A stretch of DNA of 64,000 bases from Sabellastarte sp. h YS-2021 (taxonomy: Eukaryota > Annelida > Polychaeta > Sabellida > Sabellidae), in the NCBI GenBank assembly GCA_964017235.1, contig OZ024928.1:4278001-4342000 (forward strand), read 5' to 3'. Below the pieces are notes generated by a model that worked only from the letters and a program-made list of their open reading frames with translations, searched no databases and had not been told where the DNA came from. Each line of letters starts with the position of its first letter. Position 1 is the stretch's first letter. A program made the position numbers and the translations under genes. Shown piece after piece: positions 1-64,000 of the stretch.

Positions 1-2225
1 GCTTTAAGAAGACATTTAACCTGTGTATGAGGACCATAAATCCCCACCCGAGTGACCATTTTTAGACATTTTTCACATATTTTTCCCTGTAACTTGGAAA
101 TGGTAAGTCTAAGAAGTTTCAAACTGTATTAGATGCATATTCTATGTGTAATCTTAGTATGTGACAAATTTTAAGTCTGAAGCTTTAATTTGAAGGCCAC
201 ATTTAGGTCTCTAGAAGGCCCCATAAAGACCCAGTATTTGGACTTTTTGCCAATTTTAAGGCCTGTGACTGTTAAACTATGTGACTGATAGAGCTGAAAT
301 CTCATCTGGGAATACATTATTATGTTCTTTTTACATGTGCCAAAAATCAAGGCTTCAAGTAGACATTTAACCTGTGTATGAGGACCTTAAACACCCACCT
401 GAGTGACCCTTTTAAGACATTTTTCACATATTTTGCTCTGTAACTTGGAAATGGTAAGTCTGAGAAGTTTCAAACTTTATTAGATACATATTCTATGTGT
501 AATCTTAGTATGTAACAAATTTTAAGTCTGAAGCTTTAATTTGAAAGCCACATCGAGATCTCTAAAAGGCCCACAATGACCCAATATTTGGACTTTTTAC
601 CACCTTTAAGCCCTGTAACTGTTAAACTATGTGATTGATGGAGCTGAAATCCCATCTGGGAATGCATTATTATGTCCTTTTTACATATGCCGAAAATCAA
701 GGTTTTTAGTAGACATTTAACCTGTGTATGAGGGCCATAGACACTCGCCCAAGTGCCTTTTTTGACATTTTTTCCGTATTTTGCCCTGTTATTTGGAAAT
801 GCTTAGTGTGACAAGTCTTAAACTGTATTATATATAATTTTTGTTTGTTATGTATGTCCCCCAAAAAGTTTCAGATCTGTAGTTTAATTGCTAAGGTCTC
901 TTTAACAATTGTAAAATGCCCACAGAAACCCAATTTATGGATATTATGCCACTTTAAAGCCCAGTAACTGTCAAACTATGTGGGTTATAGAGCTGAAATC
1001 TTTGAATTTTTAAAAGGAAATGCCTGTCTATTTAAATTTTGAATATTAATAATGTTATGGCTATCTTAGTCTTTTAAGAACTTATTTTTGTGTGTTATAC
1101 CTCTGCTTGCTGAGTTTTTAACTTTTTAAAATGAAACTGGTTAAACATATTCAAGTAGACAAAATGGACACTTTAAGTGAGCTTTAAGTCCCAATATTAA
1201 TGAAATTATATCCTTATGTAGTAAAACTAGGGGATTTTTAACCCTCAACTAGCCCAGTTTTATTCAACTTGCCTCAGTTAATTTTGGCACAGCTCCTACA
1301 GTTATGAACTCATTTCAGTTGATAATCACATACTTAAAATTCTCAATTCTTTTTGTATTTGAGTACCCCTTTTATATAGATTGTTTGTTTACCATTTATG
1401 CTCAACCCACATCCCCCACCCGGATTCCCCCCACCCACCTCTGGGACCTCCAGCTATATTGAGTGACACTAAATAAACAAAGGTATTTAATGATATCAGA
1501 TGAGAAACAAAGAACTCAATGGGGTTGCAGATCTTGTGTAATAGTGAGAGAGGTGTGGAGAAGGGGAGAGGGGTGGGGGTGGGAGGTGGTGGGCTTCATT
1601 ACATATAACACAAAGGGGAGTCAGAACTGAGATTGTGTCACATATTTAGGTTGCATATATATGGACCACATATATAGGTATAGAGGAAATGAATAACTGA
1701 AAACAATTTGCAAATTCTAAAAATAATATAATAAAATAATAATATAAATAATTTTTTTTTAAATAATATTTTATTTGTGAACAAATATAGAAACAGATAT
1801 GCGCTTTTGGGATTATGAATTTTAGAATGGACATTGAATCATCAATCATTTAAATACTTTGAAGGAAGATTGAAAAATATGATGAGTTGAGTTAAAAATA
1901 ATATTTTATTTGTCAACAAATATAGAAACAGATATGCTCTTTTGGGATTATTATTTTAGAATGGACATTCAATCATCAATCATTTAAATACTTTGAAAAT
2001 AGGTTTAGAGTTATCATTGCAGGAAGATTGAAAATATAATTTGAGTTATGTATTCGGCGTCTGGGGATACACCATCTTCCTTGGGGAGATATAAACAGAG
2101 TAGATTGATGTGCTGAAGTTCATATAATAATGGGTAATTATGTTTTAAAAAATTCCCGATCAAAACCTGTGGCGTGAGTGATGACCTGTCTGGGGATATG
2201 TTGGCGCCGAGTTGGCCCAATCTAG
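1..2225 (+). mobile_element. Helentron-like element, family A, copy 1 (5' part outside window)
   Basis: This is the 3' portion of a non-autonomous element whose other copy lies inverted at 25774-29040; the two agree almost base for base over 2.2 kb. It starts in ~350-bp tandem units (the phrase ACATTTAACCTGTGTATGAG recurs near 10, 360 and 710), passes through AT-rich DNA with a ~130-bp tandem duplication (about 1764-1860 and 1898-1998), and ends with GTCTGGGGATA, a weak hairpin (TTGGC/GCCCAA) and CTAG followed by T. GTCTGGGGATA is the inverted form of the element's 5' terminus seen in the other copy. A 5' terminus repeated inverted just before a 3' hairpin is the known plan of Helentron/Helitron2 elements; family membership is my inference. 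No protein of the element is encoded here. Confidence 0.7.
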
Positions 2226-2572
2226 TTAAGAGTAGTGACCTTACACAAGACAACCGCCTCTCAGTTTCCTCTACCAGACCTAATAAATGCATGGGAATGC
2301 ATAGTTTTGCAGTTGCTACTCTCACAGAATGGAATAAACTCCCTCAGGCCGTCAGAACTCAGGATAGTATAAATGGATTTAGGCAACATTTGAAGACCTA
2401 CCTATTTAGGTCAGCCTACCCACAACCATAGTCCTTCTACCCTATCGCACGCAAAAATGGATATGGACTACTTTTTGGAGATTGGATTATCCCTTCTTGG
2501 ACATCAGTGCATTGGAGGAGGTTTTCTTCAAGTTGGCGTTTTATAAAATGCTTCATATTACTACTACTACTA
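2226..2572 (+). mobile_element. 3' fragment of a non-LTR (LINE) retrotransposon
   Basis: The frame to 2431 reads as the C-terminal tail typical of LINE reverse transcriptases: a Ser/Phe-Ala-Val-Ala segment, WNKLPQAVR, then a short basic/aromatic segment ending LKTYLF. A brief 3' untranslated part follows and ends in TAC repeats near 2553-2570, as in CR1/L2-type LINEs. The LINE homology begins exactly where the family-A element ends (CTAG at 2222-2225), so either the Helentron landed in the LINE or the LINE was 5' truncated there. It lies in an intron of the plus-strand gene. Clade is not resolved. Confidence 0.65.
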
Positions 2573-2816
2573 TATGATAGAACCGTCATTGTCCAAACCT
2601 TAAGGGACAGAGGATTTTGTTCAAGTACTTAAAAAAGAGGAGTTTGTTCAGGTACTTAAAATAGAAGAGGTATTTCAGTCTAGTAAAGAAGGAAAATTTA
2701 AGAGTCCCAGCAGAAACTACTTGATAAAATTGAATGCTTTATAAAGGAAACTATGCATTCATTTAAAATTTTCTAGCATAATTCATAACAATCAACTTAT
2801 ATTTTTTTGTCAACAG

Positions 2817-2921
2817 AGTACCGTTCTACCTGCAAGAAGTCTAGTCTGTCTGCCTCCTGTGTCAGTCAGGTTTCTGCCTCTGAATCTAGTGACATCTGCA
2901 TCTCGTTGAAAGCTTCTGTTG
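2817..2921 (+). CDS. internal exon of plus-strand gene (possible DPH6-like)
   Basis: An open 105-bp block lies between a good acceptor (T-rich tract, then TCAACAG) and a donor GTAGGT at 2922. It enters with two bases completing a codon and leaves with one base (phase 1). The translation is a Ser/Cys-rich stretch (YRSTCKKSSLSASC..., ...SSDICISLKASV) that I do not recognise by itself. It is called because its exit phase matches the exon at 3545 and the one at 5623, giving one uninterrupted frame ending in a stop. Upstream exons must lie left of the window, beyond the LINE and Helentron insertions. It could be a chance open block, but the two matched splice sites argue against that. Confidence 0.6.
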
Positions 2922-3118
2922 GTAGGTGTTGCAAGAAACTACAGTTTGTCTTCTGATTTCCACAGAAAGTATAGCTGGTTTTAATATTGATTTATATATC
3001 TTTGATATGCCTATAGGCACCAATGGATTAAAATTATTGCCAGTAAGGTCTTGTTAGGCAGATAATTAACCAATTACAGTGGAAATGAAACAATGATATA
3101 CAATGCAAAGACAAGTTA

Positions 3119-3199
3119 GACATGGAAAAGTTATGGACAATATCTCAACGTGTTTTCTATGTCAAGACATTGAGATATTGTCCATAACTTTTCCATGTC
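3119..3199. repeat. perfect 30-bp inverted repeat (hairpin) in intron
   Basis: Bases 3119-3148 are the exact reverse complement of 3170-3199, with a 21-base loop. The whole is 81 nt, within the size of a microRNA precursor, but perfect pairing is more typical of a recent fold-back or small MITE. It lies in the intron between the exons at 2817 and 3545 and would be transcribed with the plus-strand gene. Confidence 0.9.
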
Positions 3200-3544
3200 A
3201 GTCGGTGCAAAGCATAAGTCCAGGTGTCCTCTCTCATGATTCAGTGATGTGTTACAGTATTCTGAAACAGGTCTCAATTTATTACGCAATCGTGACCCAT
3301 TGGTGGAATTACTTTCTTAAACTGGCCTCCTGAAGGATGAGGCTGTTGTAATGGAGTGTTTGTCCACAGACATAACCTGAGAACCATACATTTTACGGGA
3401 TTTCATAATGGTTTTTACTTCAAGAAAATAGTACAACAGTCTGATGAGGTAATATATTTGTGTATCATATGCACATGTTTTATCAGTGACAAGCCTTGTG
3501 TACTTGTTATGTGCCTGTACATTTTGTTTTTCTGTTTTCTTAAG

Positions 3545-3730
3545 CTTGTGATACCCCAAACCCTGTCATCGATGATCACACGGTGCTAAAACTCTGCCTT
3601 GAAGTATTACACAAAAGTCTGTCAGAATTGCAGCATCAGACGTCACATCAAGACCATGTGACTGACCATGTGACAGGCCTGCGGATTTTCTATTCCACCC
3701 AGTTCTTCAAGGACGGTGGGATTTTTGCCG
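3545..3730 (+). CDS. internal exon of plus-strand gene (possible DPH6-like)
   Basis: A 186-bp open block is bounded by a pyrimidine-rich acceptor (TTTTCTTAAG) and a consensus donor GTAAGT at 3731. It enters and leaves in phase 1, matching both neighbours. The translation carries a helix-like segment (TVLKLCLEVLHKSLSELQ), a His/Gln/Asp-rich linker and GLRIFYSTQFFKDGG. The LRIFY segment running into AWREVFGEV and PAFVPV in the next exon resembles the C-terminal RidA-like part of long DPH6 (diphthine-ammonia ligase, last step of diphthamide synthesis on elongation factor 2). That resemblance is from memory of the family and unverified; another RidA-domain protein is possible. Confidence 0.7.
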
Positions 3731-4734
3731 GTAAGTAGAGACAGAACCCTTTCATTGGATCTCTGATAAGTCAGATATCCTGCCAAGTAACATGAATATC
3801 GGGAACTGGAAAGTACATTTCCTCACTGACATTTAGCTCATCGACTGGAAATCTTCCTCGAAGCTAAAAGTTGAAAGATCAGAGAGTATTTAAAGTCACT
3901 CAGTCCTCTCTGAAATGTGAAGCTGATGTACACATATTAGTGAAGTAGTACATGGCAAAACCCACATCATTAATATACTTGTCAAAACAGTAACACTACT
4001 ATGAATACAAGACATTGTCCAATAGATGGTATGCAGTACCTCAGTAACCAGGTGGGTTTGTTTATTCTTGTGGACAGCCTCTACAAGCCTCTAACTATGT
4101 CAAACTGAAATTTATTAGGATTTTGATCCCAGAATAAAACCTTTTCCTATTAAAGTGTGTTATCCTTATTCCTTGAGATGTCATAGCACTCTGTTGTAGA
4201 TGGTCAATGGTCTGAATAGAGTCAAAATATTTTTCATTTAAATATGTGCCTCAAAGTTATAAGACATTTTGTATAACACAGATGACAGGAGTTTGTTACC
4301 AAATAGTGAAATAAGTGAAGTGGTTCGAGTGTCAGTTAATACATTAATTATTTGTCCTTATATAACATTCTTGTTGAACCAAGGATATTTGACCTTCTGT
4401 AGTCTGTCAGAAGCCAGGGTTAAGCATGGTCCTCATTGTCACCAAGTCAGTGTGTTATTTAGTTAACATGAAACAAGTGTTGGTTCTTTGTCATTCAGCC
4501 CAGTCTCATACAGTGGAGAAATTTCAAATAAACCAACTAGTTTGGGAACTTCTTTACATTTGTAAAATTGGTGCAGTTATTGATGTCCCATGGTATTTGT
4601 GAAGTTTTCAGGGGACTCTGTGGGCGTATACTAATTAAGATGGTCAAATGATCATGTGGCACCATATCAGTTTAGACACGAGTTAGACTCCAACTCATGA
4701 CATTTACATTGGATGGTCCATAATAATATGACCA

Positions 4735-5249
4735 GGGCCCGTATTCACAAAAGGCTTAGGCTTAAAGTTAAGACTTTTGTCTTGGGCTTAGTGGTATTCA
4801 CAAAAAATTTAAGACTGGTCTTAGGCTTAGCCAAGTGCTCAACTTTAAGACTGGTTAGTAGTGGGCTTAAATTTTGTTAAGAGGACTTTCTCCACTTCAA
4901 AATTTGAAATGGCTGTAAATAAAGTATAATTATACAGAACACCTCACTAAAGCAATCTTTGGGAAGTTTATATGTGGTAACAAGGTTTTCCATTTCAAAA
5001 CAGCACTTTTCCTTAGATAAAATGTATTAAAGGAAGGATATATGTCACCAATAGTATAGTTTGAAAGAAAAGAAAGGTCACATGACACAGAAAACCACTG
5101 TGGTTACTTGATAATCTTGGACTTAGCTAAGTCACCCTTTGTGAATACGGTTTTAAGACAAACCTTAGCGGAGACAAAAGTCTTAACTTTAAGACCACAT
5201 TTAAGCCTAAGACCTGACTAAGTCTAAGACCCTTTGTGAATACAGGCCC
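4735..5249. mobile_element. MITE with long terminal inverted repeats
   Basis: The left end GGGCCCGTATTCACAAA and the right end, read in reverse complement, GGGCCTGTATTCACAAA pair, and complementarity continues inward (AAGTTAAGACTTTTGTCT at about 4777 against AGACAAAAGTCTTAACTT at about 5177). Internal copies of the GTATTCACAAA and CTTAGGCTTA words make the element largely self-complementary. There is no coding capacity in its 515 bp. No target duplication is unambiguous (short AG/CAG matches only), so the superfamily is left open. It lies in the intron between the exons at 3545 and 5623. Confidence 0.8.
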
Positions 5250-5622
5250 AGAGCTGTTAAAAGTGACATGAAAAGAGTAAATGTTTGAGTTATATACACT
5301 ATAGCTCCCACATAGTTAATGTCGCTTACTAAAATTTGTAAGAGCAGCAACTTTGCATATGAGTACCCTATCACCCTTACACTCCTGTCAAAAGAGTTTC
5401 TTGCAAATGCTATAATATACTCATTAGCGTGCTTATTACATAACTCATTAGCATATACATTATATAGCCCATTTTCCTTTCAAATATGTCAGAAATCCAT
5501 TCCAAAGAAGCTACAGGTGAATATCTGCTGAAATATCAAAGGTAAACCAGGAAAGCTGTGTACTCTTATCGAGTGTGTACTTTAATAAGTACTTTTTTGA
5601 CCAGATTTACTTTCTTTTGTAG

Positions 5623-5732
5623 AGTATCAGTCTGCCTGGAGGGAGGTGTTTGGGGAAGTTTCCATTCTCCCTCCTGCGTTTGTCCCAGTGAGGGCATTAG
5701 AAGACAACCAAATCCTCTCCATGTGTCACTGA
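5623..5732 (+). CDS. terminal coding exon of plus-strand gene (possible DPH6-like)
   Basis: The acceptor (TTTCTTTTGTAG) is followed by two bases that complete a Glu codon with the last base of the 3545-3730 exon. The frame then runs YQSAWREVFGEVSILPPAF, VPVRALEDNQILSMCH and ends at TGA 5730-5732. The pattern Ala-Trp-x2-Val-Phe-Gly, then Pro-Ala-Phe-Val-Pro-Val and a short tail is what I would expect at the C-terminus of a RidA/YjgF-type domain, as found in invertebrate and fungal DPH6; human DPH6 lacks it. This is the gene's 3' end, facing the 3' end of NCX 8.7 kb away. The gene call rests on three phase-matched exons plus a stop; the product is tentative. Confidence 0.7.
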
Positions 5733-6330
5733 TTGTTAATGGGTCATGTTGGAAGTTGTTACTGATTGTTAATGGGGGTCCCATTGGAATCTGCCACTAA
5801 TTGTTAATGGGTCATGTATTTGCCATTGAAAGGTCATATTGCAATTTGCAAAGATCATGTGGATATATTCAATGGAGATTTGGTACTTGCCATTGATAGC
5901 TATAAAAGTTCAAACATTTGAAAGTTCTGAATGGATGTAACCATCCATTAAGGTGCTGATGTCTGAAAAGGGCAGTGTTGATTATTCAGGCCAAAGTGGT
6001 CATCAGAAAGGGAGCATCAACACAGAGTTATGTCTTAAGTTTGCTTCTAAACTCAACTACACTCTGGTTCTCTATGTTGCTAGCCATTGTTAATGGGGTC
6101 ATGTGACTATTTGTAAGAAAATTGTTTCTTGTTGATATTGTCAGTGTGTAATTTGTTGAAGGTTTCTATTTCATCACTCCAGCCTCTCTGTGGTGTTGTG
6201 TTTCATTCCAGCTTATGACAACATCTGAGATTCATGAAGGTTCTGATATGATACTGATCTTAGCATTTACCAGTGATTGTTATTTGATTATGTTGCCGTA
6301 ACCAGTTATTGTAAATGGGTTACATTTCTA
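5727..6330 (+). repeat. degenerate short repeats in the 3' UTR region
   Basis: The word ATTGTTAATGGG, often followed by TCATGT, recurs near 5731, 5764, 5799 and 6089, with a decayed form near 6307. The copies begin at the stop codon of the plus-strand gene, so they probably lie in its 3' UTR. Spacing is irregular, so this is a decayed tandem repeat rather than a clean minisatellite. Confidence 0.55.
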
Positions 6331-9300
6331 CTTGCGGATGATTGTCAGGTTGCCATTTGCCAACAGATTTCATGAATGAGGTAAAATCTTCACAAAAATC
6401 TCTCAAATACAAAAAATAAGATTATCCTTCCTTGGTTTCTCCAGCTAAAGGATTTATATTAAAAAGTCACAAGAACGAATTCCAGGGTTGAGTTCTCAGA
6501 CTGCAAACATTCATTGTCATACATAATGTACTCATACAGAATATTTAATAGAAATTACAAAATTCTTATGCAATGCTGGTGGAAACTTAATGCTGGTAAC
6601 AGCTAAGGTTTTCAACACCTTGTGGAATTACTTTGTCAGTATTTCATGTCATTCATAAAAAAAACAAAGATTAAGTTTTTTTTGTTTATTACATATTCAC
6701 AACTCAATCCTTTTTGTTCAAGAAAATGAAACCAAGTACAAGAGTAAAGAGCAAATAATGATACAAAGACAAAAACAAAAATCCAAAGTGCATAGCTTTT
6801 GGGAGCAAACGGAAATCTGATTGGCTAAAAACCCTACAAACTATAGTATGCTTGAACATATTGATGAAAGTCTCTAATATAAGTGTGACCTCGACATATA
6901 ACCTGCAGATTATAAAAGGTGTGATACATTTGACAATCACTTGCCAGTGGTTAGGTAGCTGTACAATTGGCAAAACATACAATTTCTGGTTTTTCTGCTA
7001 TATTGCACATTTAAAATTGTCAACCAATGTACATTTTCTTGTCCAATTCCTCCCAGCAGATCTTTATAAAATAAAAACACTATGACCCATACTTGTTGGC
7101 ACATGATCTGGCAATACAGTGAGATTTTGGTGTTTTATTATTTATCATACAACAGTCGATCCCACTGACATTACATGTGGTGAACATTGGTTACATAGAA
7201 ATGAATTTTAAGCAGAAATAAATACGGGGTCCTTCTGGAGCCTTTTTTTCCCCCTTGAAATAGAACCAGTTATCTGAATTCCTAGTGAAGTTACAAATAT
7301 TTCTGGCTTCCTGAAGTTCCATTTGAAAGACTTCCCCTGTACATTTAAAACTGCCCGCTCATCGGTAAACACATATGTTAAAACTTAAATATAAACCCTT
7401 TAAGCATTGATTATACATGAATTTGGAAAGAAAGTTTAACATGGCAATGTCTGTTTTATCTCCTGATTGTGATGAAACGATTGTTGTGTCTACCTCAGCC
7501 TTATCAATGTGTATGGTGTCCTTTCAACCAGAAATCAAAAGTAATGTCATGTTTTGATATAATATTGACCAGAAGTACGCCCCCATAATTCAGTACAAAA
7601 TACAAAATTGTTGTCTGCAATTACATCTTCAATAGAAGTTTGATGAATGCATGCACAAATGATGAATGCATGACGCATAAAAAACTCTCACCTGAATACC
7701 CTTCCAAAGGGCATCTTTGTGAAATGAAATCATGTACCAATGAACAGCTTCAGTAGTATCACTGATGCTAATTGGTTTAAAACTGAAATTATTGTTTCCT
7801 GAATGTGCAAATTTAGGGCATCTTCTGCATTATAGCAGGAAGCAATGGAGATGAAAATACAACAGTATATTGTGTTAGTGTAACCTGAAAAATATCACTA
7901 TGTTTCTATTTCAATACTGATGGGGTATTTTGCCAGCTAAATATCAAAATGCCACAATATCTTTTATGATGACAAAGCATACCGGGTAGTTCTGAATGGT
8001 TCAACATCAAAGTTACACTGCCAATATTTACTATTTCATTTGGGGGCAAATCTGATTAACATCTATTTATAGAAACAAAATGCAACTAAAAAAACCTTCA
8101 TTTTTAACCTCTGTAAAGTACTAGTCTATTATCTTTAACATTTGTATTTCGAGAAAGGAAACAAAGAAAGGAACTATAAATATGTTCAGAAACCAATACT
8201 ACGTGAAGTAAAACGAGCACACGGGACTCTGGGAGGACCAACATAGCAGCCAATAACATATATACAAGAAAAAAAACCTCAACAAAAATATATGTACACA
8301 ATGCCTTAATGTCATTATTGGTAAGCTTTTTACTGCAATTAAATCTCCTCTGAATGGCTTGCGGAGTTTGCCATATTAACATGACATTATGTGTATACTA
8401 CCCCCTGACTCTTAATGCATGTCTCCATATGTGTGATCTGTGATGGCGATATTTATCTGCTTCTAAAGTAAGATTACATGTTGCCATCTTATACTTCTAT
8501 AGTTGCAGTTTAAGTTGCAGAGACATAATTACAGTTTGAAATGCATGAAGCTATTGGACATTTACTGCTTGTGAAACAGATGTTATTCCATGCATCCATT
8601 TTTCTGATATATTCTCCCTTCAGGAGTATAAATTAACATAAAATATGAAATGCATTGCAAATCACAACCACAGATCACAAACCAGGAAACATGCATTTAA
8701 TCTCCCCAGCAATCTGACCCCAGTGTGCCAGTAAATTATGAACCAAAAAATCTCATCAAATGTTCAAGTGTAAATCGTCCAGATTTTATTTAGAACACAT
8801 GTTCACCAAAGCTGTATGTTTTAAAGCCATTGAAGTTTTCAAGCCTAAAAAATATGACAAAAGAAAATATTATAACAAATATTAAAGTTATATATATTTT
8901 TTTCAATGTAATGTAAGCATAAAACTTGCAATGGTAAGACAAGAAGTCCTTTTTTTCGAAAATACCAAGCCTTGATGGAACTTCATTTAACAAAAAAAAA
9001 AAATAAATAAGCCTTGAAGTTAAAATATGTGTTTGTATAACTACAGGAATACAATAGATATCTAATGAATTAACAAATTTACAGAATGAACATTTTGTTT
9101 AAATACCTGTTCTAAAAGATGTCAGATTATGTGAAATACTCTGCCATACTTATGATTATTGTTGCTTTGACAATTCCTACCACTGTCTTACATTATTGCT
9201 CAAACTTCAAACTAAAATTTGAAAATTGAGATATAGAAATTTCTGACAAAAAATAATTGAAAACGTCAATAATTTTGTTGTTTTCCCAATGCATTTCACT

Positions 9301-12300
9301 CAAAGGTTATAGTATATGTTTCTTCAAAACAGTATAAAATATTGCAATCTCTTCCTTAATCTCTCAAATAATTTTTTTTTTTTAATACACAAAAATAAAA
9401 TGAAAACATTCCAGTAAATGGGAGATGAAGATCATTATATACACATTGTACATGGGGGGATGAAATGTGGACCATTTAGCCTACACACCCACACAACAAG
9501 TACTCGCTCTGAAGACTGACCGAGTAGAATGCTTATAATACACGGCAATTACACTCAACAACTGCCAAAATACAAATCTCTGTGGCTAGTAAAGGAATAC
9601 TTGAGTACTTTTTGCGAGTAATGTATCATTTGAAGCATAAGAATTAAAAGAAGCAGCACTCATTTCATATTAAGAATTGGAACAGTACTCTTGCAACCCG
9701 TAGACATTTCTAATTGCTGGAGGTCACTATATATATACATGCCACCCTGATGTTTTGACATAACCTACTGTCCAGAGCAGTTTTACTGGATTTTAGACCT
9801 CACAGTACATTATGAAAGTCAAAGTTGGGTTTCTACATCAGCCGGTGTCGTTAAAAGGCAGGCTGTTAAGATTGTCCGAGTGTCCTGAGGAGGATTTCAA
9901 TCCATGGCACATGGCGTGTGTTTGTCAATATAAGATTGAAAGGCATAACAGATAATTGTTCCTTCACCACATAAAATGTTATAACAGCATTTGAGAAAAA
10001 CATAGTTTTGTTATAATTTAACCACCTGTACAATTCATACTTCAAGGTGTCTTCAACATTTTCATGAAAAGGAAACTAGCTCTCATTCACATTCACAAAA
10101 TGTCTGCCAAATTTCATGTTTTGAGATCAATTTTTCTCATAATTTTTAAAAAATACAATCAACAACACCATAAAAAGTACCACAAAGATTAAAAAATATC
10201 AAATATATGAATATTCACCAGAAATATGAAAAGTGATTTCACTTGATTCCCGTTATCCTGGTTACCAAACCATTCTGAAGAAGCACAATGTGTTTTGCCT
10301 TAATTAGATGATGTAATAATTTGTACCAAATTCAATGCTTCAAAATACAGAAGTTCCTGCTGCTTTACCACAGTTTGAGTAAATATATTCAAACAGCCAC
10401 AGCTGCCATAAATAACCATGGCATGACAAGATTAAATAGAATATTGTGTTACATTAACTTAAATGAAAAACAATAATAAACACTGGAAACCATCACTGAG
10501 GACTAGTGACTTGCAACAGTACACAAAATGTGACTTGGTACACATTAAACCAAGTCTTGAAGGCAGTACCATTAGGTTTAGCTGGACAGTTGATTTTGGA
10601 TGGAATACCTGAACCCAAAACATCCACCAGAGAGAGCCACTCTCCCTCCCACTTTGCATAATCAGTGAAGCTTTTTTGTCTAAGAGATAAAAAAAATCAA
10701 ACTAACTCCAAAGATAGAACACAGGTGCAGAAATACCAACTAGATTTTAACCAATGAATAAAATTGTGCAAAATACAAACCACTAAAAAGCCCTCGTTTA
10801 CATGTATTTGGGCAGGGATGGGACGACAACACATTTTTTTTTTTTTGGGGGGGGGGTATTGGTATCTTGCCAATAAGAAAACGTCATAATTTATGGACAA
10901 TGAAAAAAATTGTGTTTTGTTACTATTTCAATCAAAGAGGCCTGCTGAACAGCAGTGGACTTTGTTCCTCAAAATCACAATGAAAGCTAAAAATTACAGA
11001 AGCATACAATAAAGTGTTATAATTGTTGGTCATTAATATTTAGAAAGTTTTGACAAGCAGACAGATGCTGGTTACAATGTTTTGTTGCCATATTTCAATA
11101 AAATGGTCTCCTAATACCAGTGCTAGAGACTCCTCCCTCACAATGAGTGATGCCCAAGTCATCAAAACTGCCAACTTGCAAAACAAAATCAAGCCTAGCA
11201 GATGGTGTTACTAATGACATAGTTACTTGTACTTGCAAAAACAAAAGACTTCAAATACTAAAATCTGACATACATTTGGTGTTTGCATTCCGATAACTTT
11301 AGTAGTACATAATCTTGTGGCATTAAAAAGTTCAATCTGAAAAATGTAGACTGTTGCCACAAAATAATCACAAGAATGTTTTTTCAACATACAGAAAGCT
11401 CAACACTGTCTGATACTGTGACCTCCTAATTTGGCAATCGAATGACATGAAAATCACTGGCAAAATTATTCACAATATAAAGTAGAACCTCTATTTTCCA
11501 ACTTTCAGTTATCCAAAGGTTTCATTTTATGATCACAATTCAGCTTTTCCAGATTTAGTGTTTTATTTTGCAACTGTTTTAAACAACAAAAAAAGCTACC
11601 ATAAAAATTTCACTCTCAGCCTGTTCTGATAAAACAGGCTGGAGCATATTTTCATTCAGAATTTGATACTTAACAAGTCATGCTCGAGTTGTCAAACAAA
11701 AGGCGCCTAAAACAAGTGAACAGCACAACATATCTAATGCACGCGGGATATACCATCCAATGCACAGTATCTACCCTCATGTACTTTCTTGAGATTCATG
11801 ATTTTAGTCGAAATTCTAAACTTATGCAAGAACTTCATATGGAGATCTTTGAGAGGATATAAAGAATCTAACTATGAGGAGCTTCATGACTACTAAGCTG
11901 ACTAATTGATGACGGTTAGAATAATGCTAATTGTCGGTATGATATTGTAGAGTACGATAAATTGCTCAACATAGCAAAAGATGGCAAAAGGTCTGAATCC
12001 ATCAAATGTGTGCATATTGTCAAAGTAAGTTAAACTCCAAATACAGCCATGATAAAAGTTTTTGGAAAAAAAAAATCTTCTGATTCACCTTGTTAAAAGT
12101 GATTCGCTGCTCTTTGGTGTTTATTGGTTACCGTAACAACAATTAACACTGCAATAGAATTTCCTTATGAAACAAACACATTTCCAAAATTTATCCAATA
12201 TATTACAATTTCTAAGATACACAATTACACAGCATTTTTCTCATTAACATGTTTTTCATATATTATGAACCACCAGAGAGCAATTTCAAGACAACACATA

Positions 12301-14428
12301 ATCTCCTGTGTATTGTACACAATCTCTACACAGTTTTTATGCTTTTACACTTTATTGCTAATATTTCTCGCTATGATACAGGAAAAAACCATTACAATCC
12401 ACAGTTTTGAATATAAATAACAAACTAGAACTACATTCATGCTGGAACGGAGAAATGGCAGATAGGAAGTCTATACAAAGATGTTTATAAGCAAAAAAAT
12501 ATTCAGTGAAGATGCATAAACAGTCTGCATTAATTAGGTCACAACAGCAAACAAAACCTGTACAAAATCAATCAATACTCTGTGAATATTCATGAGCAGA
12601 AATGACATTAACCTAAATCAAACATAAAATACCTAAGTGACAAGTTTATTCACATACAAACTATAACTGCCATAGCATCAAAATCGCAACAGTAATTGCA
12701 TAAAAACTGCAGGGCAAATGCTAACTATACAAGGGCCATCACCATAGTTACATCACCAAATTCTCAAAAACAGCCGACTTCTGTACAAATAAAGCTTTCA
12801 AATAAATTGTATAAAAATAACTCTTTTATCCTGCTTAATCATTTAACAAGTTTACCTCAATTTTATAAATAACATCTAAAAACGTGAATTTCTGCCAAAA
12901 AATAACAACTACTCCATCTTGCATAAATGAAATGCATAAGTTTACAGAAGCAACCTTTTTTGTAAGGATTTGACAATAGTTGACCTTTGCCTTAATATAT
13001 GTCTATCATTTTTCAACCAGTAAAATTAAGTATTTTTATTTAAATTTTGTGAGAAATCAATGGACTTAGTACCTGCTGTAATGAAACCATAAAAGCTTAC
13101 ATTTTTTAGCTCGCAACTTAAACCAAAGCACTGGTTTTTACAAACATATAATTGCTGTGGAGGAAGTAAAAGGTTTAACGTTATCAGCAAACAGATTACA
13201 AAGATGGTAAACAATAAATCAATACAAGCATGGTTGAGGTATTTCAGTGCAAGACGTACATTTTATACTGTTTAAATATAAAACATCCAAGTTTTTACGT
13301 AATGTACAAGTAATGAGTAACATGAAATGAAAACACCAAAAACAGCAACAAGTTTTGTCTATCAACACTTGAGTTGGGCAATCCTGACATTTCTAGCTTG
13401 CTCTAATGTGTGTTTGTTACCTGAGTACCCCACACCAGCCAATTTATTGTTGTACCTCGCTGCACCCCTTTGGGCCATTATGGGTACATTTACTTTCTTT
13501 GGCTGAAAACGAGCAGGGTGCCATTTCAAATTACACCAGTTAGTCATTTTCCAAACATCAAACTCTTTATCATAACAAACCCAGGGTCTTTACCCCTCTG
13601 CCCAACACAAACAAACCAACAAATCAACAACAGTGAAGAAATTAAGATATATAGCATAGACATCATATTCTTTTTCTTAAGTACACAAAGAAAACACACT
13701 TTTTACTCTATAGTTCACTCTGTGCATTGTATGTGAAGTTCTACCTGGGTGAGCAAATAAGATATATATATATACCGGTATATATAAATGTCTATAATAT
13801 ATCTTGGAGCGTGTACAATGTAAGAGATCACACACACCATTTATAACAACAACATACACACCCGCTGTATACTGGTAGACTGGTAGTAGTACACCATGAT
13901 CCTCTGAGTAGAACACACTTTAGTAAGTTCCAAACTATATCCACCCTCTACAGTACACCAACATACAGATCCTTCCTCCTAATTGTCTTTCTTCCAGTCA
14001 CCTGCACCATCACCAGCTAAAAAACATTTATTTATTATCATCTCATCTTCAATTTTTTTTGCTCAATTTGTTTTCAGAATGTCTTCTTTAAAAGCCTTCA
14101 TTCTTTTCATTCTACTTCTCATATCACCAGAGTGTCTCATTTCTTCCTTTTTTTTCTTCTTACCATGTCCTCTTAATTCCTGTTTCACTATTCTTTTCAT
14201 CTAACCATCAACCTCCCACGTCATCATATTCTCTCTCTTTTTCTTTGTTCTACAGTGTCTTGATCCACCCCTCTTCCTTCTTTTCATCACAGTTACCACC
14301 TTTTTGCTTTTCCTTTTCTTTGTTCTACAATGTCTCCTTAATCCTTCTTCAGTATTCTTTTCATTATATCACCTGTCATCATTATAGTCTTCTTTTTCAA
14401 CAATGTCTCCTCCATCTTTCTGCCCTCT
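6331..14428. other. AT-rich region between two convergent genes; no gene seen
   Basis: I find no convincing exon or element here. The region must contain the 3' UTR and polyadenylation site of NCX (minus strand) and perhaps the end of the plus-strand transcript; AATAAA words occur on both strands, so neither end can be set. A pyrimidine-rich stretch lies at 13983-14420 and a short TA repeat at about 13760-13790. The sequence AGTAGAACCTCTATT at about 11481 resembles one end of a pogo-type MITE, but no partner end was found. Confidence 0.5.
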
Positions 14429-14805
14429 CTAGAATCCCTTGATGTGTCCGTAGCTCTCTAGAGAGGACAGTAGGATATAGAACCCCCAGAGAGTGAAGTA
14501 GAACAGCGCCGTTGGGATCTTGTACTTCCTGGGGCCGCCCAGTTCTCCGCCAATGGACGGTCTTCTGCGGATGAGCATCAACAGGACAGCCACGAAGGCA
14601 AAAACTACATATATTGTGACGGAGAAGGCCAGGCTTCCTGGCTCCACCTTGAACTTCCCACCAATGGCCTTGTGGTAAATGGCAGCAATGGACCAGGCAA
14701 TCCCAATTCCTAAGAACACGTTGACAGCATTACTTCCTGTCACATTGCCCACTGAGGAGTCTGCATACTCGTCACCTATGGCAGCTACTTTACTGGCAAA
14801 GGTGT
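14429..14805 (-). CDS. NCX: Na+/Ca2+ exchanger, terminal coding exon
   Basis: The exon encodes the C-terminal 124 residues of an SLC8-type exchanger, which swaps three Na+ for one Ca2+ at the plasma membrane. On the minus strand the acceptor TGTCTGTTTCAG is followed by DTFASKVAA, then the second alpha-repeat signature GNVTGSNAVNVFLGIG, two more hydrophobic segments, the RRRP-x-IGGELGGPR loop, a last membrane segment and the family's C-terminal LESYGHIKGF, with TAG at 14429-14431. The first two bases complete the Asp of LPD with the G ending exon 24079-24237. Length and motif order match vertebrate NCX1. No frameshift or missing residue is seen. The 3' UTR extends to lower coordinates. Confidence 0.95.
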
Positions 14806-15085
14806 CTGAAACAGACAAAAGCAAAGTTTGTCAATAATACAGGGGTTACTGTACATTGTTTATGTTTATTAATCAGTCTTATAAAGTACATAAATTTATA
14901 CACCAATGTTAAGGTTAAGGTATCACATATGGATCTCATTAACATTTAGCTGACATTTAGTTTTAGAAACCGATAATATGGTTTGCATTCTACATCTTTA
15001 TACTTATTTACACAATATGGCAGGCAAAATTACATACATTCTCAATTAGCCATGATAAATATTATTTTTATTGCGTTAATACATC

Positions 15086-15268
15086 CTATCCAATGGACAA
15101 TTGCTAATCCGGTCGGCGCAGACCGGCCCGCCAAACGACAGAAAAAGTCATCTTATATGAGCGCATAATGCCCTCACAAGCTGGCCGGTCCCAGTGTGCA
15201 CTAGCCAGGTGGCGCGTAGTACTTCCTTGCTGCCTAGACAATGTGACGTCATAGCATCTTTTTCGTTT
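15086..15268. repeat. DIRS-A left inverted terminal repeat
   Basis: About 182 bp pair with 21237-21418 in reverse complement, with roughly three or four mismatches. It includes TGACGTCA (a CRE-like palindrome) at 15244-15251 and the GCGCATAATGCC segment near 15161. It probably also contains the promoter, but no TATA box can be assigned with confidence. Confidence 0.92.
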
Positions 15269-15391
15269 GGCGCGTGCACAGTTCAGACGAATTTTATTTG
15301 GTGAGATATATTTTCAATTTTAAAGGTTAATATTGCTGTTTTTTATTGTGTGTCACCTTCATTGTACTGTATAGAACTCTTAGATCCTATA

Positions 15392-17482
15392 ATGTCTTCC
15401 CCGGGACAAAAACATGGTGGTTGTGGCCATTTAATGGCCGGGTTTGACACACACAGTTTTTGTGCTAGATGCAGGGAGAAGTGTAAGGGACCTGATCCCT
15501 GTGTTTCTAAGAATGATTGTCACGCCTGTAATATACTGACAGAGGATCAACGTCTTCAGTTATCCACCCCCAGCTACAGAATTAAAAAAGAAAAGCGTGA
15601 GTCAAAAAAGCAAGGTGACACTCCACAGAAAAGCTCAGACAGTTCCTCCCTCATTGACCCGTCCATTGTGACGGTAGTGGGGGCTGTGGACGACCAGGGG
15701 ATGCTACAGTCCCCTGGTTCGAGCTCAGGGGCAGATAAGAAGAAAAAAGACAAGAAACCAGCTCCAGAGAAGCCTAAATCTGGTAAATCCAAGTCTACTG
15801 ATCCCAAGCCCTCTAAATCTTCTGATGACAGGATAGATGAATTGGATAAAAAGTGGGCTGATCGCTTTAACAGACTGGAGGCTTTGCTTCTCGCCAAGTC
15901 TATTGAACAACCAGAGCCGACTTTCCAGGCTCCCAAAGTTGCACCGACCCACCCCCCACCAGTGGGTGCTGTTAAGTCGTCTGCCCCCTTCATCAGACCT
16001 CCATCCGACCAACCGACCAAGTCAGATTTGTCTGGTACCGGCTATTCAACCCCTCAGGGACAGGTTGCCAGCAAATCGCCTCAGCCCAGCAAACAGAAAC
16101 GTTCTTCCAGCACAGACTTGTCTGGTACTGACACCAAGAAGCAGTCTACTAGCAAGTCAATCTACACTCAGATCAACACCGGCCGACCTTCAGATTTGTC
16201 TGGCACCGGCTCTCCTGTAGCTTATCAGGTTACCAGCAAATCGACTGCTACAACCAGAGGCCAGAGTATCTCTTCAATGGACACAGATAGTGACAGTGAT
16301 CTCTCCGACTGACCACCGGTCGATCTGTTTGTTGAAGAAGGGCAGCTCTCTGATCCAGACCAGGATCCCTCTACCGACCCCGACCAAATATTGTCTGAAG
16401 AACAGACCTACAGAGAAACTCTCAGAGGTATTCGTTCGTATATGGGTTGGAACCAGATTCCAGATGTAGAATCGACCACTGCAACAGGGGATGATAATCC
16501 CTTTGCTGGACCCAGATCACAACCAGCCGGCAAAGTATCAGTCCGCCTTCCTACTGATGACTGGCTGTGCAACAAAATGGCTAAGTTAAATATCACCCTG
16601 GTGGAAGGGTACCCCTCTCGCAACTCTGAGGCCGGGGGGTTTGTTAAGAGATCAGTTCGTACGTCCACCCAAGTCCCAGACCAAATGGTATGGGTTGTTC
16701 AGTGACCAGAAATCTTCTACTGCCAGCAGAGATTCGGTTACGTCATGGAATACGGACGCATCCAAACTCAATAGTTTATACAGCAGGATAGCTAGGGCTG
16801 CCGGCATTGCTGCAACCCCACCTCCATCCAGACAGATTACACACGACAATTTGAGGAGATGGGAAAAGTCGGCCCGTGAGGCTTCTACTTACTGTAACCA
16901 GGCGGCTGGGTTTAATAGATGCCTCCTAAAGGTGCAAGAAAATACACATAGCCAGTTGAAAATTCTCAAGTCTGAGCTCAGCAAAGGTAAAGGCTCGTCT
17001 AAAGTCTCAAGTGCTGTAGAAGAACTTCAGTTCCTCACTGATTTCAACTCAAACATTTCACAAGCCATGGCCAAGACTATGGAACATTTGAGTGATTTTG
17101 TATTTGTTGCTGTAGCCAACTCAACACTGGCCAGACGGGACGCCTATCTGTCACATTTGAAGGCTGGCATCAAACCAGATACCCTGGCTTCACGGCTTCA
17201 CTTCGTACAGCACCTCTACAGATGAACACCCTGTTCCCAGATGAAATACTTAAACAGGCAGAACAGGACATCGCTAATTTTGAGGCCAAGAACCAGCCAC
17301 CCTCTTCTTCAAAGAAGGGTCGTTTCCACCCGTATGATAGATCTGACAGGCATACGGACAACAAGAAACAGGATAGGCCTGCATGGAAGAATCTGGGATA
17401 CCGTGGTCAGAGCAAGAGAGGCAGAGGCAAGACCTCCCACTACTCTTCGCGACCGGCCAAGGGGCAGCAGTCCTACAAATGA
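15392..17482 (+). pseudogene. DIRS-A gag-like ORF, broken in three places
   Basis: The frame begins MSSPGQKHGGCGH and has a Cys-rich head (CGH, CARCREKC, DPC, CHAC), a Lys/Ser/Pro-rich low-complexity middle with repeated DLSGTG words, a folded region around YMGWNQIP, and a basic tail ending RGKTSHYSSRPAKGQQSYK. Lesions: an in-frame TGA at 16310-16312; an extra G in the run 16634-16639 that shifts the frame (the decayed copy DIRS-B has one base fewer here); and an 8-bp tandem duplication GGCTTCAC at 17186-17201 that shifts it again. Each segment between lesions reads on in the expected frame. Its role would be RNA binding or particle formation, by analogy with other gag proteins. Confidence 0.8.
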
Positions 17483-17570
17483 CAATCAATTTGTAGTTCT
17501 ATCAGCACAGGGACTGCTGCCCGGGAGCTTAAAGACAAGGAAACAGTCTCCCAAGTGTACCAACAAGACA

Positions 17571-19802
17571 ATGAACAGTTTATGTGTAAATTCAAGTGTT
17601 GTAGAACATGTACTTTTTGTAAAAGGGCAATCGCAAAAGAAAGATATAAGTCCCGTTATTGTACCAATTTGCAAAGAAAAATTAAAGTCTGTGAAAAATG
17701 CTTCTTTTGTCACTCACTTGTCTTGTGCTCAACCTGCAAAAAATGTCAAAAATGTTGCTCAAACTCAAACTGTAGGGGCCAGGCTTCAAAACTTTTGGCA
17801 AACTTGGTTGGATCTGGGTACGGGTCCGAAGGTGGTTCAGACCCTAAGAGAGGGTTACATTCTTCCCTTTCGGATCCGACCAAAACTAGCAAGGTACCCC
17901 CCAGTCATAAGCCGTTATGTAGATCCTCACAGGAACAGCTACCTGTTAGAGGCATTGCATCAGCTTATGGACAAAAATGCAGTGGAACTAGTGCAAAACC
18001 AGGCCTCCCTAGGGTTTTACAACCGACTATTTTTAGTCCCAAAACCAAACAACAAGTGGAGGCCCATCCTGGACTTGAGCAAACTAAATCTTTTCCTCAA
18101 GGTGGAGAAATTCAAGATGGAAACACCGGAAACCATCAGGACCTCCCTTCAGACAGGGGAGTGGGTCACCTCTATAGACTTCAAGGATGCCTACTTCCAC
18201 ATTCCTATACAGGAACAGTCCAGGAAATACCTAAGATTTCATGTCCAGGGTCAAACATACCAATTCAAGGCTCTGCCCTTTGGTCTGTCCACAGCACCCT
18301 TGGAATTCACAGTAGTAGCAAAGGAAGTGAAACTGATGGCTCTATACAAGGGTATAAGGATCCACCAGTACCTAGACGACTGGTTGGTGAGAGCCACATC
18401 CCACCAGGTTTGTCTCCAGCATACCAAGTTATTAGTCCAGATCTGTCAGGACCTAGGTTGGCTGGTAAATCTAGAGAAATCAGAACTGGAACCCAAACAG
18501 GTCTTCGACTTTGTAGGTTATCAGTTCGACCTCCAGTCAGGTCGGGTCCGACCCACATCAGAACGCTGGCAGAACCTCCAGCAGAAAGTACTGGGACTGT
18601 TAGCCCTACCGACCTGTCCGGTCCGGGAGTTCATGTCCCTAATAGGGTTGCTAACAGCCACAGAAAAGCAAGTTCATCTGGGACGTCTCCACATGAGACC
18701 AATTCAGTGGCATTTGAAAAACCATTGGAGAGTACCAGAATCTCTGGAGAAAATTATTCCAGTTCCCAGGTCCCTGCACCCTCATCTACAATGGTGGTTG
18801 GAAGACGTAAACGTACTCACAGGTCAACCACTACACCCTCTGAAACATGCTCTGCAAATTTTTACAGACGCATCAAAAGAAGGGTGGGGCGCTCACTTAG
18901 ACGAGCACACTGCAAGAGGAACCTGGTCCTTGCCAGAAAGCAAACTGCATATAAATTACCTAGAACTCAAGGCAGTTTTTCTAGCCTTAAAAGAGTTCCA
19001 AAAGCTTTGCTTCAGCAATATTGTTCTGATAGCTACAGACAACACTACAGTGGTGTCATACATAAACAAGGAAGGAGGCATGAGATCGGGCACACTTTGT
19101 GTCCTACTGTGGAGGATCTTGACCTGGTGTACCAAAAATCAAGTCACCCTCAAGGCCCGACACATTCCAGGCCGGCTGAATGTGGTAGCAGACAAGCTAT
19201 CCAGGCTAGGCCAGATCATTCAGACGGAATGGTCCCTCCTTCCAGAGGTATTTCAAACAATTTGCTGCAGGTGGCACCGGCCTCAGATAGACCTTTTTGC
19301 CACAAGGTTCAACAACAAACTACCTCAGTTTGTTTCTCCAGTACCGGACTCCATGGCCATTGCAGTGGATTCCCTCAGTTTGCCATGGGAGGATCTGGAT
19401 GCCTATGCCTTCCCACCAATAGCTCTGTTGAGCAAAGTGGTGGAGAAGTTGCAGGACTCCCCATGCAAGAGCATCATCCTGATCGCTCCGGGGTGGCCCA
19501 ACATGCCTTGGTTCTGGGATCTGGTGTCCATGTCCAGCCAGATACCCTTAAGTCTGCCATTTCTGCCCAAACTTCTGACTCAGCCCTTCAATCAGACTCC
19601 ACACAGAAACCTGTCACACCTCAATCTTCATGTTTGGCTCTTAGAGCCACAACAATCAAAGAACAGGGCTTCTCTGAGGCAGTGGCGGCAAGAATTGAGG
19701 CTCCTCAAAGGCAGTCAACCAGATCAGTCTATGAAGCAAAGTGGACCATTTTTACAAAATGGTGTATCACTAATCAGGTGGACTTCAGGGCACCCCCTGT
19801 GA
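17571..19802 (+). CDS. DIRS-A reverse transcriptase/RNase H polyprotein
   Basis: The first sensible ATG in this frame is at 17571. Reverse transcriptase motifs follow in order: FYNRLFLVPKPNNKWRPILD (from about 18013), the catalytic TSIDFKDAYFHIP (about 18168), LPFGLSTAP, and YLDD at 18369-18380. RNase H follows with FTDAS (Asp codon at 18867), YLELKAV, a TDNTTVVSYIN segment and ARHIPGRLNVVADKLSR. The last ~200 residues (PQIDLFATRFNNKLP, LIAPGWPNMPWFWDL) match the region often described as a methyltransferase-like domain in DIRS elements. The frame is uninterrupted to TGA at 19800-19802. It overlaps the recombinase frame throughout. Upstream codons in this frame back to 17241 are only the shadow of gag. 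Confidence 0.9.
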   Translation: MNSLCVNSSVVEHVLFVKGQSQKKDISPVIVPICKEKLKSVKNASFVTHLSCAQPAKNVKNVAQTQTVGARLQNFWQTWLDLGTGPKVVQTLREGYILPFRIRPKLARYPPVISRYVDPHRNSYLLEALHQLMDKNAVELVQNQASLGFYNRLFLVPKPNNKWRPILDLSKLNLFLKVEKFKMETPETIRTSLQTGEWVTSIDFKDAYFHIPIQEQSRKYLRFHVQGQTYQFKALPFGLSTAPLEFTVVAKEVKLMALYKGIRIHQYLDDWLVRATSHQVCLQHTKLLVQICQDLGWLVNLEKSELEPKQVFDFVGYQFDLQSGRVRPTSERWQNLQQKVLGLLALPTCPVREFMSLIGLLTATEKQVHLGRLHMRPIQWHLKNHWRVPESLEKIIPVPRSLHPHLQWWLEDVNVLTGQPLHPLKHALQIFTDASKEGWGAHLDEHTARGTWSLPESKLHINYLELKAVFLALKEFQKLCFSNIVLIATDNTTVVSYINKEGGMRSGTLCVLLWRILTWCTKNQVTLKARHIPGRLNVVADKLSRLGQIIQTEWSLLPEVFQTICCRWHRPQIDLFATRFNNKLPQFVSPVPDSMAIAVDSLSLPWEDLDAYAFPPIALLSKVVEKLQDSPCKSIILIAPGWPNMPWFWDLVSMSSQIPLSLPFLPKLLTQPFNQTPHRNLSHLNLHVWLLEPQQSKNRASLRQWRQELRLLKGSQPDQSMKQSGPFLQNGVSLIRWTSGHPL

Positions 19803-20716
19803 AGTCGGTTGCTGACTTCCTCATGTACCTTTTCCAGGACAGGAAGTTACAACCCAGTACCATTGATGGGTACAGGTCTGCCATCGCTGATAAGCTAGGA
19901 AATTCGTCCAGTAACATCAGCAAAGATGAAAACCTCACCCGTCTCCTGGATAGCTTCCACAGAGACAGGCCAAAGGGGCGGAGAGGTATCCCCTCTTGGA
20001 ACCTCTCTTTGGTCTTACATCAGCTGGCCAAGGCCCCTTTTGAACCCCTTAAAGAGGCTTCCTTGAAACATCTAACTTTCAAGACAGTGTTCCTATTAGC
20101 CCTGGGTTCAGGCAAACGCAGAAGTGAGATTCATGCTTGGCAGAACAAAAACATCAGACACCAGGCTGACTGGTCAAAAGTGTCCCTGTACCCCTCACCC
20201 AGCTTTCTCTCAAAGAATCAGCTGGCCAAGGAGGGCCCAGAGAGTGTGGCCCCAGTGGTTATCCCAGCCCTGGCCCCAACTCTGGACAGATCCCTCAAGT
20301 CTGACAGGTCCCTTTGCCCAGTCAGAGCCTTGCGCTACTACCTGGATAGGACCTCAGACCTCAGGCAGAACAAGGAGTTAGTCTTTATCTCCTTTAAGAA
20401 AGGTTTCGATAAGGACATATCCCCTGCCACCATCTCCTCATGGATCAAGCAGACAGTGATCCTATGTTATGAGCTCTCTGAACAGGAGTCGCACACTCTC
20501 CATCAGGTCAAGGCTCATGATGTCAGAGCCTTTGCAGCTTCTAAGGCCTTCCAGTCGGGAGTCTCCTTGGAACAAATTTTATCAGCCTGCCACTGGAAAT
20601 CACATAACACCTTCACACAGTTCTACTTGAAGGACGTGGCGTGGGCTGATTCAGAGCTCTTCCATCTAGGCCCGGTAGTGGCTGCTCAGCAGATCCACCA
20701 ACAGGCCAGTGCCTAG
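17582..20716 (+). CDS. DIRS-A long ORF: Cys-rich head, overlap with RT, tyrosine recombinase tail
   Basis: This frame is open from the gag stop (17480-17482, same frame) to TAG at 20714-20716; the first ATG is at 17582. Residues 1-65 contain 15 cysteines in CxxC/CCxxC-type spacing, a plausible zinc-binding module. The next ~600 codons overlap RT in another frame without a stop. From about 19560 a tyrosine recombinase is clear: an N-terminal SAM-like segment (VYEAKWTIFTKWC), then the catalytic set Arg in GKRRSE (about 20117), His-x-x-Arg in HDVRAF (about 20514), the HW segment in CHWKSH and Tyr in FYLKD (codon 20624-20626). The enzyme would integrate circular cDNA. Whether the whole frame is one protein, or the recombinase starts later, cannot be told from sequence. 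Confidence 0.8.
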   Translation: MCKFKCCRTCTFCKRAIAKERYKSRYCTNLQRKIKVCEKCFFCHSLVLCSTCKKCQKCCSNSNCRGQASKLLANLVGSGYGSEGGSDPKRGLHSSLSDPTKTSKVPPSHKPLCRSSQEQLPVRGIASAYGQKCSGTSAKPGLPRVLQPTIFSPKTKQQVEAHPGLEQTKSFPQGGEIQDGNTGNHQDLPSDRGVGHLYRLQGCLLPHSYTGTVQEIPKISCPGSNIPIQGSALWSVHSTLGIHSSSKGSETDGSIQGYKDPPVPRRLVGESHIPPGLSPAYQVISPDLSGPRLAGKSREIRTGTQTGLRLCRLSVRPPVRSGPTHIRTLAEPPAESTGTVSPTDLSGPGVHVPNRVANSHRKASSSGTSPHETNSVAFEKPLESTRISGENYSSSQVPAPSSTMVVGRRKRTHRSTTTPSETCSANFYRRIKRRVGRSLRRAHCKRNLVLARKQTAYKLPRTQGSFSSLKRVPKALLQQYCSDSYRQHYSGVIHKQGRRHEIGHTLCPTVEDLDLVYQKSSHPQGPTHSRPAECGSRQAIQARPDHSDGMVPPSRGISNNLLQVAPASDRPFCHKVQQQTTSVCFSSTGLHGHCSGFPQFAMGGSGCLCLPTNSSVEQSGGEVAGLPMQEHHPDRSGVAQHALVLGSGVHVQPDTLKSAISAQTSDSALQSDSTQKPVTPQSSCLALRATTIKEQGFSEAVAARIEAPQRQSTRSVYEAKWTIFTKWCITNQVDFRAPPVKSVADFLMYLFQDRKLQPSTIDGYRSAIADKLGNSSSNISKDENLTRLLDSFHRDRPKGRRGIPSWNLSLVLHQLAKAPFEPLKEASLKHLTFKTVFLLALGSGKRRSEIHAWQNKNIRHQADWSKVSLYPSPSFLSKNQLAKEGPESVAPVVIPALAPTLDRSLKSDRSLCPVRALRYYLDRTSDLRQNKELVFISFKKGFDKDISPATISSWIKQTVILCYELSEQESHTLHQVKAHDVRAFAASKAFQSGVSLEQILSACHWKSHNTFTQFYLKDVAWADSELFHLGPVVAAQQIHQQASA

Positions 20717-21081
20717 AGGAGATCTGTACATATGTAAATAGTTGTACATATTTGTATACGTGGTACAGATAGTTAAGAAGTATCAAAAAAGAAAAAAAAA
20801 AAAAATTTTCTGGCGTGTATTCCTTCGGGAGGTTTATTTTATGGGACTGAACTCATCCCTCTCTTCCCCTACCTCAGAGCAGGTCTGTTCAAAAGAAGGG
20901 GGGGGAGCAAGGTCGATTCTGACGGTTCAACCCCGGATAACCGGATGATGATATTCGACCATAGCCTTAGGGTCATTGACCACAAGATCTACCCAGGCTT
21001 GAAGGGGATGTTATTATTTCTGAGCATGAGTTCAATTTTTAGTCCCTAGTAACTTACCCGCCAACCAAGCGGTAGTTATTC

Positions 21082-21178
21082 AGCAATTGTCCATTGGATA
21101 GGATGTATTAACGCAATACAATTGCAAATTTAATAAGTAAATTAAATTTTTATAAGTTAATACCCTATCCAATGGACA
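21082..21178. repeat. DIRS-A internal complementary region
   Basis: Bases 21083-21118 are the reverse complement of the outermost left end (15070-15106), and 21121-21176 of the outermost right end (about 21407-21463). It therefore records the left/right end junction expected in a circular DIRS intermediate, where it serves as the template that completes the cDNA ends. The match is essentially perfect. Confidence 0.92.
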
Positions 21179-21236
21179 CACAAGACCCTCCCACCGACCC
21201 CGCTATCAGCTTACTAGGGGTCTAATAGGTTTAGAC

Positions 21237-21418
21237 AACGAAAAAGATGCTATGACGTCACGTTGTCTAGGCAGCAAGGAAGTACTACGCGCCACCTGGC
21301 GAGTGCACACTGGGACCGGCCAGCTTGTGAGGGCATTATGCGCTCATATAAGATGACTTTTTCTGTCGTTTGGCGGGCCGGTCTGCGCCGACCAGATTAG
21401 CAATTGTCCATTGGATAG
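21237..21418. repeat. DIRS-A right inverted terminal repeat
   Basis: Reverse complement of 15086-15268; differences include CTGG against CCGG near the outer end and CACTCG against CACTAG in the middle. The right outer end continues to about 21463 with AT-rich sequence not present at the left end, as is usual for DIRS elements. Confidence 0.92.
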
Positions 21419-21463
21419 GGTATTAACTTATAAAAATTTAATTTACTTATTAAATTTGCAATT

Positions 21464-24078
21464 TTATAGTATTTTATTAATTATATAATTATACATGTAA
21501 TCACAAAGATTTAATCTGTTGATGGAGGTATTTTTCATGAATCAAATAGTACTGAAGATGCAATTCAGTTTAAAACGTAATAAGGCTTTAATTCACACAC
21601 ACACACACAAAAAAAAAACTAAATTTCTGATAGGTAAAAATCTTTTCAAAAGACTTATTTCTAACATTCAATGTATATGAAAGAAATACATGAATAGTAA
21701 TGCACTACTCTGTTTTGAAAAACTTACAACATGAAATATAGATTTCAAAATTAATAATATAATTTAAGATTAATATTTTATACATAAATGAGACAAAAAA
21801 TTACAAATTCAAGATAGCTTCAGTGGTTTAACCTATACAGAAATATATGAACAAAAAATGGAGAGAAAAGTGTACTGAAATAACAAAACATACAACTTTT
21901 TAAAACTGTCATAACTGTGCAGAATCAGATTTATTAACATTTTCAGATGCAAGTTTCTATCTTTGGTTACACATATAAGTCCCAGGAAAAGGTGTAAATG
22001 GGATTCAAACCAAGAAATACTCCATCATATGAATGAAGTACAAGGGAAAATCCCTACTAACCCACACAGTAGTAGTGATATAATCACTTCTTGGGTGCAG
22101 TCACATTCTCCCCTCCACATATGAAATCTGCCCCTGTGTAACTTGCCCTTTTCACAGTAACCAGCATCACTGGCTCCGCACTATGCGATAAATGAAACCA
22201 CGAGGCCCTTGGTAGTAAATGTCAGAAAGACAGTGTTTACAAGGGAATTAACCCACAACCTGTCATCCTAGAGATCCACACTCAACCAGGCAAGTGAAAT
22301 CCAAGCCACGCCAGTAGTGATTTGACCATTGCCTGTCATATATACAGGATGGGAACTTATGATTGTAAAAAGAAGGCCAGGTATTTACAATAACACATTA
22401 ACCCAAGTCTAGTCCAGAGTTTTAATGTACACCAACTGGAAGCAAAATGTGCGGATGATGTAAACAGATCAATAAAAAATAAACTGTAAAGGAAAATTTT
22501 ATGTTGAAAGATTATGTAAGGTAATCAAATATGACCTAATATTTAAGGTTTCCATAGGGTTTAATTACTTTGGTACAACATATTAGCAATATATGTATGA
22601 CAATTTCAGATTGGGGAATTTGTGTTTCAAGGACATTGGCCTATCAGAGAGCCAACATAGTAGCCTTTCAATCGTTTAAAAACTGCGCGTAAAGCTTACC
22701 CTCAGAACATTCAGAAGTCAAGCAGGTATCAGGCAACCTGAACAAAAGTAACAACAGTTATCCAACAAAAAAAAAAACAATAAACGCTTTAACCAATGCA
22801 CAAATATAAACAGCAGAAACATGCACACTTAACTAAATAGCTTGTACACTTCAGGCATGACAACATAAAGTGGCAAAGATGTGACTGACTCATAAACACT
22901 AAGAAAGGATGAAATTTTTGTAATGTAGGAAAAATAATTATTTAATTGAGCTGGTGATTCATGAATGTATAATTTTATTACATTTTCAATTATTGAAGCC
23001 CACAGGAAGCTTTGGCATTAATTTTTAGATTTACAAAAGGTGAAACCTGCTAACATACAACATTTGCCATTGCAGAATTCTCTGTATTTAATTTTAGTTT
23101 TTGAACACTGTACAGACTTCTTTTTGGATAATTTTGGCCTTTAGACTAACCTGTCACAGAATTTTTTAAGGTATTGCCAAGTATTAAGTTCCAAAGGTAA
23201 GCTACCGTAATTCAATAACATAACAGCTTATACTTTATTCACATAAATCTGATTATTGATACAAATAACATAACTCCTTATATCACTATTTTCCCCCAAA
23301 ATGAACATCGCTTTAACAGAAATAATCTGTCTTCACAGAATTTCACAAGCTTACACAAAGTTAAGCATTTCTTCCACTATGACACCACATCCCAAAGGCA
23401 TGTTTGAGTCTCCGTACACTCTGTATATAACTCTATGTTGTGTTTGTTCCTTTTCAACTCCTTGTGTAAATGCATCAGATCAACTCGTATTTGTTCAAAA
23501 TTTTGACATATTATATCATAAGTCACAGCGAGAAGATAAACTAGATGATCAAAATTCATTATTATGTAAGTGGCAAGAACTGGTGCTTGTACATGAATTA
23601 ACACTTAACTATGGTAAATACTGATAAATCATGTTTTTACTTAAAAACAACAAGTGGTGTGGATAACTGATATGGAACAACATAAAAAATATGAAACAAA
23701 ATAAACAAAACACCAATATAAGAACTTCTGAATATGCATAGAAAATATTAAAACTCCACAAATACACTCAAATGTCTCAGTGATCCACAAACTGGAACAT
23801 AACATGCCGTTCCCAAAACATCAAGCAGAAGGCAAATAGGGTCATGCTTATGTTGACATCAATAAAACGAACCAAAAAAAAACCCTAACAAAGTTTTTTT
23901 AAAAGAAAATATATTGTGGAAATATCTCTGAAACAAGAAAATATCATTATTCAACAGGGAGAGACAGTTAGTTGACTTGGGAACACAGCAGAGACAGCAA
24001 TACAGTGGTGTAACCAGCTTTAAAACATCCCCAGCAAACAGCAAATTCCTTTGGGAAACCACATTGGCTCAGTAATAC
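21464..24078. other. NCX intron, no gene seen
   Basis: This is the AT-rich rest of the intron between NCX exons 24079-24237 and 14429-14805. A moderately GC-richer stretch at about 21960-22430 may be an unidentified old repeat. I find no splice-bounded open block with similarity to NCX and no clear transposon ends. Confidence 0.5.
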
Positions 24079-24237
24079 CTGGGAGGCTTGTTCCCAAGGC
24101 GACAAAGGTGATTGAGGTGACAGCATCCTTCATCCCCACTGTGCAGCCAAAAACTGAGGCTAGATCTCCAACAAGGGCAGTCAGGAGGCCAATAACAAGG
24201 ATAGCCACCCAGAAACAGGCCCAGCCACCCCAGTAGT
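24079..24237 (-). CDS. NCX: Na+/Ca2+ exchanger, penultimate coding exon (start of second alpha repeat)
   Basis: This 159-bp exon is phase 1 at both ends. It reads (D)YWGGWACFWVAILVIGLL, then TALVGDLASVFGCTVGMKD, then AVTSITFVALGTSLP, with the last G starting the Asp completed by the terminal exon. This is the second alpha repeat, whose Thr/Ser-Pro-Asp loop lines the ion site. The acceptor is TTTGTATTTCAG and the donor GTATTA (non-optimal at +4/+5). Relative to vertebrate NCX1 it has SVFGC for SHFGC and GMKDAVTS for GLKDSVTA, conservative changes. The acceptor is the last of ten tandem copies of the same splice-site sequence (24232-24610), so its recognition may be sensitive. Confidence 0.95.
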
Positions 24238-24610
24238 CTGAAATACAAAGAGTTAGGTGCAGCAAAAGCCAAGTAACCTGAAATACAGTTAGAAACTGTA
24301 AAAAAGCCCACTAGTCTGAAATATAGGGAGTTAGGTGCAGCAAGAAAACCCAGTAGTCTGAAATATAGGAAGTTAGGTGCAGCAAAAGCCAAGTAGTCTG
24401 AAATATAGAGTAAGAAACTGTAAAAAGCCCAGTAATCTGAAATATAGGGAGATAGGTGAAGCAAGAAAGCCTACTAGTCTGAAATATAGGGAGTTAGGTG
24501 CAGCAAAAAAGCCCAGTAGCCTGAAATATAGAGTTAGATGCTGTAAAGAGTCCCGTAGTCTAAAACAGAGAGAGTTAGGTGCAGCATAAAATCCCGGTAG
24601 TCTGAAATAT
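24232..24610 (-). repeat. tandem array of ~40-bp units, each carrying the NCX splice acceptor
   Basis: Read on the minus strand, each unit holds a pyrimidine tract, TATTTCAG and then ACTACTGGG or a near variant, i.e. the acceptor and first nine bases of the NCX exon. The genuine acceptor has its first exon base at 24237; the copies have theirs at 24277, 24315, 24357, 24397, 24436, 24478, 24520, 24559 and 24601. All nine keep the AG (eight TTTCAG, one TTTTAG). Two unit types (one with GCACCTAACTCCCTA, one with ACAGTTTCTAAC-like sequence) alternate as A-B-A, giving a ~121-bp higher-order period repeated three times. Degenerate copies continue to about 24690 without AG. Confidence 0.9.
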
Positions 24611-25773
24611 AGAGAGCTAGGTAAATTTAGAGAATAAGAAACAGTGAAACGCAGGTCCACTTGTGTGAAATATGAACAGTAGAAAGAAGCCCCAAATCTC
24701 TGACATGCCTTTGGACTGTGGTTTGCTGAAATGTACACAGAGGTCAAACAACTGCCTCATTAGTTGAAATAGATAGATTTGTGCTGTGGTCTGAAACAGC
24801 AACAAAAGATACAGTGTTCCCAACAAACACCTCTTTTTGAATATAAGAGGACAAGCATCCAGATGCACAATAATGTTCCTTATAATAAATATTAGTCACA
24901 CAAGCATTTTGCAGCCTTAATTGTGAAAATAACTTGTCATGATAACATCTCACAGTGACAGTGACATTGTGAGACATACTGCCTTGTAATGGCACTGGGT
25001 CAAACCTCAGTATTGATAGAAGTGTGACAGAGTTTCATGACAACATATCACAAAACTTGGGTCAACATGAACTGTATGGCAAAGTAACTGTGGTGAATCA
25101 TACTTCTCATTCCAATAGATTCAAAACTGAAACAAAAAATAGAGTGTTGTGTGTTAATTTCAATCATTTACTCACTTATTGATATCTTTCCATTCTTGTT
25201 TATTTTTGTCACACTCTAGGTGTGAAATTTTGTCAATGCATTAATTACAGCTTTAAAATGGTTCTGAGAACTTATATTTTCGCACACAATCTGCTGATAC
25301 TGGCAGTGTGCTACTAACTGTTCCAGCATATTTTTATCCTCCGTTAAAACCTTAGTACAATTTCCACCCAGCTCAAGTGCAATGCTTATTGGTCATACTT
25401 TTTGTCAATACACCTGCTTTTGAAGTTGATAATTGGTTCGGAAGTTGGGTTTTTTCGGTCTTGCTTAGATCTAGTCAGACATGAGGGAAAAAACACAAAA
25501 ATTATTGCATAGAGATGTCAGTGACATGTAATGTCCTGTAATTAAATTATCAACTGGACTAACTCACTAGTGCAGTTTTAACTGGAAAAATACAAAAAAA
25601 AAATACCACCCTGAAAAACACAACCTTAATGGGTCTTTCACAGTTGTCTGCAAGATTAGTGATATTATCAGAAAGTGGGTTAGTATACTGTTTTACCTAA
25701 CCAAATCAAACCCTCAAACAACCAAAACAACTCTACTACTGGACGACAATAATAACACACAGATATTTAATAA
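24611..25773. other. NCX intron, no gene seen
   Basis: Apart from decayed array units up to about 24690 I see only AT-rich intron sequence up to the end of the family-A element. No open block with splice sites resembling NCX is present. Confidence 0.5.
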
Positions 25774-28700
25774 CTAGATTGGGCCAACTCGGCGCCAACA
25801 TATCCCCAGACAGGTCATCACTCACGCCACAGGTTTTGATCGGGAATTTTTTAAAACATAATTACCCATTATTATATGAACTTCAGCACATCAATCTACT
25901 CTGTTTATATCTCCCCAAGGAAGATGGTGTATCCCCAGACGCCGAATACATAACTCAAATTATATTTTCAATCTTCCTGCAATGATAACTCTAAACCTAT
26001 TTTCAAAGTATTTAAATGATTGATGATTGAATGTCCATTCTAAAATAATAATCCCAAAAGTGCATATCTGTTTCTATATTTGTTGACAAATAAAATATTA
26101 TTTTTAACTCAACTCATCATATTTTTCAATCTTCCTTCAAAGTATTTAAATGATTGATGATTCAATGTCCATTCTAAAATTCATAATCCCAAAAGCGCAT
26201 ATCTGTTTCTATATTTGTTCACAAATAAAATATTATTTAAAAAAAAATTATTTATATTATTATTTTATTATATTATTTTTAGAATTTGCAAATTGTTTTC
26301 AGTTATTCATTTCCTCTATACCTATATATGTGGTCCATATATATGCAACCTAAATATGTGACACAATCTCAGTTCTGACTCCCCTTTGTGTTATATGTAA
26401 TGAAGCCCACCACCTCCCACCCCCACCCCCACCCCTCTCCCCTTCTCCACACCTCTCTCACTATTACACAAGATCTGCAACCCCATTGAGTTCTTTGTTT
26501 CTCATCTGATATCATTAAATACCTTTGTTTATTTAGTGTCACTCAATATAGCTGGAGGTCCCAGAGGTGGGTGGGGGGAATCCGGGTGGGGGATGTGGGT
26601 TGAGCATAAATGGTAAACAAACAATCTATATAAAAGGGGTACTCAAATACAAAAAGAATTGAGAATTTTAAGTATGTGATTATCAACTGAAATGAGTTCA
26701 TAACTGTAGGAGCTGTGCCAAAATTAACTGAGGCAAGTTGAATAAAACTGGGCTAGTTGAGGGTTAAAAATCCCCTAGTTTTACTACATAAGGATATAAT
26801 TTCATTAATATTGGGACTTAAAGCTCACTTAAAGTGTCCATTTTGCCTACTTGAATATGTTTAACCAGTTTCATTTTAAAAAGTGAAAAACTCAGCAAGC
26901 AGAGGTATAACACACAAAAATAAGTTCTTAAAAGACTAAGATAGCCATAACATTATTAATATTCAAAATTTAAATAGACAGGCATTTCCTTTTAAAAATT
27001 CAAAGATTTCAGCTCTATAACCCACATAGTTTGACAGTTACTGGGCTTTAAAGTGGCATAATATCCATAAATTGGGTTTCTGTGGGCATTTTACAATTGT
27101 TAAAGAGACCTTAGCAATTAAACTACAGATCTGAAACTTTTTGGGGGACATACATAACAAACAAAAATTATATATAATACAGTTTAAGACTTGTCACACT
27201 AAGCATTTCCAAATAACGGCAAAATACGGAAAAAATGTCAAAAAAGGCACTTGGGCGAGTGTCTATGGCCCTCATACACAGGTTAAATGTCTACTAAAAA
27301 CCTTGATTTTCGGCATATGTAAAAAGGACATAATAATGCATTCCCAGATGGGATTTCAGCTCCATCAATCACATAGTTTAACAGTTACAGGGCTTAAAGG
27401 TGGTAAAAAGTCCAAATATTGGGTCAATGTGGGCCTTTTAGAGATCTCGATGTGGCTTTCAAATTAAAGCTTCAGACTTAAAATTTGTTACATACTAAGA
27501 TTACACATAGAATATGTATCTAATAAAGTTTGAAACTTCTCAGACTTACCATTTCCAAGTTACAGAGCAAAATATGTGAAAAATGTCTTAAAAGGGTCAC
27601 TCAGGTGGGTGTTTAAGGTCCTCATACACAGGTTAAATGTCTACTTGAAGCCTTGATTTTTGGCACATGTAAAAAGAACATAATAATGTATTCCCAGATG
27701 AGATTTCAGCTCTATCAGTCACATAGTTTAACAGTCACAGGCCTTAAAATTGGCAAAAAGTCCAAATACTGGGTCTTTATGGGGCCTTCTAGAGACCTAA
27801 ATGTGGCCTTCAAATTAAAGCTTCAGACTTAAAATTTGTCACATACTAAGATTACACATAGAATATGCATCTAATACAGTTTGAAACTTCTTAGACTTAC
27901 CATTTCCAAGTTACAGGGAAAAATATGTGAAAAATGTCTAAAAATGGTCACTCGGGTGGGGATTTATGGTCCTCATACACAGGTTAAATGTCTTCTTAAA
28001 GCCTTAATTTTTGGCACATATAAAAATAACATACTAATATCTTCTCAGATAGGATTTGAGCTCTATCAGTCACATAGTTTGACAGTCACAGGGCTTAAAA
28101 GTAGCAAAAAGTCCAAATATTGGGTCTTTGGGAGCCTTTTAGAGACCTCAATTTGACCTTCAAAATTAAAGCTTCAGACTTAAAATCTGTTACATACTAA
28201 GATTACACACAGAATATATATCTAATACAGTTTGAAACTTCTCAGACTTACCATTTCCAAGTTACAGGGAAAAAGATGTGAAAAATGTCTTATAAGGGTC
28301 ACTCGGGTGGGTGTTTATGGTCCTGATACACAGGTTAACTGTCTATTAAAGGCCTAAATGTTGGGGCACATATAAGAAAACACATAGATATATTCCCAGA
28401 TGATATTTAACTTAGATGAGAGACATAGTTTGAAAGCTACAGTGCTTGAAAGTGGCAAAAAGTGCATAAATTGGGTCTCTGTGGGCACTTTTGAGACCTT
28501 AAGTCGACCCCTTTGGGTAAACCTACAGCCCTAAAATTTTCTACAGACAAGGATTACATATCAAAGTTATACCTAGCGCAGTTTGAGACTCATCAGAATT
28601 ATCACTTCCAAATTATAGGGCAAAATATGTGAAAAGTATAGCAAAAAATCCCTAAGTGGGGGTATTTATGGGCCTCAAACACAATTTTCTCCTCAACTTA

Positions 28701-29040
28701 AAGTCATGATTTTCGGCACATGTACTAAGAACATATTAATGTGTTGTCAGGTAAAATTTCAGCCAGCTGAGCATCATAGTTTGTGACCTACAGGGCTCTA
28801 AGTGGCCAAAAGTGCAATTTCTGACCTTAAGGTGGCCATAAGTTCTTTTTTACTGGGAGTTTAAGGTCACCTTAAAATAGGGATCTTCCTTTGGGCACCC
28901 TTAACATGTGTACCAAGTTTGAAAAAAAAATATTAATTTGTTTTTGAGTTATCGCGTCCACAAGGAAATTTCTACGGCGGCGGCGGCGGCGGCGCGACGG
29001 ACCTGAATCCAATATATCCCCGACTTTCGTCTGGGGATAT
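25774..29040 (-). mobile_element. Helentron-like element, family A, copy 2 (complete)
   Basis: Read on the minus strand the element begins near 29040 with TATCCCCAGACGAAAGTCGG, itself a hairpin with the following GGGATATA, then a (CCG)n tract at about 28975-28996, then ~350-bp tandem units, then AT-rich DNA, and ends with GTCTGGGGATATGTTGGC and CTAG at 25774-25777, followed by TT. The 5' terminus thus recurs inverted just before the 3' end, the asymmetric-TIR plan of Helentron/Helitron2. No target duplication is visible. Copy 1 at 1-2225 is >99% alike over the shared part. No transposase or helicase is encoded, so it would be non-autonomous (HINE-like). Identity with Helentrons is inferred from ends only. 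Confidence 0.7.
27200..28700 (-). repeat. ~350-bp tandem repeats inside family A copy 2
   Basis: The phrase CTCATACACAGGTTAAATGT recurs near 27272, 27622 and 27972, with a variant near 28322 and a decayed unit beyond. Neighbouring units share GCTTCAGACTTAAAAT and CCATTTCCAAGTTACAG words. Units near the outer end are more diverged than central ones. Confidence 0.85.
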
Positions 29041-30247
29041 AATAACACAAGAGGCAGTTTATGCAGTGAATGGGAAAATACATAGGAAAGAGATAGAATA
29101 GCATAATTTTGGTATAAATTAAAAGAGTGAAAATACTTTAGTATAAAGTGTTCATATGTACAAAGTTAACTTAATATGATACATGACTGCACTCTCTTGG
29201 TTAAAGAGTCTCATTAACTTAGTATACACATGGGATACCTTTTACGATTTTAAGTTAGTAAGTCACAATTTAATGTGGTTCTGACTTCCTCAAACATATT
29301 AGTACACATAGATTAATTTGGCACACTGTAGCAGTCACATGACTATGTACCAGACAAATGATGAACACACCACTCACTGGGCAAAAAACAGCTTTGTTTA
29401 TGCACCATGATAGTTTAGGTCAGTTTGAGTTACATTTACGGTAGAATTAAAAATGAGCTGAATTAACCGTGCTTGTAATTTTTATGCTACATGCTGTTGT
29501 AACAAATTTTCCCTTTCATTAAGGTGCCCTACTAGGTGAATGTGACACAGGTTTAAGTTACAAGACAGCTGAGGGGGAACTTGTTTATTGCAGTTTATGT
29601 GTACTAGTTGTCTACTTAACAATGTAAGGGTTTGAGTAAGATTCCCAGCATCTCTTGTATATATATATCTATATATGGATTTGTAAGGCCACCAAAAAGC
29701 AAAGATCTGTTTGAGATGGGGAAGTGGGGTTACTAAGTTGTGACTAGATCACATAGGTAGACCAGCAGTTGTGGCCTGGCTGTAGTCCCTGATGTAAAAG
29801 TTTGATTGATGTGTTGCACCTTTACTGTTTATTTCTGTTGGACTATTTTTGCAGTTTTACATTATGGTGCCTGTAATTCTGATTTGATTTTTTCTGATCT
29901 TGAGCTTTAAGCACATTATTTTAAATGATGTTTATGGATTTTGGGTTGGAAGAAAGCAATGTATACAAGTTACCACCATTCTCAAACTGAACACAACTGG
30001 CCATGTAAAAGTATTAACCAAACTTCCAAGTGAAGGTCATGAATGGAGTTTTAAACTATAACTGAGTTTCCTCAAACTTAACTCAGACTGCTCAACCACT
30101 GCCCCAACTCAGTCACATTGTAAATACAATAAATATCAGACTGTCTCCATTGTTCTCACACACTACCACATCCTCAGATTTGCATCACGGGGATCACCTC
30201 AATGCCAAACTCCCATCCGCTCCTTCATCAATGTCTTCACAAACTAA
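29041..30247. other. NCX intron, no gene seen
   Basis: AT-rich intron sequence with a short TATATATATCTATATA stretch near 29660. I see no element ends, no NCX-like exon and no long open frame. Confidence 0.5.
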
Positions 30248-30349
30248 CTAGAAAGAGGACGCATTGGCATGCATAATGTCCACCCAAAGGGAAGCATGAG
30301 TTTTGCTCTAAAACTTGGATATAATTGACAAGAGTAAATTCCTGAGACA

Positions 30350-31420
30350 CCTTGTGGGTCGAAAATTTTCGACAAAATCACTCTATCTCGCACGGTTGAG
30401 GAGATAGAAGCAAATTTGTGTTTTTGCAATTTTGGCAAAAATTTGAAAATTCAAAATGGCCGCCATTTTTTGGGAAAGGAAATTTTTTTTAACATTGCAA
30501 AGAGTAGTTTCTCCATATACTACAGGACTCAAAGCGCTATTTAACCAATCCGACTGTACTGATACAGCCCCAACTCACAAGTAACTGACATTCCCCTAAC
30601 TAGAAGATAGAGGCTCAAGGATGACCATTTATCAACGTCCTTGAGGTTCTTTAACCTGCCACTGGGGATAGGACCCAATGACAGAGGACCGCCATTTTAA
30701 GTGGTCATCCGAGCCACTATGTATCTGCCTGTACCTGGGATTGAACCCACGTCCTCTGAGTTCCTAGACAAGTGTGTTACCCGTTAGGCCACAGTGGCAG
30801 TTTTAAGGGGAGGAAAATTTTTGAAAAATTACAGAGTAGTTTGCCGAGATACCATGTGGGTCGAAAATTTTGACGAAATCGCTCCATCTCGCACAGATAG
30901 GAGATAGAAGCAAATTTGCGTTTTTGCATTTTTGGCAAAAATTCGAAAACTCAAAATGGCCGCCATTTTTGGAGAGAGGAAAAGTTTTTGGAAATTGCCA
31001 ATACTATGCATTGCTCAATTACCCTGTGGGTGGAAAATTTTGAAGAAATCACTCTATCTTGCATGGTTAAGGAGATAGAAGCAATTTTGTGTTTTTGCAT
31101 CTTTGGCAAAAATTCAAAATGGCCGCCATTTTTGGGGAGAGGAAAATTTTTGAAAATTGCCAATAGGACATTGCTTAGATACCCTGTGGATAAAAAATTT
31201 TGACAAAATTGTTCTATCTCGCACGGTTAAGGAGATAGAAGAAATTAGTGTTTTTACATTATTGGCAAAAATTCAAAATGGCCACCATTTTTTGGGAGAG
31301 GAAAATTTTTTTAAAAATTACCAAGAGTACATTGTTTAAGATACTCTGTCGGTCGAAAATTTCAACGAAATCGCTCTCTCTGGCACGGTTTAGGAGATAG
31401 ACATATTTATGTTTTTTGCT
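30350..31420. repeat. ~165-bp tandem repeat with GGCCGCCATTTT core
   Basis: Units share GAAAATTTTGACGAAATCGC, CTCTATCTCGCACGGTT, GGAGATAGAAGCAA and AAAATGGCCGCCATTTT; the GTCGAAAATTTT anchor or its variants occur near 30358, 30850, 31030, 31190 and 31350. The first interval is enlarged by a SINE. The same family flanks the satellite inside the element at 46146-49940. Confidence 0.85.
30525..30803 (-). mobile_element. tRNA-derived SINE
   Basis: On the minus strand the head reads like a tRNA: an A-box region in TGGCCTAACGGGTAACACAC and a B box GGGTTCAATCCC about 45 bases further, then a SINE body and an end with the AAATAGCGCTTTGAGTCC word common to LINE/SINE tails. A true tRNA gene is unlikely because the acceptor stem does not close and a body follows. 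It interrupts one unit of the GGCCGCCAT array; about 50 bp of array sequence are present on both sides, which may be array structure rather than a target duplication. Confidence 0.65.
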
Positions 31421-31424
31421 ATGT

Positions 31425-32295
31425 AGCTATTACTCAGGAGGTTAAAACTATTTCCATTAACAATGACCCTATAAACCTTCACACCACATTTTACAAAGAT
31501 GAAGTAAATTTGTTTCCTTTAAAAGATTGAAAACAGAAATGCAATTCAGAGCAGGCTCAAAGTAGCAAAGCAGCTATTACTCAGAGAGCTACAAAGCTAT
31601 CATCGACCAAAAGCTATCCTGGCAAAACTATTCACCCAATTATCCTTCATATAAATTTTTGTGAAGATAGAAAACATTGTTTCATTAAAATGTCCAGAAA
31701 AAAAGTCAACTCAAAATAGCATAATAGCTTTATAGCACAGATGCTATTACTCAGTTAGCTATAAAGGTATTATCACCAAAAGCAATCCCAAGCAAGCTAC
31801 TGATCCAATAATCCTCCATCCAAAATTTTGTGAACATCGGTGAAATACTTTTCCTTTGAAATGCTTAAAATAAAAAAGCTACTCAAAGTAGCTAAGTAGC
31901 TGTTACTCAGTCAGTTATATAGCTATTATCACTAAAAGCAATCCCAAGCAAGCTATTGACCTAACTATTGCTCATACCAAATTTGATAAAGATATATCAA
32001 ATATTTTTTGTTAAAATGGCCAGAAACAAAAAAAGTACACAAAAGTAGCTTAGTAGCTATTACTCAGTTAGCTGTAGCTACAAAGCTATCATTGACCAAA
32101 AGCTATCCTGGCCAAACTATTGACCCAATTATCCTTCATATAAATTTTTGAGAAGATAGAAAACATTGTTTCATTAAAATGTCCAGAAAAAAGTCAACTC
32201 AAAATAGCATAATAGCTATATAGCACAGTAGCTATTACTCAGTTAGCTATAGAGCTATCTTCACCAAAAGCGATCCCATGCAAGCTATTAACTAA
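31425..32295. repeat. ~170-bp tandem repeat with AGCTATTACTCAGTTAGCTA
   Basis: The AGCTATTACTCAG word, or variants, recurs near 31424, 31571, 31745, 31907, 32057 and 32228, each followed by AAAAGC(T/A)ATCC and a TTTCATTAAAATG(T/G)CCAG segment. The array resumes after the nested element (33139-33200), showing that the nested element inserted into a unit. Confidence 0.8.
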
Positions 32296-33138
32296 CTAGA
32301 GGAATGCTTTTGCTAACAAAAGCGAAGCGTCCCTTAAAGTTTAAAATCCTTTGTGGTTTTAATAAGCATGCTGTAAAGCTAAGAATGCACAAAGCTGCAC
32401 TGTATGCCTTCCCAATACCTCTTAATACATTCTGAAGCTATAAAAGCAACGATAAAGGAGATAAAAGGCAAAAACTCCAAAGCAGCTATTTATGACCCCA
32501 GTTTGGCCCATAAGGGAGGGTCGGGGGGGTAAAACTGACCGGCTATTTAGACTCTCCACATATGCTTTCCCAATACCTCTTAATACATTCTGAAGGTCTA
32601 AAAGCAACAATAAAGGAGATATAAGGCAAAACTCCAAAGCAACTATTTTATGACCCCAGTTTGACCCATAAGGGGGGGCCGTGGGGTAAAACTGACCGGC
32701 TATTTAGACTCTCCACATATGGTTTCCTATTACCTCCCAGTACATTTTATAGCTCTAAATGCAATACTTAAGAAGATAATAGGGGGGTTGGAAAATCAAA
32801 TGAGACATTTTTCAAGGGATTGCTCCCAAAATCTAATCAGCTCGCGTTTTCGATAGTATGAACAAGTGTGTCAAATTATAAGGCTGTGTAGCAAGTAGTT
32901 TTTCCTGAACTGCGATGACGGGGGGTGTACTTCCAAAAATTGTTTTGATCATGTGACCTTCATAAAGGTCAAAGGTCAAATTTAAGCATGCAGAAAAATT
33001 TTCCCACGCCTAAGGTATATAACTGCCAAATATGGTTTGAAACCTTCTACTAATAAGGGAGATATTCAAGGGAGACCATAATGCGGCGGCGAGGAAACTG
33101 AGGCGAAAACAAATAAGCGCCCTTTCAGGGACGCTTAA
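32296..33138 (-). mobile_element. Helentron-like element, family C, short copy, nested in family B
   Basis: Minus strand: the 5' end TTAAGCGTCCC folds with GGGCGCTTA; just before the 3' end the inverted form GGGACGCTTCGC is followed by a perfect hairpin GCTTTTGTTAGCAAAAGC, then ATTCCTCTAG and TT. This is the classic hairpin-then-CTAG 3' end. The host array unit can be aligned across the insertion with no base gained or lost (CTAA joined to TTAA), so there is no target duplication. The inside has a ~165-bp direct repeat (about 32400-32560 and 32565-32720). No protein is encoded. Confidence 0.78.
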
Positions 33139-33285
33139 TTAAACACCCATACCAAATTTGGTAAAGACAGGATAAATACTTTTCCTTCAAATGACTGGAA
33201 ACCAAGTGTGACGATGGACGGCGGAAAAAGCAAAAATAGTATGTCCACCCCCCAGTGGGGTGGACATAACAACATTCTCAGACTG

Positions 33286-33770
33286 TAAACCCTGTCCCAA
33301 CCCACACACTGCCAAATTTTCAGATTACTGACCACTGTCCCTACCCACACACTGCCAAATTCTCAGACAGATGACCACTGTCCCTACCCACACATTGCCA
33401 TGTTCTCAGATTGCTGACCACTGTCACTACTCACACACTGCCAAGTTCTCAGATTACTGACTACTGTCCCTTACCACACACTGCCAAGTTCTCAGATTAC
33501 TGACTTAACTGTCCCTTACCACACACTGCCAAGTTCTCAGATTACTGACTTAACTGTCCCTTACCACACACTGCCAAGTTCTCAGATTACTGACTTAACT
33601 GTCCCTTACCACACACTGCCAAGTTCTCAGATTACTGACTTAACTGTCCCTTACCACACACTGCCAAGTTCTCAGATTACTGACTTAACTGTCCCTTACC
33701 ACACACTGCCAAGTTCTCAGATTACTGACTACTGTCCCTTACTGTCCCTACCAACACAATGTGTCCCCAC
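33286..33770. repeat. 45-bp minisatellite
   Basis: Units contain ACACACTGCCAAGTTCTCAG and ATTACTGACTTAACTGTCCC. About five consecutive copies between about 33477 and 33725 are identical; the copies to the left (from 33300) are shorter and diverged. It lies directly outside the 5' end of the family-B element. Confidence 0.92.
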
Positions 33771-36055
33771 ACTGACTGACTGACCAATATCTCAACCCTT
33801 GACATTCTATATTGAAAATTTTGCATTTCACTTTTTCATACGACAGTCAGATCTTCTCACTGCCATGGAAACATTAAATTGTATCAACCCCTTACATTTT
33901 TTTATTAGTGTATATCATTTAATCAGACTTTTGTTATGCTCTAAACTCTGTCCTAGCAGATTCTATTATTATTACAATTGTATAAAATTTGTATATTTAG
34001 CATATATTGTTTTTCTACAGATAAGGTTACACTAAATTTCCAAAAATTCAGCTATGGTTCAAATTAACACTTGACAAAAATCCATCAACTTCTTAAGAAT
34101 CTTTTGTGATATTTATCATACATGTCAGGTTAAAATGAACACTTAGTCTGGTTTGGTGGCATTTGAAGGAAACTAATGACTCAGGTCACAATTCAGAAAT
34201 ATATACAGTATTTTACATCCTTGTGTAAGGCTGGACACAGACCAGCTTGTTATTAAGAACACAAAATGTGCACAAGGTCAGAACAAGGACAGGTCCTACT
34301 GAATTATTACCAATCTGCCAGAATTATGAATGGAGTAACAACTGGATAAAATAGACAGATGAAGATCCACTGGGAGTGTGTTGTCAGAAGCGAGAGCTTT
34401 TTCTCTGTGACAAATCAAAGAAAATATTACTGCAGACATCGGATGATAATGACAGGAGAAATATGCTCTGTCATATGGTCAAAACCCATCAATGATGTGA
34501 AATATGGTCAAAATTATGCATGAAAATATGATAACATCAAAATCTCAATGATATATAATGATAAAAAATCAGTGCTGATATCAATGATAAGCTGTATGAT
34601 AAAATTCATCAATGATCTGAAATATTGTTAAAATCAAGGCTGATATGTTACAGGTATATAATGATGATAAAAAAAGATCACTCAGTACACTACTCAGTAC
34701 GCAATGTAACTATACTGGGCAGTTTCAAAACTATGTGCAAGTCTGATGAATGTTATATGTATGAAAACAGCCTGTCTGACAAAAGCAGTGATTCAATATA
34801 TAAGAATATAAAACAAAGAGCTACATGGTTGATAAAAATGCGTCTCTGTGCATATTGTGAGAATACTTCAGAGAAACACTTTGATCTTATTATATGATCT
34901 TAAAAATTAATTTTAAAATAAATAACTCACAGAAAACAGTGAATAAAACATTAAATTGGTGTTTTACAATAGAAATGCTCAATCACAAAAATAGCTTAAG
35001 GCCTGAGTCATTTTGTAAAGGCCATTTTTGTGAACATGATAAATTTATTGTACAGCAGTGTTAGTTAATAAACATGGTGTCCCTTATTCAGGACATTTCT
35101 TACAATCATCCTCTGCAAAATCTGGCGACCAGCTGGCAATGGTCATGTGATATAAAAACCTTAAAACTGCCTCTAAATCCCACATGTTGTTGTTTAAAAA
35201 AACATGCTTTCACAATGTCACTGCATGTGACAAATTATCCACATAATAACAGCTATAAATCTAATTTTTCGGTACCTTTACAAGGTTTCTGTTTCATGCT
35301 GCTGTTTCCTACCAATTCAATAACATGTGGAGATTTCTTCAAAATAGAAATGCATTTATATAGGCTTATCTGTATAATGGACAATATGTATTGACAAGGC
35401 AAGCTTACATAGCCATATTTTTGTACTGGTTGATCGACCAAGATTGGCTACAGATCTCTTTGATATTTAGTTCAAATTTTGAGTTTCAGAATTATGCTTA
35501 GCACTATTGACAATATATGCACAAACTGGTGTTTATATACAACGTTTTGGCTTCTGGAAAAAACAAAATCACAGAATACATTTTCAAACAGAGAAATATA
35601 ACAGTAAATACCAAAAAACAAAACAAAATCTGCTGAAAATGAAACAAACAAGAAAAAACACGATGTAGCATTGTATGCAAAAAAAAAAAAAAAAATGATT
35701 ACAATTTCTGAAATAGCACAGAGGTTCAGTGAAGGCTTTAGTATTTTTCCAAAAATGAATGTTTTGGAATCTAAAAATGGATGTTTTGGAATCTCAAATA
35801 CGCAATATTTTAAATTTGGATATGAAAATATGTTTAAGTGGAGAAAATAGTGGCTAACAGAAAGGAAATGTACGTAACAATAAAGTATTAAAACAAGACA
35901 ATTCAATAGCAAGATGACAGCATTAATCAGTAAAGTAAAAGTTATGAAGCTGTAAAATCTAAAACTTGGAGAATAGCTGTCAATGAAAATAGCACATGTG
36001 GTTAATGTAAAAGTATATATAATAATAAGTTACAGCAATCCATATATCTTTGTTA
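33771..36055. other. NCX intron, no gene seen
   Basis: AT-rich intron. The 146-codon open frame on the minus strand at 35472-35912 is low-complexity and AT-driven and is not called. A stretch at about 35880-35920 (ATAGCAAGATGACAG) is shared with about 38817-38840, pointing to an unidentified dispersed repeat. Confidence 0.5.
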
Positions 36056-36059
36056 TAAG

Positions 36060-36775
36060 ACGCTGACGCTGACCCATGACGCTGCATACCTACAACCCCC
36101 AATCAATGTTCCTACCAAGTAACAACTTCCTACATCTTACGGTTTCTGAGATATAGTCCAGACAGGATTTTATAGGTCAAGGTGACTACAGCAAAGGTTA
36201 AATCAAGGTCACACCATGATATTGAACACATACCCCAACCAATGTCCCTACCAAGCATCAATTTCCTACACCTTACGGTTTCCAAGATATAGCCCCGACA
36301 AGATCAAATCACGGTCACACCATCAAGTTGCACAAACCCAAACCAATGTCCCTACCAAGTATCAACTTCCTACACCTTATGGTTTCAGAGATACAGCCTG
36401 GACAAGATTTTGTAGATAAAGGTCACTAGTCAAAGGTCAAATCAAGGTCACACCATGATGTTGCACAGCTATACCTCCTAACCAATGTTCTTACCAAGCA
36501 TCAACTTCCTACACCTTATAGTTCCCAAGATATAGCCCATACAAGATTTCCAAACTTGAGGTCACTACAGCAAGGTAAAAGTTCAAATCAAGATTACATC
36601 ATGACGCTGCACACATACACCCCCTAACCAATGTCCCTACCAAGTATCAACTTCCTACACCTTACGGTTTCTGAGATACAGCCCAGACAAACTTTTTCCC
36701 GCCGAACGCCCGAACGCCCATCCGGACACCATGGGTGAAAACAATACCCCAATAGCCCTTAAGGGCTGAGGGGTA
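36060..36775 (-). repeat. 100-150-bp tandem repeats ending in a hairpin (possible Helentron-like family D)
   Basis: The phrase CAATGTCCCTACCAAGTATC with variants recurs near 36102, 36240, 36343, 36482 and 36629, followed each time by TTCCTACACCTTACGGTTT and AGATA(T/C)AGCCC. The right edge reads, on the minus strand, TACCCCTCAGCCC, then AAGGGCTATTGGGGTA, a hairpin of the same type that starts families A and B. No matching inverted copy or CTAG end was found on the other side, so the element is truncated or has different boundaries. A relic of the same repeat lies at about 55180-55310. Confidence 0.65.
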
Positions 36776-36917
36776 AAAACTGAATTCATATCAATTATCT
36801 GTCAGCCAAATGTCTAATGTTCAGTTAGGTGTTCCCTGAATCTAGATGTACTGCAGGAAACCTATTTTTTTAAGTTTAAAATATCCAAACATTCAAGTTT
36901 ATGAGAACATTCTTTAA

Positions 36918-37045
36918 GATGGCAGTGACGCTATCCTTGAGGCTGATTGTACAGCCAAAATGGCTGGAGAAGTTGTTTACCAATGCGGTGAGACAGCCAA
37001 TCACCACCATGGAGACAACAAATGCCTCCACACTTCCCCAGTAGT
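36918..37045 (-). pseudogene. NCX: decayed duplicate of the NCX second-alpha-repeat exon
   Basis: On the minus strand the block reads DYWGSVEAFVVSMVVIGCL, TALVNNFSSHFGCTISLKD, SVTAI, clearly paralogous to exon 24079-24237 and in places closer to the general family (SHFGC, LKDSVTA). The similarity ends after SVTAI: the FVALGTSLP part and the donor are missing. The acceptor position has CTG where AG is required (TGCCTTTCTG before ACTACTGG), and the conserved GD of GDLAS is NN. It lies in the 28.3-kb intron between NCX exons 52576-52695 and 24079-24237. It looks like a former alternative exon that has died; as it stands it cannot be spliced in the normal way. Confidence 0.88.
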
Positions 37046-38239
37046 CAGAAAGGCACATGCGGAGAAAAGGAAGTACAAAATACCGTGCAGCAAGAGGTTC
37101 AAGGAACAATGGTTAGGTGTAAAGATTAGTAGAAATAAGGAGGAACTCACAGCAGCAAACCCAAATCTGTTAAGATGAAAGACAAATCTCAAGGACAAAT
37201 ATGTCTGGATAAGCAGGAATTTCATATACAGTAACCTAATTATTTATACAAAATACCTTCTTATGACCAGTTGTTCACTTCTACGTAGAATAAATGGTTA
37301 TAATAATAACTTGATTTGTGGTGTTGGCTGGGAGGCCAGGGCAGGGGAGAAACAGAAATATTTGCAGGAAGAAATATTGGCCTGAATTTGGTAAAGAGTA
37401 AAGACAAATATTTTTCAAAGAAAAAAAGTGTGACTGCTAGAAATTTTAAATAGATAAGTACATATTAGTACACAAGGCTTTCTTAAAATTTACCAGTTGT
37501 CTTTTAACATTAATGAAGAACTAGTAGCAGGGAATATTTACCTATAATTTACAAGAAGAATATTCAACTAAACTCTGTTCAGACTGACGATGAATCTTAA
37601 GTAATCAGAAAAAAGTTCCAGTTAAGAACAAAGTTTAGATAGCAGGGTAAATTTAGATCTTTTGAAAATTGGTGACCAATAGTTAAGTGGCTGATTCCAC
37701 TCATCCATTCTCAGACTGGTCTCAGTCTCAATAAATTTAGGATGTTGACATCTGTACTGAAACGGAAACATCCAGTAAATAGAGATATAAGAGAGGGAGT
37801 TCTGGGTCAGTAAAGAATTTTCAGAATTCTAAAGATAACATGTAGCAGTTAGTATAATTTTAACTTTAACCATCAAGTTTTTATTTCGTTATAGAACTGT
37901 ATTGAAAGTACATCTTGCAGCAATTTACCAAACTGCATTATTTCAGACTTTGTTAGAATTAGAATTGTTTATTAGAAAATCCTAGTATTCTAAGAATATT
38001 CATAAACAAGAAGTCTTCTAAGAATAAGAATGTTAGTACATATCACCTGAGTCCTGATCCCTGAGATTTGGTGGTACAGCAGTTGTGATTGGTTGCTTTG
38101 GTAAAACAATAGTCAGTAAATAGTCTTGGAATGGCTAAATGTGAGTGAGGCTTTTAGTGTGAAAATTAGTAGGTCTTATTCACAGCAAAAATGGTACTAG
38201 CTAAATTGCAGAATCCCCCTCCCAGAAATGATGGAACCA

Positions 38240-38299
38240 TACCAGAAAATATTGAAAATCTCGGCCCTATCGGGCCTCGCTCTCCAATATTTTCTGGTA
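38240..38299. repeat. 60-nt fold-back
   Basis: TACCAGAAAATATTG at 38240-38254 pairs exactly with CAATATTTTCTGGTA at 38285-38299, and GGCCC/GGGCC pair in the centre around a TATC loop, with small bulges between. It may be one end-joined remnant of a MITE or a terminal hairpin like those of the Helentron-like elements. Confidence 0.75.
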
Positions 38300-39187
38300 T
38301 TGGCCACTTTTTTGGAGTTTAACTGTATTAATACCTGGTGGTTTTGCAGGGCAGAATCTTGACCAGAAGGTATTGGCCGCTTTTTCGGAGTTTAACTGTA
38401 TTAGTACTGTCAGCATTCAACACAGGGCTACATTAAAACTAGACAGCACTTGTTGAGGGCTGACCTCCATCAGGGGGCATTTCCTGATATTAGTCATTTA
38501 GTTTGATTTAAAGGGACCCCTACTGAACAAAGATCTCATTCTACTGGTTATCATGTCTCACTATCCATCACCCCTTCCAGCAGGAAAATTCTGTAATGGT
38601 GCCATAGTATCATTTGCACATACTCTGTCATTTACAACGATAGCACCAGAGATGCCAGTACCCCACAGCCTGGAGAAATGGCATTGGACACCATGAGTAG
38701 CAGAAGAGGTGAAAAAGTACAAGGATAAGGAGTCTTGTAGAACAGTGCAAGTAACGTAAAGGTGTATTGGCAATAACTCTCAAGAAAAATAAAGTGTTTT
38801 AAATAAAGACAATTTAATAGCAAGATGACAGAATGCTATAACATCAACAGAGCAAAATGCTTTTCAGTAAAGTGTGTATTTAAATGCTAAATACAAAGAA
38901 AAACTGAAAATTTTAAGAAGGTACATAGGTTTTGAATGTATGTCAATTTGTTGAACCTGTTCAATCTTCTCCATGAATATGAGTTTGCACTGGTTACAAA
39001 ACTATGTACTGAAATCATCCGTGGAAGCACCCATGTTCGGACTGTCACCGGGCACCCCCAAAAATGTGATATATTTGCCCATCCTTTCCAATAAAATGTG
39101 GACTCCAGATTGTTTAAAGACTTTGTATGAATATTTTACTTAAGTTTCATCACCTTTACTTCACAAAAAGTGCATAAGTTTACTGCT

Positions 39188-39388
39188 TGGCGCCATATAA
39201 TGGCACACGCCTCAAATTGGCAAAAAAAGTTAAAATATTTAATAACAATGGTTCTTTATCGCCCACACTCGCACATTTCTGCTTAACAAATAAGGAAGTG
39301 GAAGTGACGACAGAAATAATTTCCGTATGCAAATTATGCCAATTTGAGGCGCTGATTTCATATAGAAATTATATTATCGCCCCTTAAA
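39188..39388. mobile_element. small fold-back MITE-like element
   Basis: GCCTCAAATTGGCA (39209-39222) pairs with TGCCAATTTGAGGC (39337-39350). Outside it, GGCGCCATATAAT on the left and ATTATATTATCGCCCC on the right are roughly complementary. About 200 bp, non-coding. Ends and target duplication are not resolved. Confidence 0.55.
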
Positions 39389-41766
39389 AACGATTCTAAC
39401 AGGTTAATTGTTTTGATTTGATGTTTGTAAAATAGTTTAATAACTTGCGCTTGTCATATTGTCATATTTTAATAAAAAGAAATCCACGAAACTAGACTTA
39501 AAACAAGCAAAAATAAGGTTTTTGTGTCCAAGTTTTGCCAAGTTACGGCCGGAGGCAGTAACCATATAAGTGGGAAATCCCCACACTGAGAAGTGTCAAG
39601 GCTTTTGACTGGCTGAGCATGAATGTGGCAGTACAATGCATTTGATTGGTTGTCTGTATGTGAGATCATATATTCAGACAAACACTGGGATTTCAAATAT
39701 AGACTGTTTCAATTAAATACACTCTATGCCAATCATTTGAGGTACATTCTGTCTTTTTGTTATATTTTTTAAATCTTGAGAAATTTGGAATATTTCAAAG
39801 ACAGCTAGATACTGTATGAATTAGATGGTCTTGTTAAAAATCAAAATGACAATATCAAATTCAAACTTACTGTCTTTCCGCATCAACCAATATATCATTT
39901 CTTGCCATAAAATTCATGACCTTACAACTAAAATTTTGTTATTCTGATAGTTTGAATCCATCCTGAATGACAAAATCAAGTCTTTGCCATGTCAAAGTAC
40001 ACCTCCAAATAATAATGGCATCAATAAATGAATCATTTTAAAGTTTGTAATGAGCAGTCATAAATGTTTGAACTGTGTTGACAAAATTTTTCACTAATTT
40101 CTTTTCAGTGGTATTGAAAACAACACATTTAATCTCAATATTAAATTCAATCCTTACTGACATTGCACTGCTGGTATATTTCACATACATGTGTATTTTG
40201 TACTTTTAGTTTAAATAACTTTAAACTTCACACTCTGTGGATTATAGGTATCCATTTCTGAGATATCACAAGATTAGAGTCCTGGTAAATGTCGATTAGA
40301 AAATGTCTGTTAACAGGATGTGGAATATTTGAAACCAAAAAATATGCTCACTGAAGTCACTGTTGTAAACCTTAAATATCTGCAAATATATTTTGTGTCA
40401 GGATAACTGAGATACTGGCCATATTGTGTCTTTGCGGTATTAGCATCTCAACAAAATATTCTTGACACTGGGGTGCGTACACATTCCTCCAGGACCCATT
40501 CACAGCAAGTATCTTTCTTCTTGATTTATATACGGCAGGGAAAGACCTATGATCTCTTGGATTTGAATTAATGACGTAGCTTGAATAATCATTAAATAAT
40601 GCAGCTATGAATTATTTCTGGTATATTATTGAGGAGAAAAAGTATTCTTTCTTGTTTGATATCAGCACTGCTGCAGATACTCTCATAAAATTGTCCTGAA
40701 AAGTGTCATCTTTTGGCAACTCATCTGCATGAAAATTGTATACATTTTGGCTATTTTCATTCTGAAAAGAATTCCTTTCAAATAGTAGAGTAATTGTGAA
40801 AAGGTATTCACGTGAAAAAAAATATTCTTCTCGTTTGAGGCCCAGTACGTCTTCGAACCACTGATTAACCATGTCCATTAACTTTTTTCTGAGACAAAAA
40901 TATACAACCCTGGAACAACTTTTGCAATTTCTTAGACATGGTGGTTCAAAACAGATGCATTATCATAGAGATTATAAGCTTGGTACACATTATCAATGGT
41001 GAAATTGTAAATATCAACAATGTGTAGAACAAGAGTTTAAATTCAAGGAAATCAATATTGCTGCTACACTGTCTGCAATGGACCTGCATTATGAGCCTCA
41101 TAAAAACAAAAAAAATATTGGATGATTAAATATTATCAATAATCATAAAATACCGAAAAATATAACATCAATGACATCAACAAACATTGTATCAATGCAC
41201 ATTAAAATGAATAATTATGTATAATATTGCTGAAAGGCAAACATTAGGTATTTGTTATTTGTTTACCAGCTATCTGAATAAAAAAATTTTAACTCAGTGT
41301 AAAACTGATAATTCTGCTTGGTGCCTTCTTGAAAGAGCTTTCAATTAAAATGGAAACTTCTTATTGTAAAAAATTTCTCTGGAACCAACTTTCCTCAATT
41401 TTAGCTTTTGGACAAAAGATATCAATTGTGGATTAAACAAGAAATTTTTTGTAAGAAATCAACTTGTAAGATATAAAAACGTCAAACAGATACCAAACTT
41501 TTTTTCATATTTACCTAAGGACAATGACCTAATTTTTGTAATAGTGGTTTTTGCTTTCAGCATTATATACATGTTCTATGTTTTAACACATGCTAATCAA
41601 GACAGCAGTTGTAGAACAGTGACCTCCATCAGGAGCGGTATGACCAAAAATTTGGGATTTTTTTGCATCAAGATAATGATCTGGATCTTTATGAAAATGT
41701 ACTAATCACTTTTTTCTTTGGCCTCAGGCCCTACCCACATAAAATTCATGAAGAATCTACCTACTA

Positions 41767-42242
41767 CAGTAGATTTGGTATAAGTAGAACTGCTATAAGT
41801 AGAATACTGCCATAAGTAGAAGTAGTTTCTAAGTCCCAACAATTATTAGTGCAAAATATGAGGATAACTAGAAGTTCGACTTACAGAAAGTTGCCATCAC
41901 TAGAACCTAATTTGATGCACAAAGTGTTACTTTTCAATGGGAAAACCAAGGTATAAGTAGAACCTATAAATTTTGTGTATACAGAAATGTAAATATCCAA
42001 GAAAGAGGTGACAAAATAGTACCATTGTGACACTCTTTGCCTGACTCCTCACTTTTGTGTTATTAAGTCTGAACACCAAGCAAATAAATTTCATAGTAGA
42101 ATGATCAATTATTGCAAGAGACTTAAATTACATAGTGTTTCTAGTACTTCAGATATTTCTCAAAGTGGGTATAACTAGAAGTTGCCATAAGTAGAAGTAA
42201 ATGGCTGACATTTTGCAACTTCGACTTAGACCAAATCCACTG
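41767..42242. mobile_element. Tc1/mariner-type (pogo/Tigger-like) MITE
   Basis: The left end CAGTAGATTTGGTATAAGT and the right end, in reverse complement CAGTGGATTTGGTCTAAGT, are TIRs starting CAGT and flanked on both sides by TA (41765-41766 and 42243-42244), the duplication typical of Tc1/mariner elements. Inside, the words TAAGTAGAA and AACTAGAAG repeat. It is 476 bp with no transposase. It lies in the NCX intron. Confidence 0.82.
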
Positions 42243-42244
42243 TA

Positions 42245-43019
42245 TTTACTTTGGCCAAGTCAATGAAAATACCTTTGAAAATTTGGGATTTGTTATATCC
42301 AGAATTTCTTTCCCAAAATTTAATCACTTTTTCCTTTAATCAAGCCATACCCATATAAAAAAAATTCAGCAAGATCCATTCATTATTTCTGGACTTATAG
42401 TTACAAACACAGACAGACAGATGCAACCAAAAACATAACCTGATGGAGGTAAAAACAGACTTCAAATAGTAATTGGGCACGTGTTGCAGAGAAACCATCT
42501 GTTGCTGATCAATGTTTTACACAGCTAAACATGTATCTTAAGAATATGAATCGTAACAAACATATAGCTTATAAAATATACTTTACAGAGACAAAAATAA
42601 CTAAATGGATAATCTTTTAGAATTTCTATTGAGTGATTTTACAATTTCTACTTTAAATCAGCTTCACCAATCAGCACATAGCTTACAAGTAATTACCTCT
42701 GTATCAGAGGTGCCAAATGTGGTTAAGTTTTTTTTTTTTTTCATAAATCCCAGACACATATACAAAGTCTTAATTCCCACACCTTTACGTTTATAGACTA
42801 CCTGAAAATTCTGATTTAAGTAAGAAAACAAAATTTCTACACATTTACCCAACGTTCTTGTTTTACTTGCAGAAAATTGGTTGGTTTACTGATTTCAAAA
42901 TTTAGATATTAAAAACTTTAAAACTATGTGTAGCAATTCAGGGCTTTGCAAACCAAGTCTTCTGGTATTGAACATGTAAATGATATTTTACAAATAACTT
43001 ACTTTGCTTAGAAACCACA
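42245..43019. other. NCX intron, no gene seen
   Basis: AT-rich sequence between the MITE and the TIR of the large DNA transposon. Nothing recognisable is present. Confidence 0.5.
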
Positions 43020-43207
43020 GGGGTGTGGCATGATAACATGACCCAAAAGTGTTCACTGGAGGTGAAATTTTAAAGTCTTTGGGAGATTAAACCTAACTGT
43101 TTATTTAGATACTACTATGACCCTTGTATCTACTTCCAATAATGAAAAGATAACTTTTTGTCGTTTTGTATATTTTAACTTGAAGAATATAAAGGTGTGT
43201 CTGGAAA

Positions 43208-43739
43208 CTCTTCAGATGTGACACATCATGAAATTCTCATTTTTAATAATTTTAAGACTTAATAACAAAGCATATTTTGTGTTTTGCCAATACTATACTG
43301 AGCACTCTAACATATATGAATGAAGTTAACAATGTATGGAAACTTGGTTAAATTTTTTGACAGCTTTCTATTTTTGCATATTTAGCACCTATTGAAAAAA
43401 CACATTTCGTTTCTTGTAAAAAGAAAAGTACCATATCCAAAAAGTTGAAACTTTTTGCAGGTGTTAACCTAAAGGTGGTCTACCTCTAAAAGAACCAATG
43501 TTAGGATGATTGTACAGGTTTCACATATATAGGTCTCCAAAGCAAACTCTTCAGATGTGACACATGCTCTTCAGATGTGACTTATAGCTCTTCAGATGTG
43601 ACTTTTTAAAAATTTTAGTGTTTATTTTCTTGTCAAAGCTTAGAAAGGTTTATATTGCACCAAGAAAGTAATAAATAATTATAACTTGCAACATGGGTGT
43701 CATTTTTAGATGAAATAAAAGTGGCTCTTCAGATGTGAC
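43208..43739 (+). repeat. left cluster of five CTCTTCAGATGTGAC motifs
   Basis: Exact copies start at 43208, 43547, 43567, 43588 and 43725, all in plus orientation. Flanking bases are usually A/G-C before and A/T after; outside the 15-mer the copies do not align. Confidence 0.95.
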
Positions 43740-44767
43740 ATACTTCCTTCCTGTCTAGTCAGTGTGACGTCACATCATCTTTTCCATGTTGTACGTGTAC
43801 TGGTTTGCGGATTTGAACTTTAATTTCATATTTTCTACGTATTGTGATGGTTACTTCTTAACATGGTATCACCGGGACAGAAAAGAGGGACATGAGATCA
43901 CAATGCCAACCTTTAATAGTAACAAGCCACTGTGTATGTTATCGTGACAAGGGTAAGGGCAGCAACCATTGTGTTTTGAAAGAAGACTGTTCTCGCAGTA
44001 ATATCCTAACCACTGATCAGCGAGCATAACTGTTCTTACAAACTGAAGAAAGAAAAACAAGATGGCAAGTCTGACACGTCTGCTGCTGCTGCTGCTGATA
44101 CTAAGTTAGACCCTAATATATTCAACTGTAGTCTCAGAATACATTGGCCAAAGACAAGGATAAGACCAAAAAGCATTCAAGGCCTTGTAAGTCTTCCAAG
44201 CTGTCAACTAACAATAAATTAGAAGCTCTAGATCAGAAATGGTCAGAACATTTCTCAGGGCTGGAGGCAATGCTGTTGGCCAGAAGCTTTCTACCATAAC
44301 TGACCTTCCAGACTGTGAAAGTGACACCAACAAGGGCTCCACCAGCTGGTGCAGTGAAGGCAGCTGACCCTTTTATTACACCAAGTCAGCTTTTTGACAG
44401 ACCTCAGCCTGTTGACTGACCCATCCACTGCTATGCAGCGACAGGTGTCCAGTACACTGATTACAGAGGTAGCAAGGCAGCTTACCTAGATGGACACTGA
44501 TTCGAATGTCAACCACACTGACCGACCTCATACTGTTTGCCCAGCAGAGGAAATGGAGCTGTCTGACCTAGATCAGGGTCTGACTTCAGCCGACACTGAC
44601 CAAGCTCTTCCAGAGGAGCAAACCTATAGAGAGACAATGAGAGAGGCATTAGACTCCTTCATGGGTTGAAAGCATATCCCCGACCTGGATACAGCCACTT
44701 CAGAGGCTGATGACCTCCCCTTTGCAGGGCCAAAACTGCAACCAGTTGGAAAGATTTCAGTCAACAT

Positions 44768-44965
44768 GCAGGGGGCTCAGTGGTGTAGTGGTTAGAATGC
44801 TCACCTTTAACCTCTGAGGTCATCGGTTCGAATCTCAGCCCAGGTACTTCATGTTGGAAAGTTGATAGTTACTTACCAATGCCCGGTGGTTTACAGAGCA
44901 TAATCTTGACCAACTAGCATGACCCTGGCTGTTGAACATGATGTAAAATAAAAAATAAATCTAAA
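44768..44965 (+). mobile_element. tRNA-derived SINE with target duplication, inside DIRS-B
   Basis: A clean 198-bp insertion is flanked by the 12-bp direct repeat TTCAGTCAACAT (44756-44767 and 44966-44977). The head is tRNA-like: A box in TGGTGTAGTGGTTAGAATGC, B box GGTTCGAATCTC. A SINE body with CCCGGTGGTTTACAGAGC follows, and an A/T-rich tail (AAAATAAAAAATAAAT). DIRS-A has uninterrupted gag sequence at the equivalent site, which serves as the empty site. Confidence 0.9.
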
Positions 44966-46649
44966 TTCAGTCAACATATCGACAGATGACTGGTTATGTA
45001 AGAAGTTGGATAAACTGAACCTCACACTAGTTGAAGGCTACCCTTCTAGGAGTTTGGAGGCTACTGATTTGCAATGTAACCAGTACACCGGGACTGCCAA
45101 GTCTCAGGATTGGATATAGTTTACACACCAGCAAAGACAAGGATTCCAGTTCAATTTCCTATTGGTATTATAAATCTGCCAGACTGAACATTTTCACATC
45201 CAGGGTCAGTCCCAGCAGTTCACAACACCCATGGAATTTACAGTAGTGATGAAGGTCAAATTGATGGTTTTACACAGGGTATAAGAATCTACCAGTACTT
45301 AGATGACTGGTTGGTCAGAGCCAGATCCCACCAAACCTGTCTCCAGCATAAACATACTCTAGCAGCTCTGTGTCAGGAGCTAGGTTGGTAAACAGGAAAA
45401 AATCAGAACTGGACCCCAAACCACTTAAACAAGTGTTCAACCTCATACGTTACCAGTTAAACCTCAAGGAGGGCAAGGTCAGACCCTGTCGCCCACAGTG
45501 CTGGAAAACCCTGAATGCAAAGATTCAGAAACTGCTCTAAAACCAACATGTCAGGTCAAGCAGCTGATGTCCCTGATAAGGGCTACTGAAAGCTACAGAA
45601 AAACAGGTCCACCTGTGATGGCTACATATGAGACCTATACAGTGGCACCTGAAAAGGAATTGGAAGATTCCAGAATCTCTAGAAAAGGTGGTCCCTATCC
45701 CCAGGTCACTCCCTCCTCAGCTAAAGTGATGACCATATGAAGAAAATGTTCTTCAAGGTCTACCACTACACTCAGGTGTTCTCTGCCAATCTTCAAAAGA
45801 AGGGTGGGGCACTAACTTAGGAGAGCACACTATAAGGGGAACCTGCTCCCTCCCAGAAAGCAGGTTGCACTGGTCTGCTGTGGAAGGATCTGGACCCTCA
45901 TGCCTTCCCACCAGTAGCCATCTTGGGCAAAGTGCTGGAGAAGTTTCAGGACTCTCTGTGCAACAGAATTATTCTGATTGCTCCAGGGTGGCCCACCATA
46001 CCCTGGTTTTGGGACCTAGTGACCATGTCAGGTCAAATTCCACTGTACCTGCCCAATCTGCTAACCCAGCCATTCAGTCACTTCCCTCACAGGATTCTAC
46101 CAAACCTAAATCTCAATGTCTGGCTCCTGGAGCCTCAGTTATCAACTAGAGGATCGCTCGCAAAAAAAAAAGATAATGTTTTTGCATAGCAAAAACAAAG
46201 CGTCCCGAAAAGGATATAAAGGTGAGTGCTAAAGTATTAAGAAAATGCTTCGTTTCTAGCCTTATACTGTTGTGGCAACCAAAGTCAGCGCAGTCTGCTC
46301 TATCTAGCACGGTTTTCAAGATATAAGCATTTTTGTGTTTTGCAAAAAATAAAAAAATTAAAAATGTCCGCTATATTTGGCGAGACAAAAATATTTTGAA
46401 AATTGGCATGGCTACTCTGCAGAGATACCCAGCAGGTCAAAAATTTTGTTGAGTTCACTCCATATAGCACGATTTTCGAGATATAAGCATTTTTGTGTTT
46501 TGCAAAAACTTTGAAAATTCAAAATGGCCACCATTTTTGGGGAGACAAAAATTTTTGTCAAGACCACTGCCGTGGTGTGTATCTCCCGCCGAGCATTAAA
46601 GCAGAAGAAATAGCTTTTCCGAGATATTCACAATTTTTCATTTTCGTGT

Positions 46650-48920
46650 GTGAAAGGTCTTCCAAAAGTAGGTGAATGAGTTATTTGAGAAAAATTGGCT
46701 ATCTGCAATACTATTAAGAGATAATTCACATTTACTCATTTTGAGTAGGTGAATAATTATCTATGGGTCTGAAACTTCACCAAGTGAAAGCTCTCCCAAA
46801 AGTAGGTGAATGAGTTATTTGAGAAAAATTGGCTATCTGCAATACTTTTAGAGATAATTCGCATTTACTCATTTTGAGTAGGTGAGTAATTAGCTATGGG
46901 TCTGAAACTTCACCATGTGAAAGCTCTCCCACAAGTAGATGAATGAGTATTTGATAAAAATTGGGTATCCGCAATACTTTTACAGATAATTAGCATTTAC
47001 TCATTTTGAGTAGGTGAATAAATAGCTATGGGTCTGAAACTTCACAGAGTGAAAGCTCTCCCAAAAGTAGGTGAATGAGTTATTTGAGAAAAATTGGCTA
47101 TCTGCAATACTTTTAGAGATAATTCACATTTACTCATTTTGAGTAGGTGAATAATTAGCTATGGGTCTGAAACTTCACCAAGTGAAAGCTCTGCCAAAAG
47201 TAGGTGAATGAGTTATTTGAGAAAAATTGGCTATCTGCAATACTTTTAGAGATAATTCGCATTTACTCATTTTGAGTAGGTGAGTAATTTGCTATGGGTC
47301 TGAAACTTCACCAAGTGAAAGCTCTCCCAAAAGTAGGTGAATGAGTTATTTGAGAAAAATTGGCTATCTGCAATACTTTTAGAGATAATTCGCATTTACT
47401 CATTTTGAGTAGGTGAGTAATTAGCTATGGGTCTGAAACTTCACCAAGTGAAAGCTCTCCCAAAAGTAGGTGAATGATTAATTTGACAAAAATTGGCTAT
47501 CTGCAATACTTTAAGAGATAATTCGCATTTACTCATTTTGAGTAGGTGAGTAATTAGCTATGGGTCTGAAACTTCACCAAGTGAAAGCTCTCCCAAAAGT
47601 AGGTGAATGAGTTATTTGAGAAAAATTGGCTATCTGCAATACTTTTAGAGATAATTCGCATTTACTCATTTTGAGTAGGTGAGTAATTAGCTATGGGTCT
47701 GAAACTTCACCAAGTGAAAGCTCTCCCAAAAGTAGGTGAATGAGTTATTTGAGAAAAATTGGCTATCTGCAATACTTTTAGAGATAATTCGCATTTACTC
47801 ATTTTGAGTAGGTGAGTAATTAGCTATGGGTCTGAAACTTCACCATGTGAAAGCTCTCCCGCAAGTAGATGAATGAGTTATTTGATAAAAATTGGGTATC
47901 CACAATACTTTTACAGATAATTAGCATTTACTCATTTTGAGTAGGTAAATAATTAGCTATGGGTCTGAAACTTCACCATGTGAAAGCTCTCCCAAAATAG
48001 GTGAATGAGTTATTTGAGAAAAATTGGCTATCTGCAATACTTTTAGAGATAATTCGCATTTACTCATTTTGAGTAGGTGAGTAATTGGCTATGGGTCTGA
48101 AACTTCACCATGTGAAAGCTCTTCCAAAAGTAGGTGAATGAGTTATTTGAGAAAAATTAGCCATCTGTAATACTTTTAGAGGTAATTCGCATTTACTCAT
48201 TTTGAGTAGGTGAGCAATTAGCTATGGGTCTGAAACTTCACCATGTGAAAGCTCTCCCACAAGTAGATGAATGAGTATTTGATAAAAATTGGGTATCCGC
48301 AATACTTTTACAGATAATTAGCATTTACTCATTTTGAGTAGGTGAATAAATAGCTATGGGTCTGAAACTTCACAGAGTGAAAGCTCTCCCAAAAGTAGGT
48401 GAATGAGTTATTTGAGAAAAATTGGCTATCTGCAATACTTTTAGAGATAATCGCATTTACTCATTTTGAGTAGGTGAGTAATTAGCTATGGGTCTGAAAC
48501 TTCACCATGTGAAAGCTCTCCCGCAAGTAGATGAATGAGTTATTTGATAAAAATTGGGTATCCACAATACTTTTACAGATAATTAGCATTTACTCATTTT
48601 GAGTAGGTAAATAATTAGCTATGGGTCTGAAACTTCACCATGTGAAAGCTCTCCCAAAAGTAGGTGAATGAGTTATTTGAGAAAAATTGGCTATCTGCAA
48701 TACTTTTAGAGATAATTCGCATTTACTCATTTTGAGTAGGTGAGTAATTGGCTATGGGTCTGAAACTTCACCATGTGAAAGCTCTTCCAAAAGTAGGTGA
48801 ATGAGTTATTTGAGAAAAATTAGCCATCTGTAATACTTTTAGAGGTAATTCGCATTTACTCATTTTGAGTAGGTGAGCAATTAGCTATGGGTCTGAAACT
48901 TCACCAAGTGAAAGCTCTTT
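46650..48920. repeat. ~133-bp satellite array, about 17 units
   Basis: Each unit contains GTGAAAGCTCTCCCAAAAGT, AGGTGAATGAGTTATTTGAG, AAAAATTGGCTATCTGCAAT and ATTTACTCATTTTGAGTAGG. A second unit type (CAAGTAGATGAATGAG, AAAATTGGGTATCC) recurs near 46917, 47843, 48249 and 48507. Blocks at about 47830-48240 and 48490-48900 are nearly identical, showing segmental duplication inside the array. Confidence 0.95.
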
Positions 48921-48929
48921 GGGATAGGT

Positions 48930-49545
48930 GCTCTGCAGAGATACCCTGAAGATAAAAAATTTCGTCGAAATCGCTCTATGTAGCACGGTTTTCGAAATAT
49001 TAGCATTTTTGTGTTTTGCAATTTTTGCGCAAAAATTCGAAAATTCAAAATTGCCGCCATTTTTGGCGAGATAAAAATTTTTTCAAAATTGGGATAACTA
49101 CTCTGCAGAGATACCCTGTGGGTCAAAAATTTCGTCGAAATCGCTCTATCTAGCACGGTTTTCGAGATATAAGCATTTTTGTGTTTTGCAATTTTTGCGA
49201 AAATTTCGAAAATTCAAAATGGCCGCCATTTTTGGCGAGACAAAAATTTTTTGAAAATTGGGTAAAGTACTCTGCAGAGATATCCTGCAGGTCAAAAATT
49301 TTGTCGAAATTGCTCTATCTAGCACGGTTTTTGAGATATAAGCATTTTTGTGTTTTGCAATTTTTGCGAAAATTTCGAAAATTCAAAATGGCCGCCATTT
49401 TGGGCGAGACAAAAATTTTTTGAAAATTGGGAAAACTACTCCGCAGAAATATCCTGTGGGTCAAAAATTTCGTCGAAATCGCTCTATCTAGCACGGTTTT
49501 CGAGATATAAGCATTTTTGTGTTTTCCTTATTTGGAAAATTCGTA
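48930..49545. repeat. ~164-bp tandem repeats of the GGCCGCCAT family
   Basis: Four units with TTCGTCGAAATCGCTCTATC, TAGCACGGTTTTCGAGATAT, GCATTTTTGTGTTTTGCAA and AAAATGGCCGCCATTTT. Two further diverged units lie on the other side of the satellite (about 46280-46570). The family is shared with 30350-31420 although the enclosing elements have different ends. Confidence 0.9.
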
Positions 49546-50354
49546 ATGATTAATTAATCATTAATTACTCGGCCATTTCTTGACCAATCAATGCCAAAAT
49601 CTAATGATTTCCAGATTTTAATAGAATGAATGCATTTGCCAAGTTTCAGGTGAATTGATAAAATTCCTTTCAAGTTATCATCCGGACAAGCTTCCCCATC
49701 GAAAAAAGACATTTTTGGTCATGTGACCTCTCTGATTGGTTGAAATGTCACTGCAGCATATTCAAAAAAATTCCCCAAGGCTACTGCCTAAACCTGCCAA
49801 ATTTGAAAAGAATCCGCCTAACGGTTACAGAGTTATAAGGAAAACAAAATGCGGAGCCGGCGGAGCCGCAGGAGCCGGCGGAGCCGGCGGAGCCAGAAGC
49901 TCTCCCATACACAAACAAGCGTCCCTTGCGGGACGCTTAATGAGCGAGGTTTGTCTGAGGTAGTGGCAGCACGAATTGAAGCTCCTCAGAGAGTCTCAAC
50001 CAAATCAGTCTATGAGGCTAAGTGAACCATTTTTACAAAGTGGTGCCACAGTAATCAGGTGAACTTCAGGGCAAAGGTTGGTGACTTCCTGTTGAATCTA
50101 TTCCAGCACAGGAAGTTGCGGCCAAGTACAGTTGATAGCTACAGGTCAGCCATTGCAGACAAACTTGGAAATGCACCCATCTATAGTAGCAAAGATGAGA
50201 ATCTCACTTGTCTCTTGGTTAGTTTCCACAGAGACAGACTTAGGGGTCAGAGAGGCATCCCCTCCTGGAACATCCTGTTGGTGGAAACACAGAATGACTT
50301 TGTTTGGTGGGCCAGTGTTGCCAACTGAATTAGCAATTGTCCAATTGGTTAGAG

Positions 50355-51078
50355 CTCTTCAGATGTGACATGTTAAATAAGGTCAACATTTCAGAGTCCT
50401 TTTTATTCTAATATGTGACAACATATTGGAAATTGCGGACCTTTGTATAAAGGATTTGCACAAGGTAAAGAATGGGGAAAACGTTGAGACAAAACTATTT
50501 AATGTCACATCTGAAGAGCAATATGTCACATCTGAAGAGCATTTGGTCACATCTGAAGAGTTCCATTGGTGTCAAACTATTCCAGAAGCGATCTTCCAAT
50601 AGCCTTTTTTCTGAACTGGATTACAACTAAGTGCATTTGACTTTCATGGTAAGTCATAATAATGATCATTGATTTCATCTATCCATGTCACTGGAAGTAA
50701 AATCTACATTTTGTGAAGAAAGTGTAACTTTTTAAAAGTAGGCATCCTCATTTGTATATTAGGGACTTTTCCAATAAACTTTCATGTCTGTACACAGTTT
50801 TATATTCCCTAAAACAAAATAATATAAAATAAAGCTGAAATATTGCTTTTAAAACTATCAATCATGACAATACATCTTCATAGGTCAAACTAAACCTCTT
50901 CAGATGTGACATTTTCTGTTTCGGGCAGAAACTTTTGCCTGTCATTCTGTTGAAGAAAACCATTAAAGGTTTATATTTTCAGGCATTATAATGTACATGT
51001 TGTTCCTTCTAAACAGCATCTTTGTTTGATTCTGCAGCTCCTGTTTTTTTTTTTAAAGGTGGCCTCTTCAGATGTGAC
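50355..51078. repeat. right cluster of six CTCTTCAGATGTGAC motifs
   Basis: Exact copies: plus strand at 50355, 50896 and 51064; minus strand at 50504-50518, 50525-50539 and 50546-50560. The left cluster is all plus, so the orientation here is mixed. Confidence 0.95.
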
Positions 51079-51671
51079 AGGGCGTTTCGGACAACAGAAT
51101 TTAATATTTTAATTCAAATATACTCAGAGATGCATTGGGATAATGACTTTAAATCTTGATCACATTTAACCAAAGACTTTAGGCTATCATTTGACTAAAA
51201 ATGTCAGTAAAAGACAAAAAAATGTTATAGTAGTGGGTGCTCCAACAAAGTCACCCAATTTTCAAACCTAAATTTGCATATCCACCAGCACATACTCAAG
51301 AGCTTGTAGTTTAAAAAGTATTGAAGGTAGGTTCGAGTTTTATATACCAAATCAAATGTGAGATAATATGCTTTCATAAAAATATTGTTTTTTAGCATTT
51401 ATTAAGAGATTTATATGCAATATACACATTTTAAAACTTTGCTTTTTTCAGAGTGAACAAATTTTTGTGAAAAAATGGTGAATTTTGGTAACATATTCCT
51501 TTCTCATAAAAAAACGGCTAATCCAGTTGACCTGAAGTTGTCTCTCCACAACTGCCCATCATTAAGATATATTTTAATGTGAACCATTTCATTTTATATG
51601 CTTTGGTTGGCAAGCTTGACTCAAGTTTTTGAGGGTAGGTACAAATGGGTCATGTTATCATGCCACACCCC

Positions 51672-52575
51672 CACAGTACTAATAAAAGCTAATTATCAAA
51701 CTACAACTTTCTACAAATCTCTAGCTGGCAAATTAATGCATTCCCACTTAATGCATAAAACATTACCCACAATTTGTTGTCAAATCACAGCTTACATTAG
51801 TTATCTAACTGTACCCAGCACTCAGCTATCGCCCACGGCTTAGTGTTGATGAATCATGCTATTTTTACTCTAATAAGTAACAATGCTCGTACTTTTTATT
51901 TTTTTTTTCGAACACACACAACACACACAAAAAAGGAAAAGTGCAAATCGCAAGGAGTTACTTGCATGCGAGTGTCAATAGCCACTGAACTTAATCATCA
52001 CAGCAGACTGAGAATCTTCAACATCTACAGGATATGGCTCTAGTTATGGTTAACTTAATTTGATATGCACGATTCAGTTCTAGTTATGAACACTTATGAT
52101 TGATTTTAATTTATAGAGAGGACTTAGTTCTAGTAATATGTAGCTTCCATTTTTAACTATTTTTTAAAATACTGGATTATTTGATATTGGGATTTTCAAA
52201 TCGGTTTATGTCAAAATTGGACTGTTTACTAGCAGTGACTGCACTTTATACAGGCTGCTAACACAGATGCCCATCATATGAGTCTTGTATCAGTTTTTGT
52301 TCCTTTGTATGAACCTGCTCTGTGCTAATCTAAGATCATTGAGAATATTTTTTCACACTGGATGTAATCCTCGTGATAAAATTCTGAGTATATATCACAA
52401 AAAATACTATCTAACTGCTATTACTTGCTTAAATGCAATAATTTGCCTTCTACATGTAAATTTACACTCAGAATAATTGAAACAATTAAAAGTGTAAATT
52501 TTAGAATACTGTTTATTAAAATGCACTGATATAACTACTACACTCATCCATTCAAATACACACTGAGGCACTTAC
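51672..52575. other. NCX intron, no gene seen
   Basis: AT-rich sequence between the transposon TIR and the donor of the next NCX exon. Short ACACACA runs near 51911-51930. Nothing else recognised. Confidence 0.5.
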
Positions 52576-52695
52576 CCGTCGGTGGGACAAAAGCAAACAG
52601 AACCTTCCAGAAGATAGTGAGGAAGTGCATGACATAATCCATACAGGACGGCAACTTCTCCTCTCCATCCTCATCATCATCGTCATCATCATCCC
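52576..52695 (-). CDS. NCX: Na+/Ca2+ exchanger, antepenultimate coding exon (end of cytosolic loop)
   Basis: The 120-bp exon runs from acceptor CTTACTTTCAG to donor GTAAGTG on the minus strand, entering with two bases and leaving with one, in phase with exon 24079-24237. It encodes a run of acidic residues (seven Asp, then EDGEE), [20 protein letters not shown] and FAFVPPT. This is the end of the large regulatory cytosolic loop and the first membrane segment of the C-terminal half, as in vertebrate NCX1. No further NCX exon was found between here and the window end, so the next upstream intron is longer than 11 kb. The acidic run is encoded by GAT/GAC repeats, a natural spot for length variation. 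Confidence 0.95.
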
Positions 52696-52949
52696 CTGAA
52701 AGTAAGCGGCCAATCAGAAAGTGTATTACAAACAGCTAATCGTATTTAACAATACACAGTGAATGGCTAACCAAATTCACAAAATAAATCAAAACGGGAG
52801 AAATATTGTAAACTTTTAATACATGTAATACTGCCATGGTCTCTGATACTTATTAGAGTAGTTTTATTTCTGTTGCAATTCGTTTGAGGTTAGGCCATCT
52901 TTTGGCCTAATTTGACTGGACTACATTGTCATAATCAATCCAAAGAATG

Positions 52950-53315
52950 TATATGGCCAATCATTGAGACTTGGGAAAGAGACTAAGTTGTGAGAGGGGG
53001 ACTAAGTATACAGCAATCAGCAAGAGGGAGACTGAGTGTACAGCCAATCAGTGAGAGGGACACTGAGAGTACAGCCAATCAATGAGAGAGAGACCGAGTA
53101 TACAGGCAATCAGTGAGAGGGAGACTGAGTATACAGGCAATCAGTGAGAGGGAGACTGAGTATACAGGCAATCAGTGAGAGGGACGCAGTTTGTACAACC
53201 AATCATTTAAAAGGGACATGGTGTGTACAGCCAATCAGTGAGAGGTACCAAGTTGTATCTTGAATCTGTGAGAGGGACACTGAGTGTACAGCCAATCTGT
53301 GAGTATACAGTCAAT
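52950..53315. repeat. ~33-bp minisatellite
   Basis: Units read approximately CAATCAGTGAGAGGGAGACT, GAGTATACAGG. Three consecutive copies between about 53100 and 53190 are nearly identical; outer copies are diverged. Confidence 0.85.
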
Positions 53316-55179
53316 AATGGTTAATAGGTTTGGATTTCACTTTAATTTCAACAACTTATTCATGTCAGGTCTGATGGGGGTTTACTGAATCAAAAACCGG
53401 AGAAACAAACTGATGTCATATGATGACTCAAAAGAAATTCATGTCATTTGTGCATTTTTACAAATGGTTCCTCTGACACAAATCATTTGTGAAACCAAAT
53501 GTAACAACACCGACAGTGAACACTTACAGTGAAGGACTGGTAGTTGTGAAATTCTGGGTGTAAAATGGCACAATTTATTTTTTTTTTAAATAAATAAATA
53601 AATGAATAAACACCAGAACTAGGCAATGGATGTAGTTTATGTATCATCAAACAAGCGAGCCACTGCAGCTGTGACAAAAGAAAAGGTGAATATTTTACAT
53701 ACTATGACCCAACTCCCACAAATGACCTTACATTAAACAGTTTTGGGAGAAATGCTTTTGACTGATATAAAGTGTATCTATCTACCTTTGACATTAGCAA
53801 CCTCTAAACACACCTGCACACTATTACATTGGATGCCACATGGTTGCTGTATCTAACGGATAGAATTCAAAATACAGGTAACAACCTGACACAAACATAA
53901 CCACACATTCAGCTGCGAAAAAGGAATCATAACAATGTGTGCTCCTTAATTACAAATACCAATTTTATCTGTCCACCTGAAACGTGACAAAATAATTACA
54001 TGTATCATATGTGATAAAGAAACTGTGAAGCATGTAGCGGAAGCAATGCGATTAAAGTAATTCCAGCCACTTCCTGTAGACGGGTGGGGTGAGGCCTGAA
54101 GATGTGTATGGTAAATGTCATCTTATCACATAAAGGGACTATAGTTCTCAGTACTGCTACATTAAATAGGAGCCACATGTGATAGGAATGTGTACTAATT
54201 GCTGCTAATAACTCCTCAATGCAGCTCCCCATCAGCACGAAAGACTAAGTGACAACCATCAAGCAATGAGCAGAAAAAGGTGCACATATGAAGGCTTGTA
54301 TATGTGTATAAGTGTATGTGTGTGTGACAGGGTGGGTTCATTTGTAAGGCATTGTTTCCACATGTCTGATCTGTGATACACGAGATGTGATGGCAATTTG
54401 AAATGTAGTAAACCCTTGTAAGGTCAAATTCCAAGTAACCAGTAGATTATTTCCACAGAACAGGGACATCTATACTGTAGAAATGAATTATGTATGTACA
54501 GACTTTATCACAAAATAGCCTCAAATAACGGATGTCATTCCATGCTTTATTCACTAGTTTCACTTCAAGTTTCTTTTAAAATTTTTGTCTTTGAGATTCT
54601 ATTATATGATTCTCTATAAAGAACACCTGCAATATGCATAGAGATACATTTTCATTGACTGCACAGTTCTCTGTATAAAACTAATTGGTAAATTTCAAAA
54701 GAAAAAACCCTCTGAGGGCTGGATAATTACTTTGACATAAAGCAGAATTACACAAGTCATATTTCCACGTAACACTTTATGCCAGAATAGAAGCACAGAA
54801 AAAATACATCAGAAGTGATGAATCGCATACATGGAAATATAGACTAATGTTGAGTGACTATAGGTTAAGTGAAAAGGGTAGAGGGGGAGGACTGGGGAAG
54901 TGGCAGACAATTAACAATACATTTCCTTGTCAATATATAGGTGTGAAATAATGAAAGACACTGTCCCACCTTTGTACCTTTACATACAGGTGTTAAATGC
55001 TGCTTGGTCATTGTACAATAAAATAAGCCATATACTCAACAGCAGGTAAATAAATGTAAAAGCTCCTTTGTATAAAACTACAGGTCTCCCATTGGAGGTT
55101 CAGGTCGAACATTGATATTGAAGATTTCTTTAATTTATATCCAAAACTTTTCACTAAATTGAGGTCCTTTGTCTGGAAC
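53316..55179. other. NCX intron, no gene seen
   Basis: AT-rich intron with no recognised exon or element; a short TTTTTTTAAATAAATAAATA low-complexity run lies at about 53578-53600. Confidence 0.5.
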
Positions 55180-55310
55180 TAACCAATGTCCCTACTAAGT
55201 ATCAACTTTCTACACCTTACAATTTTTAAGGTACAGCTCAAACTTTTCCCCGCTGCCTGCCTGCCTGCCTGACCACTGATCTGGACACCATGGGTGAAAA
55301 CAAATTTTAA
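55180..55310 (-). repeat. relic of the family-D repeat
   Basis: CCAATGTCCCTACTAAGTATCAACTT-like sequence, a C/TGCC-rich tract and GGACACCATGGGTGAAAACAA match 36629-36745. The terminal hairpin of family D is missing here because the next element begins. Confidence 0.7.
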
Positions 55311-55479
55311 CAAGCAATCAGTGCCTGTGAACGGGCTCTGTGTCAGCTGACTGTGATTTGAGTTTCAGAGTAAAAGTGAAAAAACAGAAGTACACAAAAT
55401 TTGTGTCCTGTAAATGGTATTCAGAAGTAAAGTACCAAGTTTACTGTTAAGGTGTAAAATGTAGGTGTAAAATATATTC

Positions 55480-57345
55480 AAACAAAATACTGTAAGTGCA
55501 ATTGCTTTCGAGTTACAACTGATTTACTCAATACCTGAAAATAGCTATTGCTCAGCTGTGTAATGACCTACAGGTCTGCAATTTTACTATGTTGTAGCTA
55601 ACCAAACAGTAGCTGGATAACATATTTAAACAAAATTCTCTAAATGCAGTAGTTTTCTAGTTATAAGTGACTTACTCAACTGTGATATCAGAGTAGCTAT
55701 TGCTCCACTTTCCGATAAGCTACAGGTCTGTAATTTTACTATATATAGCTGACCCATAAGTAGGTGAAGAACATATTTAAACAAAAAACTGTTAATGCAA
55801 TAGTTTTCAAGTTACAACTGATTTACTCAACAGTGATAACCTGAAAATAGCTACTGGTCAACTGTGTAATGAACTACAGCTCTGCAATTTTACTATGTTA
55901 TAGCAGATCAAAAAGTAGGTAAATAACATATTCAAACAAAATACTCTAAATGCAATAATTTTCAAGTTACAAATGATTTACTCAACAACTATACTCTGAA
56001 AGTAGCTTTAGCTCAGCTACGGCATGAGCCACAGGTCTGCAATTTCACTATGTTATAGCTGAAAGAAAAGTAGATGAATAACATATTTAAACAAAATACT
56101 GTAAATGCAATAGTTTTGAAGTTACAAATGATTTACTCAACAGTGAGGGCTAGAAAGTAGCTATAGCTCAGCTATGCACTGAGCTACAGGTCTGCAATTT
56201 TAGTATGTTACCACTGACATAAAAGCAGATGAATAACATATTTAAACAAAATACTGTAAATGCAATAGTTTTGAAGTTACAAATGATTTACTCAACAGGG
56301 AGAACCTGAAAGTAGCAATAGCTCAGCTATGCACTGAGCTACAGGTCTGTAATTATACTATGTTATAGCTGACCCATAAGTAGGTGAAGAATATATTTAA
56401 ACAAATTCATGTAAATGCAATAGTTTTCAAGTTACAACTGATTTACTCAACAGTGAGAACCTGAAAATAGTTACTGCTCAGCTATGTAATGAGCTTCAGG
56501 TCTGCAATTTTACTATGTCATAGCTGACCAAAAAGTAGGTGAATAACATATTAAACAAAATACTCTAAATGCAATAGTTTTTAAGTTACAACTGTTTTGC
56601 TCAACAGTGAGAACCTGAAAATAGCCACTGCTCAGCTATACCTGTATGCCAGAAGCTACAGGTCTGCAACTTCACTATCTTATAGCTAATTGAAAAGCAC
56701 ATGAATAAATGATCAAACAAAATTCTCTAAATGCAACAGTTTTCAAGTTACAATCAATTTACTCAACAGTGACAACATGAAAATAGCTATTACTCAGCTA
56801 TGCCATGAGCTACAGGTCTGCAATTTTACTATGTTATAGCTGACTAAAAAGTTGCTGAATAACATATTTATACAAATTTCTGTAAATGCAATAGTTTTCA
56901 AGTTATAACTAATTTACTCAATAGTGATAACCTCAAAATAGCTATTGCTCAGCTATGATATAAACTACAGGTCTGCAAATTTACCATGTTATAGCTGATC
57001 CAAAAGTAGGTGAATAACATACTTAAAGAATATACTCTAAATGTAATAGTTTTCAAGTTCTAACTGATTTACTCAACAGTGATAATCTCAAAGTAGCTAT
57101 GACCCAAAAGTAGCTGAATAACATCTTTATACAAAATTCTCTGATGCAATAGTTTTCAAATTACAACGGATTTTACTCATTTTGGAAGTTACTGAAAGTT
57201 AAAAAGTAGCTATTACTCACTTAGCTATTGGGATAGACAATCAAGTTACTCACCATGTTGTAGTTATGGAAAAAGTAGCTGAATAACATATTTTAACAAA
57301 ATGCTCTAAATGCAATATTTTTCAAGTTATAAGTGATTTTGTGCA
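55480..57345. repeat. ~155-bp tandem array, about 12 units
   Basis: Units share GAGCTACAGGTCTGCAATTT, TACTATGTTATAGCTGACC, AAAAGTAGGTGAATAACATA, AATGCAATAGTTTTCAAGTT and ATTTACTCAACAGTGA. The anchor CAGGTCTG(C/T)AATT recurs about every 155 bp from 55571 to 56967. The words AGTAGGTGAATAA and ATTTACTCA also occur in the satellite at 46650-48920, suggesting remote kinship. Confidence 0.88.
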
Positions 57346-57640
57346 TGATTTCATGAATTTTAATGCATTAAAAATTAATTAAAAATTTCATAAAAAAATA
57401 AGAAAGATCCAGGCTTGATACTCACACAAGTGAATCTACTAGTGGCCTAGTTCATATGCGCAACATAAGAGAAAAATCCCTTCAATAGTGATCGAATGAG
57501 AATTTGTGATCAAGTGTTGTAATTTTCACACTTTGGGTGGGGGTACCTCACTTCTAATGGCTCTGGGGAAATGACGAACAGGCAGATCTGCATGAATTTG
57601 AAAAATTTAATAGTAATTTAAATTTTTATTAGAAATACTT

Positions 57641-57809
57641 ACCATTTCCTAACAGTAGCTATTTGTTGGAGCCATCCAACCCAATGGCCAATGCAGAGAT
57701 GCGATTTTAAGGTTTACTAACAACCTTAACCAAGCCATTGGGTTACAGTAGTCCATCCTCCCGCCAAAGAGGTCACATGACTACATTGTTTACCTCATTA
57801 TTTTTGTTG
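57641..57809. repeat. DIRS-C inverted terminal repeat (3' side)
   Basis: Reverse complement of 62970-63138 with few differences (for example CAATGCAGAG against CAACGCAGAG). Includes CCATTTCCTAACAGTAGCTA and the GCCATTGGGTTACAGTAGTC segment. Confidence 0.92.
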
Positions 57810-57854
57810 CAAGTAAAAGAATGACTTGCGGGGAGGCGGGAGGGAAATTTGAGT

Positions 57855-57950
57855 GTTAGGAAATGGTAAGTATTTCTAATAAAAATTTAAATTACTATTA
57901 AATTTTTCAATTTTATAGCGAAATACCCTTACCATTTCCTAACAGTAGCT
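57855..57950. repeat. DIRS-C internal complementary region
   Basis: Its left half is the reverse complement of the 57601-57655 end and its right half that of the end at about 63112-63160, so it carries the junction of the two termini. Its position next to the low-coordinate ITR fits a minus-strand element. Confidence 0.9.
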
Positions 57951-58599
57951 GAATTCAGCCTTGTAGGATGGAGGGAATTCTTTTTAAGAAAACCACTACC
58001 TAACCTACAACTAGACATCATGAGAACTTCATAATGGAATTACATGCATTAATGAACATATAACTTCCAAACATTCACAACATACAACTCCAAAAAATGG
58101 CAGTATGTTAAGCTGTAGTTCTCACAACTGCTGACAATGTTGGTGTTGCAAATGTGTCACACCACATTGTAACATCCGACCCCAAAACAAGGTCAAACCA
58201 ACCTGTAAGTGTAATGAGCATAATGCCAAATCCTTCCCAAGTCAGATTTAGGCAAATATTGATATCTAACTACAAATACATCCAGCATTGCAGACATACC
58301 AGCCACAAACTGCAAATGTACCAATATAAGTATGAAACACATACTTATAAATTAAGAAACTGTAACTGCAACTGTAGGAACCAATTTCAAAACTGACCCT
58401 ATGACAACAGAGGTTTTTCAGGCAGAAATTGGTATACATACGATGCAATTTCCAATAACATGTATCAAGAACTCATGTAAGGAAAGCATCTATAAAAACT
58501 AAAGATGCAATCAAAAACATACATCAATAGTTTCCGTGACTCAATCTTGACTCAATCAAGATGAAATAGATGCCAAAAAATAAGTCTTATTAAGAAACT

Positions 58600-58900
58600 T
58601 TCTTAATGGCAGTAAAAACAAAAGATTTGTTCTATCTCAAACCTTTTGATTACCAACCCCTAACAGGACAGACAGACCCACATTGAGTCAAACTGTTGTC
58701 CAAAGAGGCTAAGAGCTAGCATGACCACAGGCTTAATTGCAGTAGGCCCCTCCAAAGCAAACTGGATCTGGCAATTGTGACCAATTCTCCTTATAACTAA
58801 AGGAAGAATATGTCCAAGCATTAATGTCACTCCTTTACCATGACTCTGCAATCCAGAGAGACACAGATCACTGGCTCAGTTGCAGTAATTGCAGTAGGCC
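58600..58900 (-). pseudogene. DIRS-C tyrosine recombinase relic
   Basis: The minus-strand segment PVVMLALSLFGQQFDSMWVC (58660-58730) corresponds to the PVVIPALAPTLDRSLKSD region of the DIRS-A recombinase. The catalytic Arg, His-x-x-Arg and Tyr motifs could not be found in an open frame. Confidence 0.5.
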
Positions 58901-59254
58901 CATCTGAAGCCAACTGGTTCATGGCCAAAAAGGCAGTCAATGGGCCAAAGAACTTGTGACCCATTCTCCCTATAACTAAGGGAAGGGTCCAAACATGACT
59001 GTCACTACTTTACCTGAAGCCAAGACCAAAGACTGTCTTGAAAGGAAAAAACTTCAAGAAAGCCTTCCTTACAAGATCAAAGGTTGTCTGATAAGAGCAT
59101 GTAGGACCAATGACAAATTCCAAACATTGGTTTGTCTCTTACTAAAAGTTGTTAATGTCTTATTTGTCTCAACGTTTAGATACTTCTTGAACCTTCTGGC
59201 CCCAAACCATCCGCAATTATAGCCCACAATAATGGATGGTATTAGGATGTTTCC

Positions 59255-60900
59255 TTAAACTAGTATTTCAGGAAATTTGCTCCATGTGGAATGGTATCTG
59301 GCTCTCTTCACACCACTTCCCAAAAAAGAACAATTGATTCTCAGATTCACCACTTTCTCTGGGAATTTTCCATAATATTCATGCCTGACTTCCAGATGCC
59401 AAACATGAAGATTCAAGTAAACTAGATTGTTGTGAAGTCTGTTGCTGAATGGTTGAGTCAACAGATTTACCCCCAAGGGAAGTCTTAGAAGAAGTTTTGT
59501 GGACAGATTCATCAGATCCCAAAACTACAAAATCCCTGGCCACCCAATCATGATGATTCTGCACCTGTAGGTGGTCATCTGTTGAATCACCTGAGGGATG
59601 AGGGCCACTGGACATAACTGACCAGACCCTCCCCCATGACATTCAATGCATCTGTTCCCCAATCCCAACTATCTGGGACATGAGACATATACATGTTACA
59701 ACACCTGCAGGACCAAGACCCTGGGCAAAAACACCTGTCTGTCCAGACCCTCACAAGAGATGTTCAAGCACCTGTTTTCAGAGCAGAGCTACATAGGAAT
59801 CTTGTGATTCATCTTGTTGCAAACACATCAACCACTGATTGATGGCAGCAATGTGTAATATGATTAAAAAACCTGACGATTCATAGCCCCTTTAGTCTGA
59901 AATAACTTATCTTCCTAGTCAAGGAATCTGCCAGAACATGTAGATTCCCTGGGATGTACTTCCCTGATTCTGAATCATTCTGGCATTGGACTGAACCATG
60001 ATTCTACAGATCAAGGTACATATTCCCCGAGTGGAAGCCTCCCTGGCTGTTCACATAGGCAACCACTAAAGAATTGTCAACTGATTTCAACTCATAAACT
60101 GATTTCTGAATCATATTAAGGTAACAACATAGCTTCCGGCTGTATGATGTTATGTTATGAGGAGTCTTGACTCTTCCTGATTCCACAGACCAATGGCTGT
60201 GGATGCTTCAAGAGAGCACCCCAACCCTTAGGGAAGCTTCTGTGAAAGGAGAGAGACTGAGCTCCTTCCAAAGGAGTGCTGAGTTCTCCTTCAAAATTGA
60301 ACTATTGGTCCACCAGTGAAGATGATCCCTGAACCAAAGACCCAAGAAATGGGATATCCAGAGACTGAAGATATCAGCAGTGTTTCCAGATACCATTAGA
60401 ATGACTTCCTGTGCAGACAACCCAATGGTATAATCTTCTCCATTGAAACCATGCTTTCCAAAGTGAAATGAGCTTCCCTGGAGATAAGTGAGAAGCTTAA
60501 CATGGTAACTGTCTTTCCAAGAAGACAATAGATTTCCTTTGAGTTGGGAAGACTAGACCTACCCTGAGGTCGAATTGTAACCATAACTTCGATTAATGGA
60601 GTTGGAAATAAATCTGATTTTTAGAAATTTGTGATCCAACCCAAGCTCTCGACAAGATGCACCCCCAGTGGGTGTATCCCTGGCATTGCTGTTTTGAATT
60701 TGTTGTCATTAGCCAACCGTCTATATACTGGCGAATACTGATGCCTTCTGTGAGAGCCATCAGCTTCAACTCGTCAACTCATCAGCTACCTTGGTGAAGT
60801 CGAGACAAAACTGTAGCAATACTGAAGGGTAAGGCAGTGAACTGGTAGAATATGTAGCCTCCAATGAAGCGAAGATACTTGTTAGCTGAGTCTACCGGTG
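59255..60900 (-). pseudogene. DIRS-C reverse transcriptase/RNase H relic
   Basis: Near 60710-60780 the minus strand reads LKLMALTEGISIRQYIDGWL, matching the RT active-site region VKLMALYKGIRIHQYLDDWL of DIRS-A but with the second Asp of the YxDD box replaced by Gly. Downstream FTEASLRVG (about 60220) corresponds to the RNase H FTDAS motif with Asp to Glu, and VDNSLVVAYVNSQGG (about 60040-60085) to the TDNTTVVSYIN segment. Frame changes separate these pieces, so no active enzyme is possible. Confidence 0.75.
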
Positions 60901-61699
60901 ACGAGTGTGTACCCATAAGGTCGAGTGACGTCATTCACTCGCCTTCTATAGACGAATTCCAAATATTAAGCATTCTAAACTAAGTAAGGTACATGCAAGC
61001 TCACATACCTGACCTTAACAACTACTGGTTGCCATTTCTTCCTTGTTTGTCACAAGAAATAAACTGTAAACTGAAGCGATGTAACACTGGCTGGTGTTAT
61101 CGCCCTTTTGTCGATCATTCCATAAACAGCTTCTATCAAAACTGCTGTTTCTCTCGTTTTTTTTTTTTCTTCTTCTGCCAACCTCACTTCTGAAAGGTCT
61201 GGCTGAATATTATCCTGTTACCAAGACTTGTATACTACCAAAAACTGGGCAAAGGTTCCCTGAAACCACAGGAAGCCAATGCTTCCATAAGGCCTGTAAA
61301 AGTAAGATCCTGTCCCCCTTTTAACTAGCTGAGGAGTAGGAAACACTCTATTCCAAGGTAACTGTCATGATAGGGACAAAAAGAATCTGCCTTAAGGCCT
61401 GGTGTCCCTTTATTAGTCTAGACTAGGAGCATGCTCACTTCTAGACTTACTAATCATCCTTATTTTCATGAAAACACTAGATGAAAATCCTCTGAACATC
61501 TGATATGTCCAGCAAGAGAACCCCATTAGGAGTGAAAAATGCATTGTAGGTTTGCTAAAGGCATTCTAAGTTACCTCCCTCCTGTTGAGTCACATGTTCT
61601 TAGACATGGTCAAACTGCAACAAGAAGATTTGAACACAAACTGGTTGACTGGACTGGAAATGCAAACATCATTGCACCCAGTCCAAGGCATATTGAAGT

Positions 61700-62560
61700 C
61701 TATAACATATCATAGTGACCCCTAGGATGCTCTAAATTTGACCTGAACTGAAGAAGTGAGTCAATACACGCTTCCTCTCTCTTAAAGTCCCCTACCAGGG
61801 ACCTTGTTTCCAAAGTGTCTGAAAGGTCATGTTCCTCCTGCAGACCTCCTGCAACTAAGGAGCTGTCCAGGAAAGTAATGTATGTAAGCAAGTCCAAGCA
61901 ACACTTCATGCTGTATAGCTGCTCTTTGAAACATCAGAGGCTTCAAACTCCTTGAAACCCAACATAAAAGCCACATTCAATGCTGGCTGTTCACCCAAGG
62001 AATGTAAATGTGACCAAACAAGGGAGCATTCACAGAAACTGTGCCTGTTAAATCAATCCCTAGCCACTCAATAACAGTCAACCAAAAGTAAAATAAGGAA
62101 TAGATTCCTTGTAATGAGATGAATCATCATCACCATCACCTGACAACCTGAATCTAACCTTTTGAGAGGTGTAGAAACCCGATTGTACTCAATCCTTGTG
62201 TAAAACTATTGAAAATCAAAGCCTTTCCTTGTAGATATGAATAACACTCCCGGGCATCTGACAACCCGAATCTAAACCTTTTGGGAGGAATAGATACTCG
62301 ATTGTACTTGAATGATGTCATGCAGGTAGTTTCCTTTACTGGATGTTTTGACTGGACCTCGACGGAAGAGTTTTCCGAAGAAGTTGTCTTTTCCTGCATT
62401 CAAAACTCCTCCACGGTGACGTGTCCATGGTAACTTAATGGCTGCCCCCAAGGGAGATTCCTTCTTCTGTAGCATCGACAATCTATTCGACTGGGATGCA
62501 CACTCTGACACAATTGGTTTCAACACCTGGCTATTAGAACCCGACGTGAACAGCAATAAC
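61700..62560 (-). pseudogene. DIRS-C gag-like relic
   Basis: Position between the RT relic and the 5' ITR and several overlapping, broken frames suggest the gag region. A direct repeat of about 100 bp (about 62140-62230 and 62257-62350, sharing CATCTGACAACCCGAATCTA) lies within it. No conserved gag motif is readable, so the call rests on position. Confidence 0.4.
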
Positions 62561-62969
62561 GGCCACTCGAATTGTCATTCTCATCCAAGATGGCGGCGTC
62601 CAGATCGCTTCTGTTATTGAAGAGTACCTCCTTTCTATATACGTATGCTGCAAAATTATAGCTTCCAACGTCCAGCAAACTGAACCAAACGACTGGCAAG
62701 CTGTATAATAATATTATTATTGCAGTAAGACCTTCTTTATAAAGACTTATTTACTCGAGGTTGAAGACGATAGAACTTTCGATGTCGCCATCCAAAAAGT
62801 CCTTTATTTGCATAATATAATGCATACCTTCGAAGATTCAATAAATGAATCAGTTCTGTATGATATACATATTAATTATAAAGTGAGATTCACAGCAAAA
62901 TCTCAAAAAATAAATGAAAACCTTGAGAAACTTCTACTAATTCCCAAAGACGTCCATACTGATGATGGC

Positions 62970-63138
62970 CAACAAAAATAATGAGGTAAACAATGTAGTC
63001 ATGTGACCTCTTTGGCGGGAGGACGGACTACTGTAACCCAATGGCTTGGTTAAGGTTGTTAGTAAACCTTAAAATCGCATCTCTGCGTTGGCCATTGGGT
63101 TGGATGGCTCCAACAAATAGCTACTGTTAGGAAATGGT
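62970..63138. repeat. DIRS-C inverted terminal repeat (5' side)
   Basis: Reverse complement of 57641-57809. Transcription of the minus-strand element would start in or near it. Confidence 0.92.
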
Positions 63139-63278
63139 AAGGGTATTTCCCTATAAAATTACAATTTATCATCCCCGATAGTTAAGGTATCTTATAAAAA
63201 ATCTGCACATCTCTGAGTCTTGTAGTTTTGGAGAAGAAGTTGTTCACGAGGGTGTGTACGCCGCAGAGTGATGCCATA

Positions 63279-63308
63279 ATGTCAGCTGACTGACAAGTCA
63301 GCTGACAT
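63279..63308. repeat. perfect 13-bp hairpin, probable 5' terminus of family E
   Basis: ATGTCAGCTGACT and AGTCAGCTGACAT flank a GACA loop. It resembles in form the terminal hairpins of families A, B and C. Confidence 0.85.
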
Positions 63309-64000
63309 AAAAAATTAACTTTATTAAAATCAAAGCCTCAGAAACAGCTTTCTAATGGGCTATCAGTTCTCACAGCATTCTGAACACTATGTTGCAGTGT
63401 TGAGTAGAATATCCATTTAAGTGGAACTACAAATCAGGTCTTTTCGAGGAGTTTTCAATTGTAATTAAACCTAGTATCTTCAATTCCTGGCTAAGTTAAG
63501 TACTTTTCTGCTGATCTAAGTTTTGATATAACATGGTTAATAAATTGAACTTACTATGCTATAACTATGTGATATCAATTCTAACAATAGTGGAACAGTC
63601 GTGTCAGTGAAGGTTGATTAATTAGCTGCTAAAGTAAAATTCCTTGTTTACATGTTGAGTATTCTAATAATAACCTAACTGCAAAATAAATGGATGAAGC
63701 AGCATTGTTAAAGCAAAATTTGTAATTATTATTAATGCAAAAATATTTTGTCATATTAGAATATGAATAACTCTGTCCAAACCATGGCATACGGAGAATT
63801 TTACCTTGATTCTAGACAATAGATTACCCAGGCTACAATCTCAGGATTTTACCTTGAATTATGACAAAATTCTGTGTATACCTTGGTTTGTAAGGGGTTA
63901 TTGCTATATAAGAAGGGGTTCTTCGCAGCTATATAGACGCGAGTGTTATTACATATTCCCCAATATGGTCCTTCCATGTATACATTTTTAAACATCTTTT
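63309..64000. other. NCX intron, no gene seen
   Basis: AT-rich sequence up to the end of the window, with no recognised exon, repeat or element end. Confidence 0.5.

Follow-up and report, generated by a model that had tools for sequence, protein, structure and literature searches.

Host gene and locus

The window (the whole 64,000-nt stretch that was analysed, to which all bare positions refer) carries on its minus strand the exons of an NCX/SLC8 exchanger gene, one of which is preceded and partly overlapped by a tandem array of acceptor-like units (Table 1). The protein obtained from the three joined exons (52695-52576, 24237-24079 and from 14805) matches an NCX1 chain with an E value of 5e-110 over query residues 3-218 of 218, and this homology of the C-terminal exchanger domain to NCX1 places the gene in the SLC8/NCX family. 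The intron between the 52576 donor and the 24237 acceptor measures 28.3 kb and yields a phase-1 junction (ACG G/AC TAC; here and below a slash marks a splice boundary), while the exon edge at 24237 fits the protein family without a gap. Junction phase and NCX1 match agree with the claim of the sequence-only reading that the last unit in transcript order holds the genuine acceptor, joined to the 52576 donor. A pattern for close NCX relatives was matched by 7 stretches of viral and 40 of prokaryote contigs, none of which was confirmed.

Table 1. Features of the exchanger locus in window coordinates (offsets are counted from 24237; for decoys the position is the first exon-like base)
Feature	Position	Strand	Details	Basis
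Upstream exon	52576-52695	-	120 nt; donor GTAAGT after 52576	
NCX/SLC8 exon	24079-24237	-	159 nt; authentic acceptor before 24237; donor GTATTA after 24079	
Last coding exon	14432-14805	-	acceptor before 14805; stop codon 14429-14431	
Tandem array	24229-24622	-	ten ~41-bp units (38-42 bp)	TRF and unit alignment
Predicted branch-point A	24253	-	CTAAC; 16 nt before exon base 24237	only yUnAy match in -45 to -8
Decoy 1 (nearest)	24277	-	CAG/GTTACT; +40 nt; shifts the frame, with a stop 16 nt into the last exon	
Decoy 2	24315	-	+78 nt; in frame; immediate TAG	
Decoy 3	24357	-	+120 nt; in frame; stop is the TAG of the next unit	
Decoys 4-9	24397, 24436, 24478, 24520, 24559, 24601	-	+160, +199, +241, +283, +322 and +364 nt; all frame-shifting	

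Apart from these features, a dead NCX exon copy lies inside the 28-kb intron (36918-37046, minus strand). It is diverged and truncated (56% protein identity over 43 codons), reads TTTCTG and not TTTCAG at its acceptor, and lacks its 3' part including the donor. Its differences from the NCX exon fall on 19, 9 and 28 of the 43 first, second and third codon positions respectively, a pattern suggesting that the copy was long coding before its death. Homology of its intron end with the array unit was considered and set aside, the 11-bp shared word (P 0.03 by shuffles) being too weak to use. On the plus strand, an element at 15350-20716 has RVT_1 and RVT_3 matches above the Pfam cut-off, along with RNase H and tyrosine-recombinase matches below it, a combination known from DIRS-type retroelements. 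Fragments of proteins similar to those of this element were recognised by eye, without a Pfam match, at 45733-46146 and 50026-50325, and a related element was likewise seen by eye in piece L002.

Anatomy of the acceptor array

The array was called by TRF at a period of 42 (9.7 copies, score 388) and also at a period of 123 (3.2 copies, score 530). Each unit comprises a pyrimidine tract, an AG and ~9 exon-derived bases; on its 3' side the array reaches nine bases into the exon, and on its 5' side it begins ~20 nt before the first exon-like base. All ten first-exon positions (24237 and the nine decoys) are preceded by AG, which bears out the earlier description of nine extra tandem acceptor copies upstream of the real one, each with its AG intact. 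Among the decoy offsets, 78 and 120 are the only multiples of three.

The ten units are 55-93% identical in pairwise comparison, and the array is therefore neither a chance pattern nor simple assembler stutter. Tandem arrays are nevertheless error-prone, and one lancelet array of a similar kind was judged to be aberrantly assembled in the draft genome (PMC3087553); here, divergence of 7-45% between units, location on a 190-Mb contig and a single DNA match in the genome make an assembly artefact exceedingly improbable. That single match, the locus itself, came from a DNA search of the 1,785,957,881-bp genome (647 contigs) with positions 24069-24700, in a search that passes over simple repeats and very common words. 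In this genome the window occupies C2:4278001-4342000. Elsewhere in the 64-kb window the array sequence recurs as two 13-bp matches and nothing more.

Units at a lag of three share 81% identity on average (7 pairs), as against 71% for adjacent units (9 pairs) and 72% for those two apart (8 pairs), which indicates growth largely by three-unit (123-bp) steps. As the nearest relative of the authentic unit is the unit three back (90%), the authentic unit itself seems to be part of this turnover. A search for degenerate older units at 24623-24900 gave a best local match (P 0.02) that contains gaps and has a score of 21, which the remainder of the real exon equals; such units are not claimed. The window gave no match to Rfam (at gathering scores) and none in a tRNA scan. 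Other large arrays of the window lie at 46650-48918 (133 bp x 17.1), 55456-57100 (155 bp x 10.6) and 33302-33742 (45 bp x 10.0), and merged TRF rows cover 15.5% of it.

Acceptor strength and branch points

By a matrix of general base frequencies, the 3' splice-site score of the authentic acceptor is 8.4 and those of the decoys range from 6.2 to 9.1, with two of the nine (24559 and 24436) above the authentic site. The same matrix scores 21 AGs in the 28-kb intron at or above the authentic site, of which three (the authentic one included) lie within the array and 18 elsewhere. This intron is thus rich in acceptor-like strings, and it is their clustering that stands out.

Seven of the ten units, among them the authentic one, carry a CTRAY motif at a distance of 12-16 nt from the exon start, and unit 24397 has CTTAC at the same place, bringing the total to eight. 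In units 24601 and 24436 the motif is missing from its usual place, with looser yUnAy matches at -21. The nearest AG upstream of the authentic AG is that of the decoy before 24277, 40 nt away. Under the AG-scanning rule for acceptor choice, as summarised in PMC1431707, this spacing together with the single yUnAy match identifies 24253 as the predicted branch point, and the authentic AG would be served by it alone because of the decoy AG upstream.

Predicted outcome of decoy use

In silico, use of any of the nine decoys truncates the protein. The earlier statement that 24315 and 24357 keep the frame and then meet TAG, with the other seven shifting it, is reproduced by the in silico translation, and so is its conclusion that every decoy would truncate the exchanger, subject to one refinement. 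The decoys at 24277, 24397 and 24436 lead to a stop 16 nt inside the last exon; exon-junction NMD is therefore not expected for these three, and a short frameshifted tail is predicted. For the remaining six of nine, the stop lies 232-455 nt before the last junction, and under the 50-55-nt rule for NMD their truncated messages are expected in silico to be NMD substrates. The exon would be 199-523 nt long with the decoys, as compared with 159 nt with the authentic site. The array contains nine GT dinucleotides, of which one directly follows an AG (CAG/GTTACT, at 24277) and none looks strong as a donor by eye. This AG/GT at the 24277 decoy is arranged as in a recursive splice site, with a donor consensus that is poor by eye.

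These outcomes bear on the kinetic brake and the unproductive switch that the sequence-only reading had offered as options. On a fuller version of this view, decoys would bind U2AF and U2, splicing of the 28-kb intron would be slowed or diverted, and the exchanger level would be tuned through NMD or intron detention. Such a reading accords with truncation by all nine decoys, with the six early stops and with the two decoys (24559 and 24436) that outscore the authentic site by the frequency matrix. Precedents may be found in the OGT gene, where intron detention reportedly requires a decoy exon whose splice sites are weak (PMC12017769), and in some human genes with splicing altered by boundary repeats (PMC2812944). 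Against it stand the three decoys that would escape junction-dependent NMD, the 18 AGs elsewhere in the intron that score as high as the authentic one, the reported silence of comparable lancelet arrays (PMC3087553, PMC3902484) and the lack of robustness in the signs of selection described below. The brake and switch are unsupported so far, AG retention alone not being statistically remarkable (P 0.105), and we regard them as unlikely.

The OGT case resembles the present one in that intronic splice-site-like sequences could hold the spliceosome while being rarely spliced in; OGT-type decoy exons, however, possess a 5' as well as a 3' site, and their effect has been demonstrated (PMC12017769), whereas the duplicated sites here are 3' sites read from sequence.

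Tests for selection on the decoys

No parsimony step falls in either AG column, yet such columns are not rare among those of the array (P 0.105, hand-adjusted alignment), and the nine-column acceptor core gave P 0.060 in the same alignment. In the hand-adjusted alignment the block from branch point to AG, with 19 of the 42 columns, accounted for 11 of the 43 steps and ranked slowest among 42 rotations (P 0.003, or P 0.026 with the T-run left out; P 0.11 against the exon part alone). In the consensus-register alignment it took 11 of 33 steps and was again the slowest placement, and an equally slow block arose somewhere in 78% of permutations (P 0.78). The same block test on control arrays in the window returned 0.97 (33302) and 0.22 (52990). 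The slowness of this block thus depends on the alignment, and the sequence comparisons give no robust evidence of selection on the decoys in either direction.

A redundant landing platform is likewise conceivable, with repeated branch points and tracts raising local U2AF/U2 occupancy and helping the ordinary acceptor of a 28-kb intron, while the decoys would be bound and left unused. Counting the authentic unit, eight of the ten retain CTRAY (seven) or CTTAC (one) 12-16 nt from the exon start, and the branch-point-to-AG block is slowest in both alignments and significantly so in one. That significance varies with the alignment, and under AG scanning an upstream module would lead to its own AG and hence do harm (PMC1431707); a platform of this kind appears rather improbable.

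A second array and the exchanger paralogs

A protein search of the genome with the joined exons gave at least 12 matches among the 20 candidates scored: three in the window gene, one in the dead exon copy, two in a paralog on contig C5, two in a paralog at 92 Mb of C2 and four on contig C600. The last of these (39,113 bp; pieces L030-L032) carries an exchanger gene with very short introns, unlike those of the host genes, and is possibly foreign (contaminant) sequence.

The paralogous exchanger gene on C2 bears a second array, at ~92.012-92.013 Mb (L016:611-1510), with 18.0 copies of a 50-bp unit at 97% matches that run 7 bp into the exon. All 18 acceptor copies keep AG, reading CAG followed by TTGGGAA or TTAGGAA, 50 nt apart. 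The junction is set by the donor GAACAG/GTAATT joined to TTGGGAACA, and its protein, ALVEQ/LGTLLGC compared with ALVGDLASVFGC, has no gap at the junction. Two of the 17 decoys (L016 1354 and 1204) are in frame without a stop (phase 0). Both unit sequence and intron position differ from those of the 24229-24622 array. Among ten directly readable host NCX acceptors (the window gene contributes three, the C2 gene five and the C5 gene two; C600 was left out as probably foreign because of its short introns and 39-kb contig), two carry such an array, a count that includes the index case and stays within one gene family and is thus not an unbiased rate. In 19 10-kb pieces of the genome (two from C600), there are 21 tandem arrays with a period of at least 10 and at least three copies, covering 6.4%.

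The paralogs also bear on whether the array is an intermediate in boundary evolution, its copies letting the exon edge move (intron sliding) or seeding a new intron. The intron of the window gene (52576) and that of the C2 paralog (L023 ~4630) are offset by 2 nt and so differ in phase (ACG G/gtaagt and CCA AC/gtaagt respectively), a possible case of intron sliding if the two introns are homologous. In the C5 paralog, the open frame continues through the 24237 intron position without an intron, and a model of intron gain through such arrays has been proposed for lancelet globins (PMC3087553). Nevertheless, with its edge at 24237 the exon matches the protein family and needs no gap there, and we hold such an intermediate to be very unlikely.

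Comparison with published boundary repeats

The sequence-only reading had called the repetition of a splice site including exon bases unusual; this judgement does not hold, as structures of the kind have been published as lancelet "mirages" at Adh3, BflGb6, BflGb9, TnC and PGBD5 (PMC3087553, PMC3902484). The array is a real structure of that published kind. It consists of minisatellite-like units spanning an intron-exon boundary, includes the first nine exon bases and has the splice signal (AG) in ten of ten units. As described in those papers, lancelet mirages likewise arise by tandem duplication over the boundary, carry splice signals in many units (AG/GT signals, potential cryptic sites; PMC3087553) and keep the authentic site, and the ~41-bp unit falls within the 10-72 bp of the Adh3 mirage units (PMC3087553). 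The BflGb6 mirage has six units in one haplotype and three in another, and regular splicing is reportedly undisturbed by mirages according to Adh3 data and globin RT-PCR (PMC3087553); undisturbed splicing is suggested for PGBD5, and TnC is cited as reported undisturbed (PMC3902484).

The present case is unlike those accounts in having ten diverged units, in an SLC8 gene and a 1.79-Gb genome, and while some lancelet mirages are backed by length polymorphism and RT-PCR, this array is known from the sequence of one assembly. Lancelet genomes are of ~0.5 Gb, so that the genome considered here is over three times that size and probably belongs to an animal other than a lancelet. A literature search by titles pointed to no exchanger gene with such an array.

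In human segmental-duplication genes, tandem repeats at exon-intron boundaries can yield alternative splicing via novel introns, and 66% of such intron modifications are reported to have repeat-keeping transcripts as well (PMC2812944). The variable repeats of that study, at boundaries or not, average 30-bp units x four. These minisatellites resemble the present array in their position at exon-intron boundaries and may alter splicing or form new introns; they are defined by copy-number differences between paralogs and by transcripts, whereas here the copies lie upstream of one acceptor and are known from sequence. Since the human repeats can alter splicing (PMC2812944), boundary repeats are not always silent.

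Proposed origin and behaviour of the array

Taken together, the array is probably a neutral mirage, that is, a passenger minisatellite that captured a 3' splice site, and not a switch; neutral slippage was also among the options first offered for it. A minisatellite would have incorporated ~32 nt from the end of the intron together with the 9 nt that open the exon, and would then have grown, judging from unit similarity, at first by single-unit duplications and later mainly by the three-unit steps in which the authentic unit took part. As eight of the ten units pack branch-point motif, tract and AG close together, the acceptor would be chosen between compact modules rather than by scanning past the decoys. 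The authentic module probably wins, as it touches the exon body and defines the shorter exon, so that the authentic acceptor would be chosen via its own branch point and exon definition. Occasional use of a decoy would lead to truncated messages, most of them expected NMD substrates, at what may be a tolerable cost.

The neutral reading is favoured by the anatomy of 24229-24622, by the lag-3 pattern and by a second array of the same anatomy on the acceptor of a paralog. By analogy, the haplotype copy-number differences and undisturbed splicing of the lancelet mirages also point towards it, and the sequence comparisons are consistent with it in that neither the AG columns, nor the slow block as seen in the permutations, nor the strength of the authentic acceptor is outstanding. 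Retention of AG in nine of nine decoys would count against neutrality, as would the branch-point-to-AG block being slowest in the hand-adjusted alignment, which is what may be expected if decoys were kept as acceptors. A combined case, in which mirages are common in this genome and the modules of the exchanger acceptor have been kept as a tunable decoy array, copy number setting the share of unproductive mRNA, strikes us as distinctly improbable.

Implications

Ten closely spaced competing 3' splice-site modules before a real exon, and eighteen in the paralog, constitute a natural test of acceptor choice. Furthermore, the two arrays suggest that minisatellites across exon-intron boundaries are present in a further large animal genome besides those of lancelets and the segmental duplications of humans, for which they have been described, and that they could contribute there to the sliding and gain of introns.
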